Shown: piece after piece, positions 1 through 64,000 of the stretch
Position numbering within the stretch: the first letter of the stretch is position 1
Layout: each line of letters starts with the position of its first letter
NCBI GenBank assembly: GCA_012520575.1
Contig: JAAYOB010000022.1
Span: 62,001-126,000, forward strand
Length of the DNA stretch: 64,000 nt
Source: Candidatus Stramentimicrobium fermentans
GTDB lineage: Bacteria > Atribacterota > Phoenicimicrobiia > Phoenicimicrobiales > Stramentimicrobiaceae
Reading direction: 5' to 3'
Position numbers and translations under genes: made by a program
Notes under the pieces: generated by a model
The model's database searches: none
The model's input: only the letters and a program-made list of their open reading frames with translations
What the model was told of the DNA's origin: nothing

Positions 1-1
1 A

Positions 2-1069
2 CTGTCGGCTTGGAAAAATATAGAACTGTTAAAAGAGCAGATTGTGAAATTTAAACCAAAATTTGCTGTAGTTAAGGATGATAAATCGGCTAAAGAATTA
101 ATTAATAAGTTTGACCATAAGATAAACTGCCATATATTGTACGGCGAATATGGGCTTAATAAAATATCTACCCTGGCAAATGTTGATTCAGTAGTAGTAG
201 CCATTACCGGTATGGGTGCTTTAAAGCCAACTATGGAGGCCATTAATGCTAAAAAACAAATTTGTCTAGCTAATAAGGAGATTATTGTATCTGCAGGCGA
301 AATAATAACAAAAAAAGCACAAGAGAATGGAGTAAACATAATTCCCATTGACAGTGAGCATAGTGGTATTTTCCAATGTCTGGAGCATCGCTGGCACTAT
401 GACAACATTGAAAAGGTGTTTATCACTGCTTCAGGTGGACCTTTTTACCATTTGAAAGAAAGTGCCCTGGAGAATGTCTCCATTGAAGAGGCTTTAAATC
501 ACCCCAATTGGAAAATGGGTAAAAAGGTTTCTATAGATTCTGCTACCTTGATGAATAAGGGTTTAGAGGTAATTGAAGCCCATTGGCTCTTTAATATTCC
601 ATTGCATAAAATAGAGGTTATTATTCATCCTCAAAGCTTTATACATGCCCTAATTCAATATGATGATGGCAGCATGGTTGCTCAATTAAGTTACCATGAT
701 ATGAGAATCCCGATACATTTTGCGTTGTGCTATCCGCAAAGGGTAAAAAATTCTCTGCCAAGAATTAATCTTGAAAAGATTGGGCAATTAACTTTCAAAA
801 AATTCGATTCAAAAAGATTTCCCAGTGTTGAATTGTGTTATGAAACCCTTCGTCAGGGCGGTACTCTGCCGACCGTATTAAATGCTGCAAACGAGGTAGC
901 AGTAAATGCTTTTTTGAATAAAGGGTTGAAATTTAATAATATCATCAAAATTGTCTCTCTGGCAGTGGAGCAACATCAAAATATACTCAATCCCAATATA
1001 AATGATATTATTGAACAGGATCGAGAAGCAAGAAAATTAGCCGAAAAAATATGCAAGGAGAATATCTAA
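2..1069 (+). CDS. dxr: 1-deoxy-D-xylulose 5-phosphate reductoisomerase (5' end outside window)
   Basis: Converts DXP with NADPH to 2-C-methylerythritol 4-phosphate, the committed step of the MEP isoprenoid pathway in the cytosol. The reading frame is open at the window edge and codes for 'LSAWKNIELL' before the first GTG at 44, so the gene starts upstream and the N-terminal nucleotide-binding part is missing here; GTG 44 is not the real start. Diagnostic motifs are 'NKEIIVSAGE', the metal/substrate loop 'PIDSEHSGIFQ', 'TASGGPF' and 'SIDSATLMNKGLEVIEA'. The stop lies one base before the TTG start of rseP, and ispG follows, which is the common dxr-rseP-ispG arrangement. Identity is secure; only the 5' part cannot be judged. 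Confidence 0.96.
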   Translation: MSAWKNIELLKEQIVKFKPKFAVVKDDKSAKELINKFDHKINCHILYGEYGLNKISTLANVDSVVVAITGMGALKPTMEAINAKKQICLANKEIIVSAGEIITKKAQENGVNIIPIDSEHSGIFQCLEHRWHYDNIEKVFITASGGPFYHLKESALENVSIEEALNHPNWKMGKKVSIDSATLMNKGLEVIEAHWLFNIPLHKIEVIIHPQSFIHALIQYDDGSMVAQLSYHDMRIPIHFALCYPQRVKNSLPRINLEKIGQLTFKKFDSKRFPSVELCYETLRQGGTLPTVLNAANEVAVNAFLNKGLKFNNIIKIVSLAVEQHQNILNPNINDIIEQDREARKLAEKICKENI

Positions 1070-1070
1070 C

Positions 1071-2135
1071 TTGATTACTATACTTGCCTTTATATTTGTG
1101 CTAGGTATAGCTATTTTATTTCACGAATTAGGTCATTTTATAATAGCTAAAATGGCGGGCATTAAAGTATTTACCTTTTCAATAGGTTTTGGTCCTAAAA
1201 TAGTGGGCATATCATGGAGGGGCACCGAATATAAATTATGCTTATTACCATTCGGTGGATATGTAAAAATGGCAGGAGAGGAGCCACAAGGTGAAGTAGA
1301 GTGTAGAGACAGAAATCCCGAAATAAGCCAAGAAGTACCAAAAAGCCAGAGATTTGATAATAAACCTTTTTTGACTAAAAGTGCTGTAGTCATGAGTGGG
1401 CCCCTTATGAATGTGGTTCTAGCAATATTATTGCTAATGATAGTCTTTTCTTTTTCTGGAATAGCTACTATCACAAATACCATTACAGAGGTTGCCTCTG
1501 GCAAACCTGCTGCTCTATCTGGACTACAACAAGGAGATCGAATTATAGCAATTAATTCTCTAAAAATTGACAATGCTGAAGAAATCTCTCAAATTATAGA
1601 TAGTAATAGAGGCAACCCTATGTCTTTAACTATTTTACGGAACAATGAAACGACTGAAATCACAATTATTCCGGAATATAATGAAGAATATGATAGAGCC
1701 ATGATTGGAATTACCCTGGAGATATCGGTGGAAAAACTATCTTTTTTTCAATCATTCAAAAAATCATTACACACTACGGGTGAAATAATTCAATTAATCA
1801 TAAAGGGATTTTTAGAAATGTTTACCGGAAAAATCCCAGTTGAACTTGCCGGACCTTTAGGTATTGCACAAATGGCCGGAGAGGCAGCACAATTTGGTTT
1901 TATAAACTTATTATTTTTTACTTCAGTAATCAACATATTTTTAGGAGTTATGAATCTCTTGCCCATTCCGATTTTGGATGGTGGGCAGGTACTCCTATTT
2001 ACTATTGAAAATATCAGGAACAAGCCGTTTAGCCCTGAGTATATTAAAATCCTATATCTTGTTGGCCTTAGTTTGATTGTAATGGTCTTTTTGTTCGCTA
2101 CTTATCAGGATATTTTAAGAATTTTTATCAGATAA
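1071..2135 (+). CDS. rseP: Site-2 intramembrane zinc metalloprotease, RseP family
   Basis: Intramembrane protease that cuts membrane-anchored anti-sigma factors or signal-peptide remnants. It has the zinc motif HELGH at residues 18-22 in the first membrane segment, a single PDZ domain around residues 135-210 ('LQQGDRIIAINSL'), and a C-terminal membrane region with the third ligand in 'LPIPILDGGQ' (Asp near 303). The 354-aa length fits the family form with one PDZ domain; E. coli RseP is longer and has two. Translation starts at TTG 1071, supported by AAGGAG at 1055-1060, which lies inside the end of dxr, so the two genes are probably translationally coupled. The substrate cannot be told from the sequence. 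Confidence 0.95.
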   Translation: MITILAFIFVLGIAILFHELGHFIIAKMAGIKVFTFSIGFGPKIVGISWRGTEYKLCLLPFGGYVKMAGEEPQGEVECRDRNPEISQEVPKSQRFDNKPFLTKSAVVMSGPLMNVVLAILLLMIVFSFSGIATITNTITEVASGKPAALSGLQQGDRIIAINSLKIDNAEEISQIIDSNRGNPMSLTILRNNETTEITIIPEYNEEYDRAMIGITLEISVEKLSFFQSFKKSLHTTGEIIQLIIKGFLEMFTGKIPVELAGPLGIAQMAGEAAQFGFINLLFFTSVINIFLGVMNLLPIPILDGGQVLLFTIENIRNKPFSPEYIKILYLVGLSLIVMVFLFATYQDILRIFIR

Positions 2136-2148
2136 GAGCATTTTAAAT

Positions 2149-3234
2149 ATGTCATTTGCTGTTGATATAAAAAGAAGAGTTAGCAAAATAGCCAGGATTG
2201 GCTCCTTATCTATTGGCGGAAATCGTCCTATTTCAGTCCAATCTATGACTAACTGTGCTGTGAAAGATATAAAGAGTACTACAGAGCAGATTAGAAGATT
2301 AGAAGAATCAGGATGTGATTTAATCAGAATTGCCTTTCCCGATTTGCAATCATGCCAACTTATACCGGTTATTAAAAGCCGGGCCAGGGTACCTCTTATG
2401 GCCGATGTTCATTTTAATTACCATATAGCTTTAAAAGCTATGAGCCAGGGGATTGATGGCATTCGGCTCAATCCGGGAAACATTAGGAAAGAAGCAGAAA
2501 TTATACAGATTATTGAAGAAGCCCAAAAGAAAAATGTTATGATTCGTTTTGGAATTAATGCTGGCTCTTTGGACAAAAATATTCTGGCGAAACACCGTGA
2601 ACCTAATTCCTTGGCGTTGGCAGAAGAAGCAGAACGGGTAGTTAAATTCTTACAAAAACTAAAATATCAGAATTTCGTCCTCTCTATCAAATCAAGCAAT
2701 GTAATGGACACAATAGAAGCAAACAAAATTGTTGCAAAAATGTGTGACTATCCTCTGCATATTGGTATTACCGAAGCAGGATTTGACCGATCGGGTATTG
2801 TTAAGTCAGCTGCCGGAATCAGCATTCTGCTCTACGAAGGGATTGGGGATACCATTAGAGTGTCATTAACCGGAGATCCGGTAAAAGAAGTGTTAGTAGG
2901 TCATGATATATTAAAAGCATTAGGCATCAAGAATAAAGGCATAAACCTAATAACTTGCCCTACCTGCGGAAGGTGTCAGGTCGATATTTATAAAATTGCT
3001 AAGAAAATAGAAAATAGGTTACAGGATATACCAATACCCTTAACTATTGCTATTATGGGATGCATGGTTAATGGGCCTGGTGAAGCAAAGATTGCTGATT
3101 TTGGAATAGCGTACAACAAAAAAGAGGCAATGTTATACCGTAAAGGACAATTAATCGGACGCTATAATACCAAAGAAGCTATAGATTTGTTATCCCAAGA
3201 GGTCGAAACATTACAGCGAGCAGAACAAAATTAG
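2149..3234 (+). CDS. ispG: 4-hydroxy-3-methylbut-2-enyl diphosphate synthase
   Basis: Iron-sulfur enzyme that converts MEcPP to HMBPP, the penultimate MEP-pathway step. It is 361 aa, the short bacterial form. The TIM-barrel N-terminal half is followed by a cluster domain whose ligands are all present: C270 and C273 in 'CPTCGRC', C305 in 'MGCMVNGPGE', and E312. These match the numbering known for E. coli IspG. ATG 2149 is 13 bases after rseP. With dxr and rseP it forms a rightward operon; a 270-bp gap with a new promoter follows. Confidence 0.96.
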   Translation: MSFAVDIKRRVSKIARIGSLSIGGNRPISVQSMTNCAVKDIKSTTEQIRRLEESGCDLIRIAFPDLQSCQLIPVIKSRARVPLMADVHFNYHIALKAMSQGIDGIRLNPGNIRKEAEIIQIIEEAQKKNVMIRFGINAGSLDKNILAKHREPNSLALAEEAERVVKFLQKLKYQNFVLSIKSSNVMDTIEANKIVAKMCDYPLHIGITEAGFDRSGIVKSAAGISILLYEGIGDTIRVSLTGDPVKEVLVGHDILKALGIKNKGINLITCPTCGRCQVDIYKIAKKIENRLQDIPIPLTIAIMGCMVNGPGEAKIADFGIAYNKKEAMLYRKGQLIGRYNTKEAIDLLSQEVETLQRAEQN

Positions 3235-3356
3235 TTATTATTAATAAAATATCCTTTACAAACAATCTTAATTAACAGGCTATGTGATTAAAATTCTCAG
3301 TTTTACCCAGTCATTATAAAAATGTAGCAGGTATTCCTTAAGTAGACTCTCTTGAA

Positions 3357-3385
3357 TTGACTTGAAAAAAGATTTGTGATAAGAT
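3357..3385 (+). promoter_or_regulatory. Sigma-A-like promoter of the V/A-ATPase operon
   Basis: A -35 box TTGACT (3357-3362), a 17-bp spacer and a -10 box TAAGAT (3380-3385) lie in the 270-bp gap between ispG and the ATPase operon. Transcription would start near 3392, leaving a leader of about 110 bases. The leader contains a small inverted repeat AGAACT-ATAA-AGTTCT (about 3418-3433). No riboswitch is recognisable in it. Confidence 0.7.
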
Positions 3386-3504
3386 ATATTGTACATTACA
3401 GCGGAAGCTATGAGAATAGAACTATAAAGTTCTAGAACCTTTTTGTATCTTTTATAATTCTTTCAAAAAAATGTTTTGAAAAACATACTTTTGGAGTTTC
3501 GATT

Positions 3505-3816
3505 ATGCTTAAAAAAATTGTAAGAGAATTGGAAGATGCTGAAAAAAAAGCCGAAAAGATGATTCAAGAGGCCCAAAAAAAAGCCGAAAAGATGATTCAA
3601 GAGGAGATTGATGGGCAGATAGAAACCAGAGAAAAATTAATTTTAGAATTGAATAAAGAAGGACGTAACTTACTGCAGGTAACAATCGATAATGCCCACC
3701 TTAAAGCTAAAGAGATATATGAAAAAAATATAAAAGAACAGAAAGATGTCAAGCAAAACACTTTAAAAAAATTTGATGAGGCTGTCGAGATTATCTTAAA
3801 ACAAATAGTGGATTAA
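3505..3816 (+). CDS. V/A-type ATPase peripheral-stalk subunit G/H
   Basis: A small (103 aa), highly charged, almost wholly alpha-helical coiled-coil protein without a membrane segment. It is the first gene of the ATPase operon, the place held by subunit G/H in Thermus and archaea. It would pair with subunit E to form the stator stalk. The N-terminal third shows an 11-residue (hendecad) period, with 'KKAEKMIQE' at residues 14-22 and again at 25-33, encoded by a near-tandem 33-bp DNA duplication. ATG 3505 follows TTGGAG at 3491-3496. It was identified by composition, size and position more than by sequence motif. Confidence 0.85.
   Translation: MLKKIVRELEDAEKKAEKMIQEAQKKAEKMIQEEIDGQIETREKLILELNKEGRNLLQVTIDNAHLKAKEIYEKNIKEQKDVKQNTLKKFDEAVEIILKQIVD
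3542..3604 (+). repeat. 33-bp-period direct repeat inside the stalk G/H gene
   Basis: A 30-bp perfect direct repeat occurs at 3542-3571 and 3575-3604, offset by exactly 33 bases (11 codons). It keeps frame and adds one hendecad to the coiled coil. Identity at synonymous sites suggests a recent duplication. Confidence 0.9.
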
Positions 3817-3818
3817 GC

Positions 3819-5810
3819 ATGGCTATATCTGAAGTTAGTAAATTTCATATTTTTGCCCATTTATCAATCAAAGAATCTTTACTGAATGAATTACAAAAAT
3901 TGGGTTTTTTAGAAATCATTCAAATAGAAGAAAAAGAAGAGTTTTGCGGTTGGAATAATTTGGATGATAGTTCCAATTCCCCTTCTTCTGCCTCCTTAAA
4001 TGATGTAAAATTCTGTATTGATTTTCTTTCAAATTACGCAAATGAAGAAGATAAGGGTATCAAATCATTATTCACCACAAAAAAAACTTATAGCTACGAT
4101 GAATTAGAAAAAATTGAGCAACAGCATAATTTCAGCGTATTACACGCCCAATGTAAGAAATTGGATAATGAGCTCAATGAGCTTAATTTACAGGAAAACA
4201 GATTGAATGCTGTCAAGGCAGAAATAGAAAGATGGCAGGAACTTGAATTAGACCTGAGCAAGATAGATGATAGTAAACATATTAAATTTATTCTCGGTTC
4301 CATAGCAAAGAATAGTTTTAGCAATTTAGCGCTTGGAATAGAGCAACAGGTTGGAGCAAGCATTATTCAGTTGGTTGGAGAAGAAAAGAATAGAGTAAAT
4401 ATGATAATTATCACCTTGGTAGAAAACACGCCCAAAATCGAACCCCTTTTGCAACAATATCTTTTTGAAACATTTAAATACAGCCACACTTTCACCGGTA
4501 CTCCCAAACAGATACTAAAAACAATTAAGGAACAATTGTTGGGAATCGAAAAAAAGAGAAGAGAAATGGAGCGGAACCTAAAAAAATTGCATAGCAAGAA
4601 TCAATTTATCTACCCATTATATGACTTTCTTTTTATTATACAAGAGAAAGAAGAAACCAAAAAGTATTTAAAGAAGAGTGAAAAAACTTTAGCCATTAGA
4701 GGATGGGTACAAAATAAAGATATTCCTAAACTGCAAAAAAGGTTAAAAGAAAAATTTTCTGCTTATGAAGTTAGTTTCAGTAGCCCAAAGGAAGATGAGC
4801 AAATACCGGTTGCACTAAAAAACACTTATATAGTGAAGCCATTTGAAACAATCACTGAGCTGTATAGTTTGCCTGGTTACTATGAAATAGACCCAACCCC
4901 TATACTTTCCATATTTTATTTCGTTTTCTTTGGATTAGCCCTTTCTGATGTAGGATATGGAGCTACATTGGCTATCATTACCTACTTTGCTTTAAAAAGA
5001 CTGGATTTAGGAGAAGGAGGAAAAAAATTTTTAAGGCTGCTTCATTATTGTGGTCTCTCCGCTATAACTGGAGGAATACTATTAGGGAGTTGGTTTGGCG
5101 ATATTTTGAACTATTTACCGCCAATGTTTGATGGCTTAAAAATCTTTTTAATGCAGAAGTTGCCCTTAATAAATCCCACCAAAAACCCTATCCCTTTATT
5201 AATCCTAAGCCTAACTTTAGGAGTCATTCAGATTTATACCGGAATTATTCTAAAATTCCTTGATAATGTAAGAAAGGGTAAACTTATTGATGGCCTTATG
5301 GATCAAATATCCTGGTTATCTCTTTTAACCGGTATAATATTAGTTTTGTTGAAAGGAGTGCTACCCTTATTTTTGGAACGCCTTTCCCTTATTCTTGCAT
5401 ATGCAGGGATTATAACCATCGTTTTGACCCAGGGAAGAGGACAAAAGAATATTTTGTTAAAATTGGGCGGTGGCATTCTTGCCCTATATGATATTTCTGG
5501 CTATTTTAGTGATGTTCTATCTTATTCTCGCTTATTTGCGCTGGGATTAGCTACCGGAGTACTGGGGCAGATGTTTAATATGGTTGCGACTATGTTTCAT
5601 ATCCCTTACATTGGTTTCTTCGTCACCCTCCTTATACTGGTAATCGGACATACCTTTAATCTTCTTATGAGTGGATTGGGTTCTTTTATACATGATGCCA
5701 GATTACAATATGTTGAATTCTTTAGCAAATTTTATGAAGCCGGAGGGATACCTTTCAGGCCTTTTACTCTAAGGACTTTATACACCAAGATAAAAGACAT
5801 TGAAGAATAA
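3819..5810 (+). CDS. atpI: V/A-type ATPase membrane stator subunit I (a subunit)
   Basis: This 663-aa protein has the usual two halves: a cytoplasmic coiled-coil/globular N-terminal domain (about residues 1-350) that meets the E/G stalks, and a hydrophobic C-terminal half with roughly eight membrane segments forming the ion half-channels. The essential channel arginine is R571 in 'DVLSYSRLFALGL', facing the ring glutamate of subunit K. It starts at ATG 3819, two bases after the G/H stop, with only a weak ribosome site, so translation is probably coupled. A 77-base gap before atpK holds a short A/T-only inverted repeat (5819-5835). Confidence 0.96.
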   Translation: MAISEVSKFHIFAHLSIKESLLNELQKLGFLEIIQIEEKEEFCGWNNLDDSSNSPSSASLNDVKFCIDFLSNYANEEDKGIKSLFTTKKTYSYDELEKIEQQHNFSVLHAQCKKLDNELNELNLQENRLNAVKAEIERWQELELDLSKIDDSKHIKFILGSIAKNSFSNLALGIEQQVGASIIQLVGEEKNRVNMIIITLVENTPKIEPLLQQYLFETFKYSHTFTGTPKQILKTIKEQLLGIEKKRREMERNLKKLHSKNQFIYPLYDFLFIIQEKEETKKYLKKSEKTLAIRGWVQNKDIPKLQKRLKEKFSAYEVSFSSPKEDEQIPVALKNTYIVKPFETITELYSLPGYYEIDPTPILSIFYFVFFGLALSDVGYGATLAIITYFALKRLDLGEGGKKFLRLLHYCGLSAITGGILLGSWFGDILNYLPPMFDGLKIFLMQKLPLINPTKNPIPLLILSLTLGVIQIYTGIILKFLDNVRKGKLIDGLMDQISWLSLLTGIILVLLKGVLPLFLERLSLILAYAGIITIVLTQGRGQKNILLKLGGGILALYDISGYFSDVLSYSRLFALGLATGVLGQMFNMVATMFHIPYIGFFVTLLILVIGHTFNLLMSGLGSFIHDARLQYVEFFSKFYEAGGIPFRPFTLRTLYTKIKDIEE

Positions 5811-5863
5811 CTAGAAAGAATATTTTAAAAATATTTCGATATTATGTAATTATAAATAACTGA

Positions 5864-6361
<498 letters not shown>

Positions 6362-6381
6362 TATCTGAGGAGAATTTATTC

Positions 6382-6990
6382 ATGTCCATTAAAGATATAA
6401 AAGAGAGGATATTGCGAGACGCTTTAAAAGAAAAAGAGAGGATATTGCGGGATACTAAAATTAGGATTGAAGAACTTAAATCTCAGGACTTAAAAGAAAA
6501 TGAGTCTATTCGACGGGATATCATGGAGAGGTATAAACAAGAAGCTGAACTGAAAGAAAAAAAAATTGTTACTGAAGCCAGACTGAATGCTAAAAAATCT
6601 CTCCTAGCTGAGAAACAGGATATTATAAATAACATCTTCTCAGAAGTAATAAAAAGAATTATGAAATTTGATGACCTGAAATATATGACAATTATAGAAA
6701 ATCTTATTCTGGAAAACGTGGAAACCGGTGATGAGACAGTCTATGTAGGTGAGCAAGAACGTGATTCAATTAATCAAGAATTTATTAATAAGATTAACAA
6801 AAAATTACAATCGTTAGGTAAAAAGGGTGATCTCAGGTTCTCTAAAGAACGACTCCCTATCATCGGCGGAGTAGTTATTGGAACCGGACAAATAAAAAAG
6901 AATTCATCTTTAGAAGTTTTGCTGGAAAAAATAAAAGATGAACTTGAAACGAAGCTTAACCGCTTTCTTTTTGAAAATAATGAAGGATAG
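6382..6990 (+). CDS. atpE: V/A-type ATPase peripheral-stalk subunit E
   Basis: This 202-aa subunit has a long charged N-terminal helix (about residues 1-95) and a compact C-terminal domain (about 100-200) that caps the A3B3 head. It forms the stator heterodimer with G/H. The N-terminal helix repeats 'KERILRD' at residues 7-13 and 18-24, the same 11-residue period as in G/H. It lies in the usual place between K and C, with ATG 6382 preceded by GAGGAG at 6367-6372. The family call rests on operon position, size and helix pattern. Confidence 0.93.
   Translation: MSIKDIKERILRDALKEKERILRDTKIRIEELKSQDLKENESIRRDIMERYKQEAELKEKKIVTEARLNAKKSLLAEKQDIINNIFSEVIKRIMKFDDLKYMTIIENLILENVETGDETVYVGEQERDSINQEFINKINKKLQSLGKKGDLRFSKERLPIIGGVVIGTGQIKKNSSLEVLLEKIKDELETKLNRFLFENNEG
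6399..6449 (+). repeat. 33-bp-period direct repeat inside atpE
   Basis: An 18-bp identical block occurs at 6399-6416 and again at 6432-6449, offset by 33 bases. The offset equals that of the repeat in the G/H gene and adds one hendecad to the stalk helix. Confidence 0.85.
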
Positions 6991-6995
6991 GGTGT

Positions 6996-8024
6996 ATGCT
7001 CAAGAATATCAATGAATCCACTAACACATTAGAAGAATATGGATATGCCTGCGGTCGCATTAGAGATTTAGAAAAATATCTACTAAATAAAGAAATTATT
7101 CATAAAATGATAGAATCACAGGATTTAGAAAAATCCCTCAGAGTACTGGCAGAAAATAATTTAAGCGAATACTCTTTCGAAAAACTTGATTCTAGTTCTA
7201 TAGATCAAGTATTGGTAAATATTTCAAAAAGAAATTTAAACTTGATAAGTGAAATTTCTCCATACCCCTACCTGTTTCAACTTTTTAGTTGGAAACATGA
7301 TTTCCACAATATCAAGGTGCTACTTAAAGCCAAAATGCTTGGAAAAAAAGAACTATTTCCCTTGTATGACCTGGGTAACCTGAGTCTAAATGGATTACAT
7401 GCTGCTGTTTTTGAAGGGAAATACCAATTGATACCCATAAAAATTAAAAGATTTATTAAACAAGCTGAAGAGGGATATTTGAAATATGATAGTTTACAAT
7501 TAATGGAAGTATCAATAGATAAGGGCTATTACGAGACCATCTTTGAACAATTAGAGGATATTAATCAGGATTTTTTATTCTACTATTATAAAACTGAAGT
7601 AGATTTATTAAATTTAATTATCACTTGCCGATGTAAAATTCGTGAGATCCATAAATCTAAGTTGGCCGAGATATTGATAAAATATGGACAGCTTTCTACT
7701 CAAAAATTGATAGACATATACGACAACCCCTTGCACTCCTGGTCTAACAATTTTCAAAAATCAGATTATTTTATGGTGATAGAGCAGGGCATAAAACATT
7801 GGATAGAGAAGAATTCCTTATTAAAGTTTGAACAAATGATAGATAATTATCTGTTAAACTTGCTTAAAATCGGTAAATATACTACTTTTGGCTTAGAATG
7901 TGTCATCGGATACTACTATGCTAAAGAAAACGACTTAAAAAACATTAGAATTATTATTAATGGAAAGAAGAATTCTCTTTCTGATATAATGATAAAAAAA
8001 TATATAAGGGATACTTATGTCTAA
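6996..8024 (+). CDS. atpC: V/A-type ATPase subunit C (d), central-stalk to ring connector
   Basis: A 342-aa, all-helical soluble protein that forms the funnel joining the central rotor (D/F) to the K ring. Signature-like stretches are 'YGYACGRIRDLEK' near the N-terminus and the C-terminal 'YYYAKENDLKNIRIII', which strongly resembles the 'KExExxNIR' ending of V-type subunit C. It begins five bases after atpE and its 3' end overlaps atpF by eight bases, so translation is probably coupled. Confidence 0.94.
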   Translation: MLKNINESTNTLEEYGYACGRIRDLEKYLLNKEIIHKMIESQDLEKSLRVLAENNLSEYSFEKLDSSSIDQVLVNISKRNLNLISEISPYPYLFQLFSWKHDFHNIKVLLKAKMLGKKELFPLYDLGNLSLNGLHAAVFEGKYQLIPIKIKRFIKQAEEGYLKYDSLQLMEVSIDKGYYETIFEQLEDINQDFLFYYYKTEVDLLNLIITCRCKIREIHKSKLAEILIKYGQLSTQKLIDIYDNPLHSWSNNFQKSDYFMVIEQGIKHWIEKNSLLKFEQMIDNYLLNLLKIGKYTTFGLECVIGYYYAKENDLKNIRIIINGKKNSLSDIMIKKYIRDTYV

Positions 8025-8340
8025 CATAGCACTAATAGGAGAAAAAGAAGTTATAATTGGGTTTAATCTTATTGGCTTTAGATTATTTCCAGTAACTGAT
8101 TACCCTGAAGCTTCTAAAGCTTTTGATGCTTGCGCCAAAGGTAACTATGAAATTATTTTTATTACTGAAAATATAGCCGAGTTAATCATCGACCGAATTG
8201 AAGTATTCCAAAGAAAATCACCAGTATCAATTTGTATTCTTCCAAACCATAGCAAGGATTCAGAACTCAACATGGAGATTTTGAGAAAAAACGTGGAAAA
8301 AGCGGTTGGTACAGATATACTGTTTAGAAAAGAGGGATAA
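8017..8340 (+). CDS. atpF: V/A-type ATPase central-stalk subunit F
   Basis: A 107-aa protein with the Rossmann-like alternating fold of subunit F: 'MSNIALIGEKEVIIGFNLIG' at the N-terminus and 'YEIIFITENIAELI' in the middle. It binds subunit D in the rotating central shaft and tunes hydrolysis. It overlaps atpC by eight bases and stops one base before the ATG of atpA. The length is normal for the family. Confidence 0.94.
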   Translation: MSNIALIGEKEVIIGFNLIGFRLFPVTDYPEASKAFDACAKGNYEIIFITENIAELIIDRIEVFQRKSPVSICILPNHSKDSELNMEILRKNVEKAVGTDILFRKEG

Positions 8341-8341
8341 T

Positions 8342-10126
8342 ATGCCAGAAAATACGGGCAAAATTGTAAAAGTGTCAGGACCTGTTGTTGTTGCTGAAAA
8401 TTTAATCGGAGCCAAAATGTATGATGTGGTTCAGGTCAGTCAAGATAAATTAATTGGGGAAATAATCGAATTAAACCAGGATAGGGTAACCATACAGGTT
8501 TATGAAGAGACCTCTGGAATTGGACCGGGAGAACCGGTTTATAATACCGGCTTACCGTTATGTGTAGAATTGGGCCCTGGCCTGATTAGGTCAATATATG
8601 ATGGGATTCAAAGGCCATTAGATATAATATTTCAAAATGAGGGTGACTTTATAACAAGAGGAGTAGAGGCACATAGCTTGAATAGGACTACTAAATGGGA
8701 CTTTAAACCACTTAAAAAAATAGGTGAGCAGGTCAGCTCGGGTGATCGATTAGGAATTATTCAGGAAACCCCCATTGTGTCACACTATATAATGGTTCCT
8801 CCCAGGTTAGAAGGTACAGTTGAGAATATCAATGAAGGTAGTTTCACTGTAACTGATATTGTTGCTCAAATCAAAGACAAAAATGGAGAAACTCACGAAA
8901 TTAGTATGATACAAAAATGGCCGGTAAGAATTATGAGACCCTACAAAGAGAAATTACCCCCAAAAGAACCACTGATAACCGGTCAAAGAGTAATTGATAC
9001 TTTCTTCACCATAGCCAAAGGAGGAACAGCCTGTATTCCAGGTCCCTTTGGGAGTGGTAAGACGGTAGTTCAGCACCAACTCTCCAAATGGTGTAATGCT
9101 GAGATAATTATCTTTATTGGCTGCGGAGAAAGAGGCAATGAAATGACCAATGTGTTGCTGGAATTTCCCGAGCTAATTGACCCTAACTCGGGAAAGCCAT
9201 TAATGGAAAGAACTGTCTTGATTGCCAATACTTCTAATATGCCAGTGGCAGCTCGAGAGGCTTCTGTATATACCGGAATTACCATCGCTGAATATTATAG
9301 AGATATGGGCTATAATGTTGCTTTAATGGCCGATTCAACCTCACGATGGGCCGAAGCGATGCGTGAGATTTCCGGCAGACTGGAAGAGATGCCTGGAGAA
9401 GAAGGGTACCCGGCTTATTTAGGAACAAGGATTGCCAGCTTTTATGAAAGAGCCGGCAGAATCAGATATTTATCAACTAAAGAAGATGAGGCTACTATAA
9501 GTATAATAGGTGCTGTATCCCCTCCCGGAGGAGACTTATCAGAACCGGTAACCCAAAACACTCTTAGAACAGTGCAGGTTTATTGGAGTTTACAGGATAA
9601 GCTAGCTTATGAAAGACATTTCCCCGCCATTGATTGGCTAAAGAGTTATTCTCTTTATTTAGATCAACTCACAGATTATATGCGGGAAGAGATAGATAAA
9701 GATTTTATTAATACCAGGACAACTGCCATGACTATTTTACAGGAAGAATCTGAATTAGAAGAAACGGTTCGCTTGGTTGGAATTGATGCCCTGTCTAAGA
9801 CAGAGCGTCTCATCTTGGATACTGCCCGGTCTATCAGAGAAGATTTTTTACATCAAAATGCTTTTGATGAAGTTGATACCTACACTTCTATGAAAAAGCA
9901 ATATTTAATGTTAGAAAATATTATCTTCTTCCACAAAACAGCACTAACCGCCATTCAAGAAGAATACATTGACAATGAACAGTTAAATAAATTACCAGTA
10001 AAAAACCAGATTGCCAGAGCAAAGCACATAGCTGAAGACAAATTAGGAGAATTCAATAAAATTAAAGAGCATATTAGAGAGCAGATTGATTCCCTCATTT
10101 CCAGGAAGGCAGGTAAGGACGAATGA
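8342..10126 (+). CDS. atpA: V/A-type ATPase catalytic subunit A
   Basis: The 594-aa catalytic head subunit. The Walker A loop 'GPFGSGKT' is near residues 234-241, preceded by the insertion (non-homologous region) typical of V/A-type A subunits, and 'GCGERGNEM' lies in the nucleotide fold. I chose ATG 8342 ('[11 protein letters not shown]'), which follows GAGGG and begins just after the atpF stop. An in-frame ATG at 8306 would run back into atpF and gives no family-like N-terminus. The 3' end overlaps atpB in an ATGA junction. Three A and three B subunits form the hexameric head. Confidence 0.97.
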
Positions 10127-11520
10127 GTATGATAAAAGAGTATTCTACTATTACCGATGTTAATGGACCGTTAATAATCGTCAATAAAATATCTAATGTA
10201 AAATATGATGAGTTAGTAGAAGTCGAATTATCCAATGGAGAAAAGAGGAGAGGACAGGTATTAGAAGTATCTGAAGACAAAGCAATTGTACAGATGTTTG
10301 AAGGGACTTCAGGAATTGATATATCTAATACCAGGGTTCGCTTTTTAGGAAGGGTTATAGAAATACCGGTATCGATGGATTTGTTAGGAAGAATATTTGA
10401 TGGTTCTGGGAGACCTATTGATAAGGGCCCCAATATAATTGCCGATAAAAGGTTAGATATTAACGGCAATCCCCTAAACCCTTATGCCCGAGATTACCCC
10501 AATGACTTTATACAAACAGGAATATCTTCTATCGATGTACTAAATACCCTGGTTAGAGGTCAAAAACTACCCATTTTCTCTGGCTCAGGTTTGCCACATT
10601 CTAAGGTTGCATCTCAAATTGCCCGGCAGGCTAGGGTTTTAGGCAAAGAAGAGAGTTTTTCTGTAGTTTTTGCAGCTATGGGCATTACTTTTGAAGAGGC
10701 AAATTTCTTTATTGAGGATTTTAGGAGAACCGGGGCTATAGAAAAGAGTGTAATGTACATTAATCTGGCTAACGATCCCGCCATAGAAAGAATTATTACT
10801 CCCAGAATGGCTCTCACTACCGCAGAATATTTGGCCTTCGAAAAAGACATGCATGTTCTGGTAATTTTAACCGATATGACTAACTATTGTGAGGCATTAA
10901 GAGAAGTATCAGCCGCACGTAAAGAAGTACCTGGAAGAAGAGGGTACCCCGGCTATTTATATACTGACCTTGCCACACTCTATGAGAGGGCCGGTAGAAT
11001 AAAAGATAAAAAGGGCTCTATAACTCTAATGCCCATTTTAAGTATGCCTGAAGATGATAAGACACATCCCATTCCGGATTTGACCGGCTATATTACCGAG
11101 GGACAAATAATCCTGGCTAGGGAATTGCACCTTAAAGGGATATATCCCCCTGTAAACGTCCTTCCTTCACTATCACGTTTAAAAGATAAGGGGATAGGAG
11201 AAGACAAAACCAGGGAAGACCACGCCAATGTTATGAACCAATTGTTTGCTTCTTATGCTCGAGGTAAAGCATCAAAGGAGTTAGCAACAATATTGGGAGA
11301 AGCTGCACTAACAGATGAAGACAAAAAATATGTAGAATTTTCTGATAAATTTGAAGAAATATTTGTGCAACAAGGTGAGGATGAAAATCGAGATATCGAA
11401 AAAAGCTTAACTATTGGCTGGGAAACACTAGCCATACTGCCGTTAAATGAATTGAAAAGAATTAAAGAAGAATATATAGAAAAATATTTAAAAGTAATAA
11501 CAAATAATAAAGAATCATAA
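10123..11520 (+). CDS. atpB: V/A-type ATPase regulatory subunit B
   Basis: The 465-aa non-catalytic head subunit. At the place of the P-loop it has '[16 protein letters not shown]', a degenerate loop as expected for B. The 'MEGFAGTSG'-like segment ('[13 protein letters not shown]') and '[16 protein letters not shown]' are family hallmarks. The ATG overlaps the atpA stop (ATGA). A second in-frame ATG at 10129 is possible and would remove two residues. It sits directly after atpA, as in Thermus and clostridial operons. Confidence 0.97.
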
Positions 11521-11570
11521 AACATACTACAGTATTACTTATTTGATACTTTACAAGAGGGTTTACAAAA

Positions 11571-12191
11571 ATGATATTAGCTGTTAATCCTAACCGTATG
11601 GAATTGCTAAAGCTAAAACGCAGGTTAGAATTGGCTAACCGGGGTTATAAACTATTAAAGGACAAAAGAGATGCGCTTATTCAAAAATTTATAAAGTTAG
11701 TGTACGAAAACAAAAGAGTTAGGGAGGAATTTGATAGAAAGATTAGAGAACGCACGAATGAATTTCTTCTTGCCACCATCTGTATGGGAGAGAATGATTT
11801 AAATTCAATTTTTATGTTTCCTCAAAGATTAACTAAGGTTAAGACTGAATATAGTAATATAATGAGTGTAAAAGTACCAAAATATCAGATTACAGAAAAA
11901 GGGAACTTATTTACTTATGGCATGATTGATACTAGCCCTGAACTAGATAACTCTCTAAAAAAATATCAAGAGATAGCACCTTTGATGATTAAAATGGCAG
12001 AATTGGACAAGGCAATAGTATTGTTAACTGAAGAGATAGAAAAGACCAGAAGAAGGGTAAATGCCTTAGAATATGTGATGATTCCTAATCTGGAGGATAC
12101 CATAAAGTTTATTACAATGAAACTAGATGAAATGGCAAGATCCTCCAACTCTGCCATCATGCGTATTAAGGAAATGATAAGAGGAGAATAA
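11571..12191 (+). CDS. atpD: V/A-type ATPase central rotor subunit D
   Basis: A 206-aa protein made of two long antiparallel coiled-coil helices: residues about 8-65 ('LKRRLELANRGYKLLKDKRD') and about 135-200 ('EIEKTRRRVNALEYVMIPNL'). Both match the conserved ends of subunit D, the shaft that turns inside the A3B3 head. It is the last ATPase gene, 50 bases after atpB, with AAGAGGG before ATG 11571. I see no convincing terminator downstream, only T-rich sequence with weak pairing. Confidence 0.96.
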   Translation: MILAVNPNRMELLKLKRRLELANRGYKLLKDKRDALIQKFIKLVYENKRVREEFDRKIRERTNEFLLATICMGENDLNSIFMFPQRLTKVKTEYSNIMSVKVPKYQITEKGNLFTYGMIDTSPELDNSLKKYQEIAPLMIKMAELDKAIVLLTEEIEKTRRRVNALEYVMIPNLEDTIKFITMKLDEMARSSNSAIMRIKEMIRGE

Positions 12192-12338
12192 ATAGATTCC
12201 AATAGAAAATGACAGATATATTGTTAGTTTTTTCTTCAAATTTTCTATGCTAATCCATCTAAAATAACAACTATCCAGAAAAATTCCTTCTTGCTGGACA
12301 AAAATACTTTGTATCAAACAACACAAATCCCTGCCTTA

Positions 12339-12367
12339 TTACTGAAAAAATGATATCATTATATAAT
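12339..12367 (+). promoter_or_regulatory. Probable promoter of tRNA-Arg
   Basis: A perfect -10 box TATAAT (12362-12367) lies 28 bases before the tRNA. A weak -35 candidate TTACTG (12339-12344) is 17 bp upstream of it. The strong -10 and the short distance to the mature 5' end support promoter function. Confidence 0.6.
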
Positions 12368-12395
12368 TAGGAGTATAGATGATATTTATACAAAG

Positions 12396-12469
12396 GTGCC
12401 CGTGGCTTAATTGGATAAAGCGACGGCCTCCGGAGCCGTAGATTGGAGGTTCAAATCCTCTCGGGCACA
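12396..12469 (+). tRNA. tRNA-Arg (anticodon CCG)
   Basis: Full cloverleaf: acceptor GTGCCCG/CGGGCAC (12396-12402 with 12462-12468), D stem GCTT/AAGC, anticodon stem ACGGC/GCCGT with loop CTCCGGA, five-base variable loop, T stem GGAGG/CCTCT with loop TTCAAAT, discriminator A 12469. The anticodon CCG (12430-12432) reads CGG. The following bases are CCT, so the 3' CCA is not encoded and must be added by the CCA enzyme. Confidence 0.97.
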
Positions 12470-12530
12470 CCTACCGCTATAGTTTATTGGTATTTTGTTG
12501 GAATATGCTTGATAAATAAGAGAATATGGT

Positions 12531-13169
12531 ATGACAATTTACAAATTCTGTCGATTTATCCTTAATATATTTATCCGCCTTTTTTGGTCTGTTAAGGTTA
12601 AAGGGGTGGATATTGCGGACTATAAAACATCTTTTATTTTAGCTGCTAATCATGTTAGTTATTTAGACCCAGTTATTTTAGCCATTGCAGTACCGAGACC
12701 TATAAATTTTATTGCCAAAAAAGAAGTATTTGATATTCCTATACTCTCTTATATTTTCAAAAAAATAGGTGCTATCTCAGTAGATAGAAAAAGTATTAAT
12801 CCTGGTGCTATTAAAAAGAGCATAACTCTTCTAAATGAGGGCAATATTTTAGGTATTTTCCCGGAGGGAACGCGTTCTCTGGATGGAGAGCTTTTAGAAT
12901 TAAAAATTGGTATTATAAAAATAGCATTGCAAACCAATGTACCAATTATTCCGGTGGGATTAAGTGGTACCTATGAAATTTACCCTCCCCATGCTAAATT
13001 CCCAAATTTTTTTGAAAGACATGTTATTTGCATTTATTTTGGCAAACCAATATTTTTTGATGAGAATAAAAAAAAAGATGTAGAATATACCAAAAAAGCT
13101 TTATTAAAAGTAGAGGACAAAATAAGAGAACTAGCCCAATTAGCAAAAAAAGATTGTATGCGGGTGTAG
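12531..13169 (+). CDS. plsC: 1-acyl-sn-glycerol-3-phosphate acyltransferase
   Basis: Transfers the second acyl chain to lysophosphatidic acid to make phosphatidic acid, at the inner face of the membrane. The acyltransferase motif NHxxxxD is at residues 40-46 ('NHVSYLD') and 'FPEGTRS' is at 110-116. There is a hydrophobic N-terminal segment and the 212-aa length is usual for PlsC. ATG 12531 has no clear ribosome site. It stands between tRNA-Arg and an exported NHL protein, 33 bases from the latter; no functional link is visible. Confidence 0.93.
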   Translation: MTIYKFCRFILNIFIRLFWSVKVKGVDIADYKTSFILAANHVSYLDPVILAIAVPRPINFIAKKEVFDIPILSYIFKKIGAISVDRKSINPGAIKKSITLLNEGNILGIFPEGTRSLDGELLELKIGIIKIALQTNVPIIPVGLSGTYEIYPPHAKFPNFFERHVICIYFGKPIFFDENKKKDVEYTKKALLKVEDKIRELAQLAKKDCMRV

Positions 13170-13202
13170 CTAAAAGTACAATCATTACGAGGTAAAATTT
13201 TT

Positions 13203-14651
13203 ATGCTAAAAATAAACATAAAAAAATATTATTGCATATATTATGTATCCATGTGTTTAATGCTATTTATCTGTAATCAGGTCTGCTGTACCTATGCTTC
13301 CGAATACGCTATAGGGAATACTTTTGGCGAATATGGTGAGAGAGAAGGGCAGTTTAATTATCCTGTCGGTATCGCTCTGGATAAGAATGAAAACATTTTT
13401 ATCACAGATTGGGAAAATGACAGAATTCAGGTATTCGATAGTACTGATAAGTTCATATTTGCCATACCAGGTAAAGGCAGTGATGTTAAACTTGATGGTC
13501 CAGTTGGTATTGCCTTAGATGATGAACAAAATATATTTGTGGTAGAGCAACATAATAACCGCATACATAAAATTTCTCCTAATGGTCAATCCATGGCTAT
13601 ATTCGGTCAGCCTGGAGACAAACCAGGGGAATTCAATGACCCCAGAGGCATAGCTCTGGATAAAGCAGGAAATATCTATGTTGTTGATACTGGAAATAAT
13701 AGAGTCCAGGTTTTCTCTAAAGATTTTGAACTGCTATTTACTTTTGGTCGAGAGGGTATGGGAGATGGCGAATTCTATTATCCCAGAGGGATTGCCTTAG
13801 ATAATTCCGGCAATATCTATGTTGCTGATACTTTTCACCACCAGGTTCAAGTATTTAATGAAAACGGTCAATATTTAAGGCGTTTAGGCTCTTCGGGCAG
13901 CGGTCCGGGTGAATTTAATGGCACTAGGTACATCGCTATCGACAAGGATAGCAATATCTATATAACCGATTATAGAAATGGTAAAGTAGTTCAATATGAT
14001 ATGGACTATGAATTTGTCACAGAATTTGGTGCTAATGAAGATGGCACCTCTTTAATGTATCCAGAAGGTATTGTTGTTGATCAAAGGGGCTATGTTTATG
14101 TGGCAGATGCCGGTAATAATAGAATTGTAAAATATTGTGTTTCTAAAATAATAATCAATAAAAAATTAGGATTAGATTACCTGGAAAATAAAAAATGGGA
14201 CGAGGCAATTCAGTCGTTTCAAAAAGCGTTAGAAGAGGACCCTGAAGATATTGATAGTAGAAAAGCAATTGCCTTTGCTTATTTCGAAAATGGTCGAATA
14301 GAACAAGCTATTCAACAATATGATCTAATTCTGCAAAAATATCCACAAAATCAAAACATTAATTTTAAATTAACTGAGGCCCATTTTGCCTTAGCAGATA
14401 AATATGCCAAAGAGGATAATTACAGAGAAGCACTTAGTCATTATAGAATAGTTTTAAAAAACCAACCCGATTACCCGGAAATAAAAACAAAATATTATTT
14501 AGCTTTTATCAAATACCTTTATTATTCCAAATTTTTTAAGCTCGGCCTAATTGCAATCTTATCAATTATTGTATTTTTCTTTATCATGGCAAGATTATCA
14601 AATAAGAAGAGAAAAGGCGGAAAACATTACCGACACAGGGAACCATTTTAG
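13203..14651 (+). CDS. Exported NHL-repeat beta-propeller protein with TPR domain and C-terminal membrane anchor
   Basis: This 482-aa protein has four parts: an N-terminal hydrophobic signal (about residues 12-32); six NHL repeats (about 35-310) of the type 'YPRGIALDNSGNIYVADT', enough for one six-bladed propeller; a TPR region (about 315-430, for example 'KWDEAIQSFQKALEEDPEDI'); and a C-terminal membrane helix (about 443-465) followed by a basic tail. The predicted topology places propeller and TPR outside, anchored by the C-terminal helix (inference). NHL propellers usually bind proteins or ligands and have no fixed activity. It lies 64 bases upstream of a Memo-family gene; association with that gene is suggestive only. 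Confidence 0.88.
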   Translation: MLKINIKKYYCIYYVSMCLMLFICNQVCCTYASEYAIGNTFGEYGEREGQFNYPVGIALDKNENIFITDWENDRIQVFDSTDKFIFAIPGKGSDVKLDGPVGIALDDEQNIFVVEQHNNRIHKISPNGQSMAIFGQPGDKPGEFNDPRGIALDKAGNIYVVDTGNNRVQVFSKDFELLFTFGREGMGDGEFYYPRGIALDNSGNIYVADTFHHQVQVFNENGQYLRRLGSSGSGPGEFNGTRYIAIDKDSNIYITDYRNGKVVQYDMDYEFVTEFGANEDGTSLMYPEGIVVDQRGYVYVADAGNNRIVKYCVSKIIINKKLGLDYLENKKWDEAIQSFQKALEEDPEDIDSRKAIAFAYFENGRIEQAIQQYDLILQKYPQNQNINFKLTEAHFALADKYAKEDNYREALSHYRIVLKNQPDYPEIKTKYYLAFIKYLYYSKFFKLGLIAILSIIVFFFIMARLSNKKRKGGKHYRHREPF

Positions 14652-14715
14652 GGGGCACTCCATTTTTTTGATAATAAATCATTTGTAACTTTTAACTAAC
14701 TAGAGGAGGTTTTCT

Positions 14716-15579
14716 ATGAAATATAAAAGAGAAGCTATAGTTGCAGGTTCGTTTTATGACCGAAATAGGCAATCTCTGGAGAGACAAATAAAAGATTGTT
14801 TTTTGCATCAAGTGGGTCCACAGGAACTGCCCAATACCAGTAAACAAAAAATGAAAAGAAGAATTATGGGAGTTATCTCCCCACATGCCGGGTTTATGTT
14901 TTCTGGGCCTGTAGCTGCGCACCATTATCTTAAGCTTTCTTTAGAAAAAACACCACAGACTGTTATTATATTGGGTCCAAACCATAGAGGTGTGGGTGGA
15001 GATGTATCTCTCATGGCCTCAGGTCTATGGGAAACACCTTTAGGAATAATCGGGATTGATAGTTTGACCGCCGGGGAAATTATAGCCCAAGATAAAAAAA
15101 ATGTGATTACAGATGATTTACAGGCACATCTTATGGAACATTCTATTGAGGTGCAATTGCCATTCTTGCAGTTTATTTATACTGATGGCGAATATAAAAT
15201 TTTGCCTATTAGTATTGCCAATCAGCAACTTGAAATGATGGAGTATCTGGCAGAGGTCATATATCAGATAATTAAAGAAAATAGTAATAAATTTCTCTTA
15301 ATTGCCAGTTCTGACTTTAATCATTATGAAAGTCAGGAAAGCACTAAACGTAAAGATGCTGAGGCAATAAAGCATATTTTGAACATGGAAAGTTCTCTTC
15401 TTTATCAGGCTATACGGGGTAACAATGCCTCTATTTGCGGCCCTGGATCTGTTTCTATAGTAATGGAAGTTTGTAAAAAATTAGGCATTAAGGAGGGGCA
15501 GCTATTGAAATATGCTACGTCAGGTGATGTTTCGGGCATGAATGGCCAGGTCGTTGGGTATGCTTCTGTAATTTTTTGA
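14716..15579 (+). CDS. amrB: Memo-family protein (AmmeMemoRadiSam system protein B)
   Basis: 287-aa relative of human MEMO1 and of the extradiol-dioxygenase fold. The conserved metal-site positions are visible: H57 in 'SPHAGFMFSG', H90 in 'GPNHRG', and C241 in 'ICGPGS'. 'EHSIEVQLPF' and 'SSDFNHYE' are further family signatures. A strong GAGGAGG precedes ATG 14716. In many prokaryotes this protein is encoded with an AMMECR1-domain protein and a radical-SAM protein; neither is nearby here. Its biochemical role is not settled. It is the last rightward gene before the convergent junction. Confidence 0.92.
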   Translation: MKYKREAIVAGSFYDRNRQSLERQIKDCFLHQVGPQELPNTSKQKMKRRIMGVISPHAGFMFSGPVAAHHYLKLSLEKTPQTVIILGPNHRGVGGDVSLMASGLWETPLGIIGIDSLTAGEIIAQDKKNVITDDLQAHLMEHSIEVQLPFLQFIYTDGEYKILPISIANQQLEMMEYLAEVIYQIIKENSNKFLLIASSDFNHYESQESTKRKDAEAIKHILNMESSLLYQAIRGNNASICGPGSVSIVMEVCKKLGIKEGQLLKYATSGDVSGMNGQVVGYASVIF

Positions 15580-16372
15580 TGAATTAGCACTGATTTAGTG
15601 TATTATTGTATTTTATCGGCCAGATATTCGTATTACCAGCGAGCGTGGAAGATCTCTTCAATTATCGTAAAGGAATGTCAAAAAAAGCTACTTAAAAGTT
15701 GAATTTGAAATATATTGAAAAGTAATTGATTATATTAAAGGATAATAGATATAATATTTCAATTAATCACACTTTATTTACCGCCAATATCAATCATATT
15801 ATTTGTATCCTTTTACGATTTAATTTAATTTAAGGCGGTTAGGGCCTTGGTATATTCTTTTCTTATCTAATATTAATCGTTTATACCAGTACAATTTTAA
15901 TATCTTTAATTAAAAAAAGATTTGTTTACATTTCGTGGATCTTGTTTGAACAAAGCAAATTCCTTATAAATTTGATGCTGACTATACAAATATCATTGAA
16001 TAGGCAAGTTATTTCGAAATACGAACGTTATTAAAGTGATTTTAACTGTTTGCCGCGAAAATAAAGCCAGGTTTTCAAAAAAAATATTTAAAGTTACTCA
16101 GACAGCAATAAAAAATATCATTTTTTATTTTTAGAAATAAAAATGTTAGATGAGGAAATCCTAATTAAATCTTTTAACTGTCTTTTTCTTTTATAAAAAG
16201 CCAAGATCCGTTGTCTCAAGAATATTAAAAACTTATACAATAATCGTATAGAATAAAATAAAACATTTAAGAGCAATGTTTTATCAAGTATCCTATAAAC
16301 AAAACAATGATTTGGAAATTAAAACTATCCATAACATTTTTAAAGAATATTGGTTAAGAGTATTATGAAAAG

Positions 16373-16408
16373 GCAAAAAGCTTTTTGCAATTATTAAAAC
16401 GTTTTAAT
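16373..16408. repeat. Two adjacent perfect 16-bp palindromes
   Basis: GCAAAAAGCTTTTTGC (16373-16388) and ATTAAAACGTTTTAAT (16393-16408) are each perfect, loop-free palindromes. Their centres are 20 bp apart, about two helical turns. They could be protein-binding sites or a bidirectional termination zone; the sequence alone does not decide. Confidence 0.75.
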
Positions 16409-16440
16409 TTGTCCCTCTTTTACTTTACATAAGATATATT

Positions 16441-16463
16441 ATCGGAATATTATAATTTCCGAT
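16441..16463 (-). terminator. Possible weak terminator after miaA
   Basis: Inverted repeat ATCGGAA / TTCCGAT with a 9-base loop, 18 bases after the miaA stop on the leftward strand. No clear T run follows, so termination is doubtful. Confidence 0.35.
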
Positions 16464-16480
16464 TATTCTATCCAACTTGC

Positions 16481-17434
16481 CTAATAACCCTCTCTTCTCA
16501 TTATGCTCACTATCTCCTCTGTGCATTCCTCAATATTGTTATACTCATCGCAATCCAACCAATGATCAACCTCTAATTGGTTTCTAAACCAGGTTAATTG
16601 TCTCTTGGCAAGGTGTCGAGTATCTTTTTTAATTTTTTCAATAGCTTCTTCCCGTGAAGTGTTTCCTTGCAAATAATCTATTATTTGTTTATATCCTATT
16701 GCCAAAAAAGCGTTAAGATTAATTCTATTATATCTTTCCCACAATTCACTAACTTCCTCAACCAATCCTCTCTCCACCATTTCTTCAACTCTTTGCCCTA
16801 TCCTTTTATGTAGGATTTCTTTTCTTCTGTTGAGACATATTAGACAATATTCATAATTAAGTTTATCACTATACTCATTTTTTTGTCCATGATGATAAGA
16901 GATGGGCTTCCCGGTTATGGAATACACTTCTAGGGCCCGTATAATTCGCTTGATATCGTTGGCACTAATTTTTTGTGCATAATCTGAGTCGTATCTTTTC
17001 AGCTCTTCATATAAAAAAGTGTTGCCCTTTTCTTCCGCTAATTTAATTAGATTATCCCTGATCTTCTTATTCCGTCCTGGACCCTGGAATATTGGCTGAA
17101 TAAGCGCTTTAAGATAAAGCCCTGTTCCTCCAACTATTAAAGGTTTCTTATTTCTTTTTAAAATATTAGCAATAGATTTGGTAGCTTGCTCAACATAACA
17201 TGAAACATTATAATCTTCCGATGGTTCAACCAGATTAATGCAATGGTGCTTGTGTTTTTTCAGAATATTATTCCCCGGTTTATCTGTACCAATATTCATA
17301 TATTTGTAGATTTGCATTGAGTCGGCAGAAACAATTTCAATATCAGATAGAGTATCTGCTACTCTTAGAGAAATATCACTCTTACCGCTTGCTGTAGGAC
17401 CGGTAATAATAACAATTTTATTTATATTTAACAT
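16481..17434 (-). CDS. miaA: tRNA dimethylallyltransferase
   Basis: Adds a dimethylallyl group to N6 of A37 in tRNAs reading UNN codons, giving i6A. The P-loop 'GPTASGKS' is at residues 12-19 and 'SADSMQIYKYMNIGTDKP' follows. I chose ATG 17434 ('MLNINKIVIITG') because GGAGAA lies 8-9 bases upstream; a longer frame begins at 17485 but adds residues without family support. It overlaps the 3' end of miaB by 17 bases. MiaB then methylthiolates the i6A made here, so the two genes serve successive steps. Length 317 aa is typical. Confidence 0.96.
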   Translation of the reverse strand: MLNINKIVIITGPTASGKSDISLRVADTLSDIEIVSADSMQIYKYMNIGTDKPGNNILKKHKHHCINLVEPSEDYNVSCYVEQATKSIANILKRNKKPLIVGGTGLYLKALIQPIFQGPGRNKKIRDNLIKLAEEKGNTFLYEELKRYDSDYAQKISANDIKRIIRALEVYSITGKPISYHHGQKNEYSDKLNYEYCLICLNRRKEILHKRIGQRVEEMVERGLVEEVSELWERYNRINLNAFLAIGYKQIIDYLQGNTSREEAIEKIKKDTRHLAKRQLTWFRNQLEVDHWLDCDEYNNIEECTEEIVSIMRREGY

Positions 17435-18755
17435 CCAGCAATTCTCCGTATAAAGTATAGGCATCGGCCTTATTGATTTGGACAACAGCTAGTTGCCCTA
17501 GTAAATCATATTCAAAGGGATAGGTGAAAACAACTACCTTATTTGTTCTTGTTTTTCCCCAGTATTGCTTCTCTATTCCTTTTTTTGAACTACTCTCTAC
17601 CAGTATCTCAACCGTTTTATGGACTAAATTCTGATTTTTTTCAATACTTATGTTTTTTTGCAATTCCAATAGAGCCCATAATCGTTTTTTCTTAACATCT
17701 AGGGGAATATCTTCACCTAAAAAAGGAGAAAGGGTTTTTTCTCGATTTGAGTAAATGAAGGAGTAGACTGAGTCAAAGTGGACTTTTTGAAGTGCTTGGA
17801 TAGTTTTTTGAAAATCTTCTTCTGTCTCTCCGGGAAAACCTATCATTATATCAGTAGTTATACTTGCTTCGGGCATATATCTTCTAATATTATTAATTAT
17901 ATTATAGTATTGTTTCATATTATATTGTCTATTCATTTTTCTTAGTATCTTATCAGACCCTGATTGTAAAGGTAGATGGATATGCTCGCAAAATTTGGAG
18001 CTATTTTCAATTATTTCAATTAATTCAAGGTTAAAATCCTTGGGATGTGAAGTCATAAATCTGACCCTCTCAATGCCTTCTATTGAATTAATTGACTTTA
18101 AAAGATTCAGGAGGCTATCTTTGTCGTTTAAATCCTGCCCATAAGAGTTTACATTTTGACCCAACAACATTATCTCCTTATAATTATCATTAGCAAGTAA
18201 CCTAATCTCCTCCAGAATCCTCTTTGCAGGCTTGCTCTCTTCGGGGCCTCTAACATGAGGAACGATACAATATGAACAAAAATTATTACAACCTTTCATG
18301 ATTTGAATATAGGCAGTTATATTACTTCGGCGTTTAATGGGCTTACCTTTTAAGCTCCAAGATATTTTGTTATCACATTGAATGATCGATTTTCTATCTT
18401 TTTTATTGAGTTTATCTAATATTTCAGGCAGATAGGCTATTTGAGAGGGACCAAACACTAAATCTGCCTCAGGTACCCTCTTTATAATATTTTCTTTTTC
18501 TTTTTGTGCCAGACAACCACAAATTCCAAATATAGTCTTGGGCCTTTGTTCCTTAATCTTGCTAATTCTGCCAGCCATGCTGTAAATTTTCTGCTCTACT
18601 TTTGCCCTAACACAGCAGGTATTTAAAATAATGAGATCAGCTTTACTAAAATCAGAGACCATCAAGTAGCCCATCTCCTCTAACTGCCCGGATAAATATT
18701 CAGAATCATTAACATTCATTTGGCAACCAAAAGTTTTTAAAAAATAGAAAGGCAT
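17418..18755 (-). CDS. miaB: tRNA-2-methylthio-N6-dimethylallyladenosine synthase
   Basis: Radical-SAM methylthiotransferase that turns i6A37 into ms2i6A37. The auxiliary cluster cysteines C11, C47 and C81 lie in the N-terminal UPF0004 domain. The radical-SAM triad C156, C160, C163 is in 'CNNFCSYC', and a TRAM RNA-binding domain ends the protein. Length 445 aa is normal. It is upstream of, and slightly overlaps, miaA. The terminator of rny at 18915-18950 separates it from the rny unit, so it probably has its own promoter in 18756-18914; I see no convincing box pair there. Confidence 0.97.
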   Translation of the reverse strand: MPFYFLKTFGCQMNVNDSEYLSGQLEEMGYLMVSDFSKADLIILNTCCVRAKVEQKIYSMAGRISKIKEQRPKTIFGICGCLAQKEKENIIKRVPEADLVFGPSQIAYLPEILDKLNKKDRKSIIQCDNKISWSLKGKPIKRRSNITAYIQIMKGCNNFCSYCIVPHVRGPEESKPAKRILEEIRLLANDNYKEIMLLGQNVNSYGQDLNDKDSLLNLLKSINSIEGIERVRFMTSHPKDFNLELIEIIENSSKFCEHIHLPLQSGSDKILRKMNRQYNMKQYYNIINNIRRYMPEASITTDIMIGFPGETEEDFQKTIQALQKVHFDSVYSFIYSNREKTLSPFLGEDIPLDVKKKRLWALLELQKNISIEKNQNLVHKTVEILVESSSKKGIEKQYWGKTRTNKVVVFTYPFEYDLLGQLAVVQINKADAYTLYGELLDVKYK

Positions 18756-18914
18756 GTTTTTTCTTCCTTTTATTAGATGTAATCAAAAGATGTAATTTAT
18801 TATCATCAATCTAATACTGCAAAACAGTAAAAATAACCATATAAAAGTTTAGTAGAATCTGTGCAGTACTAAAACCGATAAAATCAGCAATATCCGAAAG
18901 ATTAATATATTAAC

Positions 18915-18950
18915 TAAAAAAGAAGGAGATATTTTTCTATACCCCCTTCT
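18915..18950 (-). terminator. Rho-independent terminator after rny
   Basis: Read leftwards, a continuous 12-bp stem (arms 18939-18950 and 18921-18932, with two G-U pairs), a six-base loop and then five T residues (18916-18920). It lies about 80 bases after the rny stop. A smaller hairpin (18986-19001) lies closer to the stop. Confidence 0.8.
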
Positions 18951-19027
18951 CTATTTGCTTTGTTTTTTTGAATTACGGTGAATTATCAGTCTAAAGACTG
19001 AAATTACTCAAAATAATTAAGTTAATC

Positions 19028-20569
19028 TTATTTGGCATATTCTACCGAACGTGTTTCACGAATAACATTGATTTTGACCTGGCCAGGATAGTCAATATTT
19101 CTTTCTACTTTCTTAGAAATATCCCGAGAGAGTTTTGCCGCCAAATAATCATCAATTTCTGTTGGATTTACGATAATTCTTATTTCACGGCCAGCTTGAA
19201 TAGCATAGGATTTTTCCACTCCTTCAAAGGAGTTGGCTATCTCCTCTAACTGCTGCAATCTTTTTATATACGTCTCCAACATCTCTCTCCTGGCTCCGGG
19301 CCTGGAAGCAGAGATAGCGTCTGCCGCTTGGATTAAGATTGCCTCGGCTGATTCAGGGCTATCGTCTTCATGGTGTGCCGCGATAGCATTAATTACTTCC
19401 GGTGATTCTCCGTTCTTTCTCGCAATGTCAGCACCTATTAAAGCATGTGGCCCTTCTACTTCCATATCTGCAGATTTACCGATATCGTGAAGGAGCCCAG
19501 CTCTTCGACATAGTCTAGCATTGAGACCTAGTTCATCAGCCATTACTCCTGCAAAATAAGCCACCTCTTTGGAATGTTGTAAAACATTTTGACCATAACT
19601 TGTTCTATACTTCAGTTTGCCCAACACGTTTACTAATTTTGGATTTAAATTCCTTACATTCGTCTCAAATGCTGCCTTTTCCCCCTCTTCTTTAATATTA
19701 TTTTCCACTATTTTTTGAGAGGCGTCTATTACCTCTTCGATTCTCGCTGGCTGAATCCTCCCATCTGTAATCAGCTTTTCTAAAGCAATTCTGGCGATTT
19801 CGCGCCTGATTGGATCAAAACCTGAAATAATAACTGCCTCAGGCGTATCATCTACGATTAGGTCTACCCCTGCAATTCGTTCAAAAGTGCGAATATTTCT
19901 ACCTTCTCTTCCTATTATACGCCCCTTCATTTCCTCGTTAGGCAGAGAAACTACAGATATGGTAGATTCGACCGTATATTCTGAAGAGAAACGTTGAATG
20001 GCTAAAGATAAGATATTTTGTGCCTTCTTTTCGCCTTCCTCTTTAGCTTTTTCCTCAATACTTTTTATGATTTTCCCTGCTTCATGGGTTAATTCCTTTT
20101 CTAGACGGCTGAGCAAATCGTGTTTGGCTTCCTCAATGTTTAATTTGGATATTCTCAATAGTTCATTTCTTTGCTCCTGACAAAGCCGATTTATTTCTTC
20201 GCTTTTACGCTCTAACTCTTTTTCCTTCACATCAATCTGCTTCTGTTTAATTTCAATCATTTCTATTTTTTGTACTAAGCTGTTGCTTTTTTTGATTAGC
20301 TGCTCATTTATTCCTTCTAATTTATTTCTCTTTTGTTGGCATTCTGCTTCGCTTCTCCGAATAATCTGGTATGATTCTTCTTTTGCCAGTAATTGTGCCT
20401 CTTTTTTGATTGATTCAGCATCTTTTTCGGCATTTTCTATAATTTTCCTACCAGTTTCCTGCCAGTTTGCATGTTTTGTTTTTGTTATAAAATTGGCTAA
20501 GAAAAAGCCTGTGAATATGCCAAATATGATAATTACAATAGACAAAATGAATGTGCTAATGGTTTTCAC
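19028..20569 (-). CDS. rny: Ribonuclease Y
   Basis: Membrane-anchored endoribonuclease that starts mRNA decay in many Gram-positive-type bacteria. Order: N-terminal membrane helix, long charged coiled coil (about residues 30-200), KH domain with '[20 protein letters not shown]', and HD domain with 'LLHDIGK' as the catalytic metal site. The start is unclear. TTG 20581 lacks a ribosome site, GTG 20569 directly abuts a GGGGGG run, and that run is best spaced for an ATT at 20560. I give GTG 20569 as the working choice. About 510 aa fits the family. It has its own promoter and terminator. Confidence 0.95.
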
Positions 20570-20731
20570 CCCCCTATTCAATTTAAAAGGTGCAAAATAT
20601 AGTCTAAAAAATCCGAGAATATAAAATATATTTTAAATACTTATTAGAAAATATTTTCCACATTAATTATTTTATTTTAGAATAATGGCACAAAATATTG
20701 GAATAAATATATTTTCATTATTAACTACGAT

Positions 20732-20760
20732 ATTTTAGCCCTTAACAACGTAAAAGTCAA
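20732..20760 (-). promoter_or_regulatory. Sigma-A-like promoter of rny
   Basis: On the leftward strand: TTGACT (20755-20760), 17-bp spacer, TAAAAT (20732-20737). It lies between the recX stop and rny and would give a leader of about 150 bases. Confidence 0.7.
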
Positions 20761-20798
20761 CTCGAAGCCTTAAGTGAATCAGTTGGTGTTTAAATTAT

Positions 20799-21443
20799 TT
20801 AGGTGCCAACTGTCCCAAAATCATCATCTATTTGTTCTATAACTATGTTGGAAAATCCACGGCTTTTTAAAAGATTAATAATCTTCTTGGGTTCTAATTT
20901 TGTTTTTTTTAGCTGAGCAGAGGCATACTTTTTCTCAATCAATTGGTAAGCTAACCCTAATTCATCCTCTTTTTCAAAAAAGGAATCTATTGTCTTATCT
21001 ATAATCTCTTTGTCAATGCCTTTTTTATATAGCTCATTTCTTAATTTAATCTTGCCGACGGGCTTTTTGCTCAACTGATATTCAATCCATTTTAAGGAAA
21101 AATCCCAATCATCGACAAATTTCTTCTCTTTCAGCCAATCAAGAGTTTTTTTGATTATATATAACGGGTACTCTTTATCCAATAATTTCTTTTTTACTTC
21201 CCATTCAGAACGAGCTCTATACGATAAAAACCTTAAAGAATCATTTTTTGCCTCTGTTAAATCATTTTCTTTTTGTATAAGCTCTAAAGTATGCCTGGTA
21301 ATGCTGCTATTAACAGAAAGGCCTAAGTCAGCTACAACATTACAACTGGTTTCTGCAAAGAAATCGTTGTTAATGAATATTTTAACCTTTTTGGGATTAC
21401 CTTGTTTAATATGTAAATCAGTTATTAGATAAATCTGATTCAT
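20799..21443 (-). CDS. recX: RecA modulator RecX
   Basis: Small helical protein that binds along the RecA filament and limits its activity. The repeated three-helix motifs are visible, for example '[19 protein letters not shown]' and '[20 protein letters not shown]'. About 214 aa is usual for a Bacillota-type RecX. The start is uncertain: ATG 21443 and ATG 21455 are both in frame, both overlap the recA 3' end (26 or 38 bases), and neither has a strong ribosome site, which suggests coupling to recA translation. Confidence 0.93.
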
Positions 21444-22473
21444 CAGGTTGTCCATATGCTATGCCAGGTAGTTTTGCCATAGCTAATATTTTCTTTTCAA
21501 TTTCGTCAGCTAATTTGGGATTTTCTACCAAAAATAATTTAGTATTCTCTTTGCCCTGACCTAATTGCTTATCGTTATAAGAAAACCAGGTTCCTGATTT
21601 CTTAATTATTCCGTGCTGATAACCTAAGTTAAGTAAATCTCCTTCTTTAGAAATCCCTTTGCCAAAGATAATATCAAAATCAGCTTCTTGAAATGGTGGT
21701 GCCACTTTATTCTTAACAACTTTTACCTTTACAGTGATTCCAATATTGGCATCATCCTTTTTAATAGTGGCTCTTTTTCTGATATCTAATCTTATCGAAG
21801 AATAGAATTTTAAAGCTCTCCCTCCAGGAGTTGTCTCCGGATTACCAAAAATTATACCAATCTTTTCTCTGATCTGGTTGACGAAAACGGTTGTAGTTCT
21901 GGACTTATTTATAATCGCCGTCAATTTTCTTAATGCCTGGGACATCAAACGTGCCTGTAGTCCCATGGAAGCATCACCCATATCCCCTTCTATTTCCGCC
22001 TTCGGTACCAGAGCTGCTACAGAATCAATTACGATAATATCAACAGCATTACTCCTAACTAGGGATTCGGCAATCTCTAGAGCTTGTTCACCGGTGTCGG
22101 GCTGAGAAATAATAAGCTCATCAATATTTATTCCAATATTTTTAGCATAATTAGGATCAAGGGCATGCTCTGCATCAATAAAAGCAGCTATTCCATTGTT
22201 TTTCTGGGCTTCAGCAATCATATGCAAAGCCAGTGTAGTCTTACCGGAAGATTCGGGTCCAAATATTTCTACAATTCTGCCTCTGGGTACTCCGCCAATT
22301 CCCAAGGCTATATCCAGTGCCAGAGAACCGGTAGAGATGGTATTGCTTCCAGTAAGCTTAGGCCTATCACCGAATTTCATTATAGAACCTTTCCCAAAGC
22401 GATGTTCGATATTTTCCATTGCCATTTTTAATGCTTTTTCTCTTTCAGAAACATCTTTTTTATCATTTTTCAT
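21418..22473 (-). CDS. recA: Recombinase RecA
   Basis: Forms the ATP-dependent filament on single-stranded DNA for strand exchange and SOS signalling. The P-loop 'GPESSGKT' is at residues 72-79. '[20 protein letters not shown]' (Walker B and the following region) and '[20 protein letters not shown]' (DNA-binding loop neighbourhood) are clear. 351 aa, full length. GAGGAG precedes ATG 22473 at a rather long distance (12 bases). I saw no LexA/SOS box of Bacillus or E. coli type in the 100-base upstream gap. Confidence 0.98.
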
Positions 22474-22573
22474 ATAATATTATTTCTCCTCTTAAATTGA
22501 TTGTTTTAAAAAACGTAAATACCATTCATTTTATTTTCATATCATTATATTTGATTTTGTGACCTAATTAATC

Positions 22574-23161
22574 CTAAGGTAAAAATGAGAAACTAGATAT
22601 AACATGGTATTTTGGACCTTCTTTGCTCAATTGGCTCTCCATCAGCTCAATTTTTCTAACCTGTTGGGGGATACTTTCAATGGCAATATTATCGATAAAA
22701 TCTTTTAATCGTTTTGGATATCCTATATATTTAATCCTGGCTAAAGTAATATGTGCTGTAAATCTATTCTCTGATCTGTAAAATACTTCTGATTTCATAT
22801 TTTTTTCAATTGAGAAGTATAACCGAGATATTAGGCCGCTTCCTTTTTCAATTCCTGCCCAAATAACTCGAGGTCTGGTAAAATAGGGGAAACTGCCTAT
22901 ATTTTTAGCGAGAGTTATTAAAAAATGTTGGCTTTCAGCAGATACTTTTTGTAACAAAGAAATGGCTTTTTCTATCTGAACATCATTTAAGTCACCCAGA
23001 AATTTCAACGATATATGCAGATTATCTTTTTCCACAAATTTTGCCTTTAGGTCAAAACTATTCCCGAACTGACAAATTTCTTTTTGAATTTTGTTAAGAT
23101 AATCCTTAATCTCACTATCTAAGTTGATAGCGATAAATGTTCTTCTAGTGCTGATAGAAAT
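22574..23161 (-). CDS. thpR: RNA 2',3'-cyclic phosphodiesterase (LigT/ThpR), apparent ATT start
   Basis: 2H-phosphoesterase with both catalytic motifs: HIS in 'NLHISLKFLG' and HIT in 'FTAHITLARI'. A conventional start (GTG 23035) would leave only 153 aa and cut off the first strand. The same frame continues upstream through 42 sense codons and encodes the family N-terminus 'STRRTFIAINL'. It is stopped at once by TAA (23162-23164). No ATG, GTG or TTG lies in the part that precedes this conserved strand; the first codon after the TAA is ATT at 23161, with AGAGGA nine bases upstream. I therefore place the start at ATT 23161, giving 195 aa. A nonsense mutation after ATG 23185 is the alternative. 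Confidence 0.85.
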   Translation of the reverse strand: MSISTRRTFIAINLDSEIKDYLNKIQKEICQFGNSFDLKAKFVEKDNLHISLKFLGDLNDVQIEKAISLLQKVSAESQHFLITLAKNIGSFPYFTRPRVIWAGIEKGSGLISRLYFSIEKNMKSEVFYRSENRFTAHITLARIKYIGYPKRLKDFIDNIAIESIPQQVRKIELMESQLSKEGPKYHVISSFSFLP

Positions 23162-23170
23162 TTATACTTT

Positions 23171-23176
23171 TCCTCT
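23171..23176 (-). promoter_or_regulatory. Ribosome binding site that points to the ATT start of thpR
   Basis: AGAGGA on the leftward strand, nine bases before ATT 23161. The in-frame ATG at 23185 lies upstream of this site and has no Shine-Dalgarno sequence of its own. Confidence 0.6.
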
Positions 23177-23192
23177 ACTTTCCATGGGGAAT

Positions 23193-23756
23193 TTAATTAG
23201 AGCTGTAATTTTTTATTTGCTTTTTATATTCTTCCCTAACCTTATTAAGAAAAACTATGTATAGCTCACTTTGATAATTTTGATAAGTCCATTCCAGTGG
23301 GCAAAAGTTTTTTTTAATAAATCTTAGAGTAATTTCCGCATATATTCCATCTTTTAGATAAATTCTTGCTGGACCATTTTTAGTACTTGCCAGTATGAAT
23401 TTATTCAGAGTCAGATAACCCGGGTCAAAATTTACTTCCCTCTTCCTTACGCTTGAAATGTTAGTAGAAACACTATTGGCAAACCATAAAAATTCCCATT
23501 TATTACTTTCAAGCTTGATCTCAGCAAGTTGGTCCGGAAAAATTAATTTTCTAAAAGAAACCAACTTTTGCTTTAAACCATCGCCCATTTCTTCCCTGTA
23601 GTAACTAGTGTAATCAAAGGGCTGAAAGCCGCTTTCCATATCGATTTCACCAAAAGAAGTCATCAATAAATCTTTTGCCTTAAAAAAAAGTTTATCCTTC
23701 GCACTAATAATACTAAATATTAACTTAACCGGCTTAGGATAAACTATTTTTCCCAT
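23193..23756 (-). CDS. DUF4416 family protein
   Basis: 187-aa soluble protein of unknown function. It matches what I know of the DUF4416 family: 'MGKIVYPKPVKLIFSII' at the start, 'FDYTSYYREEMGDGLKQ', 'PDQLAEIKL', 'VNFDPGYLTLNKFILAS' and 'GIYAEITLRF'. No catalytic motif is obvious to me. It lies 31 bases upstream of thpR and nine bases downstream of the RodZ-like gene, so all three are probably co-transcribed. pgsA and cinA, often found at this place in Bacillota, are absent. Function not assigned. Confidence 0.85.
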   Translation of the reverse strand: MGKIVYPKPVKLIFSIISAKDKLFFKAKDLLMTSFGEIDMESGFQPFDYTSYYREEMGDGLKQKLVSFRKLIFPDQLAEIKLESNKWEFLWFANSVSTNISSVRKREVNFDPGYLTLNKFILASTKNGPARIYLKDGIYAEITLRFIKKNFCPLEWTYQNYQSELYIVFLNKVREEYKKQIKNYSSN

Positions 23757-23765
23757 TTTATATAA

Positions 23766-24605
23766 TTAATTCTTACTTGGGTAAGGTAAAATCTGATAAG
23801 CTACCATGCGATATTTTTCTAAAGATTCCGGTTCCAGGGTTTCACCGCTATAGATAACACTCATTTTATTTGGGCTACTGGTAATAAGGGAAACTAATCC
23901 ATCTGTTTTAACCAAAATTCTTTCGTTTGAAATAATTATACCTTCAAATAATATTTGTTCGTCTTGAGTTATCTTTAGCCATATCGGTTCGGTGACTGAA
24001 ATTTCAATTGGTTCATAATCGGGCAAGGGTGTCAGAATTGGAACTTCTTCGATTTTAGATTCGGAGAGGCCTTCTTTTTCCATATTGTCTTGAGCTATTT
24101 CAAGCATTTCCTGCTCCATTGTTTTTTCCATTGGGGTAGTTTCTTTATCTGTAATCGGTACAATTCTTATTGGTTGTCTCAATCGGTATATAAATTGATT
24201 TAAGATAAATACGAATCCAACAACCAGAATTAATACCATGGCAGTTTTAAGTAAAGGCACAATGTTTATGGTAGTTTTATCCTTTTTTAAGTGTACCGCT
24301 CTTTTCATTTTGGAAGTGTATGAGTTGGTCCTTTCTCTTCTAATCCTTGGCTCTGGCTCAATAGGTTCGGCTACTTGCTCAGATTTATCTAAGAGCTGGT
24401 TAACAAAATCTTGGTCTACTTCCAGGTAATTGGCGTAGTTTCTCAAATATCCAATAAAATATGTTTTACCAGGAATAGTACTTTCATCTCCTTCTTCTAA
24501 AGCGGTCAAATATTTCTTTCTTATTTTTAGATCTTTTTCTGCTTTATCTAAGGAAATGCCTAATTCATTTCTTCTATTTTTTAAGTATTCTCCTATTTCT
24601 TTCAT
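23766..24605 (-). CDS. rodZ: RodZ-like helix-turn-helix membrane protein
   Basis: Bitopic protein likely to link the MreB cytoskeleton to the wall-synthesis machinery. Order: cytoplasmic HTH of the Cro/C1 type (about residues 1-70, 'LGISLDKAEKDLKIRKKYL'), a basic juxtamembrane stretch, one membrane helix (about 117-140), then an external DUF4115-like domain (about 195-275). I chose ATG 24605 because AGGTGA lies nine bases upstream; GTG codons at 24614 and 24611 abut or overlap that site. 279 aa. The position before recA matches ymfM of Bacillus. Confidence 0.88.
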   Translation of the reverse strand: MKEIGEYLKNRRNELGISLDKAEKDLKIRKKYLTALEEGDESTIPGKTYFIGYLRNYANYLEVDQDFVNQLLDKSEQVAEPIEPEPRIRRERTNSYTSKMKRAVHLKKDKTTINIVPLLKTAMVLILVVGFVFILNQFIYRLRQPIRIVPITDKETTPMEKTMEQEMLEIAQDNMEKEGLSESKIEEVPILTPLPDYEPIEISVTEPIWLKITQDEQILFEGIIISNERILVKTDGLVSLITSSPNKMSVIYSGETLEPESLEKYRMVAYQILPYPSKN

Positions 24606-24714
24606 TCCCACCACTCACCTTTGCATTTTTAGTAATAAGACTTTTTATGGTTTCTTATTTATTTTAACAAAATCACTTTTAAAAGAACAGTATACGGTGG
24701 TATAGTATTATAAT

Positions 24715-25659
24715 TTAACTCATTCCCTTTTCGTAAGGTATTCCATCGGCTGCAGGAGCCGTAGCCCTACCTATAGCACCAACTAGGACAAATATGGCTA
24801 GTAAATAAGGAACCATATTAATAAACTGTACCGGGATTGCGTAAATACCTTGTAGCCTAATTGCTAATGCCTCTCCAATTCCGAACAAAAGAGCCGCTCC
24901 GAAAGTACCAAAGGGAGTCCATTTTCCAAAAATCATGGCGGCTAAAGCGATAAAGCCTCGACCTCCGCTCATCTCTTTTACAAAATAATGCGCTTGCTCT
25001 AAAGAAAGAAAGGATCCAGCCAGGCCTGCCAGTCCACCGGAAATTAATACAGATATGTATCTCATACTGCTAACATTGACTCCCAGTGTATCTGCAGCCT
25101 GGGGATACTCACCTACTGAGCGTATTCTTAAACCAAAAGGTGTTTTAAAAATTATAAAATGAGAAATTATTACAATAAATATGGTTAGAAATACCATGGG
25201 AGAATGATGAGCAAATATAATAATTAAACTTCTGACCAAAGGAGTTGTTTCTCCAGGATTGGGTATGGGAAAACCCCAAAAAGGTAGTTTATACATTACC
25301 ATTATCTGTGATTCATGAAACCACATCCAGCTTAAAAAAACAGTGATACCACTGGCAAACAAATTTATAGCGACTCCACTCACTGTTTGATTTGCTTTAA
25401 AGGTTACCGTAACAATAGCGTGAACCAAACCTAATAGAATACCTGTGATTGCAGCGAATGCTATACCTAGCCAAACATTTTGGGTAAAATTGGTTGCGGC
25501 AACGGCAGCAAATGCGCTGGTCAACATGATTCCTTCTAATCCTATGTTTACAACTCCTGATAATTCAGAAAAAACTCCACCTAAACCAGCCAAAGTAAGG
25601 GGAATTGCAATTCGTATCGCAGAAGCAAAAAAATCAGGTCTAAAAATATTTTCGATCAT
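24715..25659 (-). CDS. BMP-type nucleoside ABC importer, second permease
   Basis: 314-aa integral membrane protein of the branched-chain/BMP permease family, with about eight to nine membrane segments and the typical 'GLEGIMLTSAF' near residues 36-46 and 'SGGRGFIALAAMIFGKW' cytoplasmic loop. It overlaps the first permease gene in an ATGA junction. It would form a heterodimer with that protein and transport purine or other nucleosides with the double ATPase and the BMP binding protein. The nearest characterised relatives are the Bacillus Yuf/Nup proteins. Substrate is inferred from family only. Confidence 0.92.
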   Translation of the reverse strand: MIENIFRPDFFASAIRIAIPLTLAGLGGVFSELSGVVNIGLEGIMLTSAFAAVAATNFTQNVWLGIAFAAITGILLGLVHAIVTVTFKANQTVSGVAINLFASGITVFLSWMWFHESQIMVMYKLPFWGFPIPNPGETTPLVRSLIIIFAHHSPMVFLTIFIVIISHFIIFKTPFGLRIRSVGEYPQAADTLGVNVSSMRYISVLISGGLAGLAGSFLSLEQAHYFVKEMSGGRGFIALAAMIFGKWTPFGTFGAALLFGIGEALAIRLQGIYAIPVQFINMVPYLLAIFVLVGAIGRATAPAADGIPYEKGMS

Positions 25660-26789
25660 TGTATAGATTTCCTCCTAAGTAAAATCCGCTTTATAATCTC
25701 ATCTGATACTACAACCAAGATTACGATAACTGCCTGTATCACCATTATTAATTCCCGAGGAATTTTACCAGCGGTATATATATTAACCAGTGCGCCGCCA
25801 TAGGAAAGAGTACCAAAAAGAATGGCAGCTAAAACCACTCCTAAAGGATGATTTTTGCCTAATAAGGCAACGGCTATTCCGTTAAATCCCAGATTAATAA
25901 ATATTTCCTGTCTCCAGCGAAATTTATAGCCCATTACCTCATTTGTGCCTACCAAACCGGCAAGTGCTCCGCTAATCATCATAGCAAGTATGATATTTTT
26001 CGAAACATTTATCCCGGCATATTCAGCAGCAGTCCTATTAAAACCAACTGCTCTAATCTCATAGCCTAAAGTAGTTTTCCATAGTAGATAATATATCGCA
26101 AAAGCGGCAATGAGCGCAATAAAGAAAGAAACATTCAAAGGATTGTGAGAAGGAAAGGAAATATTTAATTTAGTTAAAAGTGTGGCGATTCTAGGCAAAC
26201 GCGCTGAAAGAGCAATTTCACTGGTTTGGGGTATCATTTGGGGCATATTAGCTGCTTTCATTGCCTCTGTAGGAGGTGCTTTATATATTAAAACTAAATA
26301 AAAAGTGAAGGAAGCGGCTATCCAATTCATCATAATGGTGATAATTACTTCATGAATACCCTTTTTCGCTTTCAAAATACCTGGTAGAGTAGCCCATAAG
26401 GCTCCTCCCATTGCCGAAGCAATGATAGTCAAAGGAATAAGTATTATGGCAGGAAAATTAGTAAAGGAAAAACCGATAAAGGCAGCTAGGAATGAACCAA
26501 CATAGACCTGCCCTTCCGCACCGATATTAAATAATCCACATTGAAAAGCAAAGGCCACAGCTAATCCTGTAAATATCAGTGGAGTTGCCCTAAAAAGAAC
26601 ATTTCCCCACCCATCTCGATTGCCGATGGCCAAGCCAAACATCATCTTATAGACCTGTATAGGGTCTTCTCCTATTAACAAGATTATTGCAGAGCTAATG
26701 ATGAGCGCTCCTATAATGGCAATAATAGGAGTAAATTTTTCCATTAAGGAAAAAAGTAGATCTCCTCTAGATTTTGGTTTTTCGTTCAA
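25656..26789 (-). CDS. BMP-type nucleoside ABC importer, first permease
   Basis: 377-aa membrane protein with an N-terminal extension and about ten membrane segments. Family motifs are 'FNIGAEGQVYVGSFLAAF', 'KAKKGIHEVIITIMMNWIA' and 'NLGFNGIAVALLGKNHP'. It starts 12 bases after the ATPase gene and overlaps the following permease by four bases. It is the larger of the two paired permeases, as in the Bacillus nucleoside importer. Confidence 0.93.
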   Translation of the reverse strand: MNEKPKSRGDLLFSLMEKFTPIIAIIGALIISSAIILLIGEDPIQVYKMMFGLAIGNRDGWGNVLFRATPLIFTGLAVAFAFQCGLFNIGAEGQVYVGSFLAAFIGFSFTNFPAIILIPLTIIASAMGGALWATLPGILKAKKGIHEVIITIMMNWIAASFTFYLVLIYKAPPTEAMKAANMPQMIPQTSEIALSARLPRIATLLTKLNISFPSHNPLNVSFFIALIAAFAIYYLLWKTTLGYEIRAVGFNRTAAEYAGINVSKNIILAMMISGALAGLVGTNEVMGYKFRWRQEIFINLGFNGIAVALLGKNHPLGVVLAAILFGTLSYGGALVNIYTAGKIPRELIMVIQAVIVILVVVSDEIIKRILLRRKSIQ

Positions 26790-26801
26790 ATAATTTTCCT
26801 C

Positions 26802-28355
26802 CTACCCAACAAGTGTATCCTGCTTAGTGTTGTATTTTCCTGGTGAACCTCCGCCAGTCATAAGAAAACCTAGTCTACTTCTGTCAATATTCTTATTCTC
26901 TAATATTTCAACAATCTCACCTTCATAAATAACAGCAATTACATCGCTTAAAGACATTATTTCATCTAATTCCGCCGAAATCAAAAGGATGGCTTTGCCC
27001 AAACTTCTCTCTAACAACAATTGTTTATGAACAAATTCAATGGAACCAACATCCAGACCCCTAGTAGGTTGAGAGGCAATTAAAAGAATTGGTTTTTTAT
27101 ATAATTCTCTTGCTACAATAACTTTTTGTTGGTTTCCTCCGGATAAAGACTTTAATAAGTTATCTTTTGAAGCTGGACGTATATCATAATCATTGATTAG
27201 TCTATCAGCCAGTTTATTCACTTCTGGAAAATTAATGAACAAGCCTTTAGCAAAAGGGGGCTTATAATGGCTACCCAATACTAAATTCTCTGCTACAGAA
27301 TAATCAGCAATATACCCTCTTTTTCGCCTATCTTCTGGTATATGGCCAATGTTTAGTTCCCTAATTTTTCTAGGGCTAAATCCCGTTATGTCTTGTTCAT
27401 AAAGAAAAATATTACCGCTCGTAATCGGTCTTAATCCGTTAATAACCTCAACTAGTTCTGCTTGTCCATTGCCCTCTACACCGGCAATTCCGAGTATCTG
27501 CCCCTCTTTGATTGAAAGGGTTACATCTTTTAACACCGCATATCTTTGTTGATTAAGGGAATTGACTTTCTCTAATCTCAAAACAATTTTACCGGTCTGC
27601 TGCTCAGTCTTGTCTATTGTTAATAATACTTCTCTACCAACCATAAGGGTGGCAATTTCTGAGGTACTAGTCTGCTTAGTCTCTTTAGTACCAACCACCT
27701 TTCCATTTCTCATTATGGTAACTCGGTCTGACACTGCCATTACTTCATTCAGTTTATGGGTAATGAAAATAATAGTTTTTCCTTGTTTTTTTAGTGCTTT
27801 TAATATTTTAAACAACTCATCCACTTCTTGTGGAGTGAGGACTGCGGTTGGTTCGTCCAAAATTAATATTTCAGCACCACGGTATAAAACTTTAATAATT
27901 TCAACTCTTTGTTGTATTCCAACTGAAATATCTTCTATTTTTGACCAGGGATAGATTTTGAAATCATATTGTTCCGATAGTTCTTTTATATCATGGGCTG
28001 CTTTCTGTAAATCAACAAAAAAATAGTTCTTTCTTGGCTCCATACCCAATATAACGTTTTCCACCACTGTTAAAGGTGGAACCAACATGAAATGTTGATG
28101 AACCATCCCAATCTTATTTTCAATAGCCTTATTGGGATCAGAAATAATTACTTTTTTGCCATTGATAAAAATATCTCCCTCATCTGGCTGATAAAGACCA
28201 TATAGAATACTCATTAAAGTACTTTTACCCGCCCCGTTCTCTCCGACTAAGGCATGAATTTCGCCCTTTTTTACAGTGAAATTGACCTTATCGTTGGCTT
28301 GAACCAAAGGAAAACTCTTAGAAATATCTTTCATTTCTATTAAATATTCAGCCAA
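26802..28355 (-). CDS. BMP-type nucleoside ABC importer, double ATPase
   Basis: 517-aa protein with two ABC cassettes. The first has Walker A 'GENGAGKST' and Walker B 'ILILDEPTAVLTP'. The second has a degenerate Walker A ('GVEGNGQAE', no lysine), 'LSGGNQQKVIVAREL' and 'PTRGLDVGS'. This asymmetry is normal in the YufO/RbsA-like group. It follows the binding-protein gene after a 110-base gap that holds a 20-bp inverted repeat. Confidence 0.95.
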   Translation of the reverse strand: MAEYLIEMKDISKSFPLVQANDKVNFTVKKGEIHALVGENGAGKSTLMSILYGLYQPDEGDIFINGKKVIISDPNKAIENKIGMVHQHFMLVPPLTVVENVILGMEPRKNYFFVDLQKAAHDIKELSEQYDFKIYPWSKIEDISVGIQQRVEIIKVLYRGAEILILDEPTAVLTPQEVDELFKILKALKKQGKTIIFITHKLNEVMAVSDRVTIMRNGKVVGTKETKQTSTSEIATLMVGREVLLTIDKTEQQTGKIVLRLEKVNSLNQQRYAVLKDVTLSIKEGQILGIAGVEGNGQAELVEVINGLRPITSGNIFLYEQDITGFSPRKIRELNIGHIPEDRRKRGYIADYSVAENLVLGSHYKPPFAKGLFINFPEVNKLADRLINDYDIRPASKDNLLKSLSGGNQQKVIVARELYKKPILLIASQPTRGLDVGSIEFVHKQLLLERSLGKAILLISAELDEIMSLSDVIAVIYEGEIVEILENKNIDRSRLGFLMTGGGSPGKYNTKQDTLVG

Positions 28356-28395
28356 ATTCTTTACCCTGCCCCTATCTTAGAATAGTAAATTATAA

Positions 28396-28452
28396 TATTA
28401 ATCATCAGGAAATAATTTTTTAAAACATATCGTTATTTCCTGATGATTAATA
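28396..28452 (-). repeat. 20-bp perfect inverted repeat between binding-protein and ATPase genes
   Basis: Arms 28396-28415 and 28433-28452 are perfectly complementary over 20 bp around a 17-base loop. It lies 13 bases after the BMP stop and 40 bases before the ATPase start. No T run follows, so it looks like an mRNA-stabilising or processing stem, or a partial attenuator, more than a full terminator. Confidence 0.85.
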
Positions 28453-28465
28453 AATAATATGATGT

Positions 28466-29518
28466 TTAAACCTCAGAAGGTACCACGATTTCTCCGTTTA
28501 TGATTTTCTGTTTTGCCTCTTCCACCTTTTGTATCATATCATCGGTAATTAAACCTTCATTGTATTTGTCCATAGCATAGCCTACACCGTTATATTCCAC
28601 ATCATTGATTACTACAGTAGTGGCTAAATCAAATACTCTGATACCCGGCTCAAAAGTACCTTCTAAGAATGCTTTAATGGTCAAATATACTGATACATCA
28701 ACCTGCTTCAGCATACTGGTCAAGCCAAAATTTTCTCCGGTTTCTTCTATATGTCCCAAATAGTTTTGATTTGAATCTACGCCAATAACATATCTTTTTC
28801 TTTCTTTGCCTGCCTCATAAACACCTGTACCAGTAAGGCCGGAAGCATGGTAAATTACGTAAGCGCCATTATCATATTGTGATAAAGCAAGTTCCTTGCC
28901 CTTTACGGGATCGGCAAAGGCTGTAGGGGTATCTCCTGCATAGGCAGAAAGTATTTTACACTCTGGATAGGCATATTTAACTCCGGCAATATAACCGGCT
29001 TCAAATTTTTGAATTAAGGGAACGTTCATTCCACCGACATATCCCACAGTATCCTTACCATCGGCCTTTGCCTTTAATCCAGCTATCATGCCAACCAAGA
29101 AGGATCCTTCATGTTCAGCAAAACTCAAAGAAACAACGTTTTCTTTACCAGGAACAAGGCCATCCACAATAGCATATTTAGTATCGGGGAATTCATCACA
29201 TACATCACCTATACTATCTTCAAATAAAAACCCAATACCAAAAATTAGTTTATAGCCAATGTTGGACAAGTTTCTTATATTGACTTCTCGGTCAGCATCT
29301 GCTCCCGGCTCAAGCTCTATTCTCTTAATACCGAAGTCCTGTGCAGCCCAACTTAGTCCGCGGGAAGCAGAATCATTAAATGATTTATCCCCTTTTCCTC
29401 CTATATCAAATACTAGACCAACATTGGTTTCTTCTTGAGCAAAGCAATTCAAGGACACAAATAAAAAAAATAGGGAAACTATTAACAAGATTATGTTTGT
29501 TTTATTCCGAAATATCAT
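28466..29518 (-). CDS. BMP family (PnrA-like) nucleoside-binding protein
   Basis: 350-aa extracytoplasmic binding protein. After the signal peptide comes the classical BMP start 'NVGLVFDIGGKGDKSFND', then 'PDTKYAIVDG', 'EHEGSFLVGMIAGLKA', 'VGYVGGMNVPLIQKFEAGY' and 'YVIGVDSNQN'. Relatives bind purine nucleosides. The signal peptide ends in 'VSLNCFAQ'; the cysteine is not in a good lipobox (S-L-N before C), so plain Sec cleavage after 'CFA' is likelier. AAGGAG precedes ATG 29518. First gene of the importer operon. Confidence 0.94.
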   Translation of the reverse strand: MIFRNKTNIILLIVSLFFLFVSLNCFAQEETNVGLVFDIGGKGDKSFNDSASRGLSWAAQDFGIKRIELEPGADADREVNIRNLSNIGYKLIFGIGFLFEDSIGDVCDEFPDTKYAIVDGLVPGKENVVSLSFAEHEGSFLVGMIAGLKAKADGKDTVGYVGGMNVPLIQKFEAGYIAGVKYAYPECKILSAYAGDTPTAFADPVKGKELALSQYDNGAYVIYHASGLTGTGVYEAGKERKRYVIGVDSNQNYLGHIEETGENFGLTSMLKQVDVSVYLTIKAFLEGTFEPGIRVFDLATTVVINDVEYNGVGYAMDKYNEGLITDDMIQKVEEAKQKIINGEIVVPSEV

Positions 29519-29566
29519 TACTTTTCTCCTTTCAATTGTTTTATTTTATCTTTGTATTGTATGTTT

Positions 29567-29617
29567 TTTATGCTGTTTTACATTTACCTCCTATCTTTAA
29601 TATTACTTTATGCTGTT
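29567..29617 (-). promoter_or_regulatory. Two 11-bp direct repeats upstream of the BMP operon
   Basis: TTTATGCTGTT occurs at 29567-29577 and 29607-29617 on the plus strand, exactly 40 bp apart (about four helical turns), in the untranslated region before the BMP gene. A weak promoter-like pair (TTGGTT, 17 bp, TAAAGT, leftward) overlaps the upstream copy. Could be an operator; no regulator gene is adjacent. I see no purine or other riboswitch in this gap. Confidence 0.4.
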
Positions 29618-29717
29618 AAAACACTTTAACCAACCCAAAATTAATTTTAAAAAATTTAATCAAGAAATAATATACTGTATATCATAATGATAATACGTTC
29701 CTATTTTTTATTCAATC

Positions 29718-29747
29718 AAAAATAATAATCACAGAACCAATTTCTGC
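29718..29747 (-). terminator. Possible weak terminator after ftsK
   Basis: Leftward stem GCAGAA/TTCTGT with a five-base loop (29731-29747), followed by a T-rich tract. Just downstream of the ftsK stop and before the BMP operon. The stem is short and closed by a G-U pair, so function is uncertain. Confidence 0.35.
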
Positions 29748-29750
29748 AAT

Positions 29751-31949
29751 TTAATGGGAATTTTTTTTATTATCAGAGAAGTATTCTTCTTTAGAAATTA
29801 ATATTTTTCGTGGATTTCTCCCATCATAGGGACCTACTAATCCTCTATTTTCCATCAAATCTATGAGGCGAGCTGCCCTGGTATAGCCAATTCTAAGTTT
29901 CCTCTGTAAAATAGAAATGGAGGCTTGATTATTACTAATTATAGTATCTACCGCCTCTTCAAATAGTTCATCCTCTTCTTCGCCTTCCCTGTCTTCACTT
30001 TTCTCTTCATTCTTTTTCAATTGCTCCATCATGTTTTCGTTATAATCAGGTGAAGGATTATTTTTTACCAGAAATGCCACTATCTCCCTAATTTCCTTTT
30101 CAGAAACGAAGGCTCCCTGGGCTCTTATGGGCTTAGAGGAGTTTATGGGGGAAAAAAGCATGTCTCCATTACCCAATAATTTTTCAGCACCGTTTACATC
30201 TAGAATGGTCCTGGAATCAACCTGTGTCGATACTGCAAAAGCAATGCGTGAAGGGAAATTAATTTTTATCGAACCGGTAATAATATCAACAGACGGTCTT
30301 TGTGTGGCTATAACAAGGTGGATTCCGGTTGCACGAGTCATCTGGGCTAATCTGCATAGGGCTTCTTCTACTTTTAACGGGGCTGAAAGCATTAGGTCGG
30401 CTAATTCATCTATAATTAACACAATATAAGGCAACTTAATCTCTTCAGATTTAATACTATTGACATAATCATGATAGCCTTTTAAATTGCGTACCCCGAT
30501 TTCGGCAAATATTTTGAACCTTCTTTCCATTTCAGAAATTGCCCAGTAAAGTATTCTATCAACCTTTTTTGTATTAGTAACAATAGGGTGAATTAAATGC
30601 GGTATGCCGTTATAGATATTTAACTCCACTCTTTTGGGGTCAATAAGTAAAAACTTAACCATTTCCGGCCCAAAACGATATATTAAACTCAAAATAATTG
30701 TGTTGAGACAGACACTTTTTCCGGAACCGGTTGAACCTGCTATTAGCAAGTGAGGCAATTCTACCAAATCTGCAATAATGCTTTTTCCTCCAATATCTTT
30801 TCCTAAAGCTATAGGCAGAATATAGGAATTACTTTCATAATCTTTAGATTCGATAATTTCTCGCAATAGTACAAAGCTTTTCTCTTTATTAGGAACTTCG
30901 ATTCCAATGGCATTCTTTCCCGGAATAGGAGTCTCAATTCTAACCGAAGGAGAGGCAAAGGCTAAAGCTATATCTGTACTAAGATTAGTAATCTTTGATA
31001 CTTTCACCCCCGGAGCAGGCTGAATCTCATATCTGGTGACGGTGGGTCCTTGAGTGGCACCAATTACTTCACCCTGAATATTAAAATTATCTAAAGTTCT
31101 TTGCAGGAGCGCGATATTATCCCTTATTTTTTCCAGACTACTTTCTTTGGCCCCTTTTTTAGTCTCATTTAAGAGACTAGTTGGTGGTGCGATATAACCG
31201 AATGGCAGCCCCTTCTCTTTTTGGCCATTCTTACTTTCAAAATCAATCTTTCCCTGCAACGTCCTTGAGTATTTTCCCTCATCTTGCGATGTATCATTCT
31301 TTTTAAAAATTGGCTCGGGTTTTCTTTTTATTCTATCATTATCGGATGAATATATTCTGATTGACCGCTTATCCTTTTTTAAATCTTTTTTCCCTTTAAT
31401 CATTTTACTGATGAAACTGTTATTTAAATAGTCAAATAACACCATTATTTCTTTAAAAACAAAACTAAATATATATAAAAAAGAGAGTTCAGTGGTAAAT
31501 AAAAGTGCAATTAATCCCAGTGCGATTAGAAAGAGATAAGCACCGAATAGGCCAAAATAATTATTCAAATGGCTGGCAATGTAGTATCCGTACAATCCTC
31601 CGCCAATTCCGTGAAGTGCCATAAAATAAGCATTTTCAATTGAAACCAGTCTCAAATGAATAAAGGCTAATAAAATTAGCAATAGAGAGGCGATGCCGAA
31701 CATTTTATTATAAAAATTAGTTATATTAAGATTGAATAATAAGTAAAGACCTATAATTAGTATGAAAAAGAATATAAAATATTTACCCAATCCAATAAAT
31801 CTGTTAATACTATTAATAACATAAAGAAGGGGAGGTATTGTTTTAGTAGGAAATAGAAGTAGGTAAAGATAATAAGTAGCAAACAATATTAAAATTATAC
31901 CAATAATATTTTTCTTGAAATCGAGCTCTTTTTTATCTCTCTTCGTCAT
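29751..31949 (-). CDS. ftsK: DNA translocase FtsK/SpoIIIE
   Basis: Septal DNA pump that clears the chromosome at division. The 732-aa protein has four or five N-terminal membrane segments (about residues 12-175), a short linker, the RecA-like motor with Walker A 'GSTGSGKS' (about 403-410) and Walker B 'VLIIDELADLM', and a C-terminal winged-helix gamma domain ('SISILQRKLRIGYTRAARLI') that reads oriented KOPS/SRS sequences. It starts 17 bases after uppP and probably ends the rpsO-pnp-dut-uppP-ftsK unit. Confidence 0.97.
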   Translation of the reverse strand: MTKRDKKELDFKKNIIGIILILFATYYLYLLLFPTKTIPPLLYVINSINRFIGLGKYFIFFFILIIGLYLLFNLNITNFYNKMFGIASLLLILLAFIHLRLVSIENAYFMALHGIGGGLYGYYIASHLNNYFGLFGAYLFLIALGLIALLFTTELSFLYIFSFVFKEIMVLFDYLNNSFISKMIKGKKDLKKDKRSIRIYSSDNDRIKRKPEPIFKKNDTSQDEGKYSRTLQGKIDFESKNGQKEKGLPFGYIAPPTSLLNETKKGAKESSLEKIRDNIALLQRTLDNFNIQGEVIGATQGPTVTRYEIQPAPGVKVSKITNLSTDIALAFASPSVRIETPIPGKNAIGIEVPNKEKSFVLLREIIESKDYESNSYILPIALGKDIGGKSIIADLVELPHLLIAGSTGSGKSVCLNTIILSLIYRFGPEMVKFLLIDPKRVELNIYNGIPHLIHPIVTNTKKVDRILYWAISEMERRFKIFAEIGVRNLKGYHDYVNSIKSEEIKLPYIVLIIDELADLMLSAPLKVEEALCRLAQMTRATGIHLVIATQRPSVDIITGSIKINFPSRIAFAVSTQVDSRTILDVNGAEKLLGNGDMLFSPINSSKPIRAQGAFVSEKEIREIVAFLVKNNPSPDYNENMMEQLKKNEEKSEDREGEEEDELFEEAVDTIISNNQASISILQRKLRIGYTRAARLIDLMENRGLVGPYDGRNPRKILISKEEYFSDNKKNSH

Positions 31950-31966
31950 TTAATTTCCTAACTCGT

Positions 31967-32782
31967 TTATATTTTAAATAAAAACAAAATGGCAGCTAGA
32001 ACCCATAAATAATAGCTAAAAAAGCGGAGCTTATAGTTGTTTAGCATCTTAATAAAAAAGCCTATGGCTAAATAGCCAGAAAGGAAAGCTGTTAATCCTG
32101 ATATTAAAAGAATGCAAATATTTATTTTGAGCTGTGGTATCTCTTTGTATTTACAGAGGGAAGCACCAATAATAATGGGTACCGACAAAATAAAAGAATA
32201 TGTGGCAGCATGTTTTCGCTCTAATCCCCTGCCTAAGGCCATTATAATAATAGAGCCAGAACGAGAAATGCCGGGTATGATGGCAAAAGCTTGCGCTAGA
32301 CCAATTAACAGCGCATCAGTTAAGCTAAGCTCTGCAATTTTTTTGTAACCTTGAGTAAAATATCTATCCGCCAAAAAAAGACCTATTCCGGTTATGGCAA
32401 GCATAACAGCAATAAGTGATATATTATTAAAAGCTTGTTCAATTTTATCTTGAAAAAGATAGCCTAAAATAGCCCCGGGTAGGGTACTTGCCAATAATAG
32501 CCAGGCAAATCGGCAATAGTAATTATTTTTAAGATGAGCAACAAAGGTATTCCATTGATTAAGCTTAGGAATGCTTTTACCAAAAGCCGATATTATCTCT
32601 ACTAATTCTTGTCTAAACCATAGTATAACTGCTAATGCTGTTCCCAAATGTACCAATATTTCAAAAGCTATACCAGGAATCTTAATTCCTAAGATATTTT
32701 GGCTAATGACCAGATGGCTGGAACTGCTGACAGGGAGGAATTCGGTTAACCCTTGCACTAGACCAAGAATAGCGTAGCGCAT
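31967..32782 (-). CDS. uppP: Undecaprenyl-diphosphatase (BacA type)
   Basis: Recycles the lipid carrier for peptidoglycan by removing one phosphate from undecaprenyl diphosphate at the membrane. The first catalytic motif is 'GLTEFLPVSSSSH' (E14, S19-S22, H23) and the second is 'PGISRSGS'. 271 aa with about eight membrane segments, typical of the family. AGGAG precedes ATG 32782. With murJ, its presence shows that the organism makes a peptidoglycan wall. Confidence 0.97.
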   Translation of the reverse strand: MRYAILGLVQGLTEFLPVSSSSHLVISQNILGIKIPGIAFEILVHLGTALAVILWFRQELVEIISAFGKSIPKLNQWNTFVAHLKNNYYCRFAWLLLASTLPGAILGYLFQDKIEQAFNNISLIAVMLAITGIGLFLADRYFTQGYKKIAELSLTDALLIGLAQAFAIIPGISRSGSIIIMALGRGLERKHAATYSFILSVPIIIGASLCKYKEIPQLKINICILLISGLTAFLSGYLAIGFFIKMLNNYKLRFFSYYLWVLAAILFLFKI

Positions 32783-32841
32783 TAGTCTCCTTCCTTTTGC
32801 GAACTTATATTAGAGTGTAGCCTATAAAAATAAATGTATTT

Positions 32842-33321
32842 CTACAATTGACTGGTAAAACCAGTATGCCCAAAACCACCATCTCCTCTTACCGTGGAGT
32901 CTAAATTTTTGACTTCCTGCAAGTCCGGTGAAGACACCCTTTGAATGACCAACTGGGCAATACGGTCACCCCTGTTAACACGGAATATTTCTTTACCTAA
33001 ATTTATTAAAATTACTTTTATTACACCACGGTAATCAGCATCTATGGTACCAGGCGAATTAAGTACAGTAATTCCGTATTGAATTGCCAGACCACTCCTT
33101 GGTCTAACCTGTGCTTCGTATCCAACGGGTATAGATATTTTTATTCCAGTTGAAATTAATTCTCTCTCACCAGGTCTTATTTCTATAACCCCTTGAGAGG
33201 CTGCTGCATATAAATCAATGCCCGAAGCGTACTTACTTGCCGCTTTAGGCAATGGTAAATCTTCACATCCTGCTTCCCTTTGTATTTTTATTTCAACTTT
33301 ATCAATAGTATTATTATGCAT
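32842..33321 (-). CDS. dut: dUTP diphosphatase (trimeric)
   Basis: Hydrolyses dUTP to dUMP and pyrophosphate, keeping uracil out of DNA. The five trimeric-dUTPase motifs are present, including 'PRSGLAIQYGI', 'GTIDADYRG', 'GDRIAQLVIQ' and the C-terminal 'GDGGFGHTG' that closes over the active site. 159 aa, full length. It lies 18 bases after pnp. Confidence 0.96.
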   Translation of the reverse strand: MHNNTIDKVEIKIQREAGCEDLPLPKAASKYASGIDLYAAASQGVIEIRPGERELISTGIKISIPVGYEAQVRPRSGLAIQYGITVLNSPGTIDADYRGVIKVILINLGKEIFRVNRGDRIAQLVIQRVSSPDLQEVKNLDSTVRGDGGFGHTGFTSQL

Positions 33322-33339
33322 TGGCTTTAATCTTTGATT

Positions 33340-35514
33340 CTAATTTGTTTTTCTGCGGAACCTTCTGTTAGCATTTTTCTCATTTTTTTCAGGATTGGAC
33401 AGTAAATCTTTACGGCTTAAATCTATCTTTCCTTGCTGGTCAATACCTATTACTTTTACCTGAAATTCATCATTTAATTTAACAATGTCCTCAACTCTGT
33501 TAACATGGGAATAGGATAGGTTAGAAATATGCAATAACCCTTCTACGCCGGGGAGAATCTCCACAAAAGCACCATATTTGGTTATTCTTTTTACCTTACC
33601 ATTATATATCTCGCCAACTTTTGCCTCCTTCGCCAATCCCTCTATAAGATATTTGGCTTTTTCAAGCTTTTCTTGTTCATCAGCGGTAATAAATATTTCA
33701 CCACTATCCTTAATATCAATACAGGTGTCTGTTTCTTCAATTATCTTTTTTATATTTTTTCCGCTAGGTCCGATAATATTACCAATTTTATCAGTATTCA
33801 CATTGATAATTAGCATTTTGGGAACATAACGGGACAGTTCCGTTCGGGGTTTCGAAATTGTGGTATTCATTTTATCCAAAATATACATACGACCAAGCCT
33901 TGATCTTTCAAAAATCTCTTGCAGTATATCAAGGGAAATTCCGTCAATCTTGAGGTCCATCTGAATAGCTGTTATTCCATCAGCAGTACCTACGGCCTTG
34001 AAATCCATATCTCCATAATGGTCTTCAAGACCCATAATATCAGTTAGTATTACATATTTTTCATTTTCTTTTACTAATCCCAAGGCTACGCCTGCCACAG
34101 GTTTTCTGATAGGAACACCAGCATCCATTAATGAAAGGCTTGCACCGCATACTGTAGCCATTGAAGATGAACCATTCGATTCTAAAATTTCGGATACCAC
34201 GCGAATGGTATAGGGAAATTCTGTTTCCTCCGGTATTAACACCTTTATAGCCTTTTCAGCAAGAGCCCCGTGTCCTATTTCCCTTCTAGATTGAGACCTT
34301 CTCGGTTTGACATCTCCTACTGAAAAAGGAGGAAAATTATAATGCAAATAGAATTTTCGAGTAGTATCCTCTTCTAAAGTGTCTATAGACTGTTCATCCC
34401 TAACTGATCCTAAAGTAGTAATTACTAAAGCCTGAGTCTGCCCTCGAGTAAAAAGAGCACTTCCATGAACTCTTGGTAAAATACCAACTTCGCATTCAAT
34501 GGGTCTAATCTCATCAGGTTTACGATGATCTGCTCTAAACTTATTCTCAATTATAAGGTTCCTCATTATTTCTCGGCAAATAGAGTCATAAGCTTCGCTA
34601 AAGGCTGACAGATTGAGAACATCTTCTGTATTTTCAACCCCTGACTCCAATTTTTCTATTATTTCCTTTTTTAAACTAGCTAATTTTTCCTCTCTTTCGG
34701 ATTTATCGATTATGATAAGAGCTTTTTCTATTAATCCTGCATAGCCTTTTTTAATTAATTGGTAATATTTTTGTTTTTCTTCAATTAGGGATTGCCCTGC
34801 CTGCCAGTTTTCATTAATTTTTTCCGGTCTAATTTCTTGAACAAATTTAATCTGTAAATCTACGAGTTTTTCAATCTCTTCTAGGGCTTTTTTGATTGAA
34901 TTTATAATTATATCTTCAGGTAATTCCTTTGCTTCTCCCTCTAACATAATGACGGAATCTCTGGTACCAGCTACCACCATATTAAGCTGGCATTCTTCTA
35001 GTTTTTCTACTGTAGGATTGATAATGTATTCTCCATTCAGATATCCTATCCGTACTGCCCCAATAGGCTTATAAAAAGGAATATCGGAAATATAGAGGGC
35101 ACAGGACGCACCGATCATGGAAATGATATCAGGAAGGTTGGTCTGGTCGTAAGACAACACAGAAGTGATTATCTGAACATCATTATAATAGTTTTCCGGA
35201 AATAAGGGTCGTATTGGTCTATCAATTAGCCGGGAAATAAGGATAGCATTATCACTCGGCTTTCCCTCACGTTTGAAAAAGCCACCGGGAATTTTCCCAG
35301 CGGCATAGAATTTCTCTTCATAATCAACCAGCAATGGAAAGAAATCAATTCCTTCCTTAGGTTCTTTTGAAGCAACTGCAGTTACCAACACTACTGTTTC
35401 ACCGCAAGTAACGGTGACCGCTCCATTGGCCTGCTTAGCTAATTTACCTGTTTCTATCCTTATCTTCGTGCCACCTATTTCTACTTCGGTGAAACGAAAT
35501 ACATTATTGGACAT
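33340..35514 (-). CDS. pnp: Polyribonucleotide nucleotidyltransferase (PNPase)
   Basis: Phosphorolytic 3'-5' exoribonuclease. It has two RNase PH domains (about residues 1-210 and 310-540), the second with 'RPIECEVGILPRVHGSALF' and 'DIMGLEDHYGDMDFKAVGT', then a KH domain ('INTDKIGNIIGPSGKNIKKI'-type region near 560) and an S1 domain ('GKVKRITKYGAFVEILPG'). 724 aa, full length. It follows rpsO by 42 bases, the widespread rpsO-pnp pair, and has GGAGA before the ATG. Confidence 0.97.
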   Translation of the reverse strand: MSNNVFRFTEVEIGGTKIRIETGKLAKQANGAVTVTCGETVVLVTAVASKEPKEGIDFFPLLVDYEEKFYAAGKIPGGFFKREGKPSDNAILISRLIDRPIRPLFPENYYNDVQIITSVLSYDQTNLPDIISMIGASCALYISDIPFYKPIGAVRIGYLNGEYIINPTVEKLEECQLNMVVAGTRDSVIMLEGEAKELPEDIIINSIKKALEEIEKLVDLQIKFVQEIRPEKINENWQAGQSLIEEKQKYYQLIKKGYAGLIEKALIIIDKSEREEKLASLKKEIIEKLESGVENTEDVLNLSAFSEAYDSICREIMRNLIIENKFRADHRKPDEIRPIECEVGILPRVHGSALFTRGQTQALVITTLGSVRDEQSIDTLEEDTTRKFYLHYNFPPFSVGDVKPRRSQSRREIGHGALAEKAIKVLIPEETEFPYTIRVVSEILESNGSSSMATVCGASLSLMDAGVPIRKPVAGVALGLVKENEKYVILTDIMGLEDHYGDMDFKAVGTADGITAIQMDLKIDGISLDILQEIFERSRLGRMYILDKMNTTISKPRTELSRYVPKMLIINVNTDKIGNIIGPSGKNIKKIIEETDTCIDIKDSGEIFITADEQEKLEKAKYLIEGLAKEAKVGEIYNGKVKRITKYGAFVEILPGVEGLLHISNLSYSHVNRVEDIVKLNDEFQVKVIGIDQQGKIDLSRKDLLSNPEKNEKNANRRFRRKTN

Positions 35515-35556
35515 AAATTGGGTATCTCCTTAATTAATATTTAAATATATTTTTGT

Positions 35557-35823
35557 TTATTTTCTTAGGTTCAATTGTTCAATCAATTTACGATATTTTT
35601 CAATATCATTCTCTTTTAGGTAATTCAGGAGATTCCTTCTTTTTCCAACCATTCTTAACAAACCATATTTGGAATGTTTATCTTTTTTATTCTCATTTAA
35701 ATGCCTGGTTAAGCTATTAATCTTTTCAGTTAAAATTGCAACCTGAACTTCTGTTGAACCGGTATCCTTTTCATGGTGTTGGTATTCTTTTATTATATTA
35801 TTTTTAGATTCTTTCTTGACCAT
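35557..35823 (-). CDS. rpsO: 30S ribosomal protein S15
   Basis: 88-aa primary binding protein of the 16S rRNA central domain. '[16 protein letters not shown]', '[19 protein letters not shown]' and '[11 protein letters not shown]' are the family core. AAGGAG lies upstream of ATG 35823. It has its own promoter and a leader of about 215 bases, in which S15 might control its own translation as in other bacteria. Confidence 0.97.
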
Positions 35824-36043
35824 TTTTTCTTAAGTACTCCTTCTGTCTCGATGGTTATATAATAATTATTATTAAAAGTAATCGAACTTTTGAATATCTT
35901 CGAATTCATTAGTCTCGTTTCAGACGCCCGCTAGTAAGGAATGGTGGAATGAGATTATCAAGAAGCATTTCTTATAAAAAACTATTTCACAGGAGGAACA
36001 ACTTCTTGTTTTAAATCTTTATACAATCCTATACTGATTGTTT
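35824..36043 (-). other. Untranslated leader of rpsO
   Basis: About 215 bases between the predicted start of transcription and the rpsO ATG, with no open frame of note. Read leftwards it contains local inverted repeats such as TCGAA/TTCGA. S15 often binds its own leader; I cannot fold this region well enough to confirm such a site. The remaining bases up to the ribF stop (36,073-36,177) show nothing recognisable. Confidence 0.4.
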
Positions 36044-36072
36044 ATTCTACCACAATTAAGGTTTTCATTCAA
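36044..36072 (-). promoter_or_regulatory. Sigma-A-like promoter of rpsO-pnp
   Basis: Leftward TTGAAT (36067-36072), 17-bp spacer, TAGAAT (36044-36049). It lies in the 354-base gap after ribF and makes rpsO-pnp-dut-uppP-ftsK at least partly independent of the nusA unit. Confidence 0.7.
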
Positions 36073-36177
36073 ACTTTTTTTGTGTTCAATAATGTATTAT
36101 TAGACAAACAAAACCATATTTGCATACTCTTTCTTATCTTTATTCAATTTTAAAACTCTGGGTATTATTGAGCGGGT

Positions 36178-37155
36178 TTATTCTTGCCCTTGGAAAAAAA
36201 TCTCTGCAGCTAATTGGTCTTCTCTAATTTGTCCTGCCAATTCCTTACCGGTCTGGAATTTTTTTTCATCCCTTATCCTCTTTAATAAAGAAATATTTGC
36301 TTTTTTCTGATATATATCCTGGTCAAAATTGAATATATGTGCCTCAACTGAAGGCCTTAGCAGTTCTGAATCCGAGACTACTTGGAAAGTAGGCTTAAAC
36401 CCGATATTAACCAATCCCTGATAATAACATCTCTCAACATTGATAAGTGCAATATAAACACCATTTCGGGGCAGGAATTTATCTGAAGATATATTCAGAT
36501 TGATAGTTGGAAAGGAAAGAACCTCTTTGCCTCTTTTGTGACCATGAATGATCTCTCCGCTTATCTGGTATGAATAGCCTAATAATCTATTGGCTTCAAT
36601 TATATCCCCTTTTTTGAGAAGTGTCCTGATAGCACTACTACTTATGGCAATATCCTTATTCGCACTGACGGGCTTTACGACGTAATTTTTAAAACTATAT
36701 TTTCTACTTAATTCTTTTAGTAAAATGGTGTCGCCTTTTTTTTGATATCCGAAGTTATAGTTATGACCAACAAAGACAGCACCCATGTTAAATTTATTGA
36801 GTAATATTTCTATTATAAAATCCTCAGCAGTAATCTCTTTTAATTCCTTATTAAATTTTAGTACAATAACTTGTTCTATACCTATATTCCTGATCCGCTT
36901 TATTTTCTCCGGCAAAGTGGTAAGAAGATGTAAGTTATTTTTATTATATATTATTATCTCCGGGTGAGGTTCCAATAAGACTACAGTGCTCACAGCATGA
37001 GCCTTTTTTGCTTCTTCCGCACACGAGCTTAGTAATGATTGATGGCCTAAATGGACTCCATCAAAAAATCCCAATCCTATATAAGAAGGGACCTCCTTAT
37101 CCTTTTCTATTTTCTTTCTCGAATAATACTTATACTGGAGGGTAGTATATTTCAT
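36178..37155 (-). CDS. ribF: Bifunctional riboflavin kinase / FAD synthetase
   Basis: Makes FMN from riboflavin and then FAD. The N-terminal nucleotidyltransferase domain has 'GFFDGVHLGHQ' (about residues 28-38) and 'GHNYNFGYQKKGD'. The C-terminal kinase domain (about 185-315) has 'GHKRGKEVLSFPTINL' and 'NGVYIALINV'. 325 aa, normal. It follows truB by 39 bases, as in many bacteria. Confidence 0.96.
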   Translation of the reverse strand: MKYTTLQYKYYSRKKIEKDKEVPSYIGLGFFDGVHLGHQSLLSSCAEEAKKAHAVSTVVLLEPHPEIIIYNKNNLHLLTTLPEKIKRIRNIGIEQVIVLKFNKELKEITAEDFIIEILLNKFNMGAVFVGHNYNFGYQKKGDTILLKELSRKYSFKNYVVKPVSANKDIAISSSAIRTLLKKGDIIEANRLLGYSYQISGEIIHGHKRGKEVLSFPTINLNISSDKFLPRNGVYIALINVERCYYQGLVNIGFKPTFQVVSDSELLRPSVEAHIFNFDQDIYQKKANISLLKRIRDEKKFQTGKELAGQIREDQLAAEIFFQGQE

Positions 37156-37194
37156 GTGACTATCTTTTTATTATAACAACTTACTTTAATATAA

Positions 37195-37914
37195 TTAAAT
37201 AATGTTTAAAGCAGTTAAATTACTAGAGAGAATAAGGGTTTTTTGCTCTTCCTCACTTAATTTCAAAAAACTATCCAGGGGCATAGATTGCTCGATTGAG
37301 ATATTCCCAATCTTTATTCTTTTGAGTTTGGCTAAATAAGCTCCGCATCCCAAATAATCACCTATATCTTGGCACAATGTTCTGATGTAAGTTCCCTTAG
37401 AGCTTTGCACCATAAAACTAATTGCAGGATATTTATTCCAACTCATGGCTAATAAGTTTAATTTAAATATTATCACTTTTCGTGGAGCAACTTTAATCTC
37501 AATGCCCTTTCTAGCCAATTGGTATAGCGGTTTCCCTCTCGACTTAATAGCAGAAAACATGGGTGGAGTTTGCCATATATCTCCTTGAAATTTTTGAAAA
37601 GCATTCTCTATATCCTTTATCTCTATATTATTCTGTTTTATAGGGTTTACTTTTACTACTTTACCGGTTAAATCCTGCGTATCGGTTGAAATACCTAATA
37701 TCATGGTACCAAGGTAGGTCTTATCCAGGTCAGTGAAATAACCGGCTTTTTTAGTTGCGTGGTTCAAGCAAATTAATAGTAAACCGGAGGCAAAGGGGTC
37801 TAATGTACCGGTATGCCCGACTTTTTTTAGATTTAGAGTTTTTTTTATTTTAAAAACTACTCTCGCTGAAGAAATCCCTTCAGGCTTATCTATAATTAAA
37901 ATACCATCTATCAT
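37195..37914 (-). CDS. truB: tRNA pseudouridine-55 synthase
   Basis: Makes pseudouridine 55 in the T loop of tRNAs. The catalytic Asp is in 'GHTGTLDPFASGLL' near residue 39. 'GILIIDKPEGISS' opens the fold and 'SSKGTYIRTLCQDIG' is conserved. At 239 aa it is at the short end of the family, lacking a long C-terminal PUA extension. Begins 29 bases after nrnA. Confidence 0.95.
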   Translation of the reverse strand: MIDGILIIDKPEGISSARVVFKIKKTLNLKKVGHTGTLDPFASGLLLICLNHATKKAGYFTDLDKTYLGTMILGISTDTQDLTGKVVKVNPIKQNNIEIKDIENAFQKFQGDIWQTPPMFSAIKSRGKPLYQLARKGIEIKVAPRKVIIFKLNLLAMSWNKYPAISFMVQSSKGTYIRTLCQDIGDYLGCGAYLAKLKRIKIGNISIEQSMPLDSFLKLSEEEQKTLILSSNLTALNII

Positions 37915-37943
37915 ATTTAAAAAAGAGTAGTATCCTTGGGAAT

Positions 37944-38951
37944 TTATTTCCCTTTGTTAAGTATTAAAGTAGCCCTCTTTAGCGCCGTTATGACTTTACT
38001 TACAATGTCATTTATATTTCCCTCTAATTGACAACCGGCAGCATTGGGATGTCCACCGCCTCCAAAAATACGGGAAAAATGGTCAACATTGAATTCACCT
38101 TTGGACCGAAAACTAATTTTTGTTTTACCTTCACTTGTTTCTCTGAAAAACGCTGAAACTTGAATATCTTTAATAGATAATATTTTATCTGCGATGCCCT
38201 CGGTTTCTTCATCCTTAGCAGAATTCCTTTCAATCATATCCCTAGTCACAACTGTCCAGGAAAGTTTAGAGACAGGGTCTACCTGAAGTTTCTGGAGGGC
38301 GTCACTTAATAGCTTTAATCCCGAAAGTTTTTGATTAGCATAAATATGATTAGCAATTAAGTGTGGTTTTGCTCCGGCTTTTACTAATAAAAAAGTTGAA
38401 TAAAAAGTTTTTACTCCAGTGTTGGCAAAACGAAAAGAACCTGTGTCAGTAATTATTGCCGTATATAAAGCAGTGGCAATCTGCTCTGTCAGCTTGCATT
38501 CTAATGCCTGCCCTAATTGCAAGACAATTTCTCCGACTGAGGAAGAGGAGGCATCGATGTAATTAAGATGACCAAAGTTGGTATTACTGGGATGGTGGTC
38601 TATATTTACAATGAGTTTAACTGTATCGATATTTTGAGAAATAGTACCAATTCGTTCCAGATTGCTGGAATCTAATGTTATCAAAACTGTATCAGGATTT
38701 ATATTTAGAAAATAGTTTTCTTCCAGATCTTCATAGCAAACGATTTCACTAATACCGGGTAAAAATGTGTAAATGTAGGGAATAGGGTCTTGATTAATAA
38801 TAATTACATCTTTATGCAGTTGCTGCAGCATAAAATAGAGGGCTAATTCTGAGCCGAGGGCATCGCCATCTAAATTGGTGTGTGAGGTAATGATGAAATG
38901 ATGGTATTTCATCAGTATACCGGCAATTTCCTCTATTTTATCTACTAACAT
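37944..38951 (-). CDS. nrnA: DHH phosphoesterase, NrnA/Orn-type oligoribonuclease (pAp phosphatase)
   Basis: Degrades nano-RNA and pAp. DHH-domain motifs are 'SHTNLDGDALG' (residues 23-33) and 'NIDHHPSNTNFG'; the DHHA1 domain ends with 'FGGGGHPNAAGC'. I chose ATG 38951 because AGGTGA lies seven bases upstream. A longer frame from 38993 would overlap rbfA and adds residues outside the family pattern. 335 aa. It lies between rbfA and truB, as in Bacillota. Confidence 0.94.
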   Translation of the reverse strand: MLVDKIEEIAGILMKYHHFIITSHTNLDGDALGSELALYFMLQQLHKDVIIINQDPIPYIYTFLPGISEIVCYEDLEENYFLNINPDTVLITLDSSNLERIGTISQNIDTVKLIVNIDHHPSNTNFGHLNYIDASSSSVGEIVLQLGQALECKLTEQIATALYTAIITDTGSFRFANTGVKTFYSTFLLVKAGAKPHLIANHIYANQKLSGLKLLSDALQKLQVDPVSKLSWTVVTRDMIERNSAKDEETEGIADKILSIKDIQVSAFFRETSEGKTKISFRSKGEFNVDHFSRIFGGGGHPNAAGCQLEGNINDIVSKVITALKRATLILNKGK

Positions 38952-38958
38952 TTTGTTT

Positions 38959-39321
38959 TCACCTGTCTTTGTTTTCTCGAGATAAATTTTCAATCTTAAT
39001 CATTACCTGATGAACTTTTTCTAATTCATGGTCGTAACAAAAAGAAATAGCTGGTATAAAACGACAATTTTTAAGCTCACTAACTAATTCTGTTTTAATA
39101 AAATTGGTGGCGCTATATAAGCCTTTCATGCTTTTTTCCTGCTCTTCTTTAGTGCCAAGAACAGAAACATAAACTTTAGCACTATGCAGATCATTAGACA
39201 ATCCGATTCTGGTTATAGTTACAAAACCTATGCGTGGGTCTTTAATTTTTCTATAGATTATAGTACTTATATTTCTTTTTAATAATTTTTCAAAACTTTT
39301 CTTTTTTTGTTCTAAAACCAT
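38959..39321 (-). CDS. rbfA: Ribosome-binding factor A
   Basis: 120-aa KH-like protein that helps 16S rRNA 5' end maturation on the 30S subunit. Recognised by 'KIKDPRIGFVTITRIGLSND' and 'AKVYVSVLG'. It sits in the standard place after infB and ylxP. Its stop is seven bases before the chosen nrnA start. Confidence 0.95.
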   Translation of the reverse strand: MVLEQKKKSFEKLLKRNISTIIYRKIKDPRIGFVTITRIGLSNDLHSAKVYVSVLGTKEEQEKSMKGLYSATNFIKTELVSELKNCRFIPAISFCYDHELEKVHQVMIKIENLSRENKDR

Positions 39322-39359
39322 TTGTAATTCCTGCTTTTTTTACCGCCAAATCATTTTAA

Positions 39360-39641
39360 CTAATTAATGGAAACTTCATAATTTATTAGCTGAATTTCCG
39401 GTTGATTTTCTGTATCTGAAATTATCTTTGCTATTATGCGGTCAATTACCTTCCGGTCATCGCTGATTGAGACAATACCAACTGTACTATTTTTCCATAA
39501 ATTTTTTTGATCTATCTCACTAATAGAAATGTTATATTTTTTTCTTAACAAATTTATATAACTATGCATTATACTTCTTTTATCTTTGAGAGAATGGCTG
39601 TTAGGTAAAAATAAGAATACTTTACATAGTCCAATTAACAT
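39360..39641 (-). CDS. ylxP: DUF503 family protein YlxP
   Basis: 93-aa protein of unknown function that lies between infB and rbfA in many Bacillota. 'NSHSLKDKRSIMHSYINLLR' and 'STVGIVSISDD' are the family marks. It starts five bases after infB. Probably linked to ribosome assembly by neighbourhood only. Confidence 0.9.
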   Translation of the reverse strand: MLIGLCKVFLFLPNSHSLKDKRSIMHSYINLLRKKYNISISEIDQKNLWKNSTVGIVSISDDRKVIDRIIAKIISDTENQPEIQLINYEVSIN

Positions 39642-39646
39642 ACTAA

Positions 39647-41581
39647 TTATCTTTTAACTTCTTGAAAATTATAGAAAACGATGGTGTCTTCTACCTGTAA
39701 ATCATCGAACTTTTCAATATTTATGCCGCATTCGTAACCGGCAAATACTTCTTTTGCATCTTCCTTAAAACGTTTTAAAGAAAATTCTTTTCCTTCATAT
39801 ATCTTTTCTTCCTTTCGGAAAACACGTATGTGGTCTTTGCTGGATATTTTCCCCTCTATTACGTAACACCCGCCAACAATGCCAATTTTAGGTATTTTGA
39901 ATATATTTCTTACTTCAGCTCTACCGTCAATTATTTCTTTTAATTTAGGTTTCAATAACCCTTGTAAGGCAGCTTTTATTTCATCAATCAATTCATATAT
40001 TATATTATAAGTTCTAATTTCAATCTTTTCGTTTTTGGCAATTTTCTGAGCATTACTTTCTATTGTTACATTAAATCCGACTACAAGCGCATTAGAGGCA
40101 GAGGCAAGCATAATATCGGTTTCACTGATAGACCCTATTCCACCATGAATCACCTTGACTTCAACTTCTTCACTGCTCAATGTAGATAATGATTCTTGCA
40201 AGGCATCTAAGGAACCCTGGGCATCGGCTTTTAAAATAATATTTAACTCTTTTATTTTTCCTTTTTTCATTTCTTCAAAGAGGCTTTCTAATGATACCCT
40301 TTCCTCTTCTTTCTTTTCTATTCGTTTTTCTTCTATAGCTCTTTCATTAATTATGATTTTAGCAAAATGTTCGTTGGCTACCGCCTGAAAAATATCACCT
40401 GCATTGGGCATTTTGTTAAATCCGGTGATTTCTACCGGAGTTGATGGACCTGCATAGTTAATCAGTTTTCCCATATCATCCATAATACTTCTTACTCTAC
40501 CATAAGCTGTCCCTACCACAAAATAATCACCAATATTTAAATGTCCATTTTGTATCAATACGGAGACTAGTATTCCCTTCCTTTTATCCAGTTTAGTTTC
40601 AATAACTACTCCGATAGCTGGGAGCTCAGAATTCGCTTTCAATTCTAACATTTCGGCCTGTAGAGAAATGAGGTCTAATAATTCATCGACACCTTTATTC
40701 TGCAAAGCGGATATTTCGACAAACAGGGTATCCCCACCCCAATCCTCACTGACTAATTGGTACTTGGAGAGCTCTTTTTTTACCTTGTCTGCATTAGCAT
40801 TTGCCTTATCAACTTTATTAATAGCAACTATAATTGGGACATTGGCTGCTCGAGCATGATTAATAGCCTCGATAGTTTGCGGCATTACTCCGTCATCTGC
40901 CGCTACAACTAATATCACAATATCTGTCGCTTTTACCCCACGAGATCGCAAAGATGTAAATGCCTCATGACCGGGAGTATCAATAAAAACAAATCTGTTA
41001 TTCTTTAAGTTAACCACATAAGCTCCAATATGTTGGGTAATGCCCCCTGCCTCTTTTTTGGTAACTTTAGTTTTTCTAATAACATCAAGAAGAGTGGTTT
41101 TCCCGTGGTCTACATGCCCCACAATGGTGATGACCGGAGATTTTATAGTTGAGGTTGGCTCAACAATTTTAGTTTTTTTAGTCTTGAGTATTTTTTTTAG
41201 TTTACTGGAAAGATTTACCTTGATATGGTGTTGTTCATATACTTTCTCAGCAATGTCCCAAGGTAATTCTTTCTCAACAGAAGAGACTTTTCCAAACTTA
41301 GATGCCTGTTGCATTACCTTAGATAATGGCAATCCCAGCTGTTCAGCTAATTCCTTTAGACTGGGTAACTTATCTATTGGGACTATCTTTATTTCTTCGT
41401 CTATTGCCCTTTTCTCCCTCTTTCTTTCCTCATCTATTGCCACTTTTATTATCTCAATTGTTTCTTCGTCTAAAGTACTCATATGATTTTTGACACTAAT
41501 ACCTTCTTTCTTTAAAAAGGCTATTAGTTCCTTAGTAGGCATCTTAATATCCTCTGCTACTTCATACACTCTTTTTTTCAT
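39647..41581 (-). CDS. infB: Translation initiation factor IF-2
   Basis: GTPase that brings initiator tRNA to the ribosome. The form is compact: two small IF2-N modules (about residues 1-45 and 67-110), G domain with 'GHVDHGKT' (155-162) and 'NKVD', then domains II-IV to the C-terminal tRNA-binding part. I chose ATG 41581 ('[15 protein letters not shown]'), which has GGAGG eight bases upstream; a longer frame to 41653 overlaps ylxR and is not family-like. 644 aa. Confidence 0.97.
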
Positions 41582-41636
41582 ACTCGTGACCTCCTCAGTC
41601 TCACCTCTGCTATTACTGATAAAAATATCTAAAATA

Positions 41637-41924
41637 TCAACCTCTGCCCTCAAAAAAACTAAACTTATCTTCTAGCTTTTTAATCATATCTGGTGAAAGT
41701 TCAGTTTTTAAAGCTTTTCCCAACCTCTTTTTCTTAAGGGATTCTTTAAAACATTCTTCATTATAACATAAATATGCTCCGCGCCCTGACTTCTTACCAG
41801 TTTCATCAATTTCAACAATCCCCTCAGGTGTTTTAATGATTCTTAACAGAGCTTTTTTTGGTTTTTTTTCTTGACACCCTATGCATGTTCGATAGGGTAT
41901 TTTAATAAAATCCCTTTTTTGCAT
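41637..41924 (-). CDS. ylxR: YlxR/RnpM RNA-binding protein
   Basis: 95-aa basic protein with 'RTCIGCQEKKPKKALLRI' and 'GRGAYLCYNEECF', the YlxR hallmarks. The Bacillus member binds RNase P RNA. It lies in the usual place between nusA and infB. The L7Ae-like gene ylxQ, often next to it, is absent. Confidence 0.93.
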   Translation of the reverse strand: MQKRDFIKIPYRTCIGCQEKKPKKALLRIIKTPEGIVEIDETGKKSGRGAYLCYNEECFKESLKKKRLGKALKTELSPDMIKKLEDKFSFFEGRG

Positions 41925-41959
41925 AGCACCTATAAGAATATAACATTTTTTCTAAATAT

Positions 41960-43048
41960 TTAGGACATTTTACTTAAATCTACGTTCTTATCTATGTTAT
42001 TTTCTTGTTTATATTGAGATTCGCTCTTAATATCAATCTTCCAGCCGGTTAGCTTCGCAGCTAATCGGGCGTTTTGCCCTTCTTTACCAATCGATAAAGA
42101 CAATTGTTGGTCATTTACCACCACTAAGGCCTTTTTTTCTTTTTCAAACAACTGCACAAATAATACTTTTGCCGGGTTGAGGGCATTAGCAATAAATATC
42201 TTGTCATCTTCATTCCATTTGATAATATCAATTTTTTCTTCTTGCAGTTCAGTCATAATTGATTTTATCCGAGCACCCCGATCTCCAATGCAGGAACCGA
42301 TCGAATCGACCATATCATCCCTACTGGTAACCGCAATTTTAGATCTTTTCCCTGCCTCTCTAGCAATCTGCTTGATCTCAACCAAACCCTCATGTATTTC
42401 AGGAATTTCTAACTCGAACAGGCGCTTTAAAAGGTCAGGATGCGTTCGAGAAAGTACGATCCTAGGTCCTTTAGAAGTTTTCTTAACTTCTACCACATAA
42501 AACTTTGCCCTACTACCCTTACGGTAAGATTCGCTACTCACCTGTTCATTTGGAGGTAAGATTGCTTCAGCTTTACCCAAATCAATTATATAATTATAAT
42601 ATTCTTGACGTTGAACGACTCCGGTAACGATATCCCTTACTTTATCAATATACCGCTCATAAACTGCTTTTCTTTCGGCTTCCCTAATCTTCTGAACGAT
42701 AACCTGTTTGGCTGTTTGGGCAGCTATTCTACCAAATTCTTCTGGCGTTATTTCCAGACTGATCTCTTCTCCTAATTCTACCTTATCACTTTTCAACAGT
42801 CGGGCCTGTTCCAGATCAATTTCAGTCGAGGGATTGGCTACTTTCTCTACTACTATTTTTTTAGTTAATACCTGGACTGTGCCATTCTCCTTATTGATAT
42901 CAATCTCAACAGCTTCCCGGTCCTGTGGAAAATTTTTCTTATATGCAGAAACAAGTGACGTTTCCACAGCATCTAATATGACTTCCTTGGGAATGCCTTT
43001 TTCTTTTTCAATTTCATCTAATATGGTAATCAGCTCAATATTAATCAT
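41960..43048 (-). CDS. nusA: Transcription factor NusA
   Basis: Binds RNA polymerase and affects pausing, termination and antitermination. N-terminal polymerase-binding domain (about 1-125), S1 domain ('RDIVTGVVQRQEYYNYII'), then KH1 ('IGSCIGDRGARIKSIM') and KH2 ('LSLSIGKEGQNARLAAKLTG'). No acidic C-terminal repeats, as in Gram-positive NusA. I chose ATG 43048 because GAGGGTGA is well spaced; ATG 43063 abuts AAGGGA. A possible -10 TATAAT lies at 43089-43094 without a good -35. First gene of the nusA-infB unit; rimP is not upstream. Confidence 0.96.
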   Translation of the reverse strand: MINIELITILDEIEKEKGIPKEVILDAVETSLVSAYKKNFPQDREAVEIDINKENGTVQVLTKKIVVEKVANPSTEIDLEQARLLKSDKVELGEEISLEITPEEFGRIAAQTAKQVIVQKIREAERKAVYERYIDKVRDIVTGVVQRQEYYNYIIDLGKAEAILPPNEQVSSESYRKGSRAKFYVVEVKKTSKGPRIVLSRTHPDLLKRLFELEIPEIHEGLVEIKQIAREAGKRSKIAVTSRDDMVDSIGSCIGDRGARIKSIMTELQEEKIDIIKWNEDDKIFIANALNPAKVLFVQLFEKEKKALVVVNDQQLSLSIGKEGQNARLAAKLTGWKIDIKSESQYKQENNIDKNVDLSKMS

Positions 43049-43145
43049 AAATCTCACCCTCATTCCCTTTGTATACGGAATAATGGAAATTATAATTTAT
43101 TAGTATTTCCTTGAATCTATTTTGCTTGATAAAATAAAACTACAA

Positions 43146-43179
43146 AACAAAAGAGTGGTTCGCAAACCACTCTTTTGTT
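43146..43179 (-). terminator. Strong rho-independent terminator after mtaB
   Basis: A perfect 15-bp stem (43146-43160 with 43165-43179) and a four-base loop, followed leftwards by a T-rich tract. It separates the heat-shock operon from the nusA operon. The stem is symmetrical, but no rightward gene runs into it. Confidence 0.88.
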
Positions 43180-43296
43180 GATTAGGATGTTTTAGTGTTT
43201 AATATATTATAACACAGAATAGAAAAATATCAAATTCTGTTTATTCAAGTATTATGTAAATTACATTTTTATTCAGGTATATTGGTAATTTAATAA

Positions 43297-44613
43297 TCAA
43301 ACCGGTTTTCCAATGGCGTAATCTTCTTCTCCTTCGGTCAATCTTGTTTTAATAATCTGACCTTTCCCGGTCTTTACATTGCGAAGACATGTTTTAATAT
43401 AATTATCAGTTAGACCACAAGCTATACTTCTGTTCTCTTCTGACCTGATAGATTCTATTAAAATATTTTTTTCTTTTCCTATATTTCCCTTAATAAAGCT
43501 TCTGTGTAGCTCTTTGGAGAGGTTAACTATTGTTTTGCATCTACTTTTTATTAGATCATTATCATTTTTAGCTGGTAAAAAAGAAGCCAAGTTAATTTTT
43601 CTTTCTGAATAGGGGAAAACATGTATTTTAGAAAAACCACATTTTTTGACAAAATTTATAGTGTTATTGAAGGCTAACTTATCTTCACCAGGGAAGCCGA
43701 CTATAACATCAGTAGTTATGGCAATATCCGGTACCCTTTCTTTAATCAAGTCTATAGTTTTAAGGTATTGTTTGGTAGAATATTTTCTATTCATTAGACT
43801 CAATATTTTATCATCACCGCTCTGCAAAGGAATGTGCAGATGGTGACAGAGTTTAGGAGAACAGCTAAATACTTTTATCAACTCTTCATTAATATAGGGT
43901 AATTCAATTGAGCTTAAACGTACTCTCGCAATATTGCCGCTACTCTCAATTTTGCCCAGTAAAGAAACTAAATCCATCTTTTTGTCAGTGAAATCAGAAC
44001 CATAGCTGCCCAGATTAATTCCCAGCAGAACAACCTCTTTAAAATCCTTGTCAGCTAACGTATTTATTTCTGCCAATACCCGTTCTATATGCCTGCTCCT
44101 GGCTCTGCCTCGAAGATAGGGAATAATGCAATAACTGCAAAATTGATTGCACCCATCCTGCACCTTAACCAGGCCGCGAATACGGCTGGTGGCACTATTA
44201 CATTTACTTTCTCTATATTCGGTAATTTTCTCGGGAGAAGCAATATAAACAGCAGGTTGCTCTTTATTTAAAGGTGTTTTACCGACAATGTTATAAATAT
44301 CCCCTTTGTGGTAGTTGCCTACAATGAAGGAGAGGCTTTCACAGTAACCGATATCAGTCAAATTAGAATCTACAGCACATCCTGTAACAATAATAATTGC
44401 TTGTGGACTCAGGCGGGCTGCCTTTCTAATCATCTGTTTGGATTTTCTTTCTGCTTCAGCTGTAACAGCGCAGGTATTGATAATATAGAGGTCGGCCTTT
44501 TCCCGGAATTCAACAATCTGATAACCGTTTTTATGAAATGACTGTCTTAACGCACCTGTTTCATATTGATTTACTTTACAGCCTAATGTTTTGAAGGCTA
44601 CTTTTTTAATCAA
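43297..44613 (-). CDS. mtaB: tRNA t6A37 methylthiotransferase
   Basis: Radical-SAM enzyme that turns t6A37 into ms2t6A37 in ANN-decoding tRNAs. UPF0004 cysteines are C12, C48 and C79; the radical-SAM triad is C155, C159, C162 in 'CNQFCSYC'; a TRAM-like C-terminal part follows. 438 aa. The 'KTLGCKVNQYETG' start is typical of MtaB as opposed to MiaB. It is the last gene of the hrcA-grpE-dnaK-dnaJ operon, as yqeV is in Bacillus. Confidence 0.95.
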   Translation of the reverse strand: MIKKVAFKTLGCKVNQYETGALRQSFHKNGYQIVEFREKADLYIINTCAVTAEAERKSKQMIRKAARLSPQAIIIVTGCAVDSNLTDIGYCESLSFIVGNYHKGDIYNIVGKTPLNKEQPAVYIASPEKITEYRESKCNSATSRIRGLVKVQDGCNQFCSYCIIPYLRGRARSRHIERVLAEINTLADKDFKEVVLLGINLGSYGSDFTDKKMDLVSLLGKIESSGNIARVRLSSIELPYINEELIKVFSCSPKLCHHLHIPLQSGDDKILSLMNRKYSTKQYLKTIDLIKERVPDIAITTDVIVGFPGEDKLAFNNTINFVKKCGFSKIHVFPYSERKINLASFLPAKNDNDLIKSRCKTIVNLSKELHRSFIKGNIGKEKNILIESIRSEENRSIACGLTDNYIKTCLRNVKTGKGQIIKTRLTEGEEDYAIGKPV

Positions 44614-44627
44614 TTAGTTCACCAAAA

Positions 44628-45779
44628 TTACTTTTTGGTAAAAGAGTTCTTAACTTTTTCAAAAAAATTTTTTTCGCCTATTTTTTCAAGATCTTCACCC
44701 ATCTCCTGGGCTAACTCATAAACCAACTTTTTAGCCTGAGTATTTAACCTTTTGGGTATTTCTACGGTTACCTTGACATGTTCATCACCTCTGTTTTTAG
44801 AGCCTAAAATATAAGTACCTTTACCACGTAATCTAAAAACAGTTTCGCTTTGAGTACCTGCCGGTATCTTCATTTTAGCCTTCCCCTCTAAAGTGGGAAC
44901 AGTTGTCTCTCCGCCCAAAATAGCGGTAGGCAGGCTAATTTTATGGTCATAATAGAGATCAGCTCCGCTTCTTTTGAATATGGGGTGCCTCTTAACATAA
45001 ATTACTATGAATAAATCACCGGCAGGACCGCCGTTTTCACCCGGTTCCCCTAAACCGGCAAGTCTTAGGCGATGCCCGCTATCAACTCCGGCAAGAACTT
45101 TTACATTTATTGATTTTCTTCTCTTAGCCTTTCCGGTACCCTGACAGACCTTACAGGGATTTTCTATAATCTGGCCTTCTCCTTTACATCTGGGGCAGGT
45201 TTGAATGCTTATAGTCTGACCTAAAAAAGTATTCTGGGTAATCCTAATCTGCCCTGTCCCCTTACAATCAGGACAGGTTCTTTTTCCGGTTCCGGACTCA
45301 GCTCCTGTGCCCTTACAGGCACTGCAGTCTTCCCAAACCGGAACTTCAATCCTTTTTTCCGCACCAAAAGCGGCCTCTTCTAAGGTTATTTCCAGATTAT
45401 ACCTTAAATCATCACCTTTCCTAGCCCTATCTCGCCGATAGGTCCTACGAGTGCTACCGCTAAACATGCTTTCGAATATATCGCTGAAGCTGCCGAAGTC
45501 ACCCATTCCTTCTCCAAAAATGTCTCTAAAATCAAATCCTGCTCCAAAATCAGCAGTATCAGCGGTACCATACTGGTCATAGCGAGCCCGCTTTTCTGGG
45601 TCACTTAAGACAGCATAGGCCTCCCCAATCTCCTTAAATTTTTTTTCCGCTTCTTCTTTTTTATCCGGATTGGCATCCGGGTGGTATTTTAAGGCTAATT
45701 TCCGAAATGCTTTTTTAATCTCATCCTGACTTGCCTCTTTCTTTACCCCTAGAACCTGATAGTAATCCTTATTAGCCAC
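44628..45779 (-). CDS. dnaJ: Chaperone DnaJ
   Basis: Hsp40 co-chaperone that loads substrates on DnaK. J domain with 'YHPDAN' (HPD), a short G/F region, a zinc centre with four CxxCxGxG units ('CSACKGTG', 'CPDCKGTG', 'CPRCKGEG', 'CKVCQGTG'), and the C-terminal substrate domains. I chose GTG 45779 ('[12 protein letters not shown]'), with AAAGGGG eight bases upstream; the longer frame to 45809 is not conserved. 383 aa. A 132-base gap with an 11-bp inverted repeat separates it from dnaK. Confidence 0.97.
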
Positions 45780-45819
45780 TATGAAAACCCCTTTAACAAA
45801 ATAAACCAATTAAGTTATT

Positions 45820-45868
45820 TCTTGCTGAGTCTTCCAAATAAAGCATTTTACTGAAAAACTCAGCAAGA
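45820..45868 (-). repeat. 11-bp perfect inverted repeat between dnaK and dnaJ
   Basis: Arms 45820-45830 and 45858-45868, loop 27 bases, in the gap between dnaK and dnaJ. No T run follows. It may stabilise the upstream dnaK message or mark a processing site. Confidence 0.75.
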
Positions 45869-45911
45869 TTTAAGTCAAACATTACAGTACTATTTTTAGC
45901 AATTTAATCAA

Positions 45912-47852
45912 TTATTTATTATTATCTCCGTCTTCCTCTTTATATTCAGCATCAAAAATCTTTTCATCTTTTTGAGAATCTGTCGTTTCTTGTGCTGTTT
46001 CCTTAGTGGAAGAACTATCACTATAAGTCTGCTGCTCCTGCGCAGCTGATGATTGTTTGTACATTTCCTCAGCCATTTTATGAGAAGAATTAGTCAGTTT
46101 TTCTATACCTGACTTCATTCCCTCAGCATCATCATCCTGGATTGCTTTCCTCAATTGGGCAATATCATCGTTTATTTCGCTTTTCAGACTATCGCTGACC
46201 TTGTCACCGGCATCTTTCAATGATTTCTCAGTAGCATAAACTAAGTTATCAGCCTGATTATGCAATTCAATCTTCTCTTTTTGTTTTACATCTTCTTCGG
46301 CAAACTGTTCTGCTTCTTTAATCTTTTTCTGAATCTCCTCTTCACTCAATCCGCTGGAATGGGTAATAGTAATCTTCTGTTCTTTTCCGGTACCCTTATC
46401 TGTAGCTGCAACCTTTAAAATTCCATTGGCATCAATATCAAAAGATACCTCGATCTGAGGGATACCTCTGGGGGCAGCCGGTATACCCACTAGCTGAAAA
46501 CGTCCTAAACTGGTGTTGTCTTTCGCTAAAGTTCTTTCACCCTGTAAAACATTTATATCTACGGCGGTCTGATTATCGGCAGCAGTAGAAAATATTTGCT
46601 GACGAGAGGCCGGAATGGTGGTATTTCTTTCAATCAATTTGGTAAACACACCACCTAAAGTCTCAATCCCTAAAGACAGAGGGGTCACATCTAACAGTTG
46701 AATATCTTTAACCTCTCCTTTCAATTTACCGGCTTGAACTGCAGCTCCCATGGCTACTACCTCATCCGGATTTACTCCTTTATGAGGCTCTTTACCGAAG
46801 ATTTTCTTTACTATCTCATGAACTTTGGGCATCCTGGTCTGACCGCCCACCAAGATTACCTCATCAATGTCATCAGCAGACAATTTGGCGTCTTCTAATG
46901 CTCTTTTACAGGGGCCGACGGTTCTTTCTAACAGGTCTTCGGTTAGCTGTTCCAATTTAGATCTGGTCAGGGTATAATTCAGGTGCTTGGGACCATTGGC
47001 ATCAGCGGTGATAAAAGGCAGATTAATTTCGGTCTGCAATGAAGAAGAAAGTTCGCATTTGGCCTTTTCAGAAGCCTCCTTCAGTCTCTGTAAAGCCATC
47101 TGGTCTTTGCTCAAATCAATTCCCTGGTCTTTCTTGAAACTATCAATTACCCAATTGATAACCCGTTGGTCAAAGTCGTCTCCTCCCAGAAAGGTGTCTC
47201 CATTGGTGGATTTAACTTCAAAAACACCTTCTCCAATATCCAAAATAGATATATCAAAGGTTCCTCCACCTAAGTCAAATACAGCAATCTTCTCATTTTT
47301 TTCTTTATCTAAACCATAGGCTAAGGCAGCTGCAGTAGGCTCATTAATAATTCTTAAAACATTCAAGCCGGCTATTCTACCGGCAGCCTTAGTGGCTTCC
47401 CTCTGATTATCGTTAAAATAGGCCGGGGTGGTAATCACCGCATCATTAATCGTCTCACCTAAATGGTCTTCCGCAGCTTGTTTTAGTTTTTGCAAAACCA
47501 TAGCTGATATTTCCTGCGGACTGTATAGTTTATCCTGAATTTTTATTTTTACATCAGTATGCTCTCCCTCGGCAATATCGAAGGAAAGTACTTTTTTTAT
47601 CTCTTGTACTTCCGGATCAGTAAAACGTCTGCCAATAAAACGTTTAACGGAATAAACCGTATTTTTCGAGTTGGTAACCGCCTGTCTCTTTGCCAATAAT
47701 CCTACCAATCGCTCACCTTTCTTAGTAAAGGCAACCATGGATGGAGTAGTTCTGCTGCCTTCTTTATTCTCAATAACAACAGGCTTACCCCCTTCTATAA
47801 TGGCAACTACAGAATTTGTGGTACCTAAATCAATTCCAATTGCTTTGGACAT
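45912..47852 (-). CDS. dnaK: Chaperone DnaK (Hsp70)
   Basis: ATP-driven general chaperone. Nucleotide-binding domain with '[12 protein letters not shown]' and '[16 protein letters not shown]', linker '[13 protein letters not shown]', substrate domain, helical lid and an acidic tail. 646 aa, full length. Middle of the CIRCE-controlled operon. Confidence 0.98.
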
Positions 47853-47912
47853 AATATTTTTCCTCCTATTATCTTATATTCCTAATCATATAATTCATTT
47901 TTTGTTGTTTTC

Positions 47913-48575
47913 TTATTCCATATCTTCGGGCTTCTTTCTACTTTTTTCCGGTTTTTTGATACAGCCCTTGGAAACCTTAACCACAGAAGGTCTTAGCACT
48001 TTTGATTTCAAATAGTAACCTTTAACTATTTCTTCCATGACTGTATCTTCAGGGAACTTATCTGATTCTACATGCATAATTGCCTCATGGTAATAAGGGT
48101 CAAACTTTTCCCCTACAGATTTAATAGGTTTTAAGCCCTCTTTCTCTAATATACTCTGAAAATCCTTCAGTATTCCATCAAGTCCTTTCTTAATATCGTT
48201 AAGATGCTTTTCATCTGCCTGCTCATCGGTATAGCAAGAAGCCCTCTCTAAATTATCCATTACTGAGAGCAGCTGACAAATTAAATCTTTTTTGGCATAT
48301 TCCATAAATTCTCGCTTTTTCAGCTCTTCCCTCTTCTTATAGTTTTCAAAATCTGCCTGCATCCTGATCAGCTGCTCTTTGCCGGTTTTTTCATTTTCTT
48401 TCATTTTTTCCAGTTCAATTTCTGTTTTCTTAAAACTATTTAAGGCTTCTAATAATTGTTTATCAAGAACTATAACCTTACTAATCAGTTCAGGTTTTTT
48501 CATTTTATTTAAATCTTCCAGTATAACCTTGTCCACTGAATCATCTTCTCCTACGTGCTGTTTACCTTTATTCAT
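47913..48575 (-). CDS. grpE: Nucleotide exchange factor GrpE
   Basis: Releases ADP from DnaK. Long N-terminal coiled coil (about residues 20-110) then the head with 'VMDNLERA' and 'VGEKFDPYYHEAIMHVESD'. 220 aa. AAGGAGG lies upstream of ATG 48575. A small hairpin (48614-48630) lies between hrcA and this gene. Confidence 0.95.
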   Translation of the reverse strand: MNKGKQHVGEDDSVDKVILEDLNKMKKPELISKVIVLDKQLLEALNSFKKTEIELEKMKENEKTGKEQLIRMQADFENYKKREELKKREFMEYAKKDLICQLLSVMDNLERASCYTDEQADEKHLNDIKKGLDGILKDFQSILEKEGLKPIKSVGEKFDPYYHEAIMHVESDKFPEDTVMEEIVKGYYLKSKVLRPSVVKVSKGCIKKPEKSRKKPEDME

Positions 48576-48638
48576 CGTGCACCTCCTTGAATAAACAGTA
48601 TTTAAACATTCTCTCGATTTCGCTAATCGACTACTTCT

Positions 48639-49661
48639 TTATGATAATACCTTGCTTAACTTCTGAGCTATAAAATCTAATACCGAAACAGATTTAGAAT
48701 AATTCATTCTGGTTGGGCCCAGGACACTGATAGCCCCTCTCAATTTTCCTTTGATGTGGTATGGTCTGATAACTACACTGTAGTTCTCCATAACTTCCTG
48801 TTCCAGCTCGCTGCCGATTATAATGTCAAACTGTTTTTTAAAAATTGATTTTCTAATAATTCTGACCAAATTTTTCTCTTCCTCAATGAAGTCAAAGAGA
48901 TAGTTTATTCTTTCAATCTCTTTAAACTCAGGCTGCTGCAGCATATAGCTGTGATTACCCAGGAAGATGCTTGCATCCTCTTCTGTAAAATCAAAACAGT
49001 CTTCAAAGAAATCCCAGATTGATTCCAGAGTCCGGTATTTAAAATAGTATTTATAAATTTGATTTAACATTTCCTCGTTAATTTCTTCTAAACTCTTCCC
49101 ATAAAATTCCTTTTTTATAATCCGGGCAAATTCTTTTAAATTATTTTCTGAAATATCACAATTAGTTCTCATCATCTTTTGGAAAGAAAACCCACTGTTA
49201 GTAACTAAAGTTACCACGATACGCTGATTGTTTAAAACTATAAAATGAATATCTTTTAAGGTGTCCTCCACCACATTAGGTGCCAATACTACCCCTAAAT
49301 TATTAGTCAATCTCGATATTAATTTCGAAGTAAGCTTCATTATCTCATAATAATCTCTAGCTATTTTAAATTGCTCAATAATTTCTTGTTTTTCTTCATC
49401 AGTAAGGGCATCGACCTCTTTTCCCATCAATTGGTCAACATAAAATCGATAGCCCTTATCGGTCGGTATACGCCCGGCAGAAGTATGTGGCTTTTTTATA
49501 TAACCAAGCTTTTCCAGCAATAATAGGTCATTCCTAATAGTAGCTGAACTGACCGGCAAGTTGTAGAAAGTAAGTATCATTTCCGAACTAACCGGTTCTG
49601 CGTTATCTATATAGAGATGCACAACGGCATCTAAAATGGTGCTCATTCTATCATTAATCAT
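48639..49661 (-). CDS. hrcA: Heat-inducible transcription repressor HrcA
   Basis: Represses its own operon by binding CIRCE. N-terminal winged helix ('VSSEMILTFYNLPVSSATIR', 'KPHTSAGRIPTDKGYRFYVD'), then a GAF-like central domain and a dimerisation domain. 340 aa. GAGGAG precedes ATG 49661, and the CIRCE element lies only 16 bases upstream of the ATG, so autoregulation is nearly certain. Confidence 0.97.
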   Translation of the reverse strand: MINDRMSTILDAVVHLYIDNAEPVSSEMILTFYNLPVSSATIRNDLLLLEKLGYIKKPHTSAGRIPTDKGYRFYVDQLMGKEVDALTDEEKQEIIEQFKIARDYYEIMKLTSKLISRLTNNLGVVLAPNVVEDTLKDIHFIVLNNQRIVVTLVTNSGFSFQKMMRTNCDISENNLKEFARIIKKEFYGKSLEEINEEMLNQIYKYYFKYRTLESIWDFFEDCFDFTEEDASIFLGNHSYMLQQPEFKEIERINYLFDFIEEEKNLVRIIRKSIFKKQFDIIIGSELEQEVMENYSVVIRPYHIKGKLRGAISVLGPTRMNYSKSVSVLDFIAQKLSKVLS

Positions 49662-49676
49662 ATCTTTCTCCTCAAA

Positions 49677-49703
49677 TTAGCACTCTAATGGTGAGAGTGC
49701 TAA
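49677..49703. promoter_or_regulatory. CIRCE operator
   Basis: TTAGCACTC (49677-49685), nine-base spacer, GAGTGCTAA (49695-49703): a perfect match to the HrcA-binding consensus. It lies just downstream of the promoter, so HrcA would block early transcription of hrcA-grpE-dnaK-dnaJ-mtaB. Confidence 0.97.
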
Positions 49704-49713
49704 TTTCTTATCT

Positions 49714-49742
49714 AAGATACCATTGAATAGGTTATTTGTCAA
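49714..49742 (-). promoter_or_regulatory. Sigma-A-like promoter of the hrcA operon
   Basis: Leftward TTGACA (49737-49742, perfect), 17-bp spacer, TATCTT (49714-49719). The start of transcription would fall next to CIRCE, as in other HrcA-controlled operons. Confidence 0.8.
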
Positions 49743-49782
49743 TACTTGTACCGGTAAAAAAGTTATTTTCAGGTATAGATAA

Positions 49783-50931
49783 TTAATCCAAAAATTCCAG
49801 AAATACGTTGTTAGCAAGCGATATTCCTCTTTTAGTTAGATAGTAGTGAGTTTTACTCTCGGCTAATAAACCCTGTTCTTTCAGTTCTTGTATAGGTTTC
49901 CCAAAAAAATGTTCTATAGGAGTTCCAAATAATCCTCTGAATTCAGCTTTGGCTAATCCTTCCATCATTCTTAACTTCAATATGATCTTTTCCGACATCT
50001 TTTCTGATGAAGAAAGTATTTCCTGGCATTCTATGGGTAAAATCCCAAAATTTAAAAGTTCAATGTACAGTTCCGGATCCTGATAATTACGATACCGCTT
50101 ATTACTCATAAAAGAGGTTGCACCCGCCCCTAATCCCAAATAAGGTTGGCAGTTCCAGTAAAGCTGATTATGAATACTCCTTTTTCCGGGTAAGGCAAAA
50201 TTGGATATTTCATAGTGCTCATAATTGCGTTCACCTAACAGGGTTATAGCCTCTAAAAATAGTTTGTTGGTAAAATCATCGGAGGGCAGTTTAATTTTCC
50301 CGGCGGCAACCAGGTGTCCTAAAGGAGTTTCGGGTTCTAAGGAAAGAGCATAGAGAGAAATGTGTTCTGGTTTTAACTGGATAACCTCGGTTAAGGTTTC
50401 TTTAAATCCTATCTTGCTTTGCCCCGGAAGCCCGAACATAATATCAATATTTATATTCTTAAAGCCTGCTTCCCTGGCACTATGGTAGGCAGCTAAAGAG
50501 TCTTCTTTGGTATGTATTCTACCTAATTTCCTCAGCATTTCATCATCAAAAGATTGGACACCTAAGCTAAGTCTGTTTGCACCCGCTTGAAATAACAATT
50601 TACATTTTCCTAAGTCTATCGTACCCGGGTTTGCCTCTACGGTAATTTCTGCCATTTCATCAATCGGAAATTTTAAAAAACAGGCCCTTAATATTTCTTG
50701 CAATTGGAGTCCGCTCAGTGCGGTGGGAGTTCCTCCTCCTAAGTAAATTGAGGTAAGTTCTACTTCTTGGTTCTTCTTACCGTGAAGTTCCATCTCTTTA
50801 ATTATGGCGGAAATGTACCTTTTTTTTAATTGCTCATCACTCGTAGCAATAGAAAAAAAATCACAATAGATGCATTTCTTAAAACAAAAAGGTATGTGAA
50901 GATATAAACCTATGTTTAGTACATGATTCAT
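49783..50931 (-). CDS. hemW: Heme chaperone HemW (radical-SAM, HemN-like)
   Basis: Carries the radical-SAM motif C16-x3-C20-x2-C23-x-F, the spacing of HemW. 'YLGGGTPTAL', 'EITVEANPG' and 'NRLSLGVQSFDDEMLRKLGR' are typical. HemW delivers heme; it is not the oxygen-independent coproporphyrinogen oxidase it is often called. I chose ATG 50931; TTG 50943 is also in frame. Neither has a ribosome site, so translation may be coupled to lepA, which ends at 50951. About 382 aa. Confidence 0.93.
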   Translation of the reverse strand: MNHVLNIGLYLHIPFCFKKCIYCDFFSIATSDEQLKKRYISAIIKEMELHGKKNQEVELTSIYLGGGTPTALSGLQLQEILRACFLKFPIDEMAEITVEANPGTIDLGKCKLLFQAGANRLSLGVQSFDDEMLRKLGRIHTKEDSLAAYHSAREAGFKNINIDIMFGLPGQSKIGFKETLTEVIQLKPEHISLYALSLEPETPLGHLVAAGKIKLPSDDFTNKLFLEAITLLGERNYEHYEISNFALPGKRSIHNQLYWNCQPYLGLGAGATSFMSNKRYRNYQDPELYIELLNFGILPIECQEILSSSEKMSEKIILKLRMMEGLAKAEFRGLFGTPIEHFFGKPIQELKEQGLLAESKTHYYLTKRGISLANNVFLEFLD

Positions 50932-50950
50932 GGTTGGAGACAATCTATAA

Positions 50951-52759
50951 TTAATCGATTTTTAAAATACTCATAAAGGCTTCCTGCGGGATTTCTACCT
51001 TGCCTATTCTTTTCATCCTTTTTTTACCAGCTTTTTGCTTTTCCAACAATTTACGTTTTCTACTAATATCCCCGCCATAACATTTTGCTATGACATTTTT
51101 CTTTAATGCTCTCACGGTGGAGCGGGCAATTATTTTGCGGTTTACACTCGCCTGGATAGGTACTTCAAATAATTGGCGAGGAATGGCAGTTTTTAGGTTA
51201 TCTACTATTTTCCTAGCACGCTCATACGCTTTGTCCTTATGTGTGATGAAGGAAAGATTATCAACTACCTCTTGATTTACTAAAACGTCAACCTTTATTA
51301 GTGCAGATTCTTGATAACCCATAATATGATAATCGATACTGGCGTATCCTTTGCTGATTGATTTAATACGGTCATAAAAATCAAGCATAATCTCATTTAA
51401 AGGCAGGTGGTACAAGAGGCGGGCAATATCTTTATCAAGGTATTCCATATTTTTAAATACTCCCCTCCTGTCTTGCAATAATTCCATTATTCCCCCTAAA
51501 AACTGGCTGGGCGTAATAAGTGTTAATTCAATAAAAGGCTCTTCAATGTAATCAATTAAAGCGGCCTCAGGTAGTGATGACGGGTTATCTATCTCAATAA
51601 TCTGTTTATTCTTTAAATATACGCGATATAAGACACTGGGAGTCGTCGCAATTAGTTGAATCTGATATTCTCTTTCCAGCCTCTCTTGAATAATTTCCAT
51701 ATGAAGTAATCCTAAGAAGCCGCAACGAAAACCGAATCCCAAAGCAGGTGAGTTTTCGGGAATATAGCTAATGGCAGAGTCGTTTAAACTCAATTTTTCC
51801 AGAGCATATTTTAAATCGGGATAATCATCGTTTTCCACCGGGTAAAAACTACAAAAAACCATAGGTATAACTTTTTTATAACCGGGTAATTGTCGATCTG
51901 CCGGTTGTTCCGAATTAGTTATGGTATCACCGACTTTTGTTAAGGTAATATCCTTAAAGCCTGCGGTTAAATAGCCAACCTCTCCCACTGAAAGCTGTTC
52001 AACCTTCTTTCTTTTAGGCATAAAAATACCCACTTCATTAACTTCATAGTTATTCTTGTTAGACATGGTCTGTATTTTGGAGCCCGGCTTCACCACACCA
52101 TTTACAATTCTGATATATACAACTGATCCCTGATAGGGATTGTAAACTGAATCAAAAATTAATGCTTGCAAGGGTTTTTCTAATTTACCATCCGGGGGCG
52201 GTATATATTTAACAATAGCCTCCAATACCTCTCTTATGCCGGTACCGTCTCTGGCACTCGCCATTAATATTGGGCTCTCTGATAGTCCATTAATTTTCTT
52301 AATCTCTTTGCTGACCTTTTCCGGATCAGCAGTGGAAAGGTCAATCTTATTAATTACCGGAATTATAGACAATTTGTGCTCTAAAGCCATTTGAACATTG
52401 GAAATAGTCTGAGCTTGCACACCTTGCGCAGCATCAACTACCATTAAGGCACCTTCGCAGGCAGCTAAACTACGAGACACCTCATAGGAAAAATCAACAT
52501 GACCGGGAGTATCAATAAGGTTAAAGATATATTGTTTTCCATTTAAAGCTTTATACAAGAGTCGGACCGGCTTTGATTTTATGGTAATACCTTTTTCTCT
52601 CTCTAAATCCATGTCATCTAAAACCTGTTCTCTTATCTCCCTTTGGCTAATTGTTTCAGTCAACTCTAAAATACGATCAGCAATGGTAGATTTACCATGG
52701 TCTATATGGGCTATAATTGAAAAATTACGAATATTTGCCGCTTTGGTTATCTCAGTCAT
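50951..52759 (-). CDS. lepA: Elongation factor 4
   Basis: Ribosome-bound GTPase. G1 motif 'AHIDHGKST' (residues 17-25), '[20 protein letters not shown]', 'NKIDL', and the LepA-specific C-terminal domain with '[20 protein letters not shown]'. 602 aa, full length. The start overlaps the murJ stop by eight bases. The lepA-hemW-hrcA order is as in Bacillus. Confidence 0.97.
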
Positions 52760-54344
52760 TCTCTTTTATTTCCCTTATCTCTCTATTAACAATCATTTTA
52801 ATGAACCTTTTTGCATTGCTAAATTCGGTAATACCCAGCATTATACCACTAATATAGTATACCAGAATACCCAGTAATCCAGAAATTAACACCTGGGCCA
52901 ATTGCAAAACTTTTGAATGTAAATCAAATCTCAGCCCAAAATAATAAGCGCATCCCCAACAGGTTAACGCCATGAATATGCTGGCTAAAATAGATTTCCA
53001 AGAGAATAATAACAGCTCCCTGCTAAAAATACCACTTACTCTTTTTTCTAAATAAATCCCCAGAATAATAAAGTGCAAGATTGCTGAAATAGAAGTGGCT
53101 AAAGCAATTCCGGCATGTGCCAAATACCTGACCAGGATCAGATCTAATATGATATTAACAGTTACGGCTAGGATACCAATACGCAACGGGGTTTTAGTAT
53201 CTTTTAAAGCGTAAAAAGTACTTATTATCAATCTTAAAATTGAGATGGCAAAAAGGCCGACGGTATAGCAGACCAATGCCACTTCAGTAGTCGAAGTATC
53301 TTGGGCACTGAATAAACCATGTTCATAAAATAGTCGTACTATGGGGTAGCTTAGTGTGATTAACCCTACCATGCAGGGCCAGATAAAAAAGGAAAGCAAT
53401 TTGAATCCGAAAGAAAAACTACTTTTCATATCTTCTATCTGTCCTTTGGCAACATATTTAGAAAGCGTCGGCAGTATGGCTATGGTCAGTGCTATGCCAA
53501 AAACACCCAGAGGAAATTGCATTAGCCGATTAGCATAATACAAAGCGGAGATGCTGCCATGCGTCAGAAATGATGCAATAATACGGTCAACCACAAAATT
53601 AATCTTATCAATAGCCAATCCGATAGCTGCTGGAATTAATAATTGAAAGAACGAGCTTACGTCCGGATCGTAGATATTAAAGGTGATTTTATAGTTAAAA
53701 TGCTTTTTTATTAAAGAAGGAATGTGTATTAGAACTTGTGCCAAGCCGCCGGCTAAAACCCCTATTGCCAAACTATATATGCCGAACCGGGCGGTATAGA
53801 AGAACGCGAATATGATAATACCCATATTGAGCAAGGCAGGAGCTAATGCAGGTATAAAAAATACTCCATAAGAGTTTAAGATTCCCATAAATAAGGCAGC
53901 CAGTGCGGCAAAGCCGATATAGGGAAACATAATCTTTGTTAAATTAACCGTTAACAAGTATTTTTCAGGAAATTGCCTAAATCCCACAGCCATCATATTG
54001 ACTAAATATGGGGCTGACCAGATACCCAGAGAAATAATAATTAAAACAGCTATAATTAAGAGGTTGAGTACTTTACTGGCAAAAGCATCTGCTTTTTCTT
54101 TATCTTGATGAGCCAGATATCCCGAAAACATAGGCACAAAAGCAGTATTTAAGGCACCCTCCCCTATCACGCTTCTTAGAAGGTTCGGTATCATAAAGGC
54201 CATAAAAAAAGCATCTGTTTCAAAGCTTGCCCCAAATTGATTAGAAATTACTATCTCTCGGCCTAATCCAAAAAATCGGCAGATAAGAGTTGCAGCCATT
54301 ACTATCCCGGTATATCGGGCAACCTTTACATTGCTGTCGGTCAT
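52752..54344 (-). CDS. murJ: Lipid II flippase MurJ
   Basis: 530-aa polytopic protein of the MOP superfamily with about 14 membrane segments. '[20 protein letters not shown]' and '[17 protein letters not shown]' near the N-terminus are MurJ signatures. It moves lipid-linked peptidoglycan precursor across the membrane. It is read away from rpsT and overlaps lepA by eight bases. In Bacillus this place holds gpr and spoIIP. Confidence 0.96.
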
Positions 54345-54393
54345 ATTTCTTCTCCATGTGTGTTGTTTAAAAAATTAATATGTTATTTTTTTC

Positions 54394-54422
54394 TTGATTT
54401 TCAATTAAAAAGATGTTAAAAT
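54394..54422 (+). promoter_or_regulatory. Sigma-A-like promoter of rpsT
   Basis: TTGATT (54394-54399), 17-bp spacer, TAAAAT (54417-54422) in the 111-base gap between the divergent murJ and rpsT genes. The leader would be about 25 bases. Confidence 0.7.
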
Positions 54423-54455
54423 TTACCAGCAAAACTATAAGAAAGGAAGCTATAC

Positions 54456-54761
54456 ATGCCCACAATCAAATCAGCTATCAAAAGGGCTAAAATTTCAGAA
54501 AAACAACGTATCAGGAATTATGCTTATAAATCCAAAGTAAAGACTCTAATTAAAAAATTTGAAAATTCGCTGAACACGGAAGACAATAATGTCATTCAGC
54601 AAAATTTTCAGAAATGTGTGTCAACTCTGGACAAGGCTGCTCAAAAGGGTGTTTTTGCCAGAAACACCGTTGCTCGAAAAAAATCCTTATTGGCCAAAAA
54701 ACTCAAACTTCAGGTATTGAATGCTAAGGAACAGGCTGCTCAAGGGGCAGAACAGGGTTAA
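54456..54761 (+). CDS. rpsT: 30S ribosomal protein S20
   Basis: Basic helical protein that binds 16S rRNA early in assembly. 'MPTIKSAIKRAKISEKQRIR' and 'AAQKGVFARNTVARKKSLLA' are the family core. At 101 aa it is some 12-15 residues longer than usual owing to a C-terminal tail 'NAKEQAAQGAEQG'. It is the only rightward gene after 15,580. Its last 38 bases overlap the 3' end of holA on the other strand. AAGGAAG precedes ATG 54456. Confidence 0.95.
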   Translation: MPTIKSAIKRAKISEKQRIRNYAYKSKVKTLIKKFENSLNTEDNNVIQQNFQKCVSTLDKAAQKGVFARNTVARKKSLLAKKLKLQVLNAKEQAAQGAEQG

Positions 54762-55794
54762 AACTACCCTTTTTTGTTATGCCTATTACTAATTGTTCTA
54801 AGATTAGACTGGGCAGCAAAGAGCCTGTTTTCAGGTTAGTTTCCGCCTGTAACAAAGACTGATAAGCCATCTTTAATTCATCAAGTGAGTATTTTTGGGA
54901 TTGGGCTATAATTCTTTGTACCATAAAATAAGGGAGATTTGAATCTCCCTTAATTATTTTTATATTATTTGGGAATAGCTTCGCCCTATGGATTAATCCT
55001 ATCTGGCGATTTATCATGGCTAAAAGCTGCAATGGATGGTATTCATCGCTACCTAATAATTTTCTTAGATAACCTATTGTTCTTGCTGCATCACGTTCTC
55101 CCAATGCCTCTACAAAATCAAAAATATTTCCACTCCGTAACCCATATAAACCGTTTAAAACATCATTTTTAGTAATTTTATCACTCGTACCCTCTAAATA
55201 ACAGAACAACTTATCCAGTTCATTGCTAATTAAACCAACGTCATTTTCCGTAATGCTCTGCAAATAATAGAGTGCCTCATTTGTTATCTCTTTTTGTTCT
55301 TCCTTACATCTCGCTATGACTAACTGTCTTATTTGTGTTTTATTTAACTTTTTTAGGTTTACAATTGAACCATATTTTTTTATCTTCTCTATTTTTATGT
55401 TTTTCGGTACCGCTTTGCTATCAACAAAAAGTAAGATTAAGTGATTGTCAGAGTCAAATGATAAATTTTCTATCAGGGTATCCAGTTTCTGCAGCAGAGG
55501 TCTTTTGATTTTCTCTAATTGCTTGATAATAATACCCTGTATGGTTCCGGGGCCAAAACCCAGCGGTACGGCATAGAGAGAATTAGCCAGCTCGCTAAAA
55601 TCGAGATCTTCACCATAAAAAACACTATAATTGACCTGCCGTTTTTGTCGGAAAAGGTGCAATTTGAGCTTCTCCAGAATAATATTATGCAGAAAATTGT
55701 CTTCTCCATAAAATAGATATATTGGTTTGATTATATTTTTTTCAATTTCCCTTTGAATGGAAAAAAAATCAAAGGTTTTCTGTCTTTCATTCAT
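54724..55794 (-). CDS. holA: DNA polymerase III delta subunit
   Basis: Clamp-loader delta subunit that opens the sliding clamp. The 356-aa protein has an AAA+-like N-terminal fold ('IYLFYGEDNFLHNIILEKL'), a middle lid ('NEALYYLQSITENDVGLISN') and a C-terminal collar domain ('LLAMINRQIGLIHRAKLF'). It has no Walker A, as expected for delta. It starts 10 bases after comEC and ends inside rpsT. Confidence 0.93.
   Translation of the reverse strand: MNERQKTFDFFSIQREIEKNIIKPIYLFYGEDNFLHNIILEKLKLHLFRQKRQVNYSVFYGEDLDFSELANSLYAVPLGFGPGTIQGIIIKQLEKIKRPLLQKLDTLIENLSFDSDNHLILLFVDSKAVPKNIKIEKIKKYGSIVNLKKLNKTQIRQLVIARCKEEQKEITNEALYYLQSITENDVGLISNELDKLFCYLEGTSDKITKNDVLNGLYGLRSGNIFDFVEALGERDAARTIGYLRKLLGSDEYHPLQLLAMINRQIGLIHRAKLFPNNIKIIKGDSNLPYFMVQRIIAQSQKYSLDELKMAYQSLLQAETNLKTGSLLPSLILEQLVIGITKKGSFNPVLPLEQPVP
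54754..54775 (+). terminator. Rho-independent terminator of rpsT, inside holA
   Basis: Stem AGGGT/ACCCT (54754-54758 with 54766-54770), seven-base loop that includes part of the rpsT stop codon, then TTTTT (54771-54775). It therefore lies antisense to the last codons of holA. Confidence 0.65.
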
Positions 55795-55804
55795 ATTGTT
55801 ATCG

Positions 55805-58165
55805 TTACCTAAACGTTTTTATATTAATATTCTGTCCATTACTGGTAATTAAAACTGTCCCATTTAAATCTGTTCTAAAAACTTCCCAGCAATAATCTTT
55901 AAGTCTTTTAACTACACTCGGATGGGGAAGGTTAACATTATTTAAGCCCACCGATATTATCGCTACCTTGGGTTGAACTCTATTTAAAAATAATTCAGAG
56001 CTGGAGGTAATGCTGCCATGGTGGGCGACTTTTAAGACATCACTTTTTAATTGTTCTTGCCAGGATAACAGGTTTATTTCTGCTGATTCTTCTATATCAC
56101 CGGTTAATAAGAAGCTGACATTTTTATATCGTAATTTTAACACAATTGATTGGTTATTAAAATCATTTTCCTGGTAATATGTTGAGGGATTCATGGGGTT
56201 GAGGATTAATATTTCCAATCCCGGCTCTAAAGCAATGAGGTCTCCTGCCTTCACTTTAGAATAGATGATTCCATTATCACTTCTTATTAAAGAAAGGAAT
56301 TGTTGATAAACAGGGTCTTTACTGTCTATGCCGCTGTCCATAACCATGCCGACCTTCATTTCTTTTAGGACAGTAACCAGGCCTTCTAAGTGGTCTAAGT
56401 CGGGATGAGTTAGAACCAAAATATCAATCTGATTAATTCCCAGGCGCCTTAAATAGGGTACCACAGTATGCTTACCTACGTCAAAATCATTAAAAGGTGT
56501 CCCCCCGCCGTCAATCAAAATTTTCTTGTTTAGCGGCGTTTCAATTAAAATTGAATCTCCCTGACCTACATTTATAAAATGGAGTGAGAATAATTGGGAA
56601 AAAGGAAATAGATGAGCGGACAGCATTGCTATTATAACCGCCATTGTACCCCAGAATACAAACTTTCTTTTATTAACATCCAGTTTGGGCCAATTAATGA
56701 GAATATAGGCCATAACTATAAGTAAAAAATAATAAGAGATTGTCTGGTAGATGTGCGGTTGAGCAATATAATGATAGGCATAAGGTAAGGACGAGAAAAA
56801 TTTAGTGAAAGATAGCAGAAGATTAATTAAAATTTCACTTAAATGAGCCGTCAATTGCGCAAAAGAAATAAGAAGGAAAGAGCCTATAATAGAGATTAAA
56901 CCTAAAATGAGGATAATACTGACTAAGGGCACTATTATTAAATTAGCCCAAATGGCTATAAGCGATATTTTGTAAAAATAATAGGCCGATAACGGTGCCA
57001 TTCCTAACCAGGCGGATAAGGAAATAGCCAAGGATTCCGATAAATAATTAGGCAAAAAATCTAACTTCTCCTGTAACAGGGGATAAAGAAGGATAATAAA
57101 AAAAGTGACTGTGAAAGAGAGTAAAAAACCTGCATCAAATAATAAGAGAGGCTGATAAAATAATATTAACAATGCTGCTAAAAAAATACTGCTGTATTGA
57201 TGATAAGGCCGATTAATATATTTAGCAATAAGAAAAGTGATGAACATCAGAGTGGCTCTGCTTACTGAAGGGCGAAAACCGGTGATTGCTGCATATACCA
57301 GTAAAATAATTATTATAATAATATACTTTAATCTCTCGTTTTTTTTAAAAAAAGACCAGAAGTTGAAGATATTAAATAAAAAGATGGCGATAATCCCTAC
57401 ATGCAACCCTGAAATAGCCAGTATGTGCATCACCCCTGCATCTTGGAATATAGGTTCCCACTCCGGGGGCAGTTCACTTCGATCACCGGCGATAATTGCC
57501 TTTATGAAGGCAGCTTGCGGATAATGGTATATTCTATCGATATTTTTAGCAATATTTTCTTTAATATAATTAAGAGCTTTACTTAAAATTAATTGATTAT
57601 TTTTGCCAACAAAATAAATCTGATCAGCATTGAGGCTACCGGTGACAAATATTCTTTGCCTGATTAAATAATCCCTATAATTGAATTCGCCAAAATTCCC
57701 CGGTAAATCCGGTTCACCCAATACCACTTTAGCTTTAATTAAGTCCCCATATTGGAATTGAAAATTAGTTCCATTCTGATAGACCCTTAAAAGTACCTTC
57801 CCTTCTACTTGATAACATTTGTCATTATGCTGGATATTCTGGGCAGCCAACAAAATTTCCTGGCAGCCTCCATCTTGCCGCAGCCTCGCCTCTAATACCG
57901 TTCCCATTAAAAGGCCGGAGTTAGCCCTGAAATAATAAATATGGTTGGAGCCCTGTGGTTTACTCTGATAGGCGGTATTCATCATGCCGAGCAACAAAAA
58001 TATAATAAGCAGATAAACACCGGTAAAATTACAGCCTGCCTTATATGAAAGAATGGCCCATAGACACCACAACAGGCAGAATGAGAATAAAAATTGGAAA
58101 GAAAAATAGCTGAGGTTCTTTTGCAGCAAAATGCCGATAATATAGAATATTAAGACTGAAAGCAA
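55805..58165 (-). CDS. comEC: DNA uptake channel ComEC/Rec2
   Basis: Carries single-stranded DNA across the inner membrane in natural transformation. The 786-aa protein has an N-terminal OB-like DUF4131 part, a competence domain with many membrane segments ('AISGLHVGIIAIFLFNI'), and a C-terminal metallo-beta-lactamase domain with 'NVGQGDSILIE' and 'LTHPDLDHLEGL'. The start is TTG 58165 with only a weak AGG upstream; the frame stays open further upstream but has no better start. Full domain set suggests a working gene. Confidence 0.94.
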   Translation of the reverse strand: MLSVLIFYIIGILLQKNLSYFSFQFLFSFCLLWCLWAILSYKAGCNFTGVYLLIIFLLLGMMNTAYQSKPQGSNHIYYFRANSGLLMGTVLEARLRQDGGCQEILLAAQNIQHNDKCYQVEGKVLLRVYQNGTNFQFQYGDLIKAKVVLGEPDLPGNFGEFNYRDYLIRQRIFVTGSLNADQIYFVGKNNQLILSKALNYIKENIAKNIDRIYHYPQAAFIKAIIAGDRSELPPEWEPIFQDAGVMHILAISGLHVGIIAIFLFNIFNFWSFFKKNERLKYIIIIIILLVYAAITGFRPSVSRATLMFITFLIAKYINRPYHQYSSIFLAALLILFYQPLLLFDAGFLLSFTVTFFIILLYPLLQEKLDFLPNYLSESLAISLSAWLGMAPLSAYYFYKISLIAIWANLIIVPLVSIILILGLISIIGSFLLISFAQLTAHLSEILINLLLSFTKFFSSLPYAYHYIAQPHIYQTISYYFLLIVMAYILINWPKLDVNKRKFVFWGTMAVIIAMLSAHLFPFSQLFSLHFINVGQGDSILIETPLNKKILIDGGGTPFNDFDVGKHTVVPYLRRLGINQIDILVLTHPDLDHLEGLVTVLKEMKVGMVMDSGIDSKDPVYQQFLSLIRSDNGIIYSKVKAGDLIALEPGLEILILNPMNPSTYYQENDFNNQSIVLKLRYKNVSFLLTGDIEESAEINLLSWQEQLKSDVLKVAHHGSITSSSELFLNRVQPKVAIISVGLNNVNLPHPSVVKRLKDYCWEVFRTDLNGTVLITSNGQNINIKTFR

Positions 58166-58199
58166 TGGCGCCTGAGCGTTTGGTAAAGAATTAGTCTTT

Positions 58200-58829
58200 C
58201 TAATGGGTTGTAATCATCTCCTTAATAGCATCAAATCTCTTCTGACCAATACCTGAAACACCTTTTATATCTTCAATTCTGCGAAATATTCCATTGTTCT
58301 TACGGAATTCCAAGATACGTTCAGCCAGTACCGGACCGATTCCGGGCAATGATTCTAATTCACGAGCGGTGGCAGAATTAATATTTATTAAACCGCTGTT
58401 AGCATCGTAATTAAATTCAGGCATTGTTAATCCCTGTTCAGCCATTCCTGATAATTCACCTTTTCTCTCTTCCGGTATAAAAGGAATAATTATTTTTTGC
58501 CCGTCGTGAATAGGAGCAGCAAGATTTACCATATCAAGATGGGCTTTTTCCAGCGCACCTCCGGCCATTTTAACCACATCGATTATACGCTCACCTGATG
58601 ATATCTGATAAACGCCAGGCTGCTTAACCGCACCGGCAATGTGGATGATATAAATTTCTTCTTGAGATGTATCTGCAACATTTTGCTGAATAGACAAATT
58701 TTCCTGATTGGAAGGAAGTATAGTAATCTTATTCTTTTCTTGCAGATAAAATCTGCAACCAAAGATGGTTATTATTACAGTAACAATGAGCAATAAAACT
58801 ATTTTTTCCTGCTTAGAAAAAACGAACAT
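58200..58829 (-). CDS. comEA: Competence DNA receptor ComEA
   Basis: DNA-binding protein that captures DNA outside the inner membrane. N-terminal membrane anchor (about residues 10-27), SLBB domain ('HIAGAVKQPGVYQISSGERI', about 58-120) and C-terminal double helix-hairpin-helix ('ININSATARELESLPGIGPV', 'DIKGVSGIGQKRFDAI'). 209 aa. It lies directly before comEC, the standard pair for transformation. Confidence 0.95.
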   Translation of the reverse strand: MFVFSKQEKIVLLLIVTVIITIFGCRFYLQEKNKITILPSNQENLSIQQNVADTSQEEIYIIHIAGAVKQPGVYQISSGERIIDVVKMAGGALEKAHLDMVNLAAPIHDGQKIIIPFIPEERKGELSGMAEQGLTMPEFNYDANSGLININSATARELESLPGIGPVLAERILEFRKNNGIFRRIEDIKGVSGIGQKRFDAIKEMITTH

Positions 58830-58839
58830 AGTACCTCTT

Positions 58840-60153
58840 CTATTTTCCTTTTTCTAAAAAATAGGCTTTTGCCTCCCCTACCGTATACAAAGAACCGGTA
58901 ATAATTATTATCTCATCTTCCCGGGCAATTTGAAGAGCTTTATCGATGGCAGCTGCAACACTATTTGTTTCCGATATATGTTTTTTATCCATATATCGGC
59001 TAACCTCTTCCATTAATACAGTTGTTGGGGTGGCACGGGGATTATCGGCCATAGTAAGGATAACCTTATTAATCTGGGTAACAATGGTTTTAACAATGGC
59101 AGTGAAATCCTTATCCTGAAAGACACCAAGGACGGCAATAATATTTTTATCCGGGATTAATCTCTTTAAATTCTTCATAAACTGAGTAACCCCATCCGGG
59201 TTATGTGCCCCATCTAAAATAACCAGAGGTTTTTCTCTAATAATCTCAAAACGGCCCGGCCATTGGGCGTGCCTTGCCCCCTCAATAATAGATTCCTTAT
59301 TTATCTTAAAGCCATTATTATTGAGCAACTCTGCTGCAGCTATGGCTAAAGAGGCATTTTCAAGTTGGTATTCGCCCGCTAAAGGAACAAAAAGGTTAAT
59401 AATTTTGTAATAAATTCCGGAATAATTAAAATAATTCCCCTTTAATAGAGAATTTTCCAAGACGGCTTTGAATTGTTCTCCATAGATATATAAAGGAGCT
59501 TCTTTTTCTTGCGCAATCTTTTCAATTACTTGAGCTGCCTCCGGCAATTGCTGCCCACTGATTATCGCTGTATTCTGTTTAATAATAGCCCCTTTCTCCG
59601 CAGCAATTTCACTTAGAGTATTTCCCAGTTGTTCCATATGGTCAAAACCGAGATGAGTAACTATCGATACCAGAGGCCGGCAAATATTAGTAGCATCCAA
59701 TCTCCCGCCTAAACCGACCTCCATAATGGCGAAATCGACATTTTTTTCATAAAAATAAAGGAAAGCCATAGCCGTTACTACTTCAAAAAAGGTAGGATGC
59801 TTGTAGCCTTCTGTGTGAGCGATTTTTTTAATAGCCGGTTTTAGCCTTTTCAGTAGTGCACAAACTTCATCTTGAGTTATATACTCACCATTTATCTTCA
59901 TTCTCTCCTGGAAACTCACCAGATGCGGGGAAGTATACAGCCCAACCTTATAATTCGCTTTTTGCAAAATGGAATGGAGAACAGCAGCTGTAGAACCCTT
60001 GCCATTGGTACCCGCAATATGAATCACCTTAGTTTTTAAATGAGGATTATCAAATATGGAAAGTAAGCCAGAAATATTGTTCAAGCCTAACTTGATACCG
60101 TACTTATTCAGATTGTAGATATAGTCTATTGCTTCTTTATAACAGCTTTTCAT
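58840..60153 (-). CDS. folC: Folylpolyglutamate synthase / dihydrofolate synthase
   Basis: Mur-ligase-like enzyme that adds glutamate to folates. P-loop 'GTNGKGS' at residues 48-54, 'YTSPHLVSFQERM', 'MEVGLGGRLDATN' and 'LDGAHNPDG'. 437 aa. It starts one base after valS and is followed by comEA at 10 bases, so it is probably in the valS unit under T-box control. Confidence 0.95.
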   Translation of the reverse strand: MKSCYKEAIDYIYNLNKYGIKLGLNNISGLLSIFDNPHLKTKVIHIAGTNGKGSTAAVLHSILQKANYKVGLYTSPHLVSFQERMKINGEYITQDEVCALLKRLKPAIKKIAHTEGYKHPTFFEVVTAMAFLYFYEKNVDFAIMEVGLGGRLDATNICRPLVSIVTHLGFDHMEQLGNTLSEIAAEKGAIIKQNTAIISGQQLPEAAQVIEKIAQEKEAPLYIYGEQFKAVLENSLLKGNYFNYSGIYYKIINLFVPLAGEYQLENASLAIAAAELLNNNGFKINKESIIEGARHAQWPGRFEIIREKPLVILDGAHNPDGVTQFMKNLKRLIPDKNIIAVLGVFQDKDFTAIVKTIVTQINKVILTMADNPRATPTTVLMEEVSRYMDKKHISETNSVAAAIDKALQIAREDEIIIITGSLYTVGEAKAYFLEKGK

Positions 60154-60154
60154 A

Positions 60155-62830
60155 CTATACAGCTTTAATGGTTTTTAAATTTGTGCAAATTCTATCTCTT
60201 ATATCCGCTAATTCCAACATTTTCTCTTTTTCTTTATCGATAACCGATGCAGGCGCCTTTTCAATAAAATCAACATTATTTAATTTCTTATTTATGATAA
60301 TTATTTCTTTTTCAATCTTGCTCAGTTTTTTCTCTAAACGACTTATCTCTACTTCGATATCGATTATATCCTTTAAAGGAATATAGATTTCTATATCTTC
60401 CAAAACACCGATAGCGGAATATTCCGGTTTTTCTAAAGTTTTTCCTATCAATATGAAATTGAGATGCGCTAAGCTTTTAAGGTAGGACTGATGCTCTTTC
60501 AACAATCTTTCTTTTTCATTACCAACTACCTTAATATGAGCATCCACAGTCTTGGTCAAAGGGATATTCATTTCAGCTTTTATATTGCGAATCACCTTAA
60601 TAACACCCTGTATCACGATTACCTTTTCTTCTATATCTGTTCTGCTACTCTTCCTTTTAAAGTCAGGCCAGTCCTTGGTAGAAATACTCAGTCCCTGGTG
60701 GGGAATATTTTGCCAAATCTCCTCGGTAATAAAGGGCATAAAGGGGTGCAATATCCTTAAAATATGTTCCAGCACATACCAAAGAACGTATTGAACAGTC
60801 TTTTTTCTGGCACCATTTTCTTCCTTATATAAGGTCTCCTTAATCAGCTCAACATACCAATCACAAAAATAATTCCAGGTAAAATCATAGATGGCCATTG
60901 CCGCCTCACTGAATTGGTATTTGCCTAAATATTCGGTAACAATTTTAATGCAGTCATTGAGATGTGCTAATATCCATTTATCAAAAAGGTTGAACTCAAA
61001 TTCTTCTTCTTTTAAAGAATATGGATCAAAATCAGATAGATTAGCTAAAGCAAAACGGGCAACATTCCATATCTTGTTAGTAAAATTGCGAAATGTTTCA
61101 ATCTTTTCTGTAGATAGACGTATATAATTTGCTTGAATGGTTAGAGAGGCAAGTGTCATCCTGAGTGCATCTGCTCCATACTGTTCTATCACCACCAGAG
61201 GGTCTATCACATTTCCTCTGGATTTACTCATTTTTTTCCCTTCTATGTCTTTAATGAGAGGATTGATAAATACTTCTTTAAAGGGAACCTCTCCCATGAA
61301 TTTTAGTCCCATCATCATCATACGGGCTACCCAAAAGAAGATAATATCAAATCCGGTTACCAAAAGATTAGTAGGATAGAATTCTGCTAAGTCAGAGGTC
61401 TCTTCGGGCCAACCCATAGTAGAAAAGGGCCACAAAGCTGAACTGAACCAGGTATCCAGGACATCTTTATCTTGTACTATGCTCTTGCTATGACACTTGG
61501 GACATTCTTCAGGATCTTCCATTTCTACTATGTATTCATTGCAATCCCGGCAATACCAGACCGGAACACGGTGACCCCACCATAGCTGTCTGGAAATACA
61601 CCAATCTTTAATGCCGCGCATCCATTCAAAATAGACTTTGGACCATCTTCCCGGAATAAAATTAGTCTCTTTGTTTTGTACCGCTTTAATTGCCGGAAGG
61701 GCTAAGTCTTTCATTTTTACAAACCATTGCTGAGAGAGATACGGTTCAATTACTGTGTCACAACGGTAACAGTGACCCAGGGAGTGGCTATAATCTTCAG
61801 TCTTTACTAAATAATCCTCTGCTTTTAAGTCTTCCAGCACTACTTCTCGAGCTTGCTCTATACTTAAATTAGCATATTTACCGGTTTCTTTATTGGTAGT
61901 ACCATCATCATTAAGAATATTAATTTCTTTTAAACTATGTCTTTTGCCTAATTCAAAATCGTTTAAATCATGAGCTGGAGTTATCTTAACGGCTCCGGTA
62001 CCAAATTCCGGATCAACGTATTTATCGGCAACTATAGGCAGCCCTCGCCCTACTAACGGTAGAATTGCTATTTTCCCGACATATTTTTGATACCTTTGGT
62101 CCTTAGGATTTACCGCAACAGCAGTGTCGCCTAACATGGTCTCCGGTCTGGTGGTAGCCACTACAATATACTCATCAGTAAAATCTTTTAAGGGATATTT
62201 GATATGGTAGAGCTTGGATTTTTCTTCTCTTTGCTCAACCTCAATATCAGCAAGCGCCGTCTGACAACGCGGACACCAGTTAACAACATAATTAGAACGA
62301 TATATAAGTCCTTCTTTAAACAGTGTGACAAACACCTTTCTCACTGCTTTAGAGAGCCCTTCATCGAGGGTGAATCTCAAACGGGACCAATCACAAGAGC
62401 AGCCCATTTTCTTAAGCTGGTTCAGAATATTAGAGCCATATTCATCTCGCCATTGCCAGGCACGTTCTACGAATTTCTCTCTTCCCAAATCATATCTGCT
62501 CTTCCCTTCTTCAGCAATTACTCTTTCTACTACATTTTGGGTAGCGATACCGGCATGGTCTGTTCCGGGAAGCCATAACACATTATACCTCTGCATTCTT
62601 TTCCAGCGAATGACGATATCCTGTAAAGTGTTATTCAAGGCATGCCCTATGTGTAAAGAACCGGTAATATTGGGTGGAGGCATCACTATAGAATAATTTC
62701 TTTCTCTTTTTTCATTACTCTTCACCTGAAAAAGATTATTATCCAGCCAGTATTGATACCAACGGCTTTCAGCTGTTTTAGGATTATATACGGACGGTAA
62801 ACTATTTTGTTTATATTGTTGGTTTTTCAT
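60155..62830 (-). CDS. valS: Valyl-tRNA synthetase
   Basis: Class I synthetase with large editing domain. 'HIGH' is at residues 60-63, 'KMSKSRGNV' lies near residue 535, and a C-terminal coiled coil ('VEISRLEKKLSKIEKEI') binds the tRNA elbow. I chose ATG 62830 (AAGGAA lies nine bases upstream). The frame can be extended to 62914, but that stretch is the T-box and its terminator. 891 aa. Expression is predicted to rise when uncharged tRNA-Val accumulates. Confidence 0.97.
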   Translation of the reverse strand: MKNQQYKQNSLPSVYNPKTAESRWYQYWLDNNLFQVKSNEKRERNYSIVMPPPNITGSLHIGHALNNTLQDIVIRWKRMQRYNVLWLPGTDHAGIATQNVVERVIAEEGKSRYDLGREKFVERAWQWRDEYGSNILNQLKKMGCSCDWSRLRFTLDEGLSKAVRKVFVTLFKEGLIYRSNYVVNWCPRCQTALADIEVEQREEKSKLYHIKYPLKDFTDEYIVVATTRPETMLGDTAVAVNPKDQRYQKYVGKIAILPLVGRGLPIVADKYVDPEFGTGAVKITPAHDLNDFELGKRHSLKEINILNDDGTTNKETGKYANLSIEQAREVVLEDLKAEDYLVKTEDYSHSLGHCYRCDTVIEPYLSQQWFVKMKDLALPAIKAVQNKETNFIPGRWSKVYFEWMRGIKDWCISRQLWWGHRVPVWYCRDCNEYIVEMEDPEECPKCHSKSIVQDKDVLDTWFSSALWPFSTMGWPEETSDLAEFYPTNLLVTGFDIIFFWVARMMMMGLKFMGEVPFKEVFINPLIKDIEGKKMSKSRGNVIDPLVVIEQYGADALRMTLASLTIQANYIRLSTEKIETFRNFTNKIWNVARFALANLSDFDPYSLKEEEFEFNLFDKWILAHLNDCIKIVTEYLGKYQFSEAAMAIYDFTWNYFCDWYVELIKETLYKEENGARKKTVQYVLWYVLEHILRILHPFMPFITEEIWQNIPHQGLSISTKDWPDFKRKSSRTDIEEKVIVIQGVIKVIRNIKAEMNIPLTKTVDAHIKVVGNEKERLLKEHQSYLKSLAHLNFILIGKTLEKPEYSAIGVLEDIEIYIPLKDIIDIEVEISRLEKKLSKIEKEIIIINKKLNNVDFIEKAPASVIDKEKEKMLELADIRDRICTNLKTIKAV

Positions 62831-62864
62831 ACTATTTTCCTTGCCTATATTATTTTTAGAAAAC

Positions 62865-62902
62865 AAAAAACCCTTCTCATCCTTCTTAAGGACGAAAAGG
62901 GT
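62865..62902 (-). terminator. T-box-controlled terminator of valS
   Basis: Fifteen paired bases (two G-U) with a three-base loop, followed by a T run (62865-62869). The 5' arm begins just after the T-box, so formation of the antiterminator with uncharged tRNA would prevent it. Confidence 0.9.
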
Positions 62903-63069
62903 CCGTGGTACCACCTTAATTCCTGTTTTTAATAAGATTCAGTCAAAACAGGCGCTTAATATAGTGTTAACGGTACTGCCGTTGAAACTTACTCATTTTC
63001 AGTAAAAGGCTCCGGGAGGACATTCAACAAAGCCATCGCATAAGACAGCTTTATTTACTATTTCCCATC
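62865..63069 (-). ncRNA. T-box riboswitch (valine) upstream of valS
   Basis: The T-box sequence is AAGGTGGTACCACGG (62903-62917), close to consensus; its TGGT would pair with the 3' ACCA of tRNA-Val. Upstream is a Stem III-like hairpin (arms CCTGTTTT/AAAACAGG). A short Stem I is closed by GGGA (63063-63066) with TCCC (63014-63017). Its internal loop has AATAGTA on one side and GAATGTCC on the other, which places GUC, a valine codon, at 63019-63021 as the specifier. The distal part of Stem I is only an eight-pair stem with a loop of about 14 bases, much shorter than the canonical form. Confidence 0.9.
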
Positions 63070-63091
63070 TACACCAAAATATTTATTAGCT

Positions 63092-63120
63092 ATACTACTA
63101 TTCTTTTCAAATAATGTCAA
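63092..63120 (-). promoter_or_regulatory. Sigma-A-like promoter of the valS T-box leader
   Basis: Leftward TTGACA (63115-63120, perfect), 17-bp spacer, TAGTAT (63092-63097). Transcription would start near 63085, giving a leader of about 255 bases before the valS ATG. Confidence 0.75.
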
Positions 63121-63159
63121 GCAAATATTAAGAGCAATCCAAACCGGCATTAACTGTTC

Positions 63160-64000
63160 TCAAGCAGTCTCTTTAATTTGCTTTTTCTTCTCTTTACAGA
63201 AGGATATGGGTATTCCACTGTTTTCGATTATTTTATCGGTTATAATGCATTCTTTTATATTTTTAGAAGAAGGTATTTCATACATAATATCCAGCATTGA
63301 TTCTTCAATTATGGACCTTAATCCCCTGGCACCCGTCTTCCTGTTTAAAGCTTTTTTTACAATTGCCTCTAAAGCCGCATCTGTAAACTCTAATTTTACA
63401 CCTTGGTTTCGGAAAATCTGTTTGTATTGTAAAGTAAGAGCATTTTTAGGTTTAATCAGAATATCCATCAATGCCTTTTCATCCAATTCGTTAATAGGTG
63501 CGATAATTGTCAGCCTGCCCACTAATTCGGGAATTAACCCGAATTTAATCAGATCTTCCGGTAATACCTTGGTTAGAATATTTTCATTCTCCCCTGAAAG
63601 CTTATTACTCATTATGTCAGCATTAAAACCTATGTTATGGGACTTTAGTCGGCCTTTAATAGTATTTTCCAGCCCATCAAAAGAGCCGGCGCAGATAAAC
63701 AATATTTGAGTTGTATCTATATCAATATTCTTCTGGTGAGGGTGTTTTCTCCCACCCTGAACCGGCATGGCCGCCACCGTTCCCTCTAATATTTTTAATA
63801 ATGCCTGCTGCACCCCTTCTCCGGAGACATCACGGGTAATAGAGGGATTTTCTGATTTTCGAGCTATTTTATCAATTTCATCGATATAGATTATTCCTAT
63901 CTGTGCCCTATCCAGATTTTCATCTGCTGCACGGTACAGTTTCAAAAGGACATTCTCTACATCATCTCCCACATAGCCGGCTTCAGTAAGGGTAGTGGCA
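63160..64000 (-). CDS. clpX: ATP-dependent Clp protease ATP-binding subunit ClpX (5' end outside window)
   Basis: AAA+ unfoldase that feeds substrates to ClpP. The frame is open at the window end ('[16 protein letters not shown]'), so the N-terminal zinc domain and Walker A are missing here; ATG 63972 is internal. Walker B 'IIYIDEIDK', '[20 protein letters not shown]', the RKH loop 'GGRKHPHQ' and sensor 2 '[11 protein letters not shown]' are present. The stop is 40 bases before the valS promoter. Confidence 0.96.

Follow-up and report, generated by a model that had tools for sequence, protein, structure and literature searches.

The window analyzed here, 64,000 nucleotides of a 1.58 Mb source genome (50 contigs, 98% complete), carries on its minus strand thpR, encoding an RNA 2',3'-cyclic phosphodiesterase of the LigT family. 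Downstream of it lies recA (21418..22473, minus; TIGR02012, 547 bits) and upstream a DUF4416 gene (23193..23756, minus; PF14385, 179 bits), which holds the same upstream position in relatives (uncultured 'Candidatus Atribacteria', Atribacterota). When read from an ATT codon, thpR spans 22574..23161 (minus) and encodes 195 amino acids plus a stop. This product scored 129.4 bits against TIGR02258 (cut-off 65.7), placing it in ThpR, with a match that began at residue 7 and covered profile positions 2-179 of 180; it also matched PF02834 (68.6 bits). It has two HxS/T motifs, HIS (residue 49) and HIT (residue 137), both invariant in the family alignment.

The thpR frame is open from a TAA at 23162..23164 (minus), and from that stop to the conserved RRTFIAINL it contains no ATG, GTG or TTG, just as an earlier, sequence-only reading of this DNA had stated. 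Specifically, the minus-strand letters at the start are AGTAGAGGAAAAG TATAA ATT TCT ATC AGC ACT AGA AGA ACA TTT, and the window sequence across the leader is CCATGGAAAGTAGAGGAAAAGTATAAATTTCTATCAGCACTAGAAGAACATTTATCGCTATCAACTTA. Two near-cognate codons are available in frame: an AUU (23159..23161, minus) directly after the TAA, which is the best candidate, and an AUC (23153..23155, minus), which has no Shine-Dalgarno (SD) sequence at a usable distance. The SD-like AGAGGA that had been proposed for the AUU is indeed in the leader (23171..23176, minus), but its spacing, which had been called good, is at the long end, with 10 nt from GAGG to the AUU. From the same GAGG it is 6 nt to an AUA (23163..23165, minus) that lies outside the thpR frame. 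Farther upstream, the frame reads ATG GAA AGT AGA GGA AAA GTA TAA ATT TCT ATC AGC ACT AGA AGA ACA TTT, so that seven codons and their stop (23162..23185, minus) end beside the AUU.

Past the TAA, the next in-frame canonical codon is GTG 23035, which has AAAGG 8 nt ahead of it. That thpR begins there and yields a truncated protein, or that the gene is dying, is scarcely credible: the protein would lose about 36 profile positions, including RRTFIAINL, which is the family's conserved first strand, and the GTG is itself a variable valine/isoleucine codon for which relatives have GTT, GTA or ATC. Moreover, nothing interrupts the frame, and the two HxS/T motifs are kept.

The start of thpR in relatives

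The family (f1) comprises 10 genomes and the order 24, the order's other family being referred to as f2; thpR codons were numbered from the R of RTFIAI. Six of the 10 f1 thpR genes (L002, L004, L005, L006, L009, and L010) have no canonical start from the upstream stop to the domain, with no AUG, GUG or UUG before the conserved N-terminus in the source genome and five of its nine relatives. An AUC or AUU stands at codon -7 in L003 to L008, the AUU of the source genome being one codon off. This codon opens a block common to the family, AUC/AUU - x - AUU - N/S - D. In the alignment, conservation begins at -7, while the codons before it vary freely and include stops, which in the close relatives are scattered (TAA at -11, TAG at -11, TAA at -8, and TGA at -9). 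Differences at codon -7 were synonymous only among L003, L004, and L006 to L008; L005 also has AUC, though offset by one codon in the aligned table. A check against close relatives had been proposed with the original observation, and it turned up no sense codon that restores an upstream start, only the shared AUC/AUU at -7.

The family was not uniform. Exceptions to AUH (H = U, C or A) at -7 were L009, which has no AUH past its stop and an ATG at +1, L010, and L011, standing for one genus, which has an ATG exactly at -7 and so speaks for -7 as the start position. Three further features speak against an AUH start: an ATG is available upstream, at -11, in L007 and L008, the SD of L006 is weak, and the sole canonical codon of L003 is an ATG at -2, the SD in that genome standing before the AUC at -7. 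The SD was clear in L003, L004, and L005 and weak in L006 to L008; spacings in the genus were AAGGG-6-AUC, GGAG-10-AUC, and GGAG-7-AUC, alongside GAGG-10-AUU in the source genome. Phylum members outside the order have an ATG behind AGGAG. In f2, thpR has a TTG at -4, preceded by GGGAG at a distance of about 14 nt, and one f2 gene (L017), with TTA in place of the TTG, lacks a canonical codon as well.

These comparisons bear on the ATG at 23185, which is in the thpR frame with only the TAA intervening, and which had been put forward as the possible old start, the TAA then being a nonsense mutation or sequencing error. This is very improbable. The site is without an ATG in every relative, and their leaders carry stops of their own at other positions; the leader of the closest relative reads TTTTAGAAAGTAGAG against CCATGGAAAGTAGAG in the source genome, that is, TTAG against ATGG. 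Furthermore, the same lack of a start recurs in four other genes, as described below.

The seven-codon frame could alternatively be translated, with termination at the TAA coupled to reinitiation at the adjoining AUU, a reading encouraged by a short ATG GAG AAA TAA just ahead of the AUC in L004 and L005. As a reading frame, however, it is unconserved and missing from most relatives, L003, L006, and L010 among them. Both leader ATGs lack a clear SD, that of L004 and L005 sitting inside the SD itself. We consider this arrangement quite improbable, and it would still mean an AUU start. Read-through or a +1 frameshift from the leader frame was rejected because the frame relation varies between genomes, the leader being in frame with a stop here, out of frame in L004, L005, and L009, and absent elsewhere.

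Which codon of the source genome corresponds to the relatives' start depended on the alignment. At the protein level, AUU 23161 pairs with their AUC/AUU after a one-codon deletion. In the MAFFT nucleotide alignment, the AUA at 23165 stands opposite the AUC instead, with a one-nucleotide difference in length. A single-nucleotide change, through mutation or assembly slip, might therefore have parted an ancestral AUA start from the gene and left the AUU as a by-product; the 6-nt spacing of the AUA from GAGG is better than that of the AUU, and it lies 22 nt from the conserved AGA, compared with 21 nt for the AUC in relatives. We regard this as unlikely, though it keeps some weight, given that pairing the AUU with the AUC costs just one codon, that only a three-base T run is on offer for a slip, and that thpR is otherwise intact. 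The earlier proposal of AUU 23161 thus stands more firmly for the near-cognate class, which relatives share, than for the exact codon; taking the sequence as given, AUU 23161 is the preferred candidate.

Conserved genes without a canonical start

Bacterial start codons are conventionally AUG, GUG, and UUG, an assumption that gene finders share, and the known conserved exceptions amount to a handful. In a survey of 1.07 Mb of the source genome against 0.92 Mb of its congener G001, about seven of 437 ortholog pairs combined a conserved N-terminus with the lack of a canonical start. These were thpR, infC, nusG (TIGR00922, 209 bits), cvpA (PF02674, 100 bits), comEC (TIGR00361, 321 bits), and two identified by eye only, namely an XerD-like recombinase, which has a TTG start in G001, and a 678-aa ORF on contig C39. 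Inspection of ORFs in the source genome added tatD (TIGR00010, 285 bits), along with a CCA/poly(A)-polymerase-like gene and a small number of further genes.

The positive control, infC (L074 on G000:C14, about 370-918, in the source genome; L042-L051 in relatives), has AUA in all eight f1 genomes read, with the arrangement AAGGAGG-8-AUA (AAGGAGGAATGTGAA AUA AAG TCA); in every f2 genome read, the codon is AUU. For nusG (L104 on G000:C24, 911-1474; relatives L143-L151), an AUH is kept in the SD slot in nine of nine f1 genomes, as AUA in eight and AUU in one, behind GGAG, GGGAGG or AAGGG. No canonical codon is present in six of the nine; in two others the only UUG precedes the SD, and in L150 a UUG start is possible. 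In f2, nusG has ATG. The canonical start of cvpA is missing in eight of 10 f1 genomes, which have AUU, AUC or AUA behind AGGAGG or GGGG, while f2 has ATG, or GTG in one genome. Similarly, tatD lacks a canonical start in seven of eight f1 genomes and has AUA, AUC or AUU mostly 6-8 nt behind an SD; f2 tatD is odd too, L308 being without a canonical codon.

The remaining candidates differed in kind. The comEC gene lies in the window (55808..58213, minus) and has no ATG, GTG or TTG in its first 16 codons; its N-terminus, AAGGAGATGA TTA CAA CCC ATT AGA, is kept in G001, with CC(C/T) ATT. The CCA/poly(A)-polymerase-like gene was rejected as a family-wide AUH gene, as relatives have ATG and only the source genome lacks it. 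There (L103, 945-2279, minus), TTA occupies the place of the relatives' ATG, and an AUA follows two codons on.

We also noted that the f2 leaders of thpR, nusG, and tatD (L012-L022, L152-L163, and L305-L312) share a similar G(G)GAG-TTAATTA or GGAGTGATT stretch. In f2 thpR and nusG, the distance from the G(G)GAG stretch to the apparent start is unusually long, about 13-14 nt.

AUH makes up 9.6% of codons in the source genome and 10.9% of upstream in-frame triplets. At about one in 10 in-frame triplets, an AUH in one genome alone is weak proof, and the weight comes from conservation in relatives. Given these frequencies, its repeated occurrence in the SD slot is unexpected by chance, bearing in mind that the genomes are related and hence non-independent. 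Overall, thpR probably starts at a near-cognate AUH, likeliest AUU 23161, as one of a set of such genes in the family that would include infC, nusG, cvpA, tatD, and others. The characterization of AUU starts as rare therefore does not carry over to this lineage, where infC, nusG, cvpA, and tatD share the feature.

The initiator tRNA and start-codon selection

Initiator tRNA has three conserved G-C pairs in its anticodon stem, of which G29:C41 is one and is nearly universal; variants of the three pairs were reportedly the subject of work by Samhita et al. in 2012 (as cited in PMC10486304). The single initiator tRNA gene found in the source genome lies outside the window (G000:C50, 128792-128868, minus; L263, 8792-8868). 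It is unconventional in that C1:A72 is kept while the three G-C pairs are incomplete, the anticodon stem UCAGG/CCUGA giving A29:U41, G30:C40, and G31:C39. Among the matches listed, A29:U41 was present in 20 of 20 genomes of the order with an initiator tRNA match (eight f1, 12 f2), and G29:C41 (GGG/CCC) was kept in all 19 other Atribacterota genomes with a match and in all those from outside the phylum. The change to A29:U41 is one evolutionary event. No additional initiator tRNA bearing the anticodon UAU or GAU was found among 46 listed tRNAs, for most of which the anticodon was read. The source assembly is without an rRNA operon, and the 16S tail was read in three genomes of the order (G003, G011, and G013), none of which has an altered anti-SD tail (CCUCCUUUCU); the 16S of G003 looks normal at G1338/A1339 and in the 790 loop.

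In published work, G1338 contacts pair 29-41, and discrimination against CUG falls when pair 30-40 is swapped (PMC11497404); G29-C41 and A37 make up a triple, and AUU, AUC, and AUA are discriminated against by IF3 (PMC4611024). On this basis, A29:U41 may be linked to the AUH starts through relaxed P-site selection that tolerates them. The initiator tRNA would place formyl-methionine at the thpR AUU via a third-position mismatch, aided by the AGAGGA; A29:U41 would make such starts tolerable in the order, and IF3 would presumably hold initiation at them down. We infer that the same codon class actually initiates translation of thpR, infC, nusG, cvpA, and tatD. With at least four more conserved genes showing the pattern and a lost tRNA pair, the group may read starts unusually loosely. 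A29:U41 is at best permissive, however, since f2 shares the tRNA yet keeps ATG in nusG and, mostly, in cvpA. We therefore put forward only tentatively, as a possibility, that the order fixed A29:U41, that this loosened the check between initiator and start codon, and that AUA, AUU, and AUC thereby became ordinary heritable starts of a set of conserved genes, the core regulators infC and nusG among them.

Published cases extend beyond infC and pcnB of E. coli, the two bacterial examples named in the sequence-only reading and both cited in PMC1780047 as AUH starts. AUA and AUU starts have been measured for Staphylococcus infC, ccpN, and cvfC1 (PMC13009471), and an AUH start has been proposed for lepA of Borrelia and B. 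licheniformis (PMC1780047). Like thpR, infC of E. coli (AUU) and S. aureus (AUA) has an AUH behind an SD that is conserved among relatives, but infC encodes IF3 and thpR does not, so that IF3 self-regulation is inapplicable. E. coli pcnB, with AUU (Binns and Masters 2002, as cited in PMC1780047 and PMC13009471), is likewise a non-infC gene for an RNA-acting enzyme, though a different gene in a different lineage, and one for which output was measured, whereas thpR is known from sequence. The conserved near-cognate starts of ccpN (AUA) and cvfC1 (AUU) in Staphylococcus/Bacillus (PMC13009471) also lie outside infC; these have strong SDs and involve few genes per genome, in contrast to at least five conserved genes, some with modest SDs, in the Atribacterota family. 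For the tRNA, the G-C pair variants of PMC11497404 similarly alter a pair of the anticodon stem that 16S G1338/A1339 reads; the change in that work, a G30-C40 swap that gave less CUG discrimination, was engineered, whereas A29:U41 is natural, fixed in the order, and seen at the level of sequence. The literature searched held nothing on start codons in Atribacterota, nor thpR, nusG, cvpA or tatD as AUH-start genes; what appears new is the combination, in one family, of five conserved putative AUH genes and an altered initiator tRNA.

If several conserved genes of one lineage do start at AUH, then N-termini are mis-annotated there, and the lineage would be a naturally occurring example of relaxed start-codon selection, overlooked by standard gene finders. 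Were A29:U41 the cause, it would offer a natural system for the roles of the anticodon stem, 16S G1338/A1339, and IF3 in start-codon fidelity. Finally, having nusG and infC on weak, possibly IF3-controlled starts would tie transcription to translation control.
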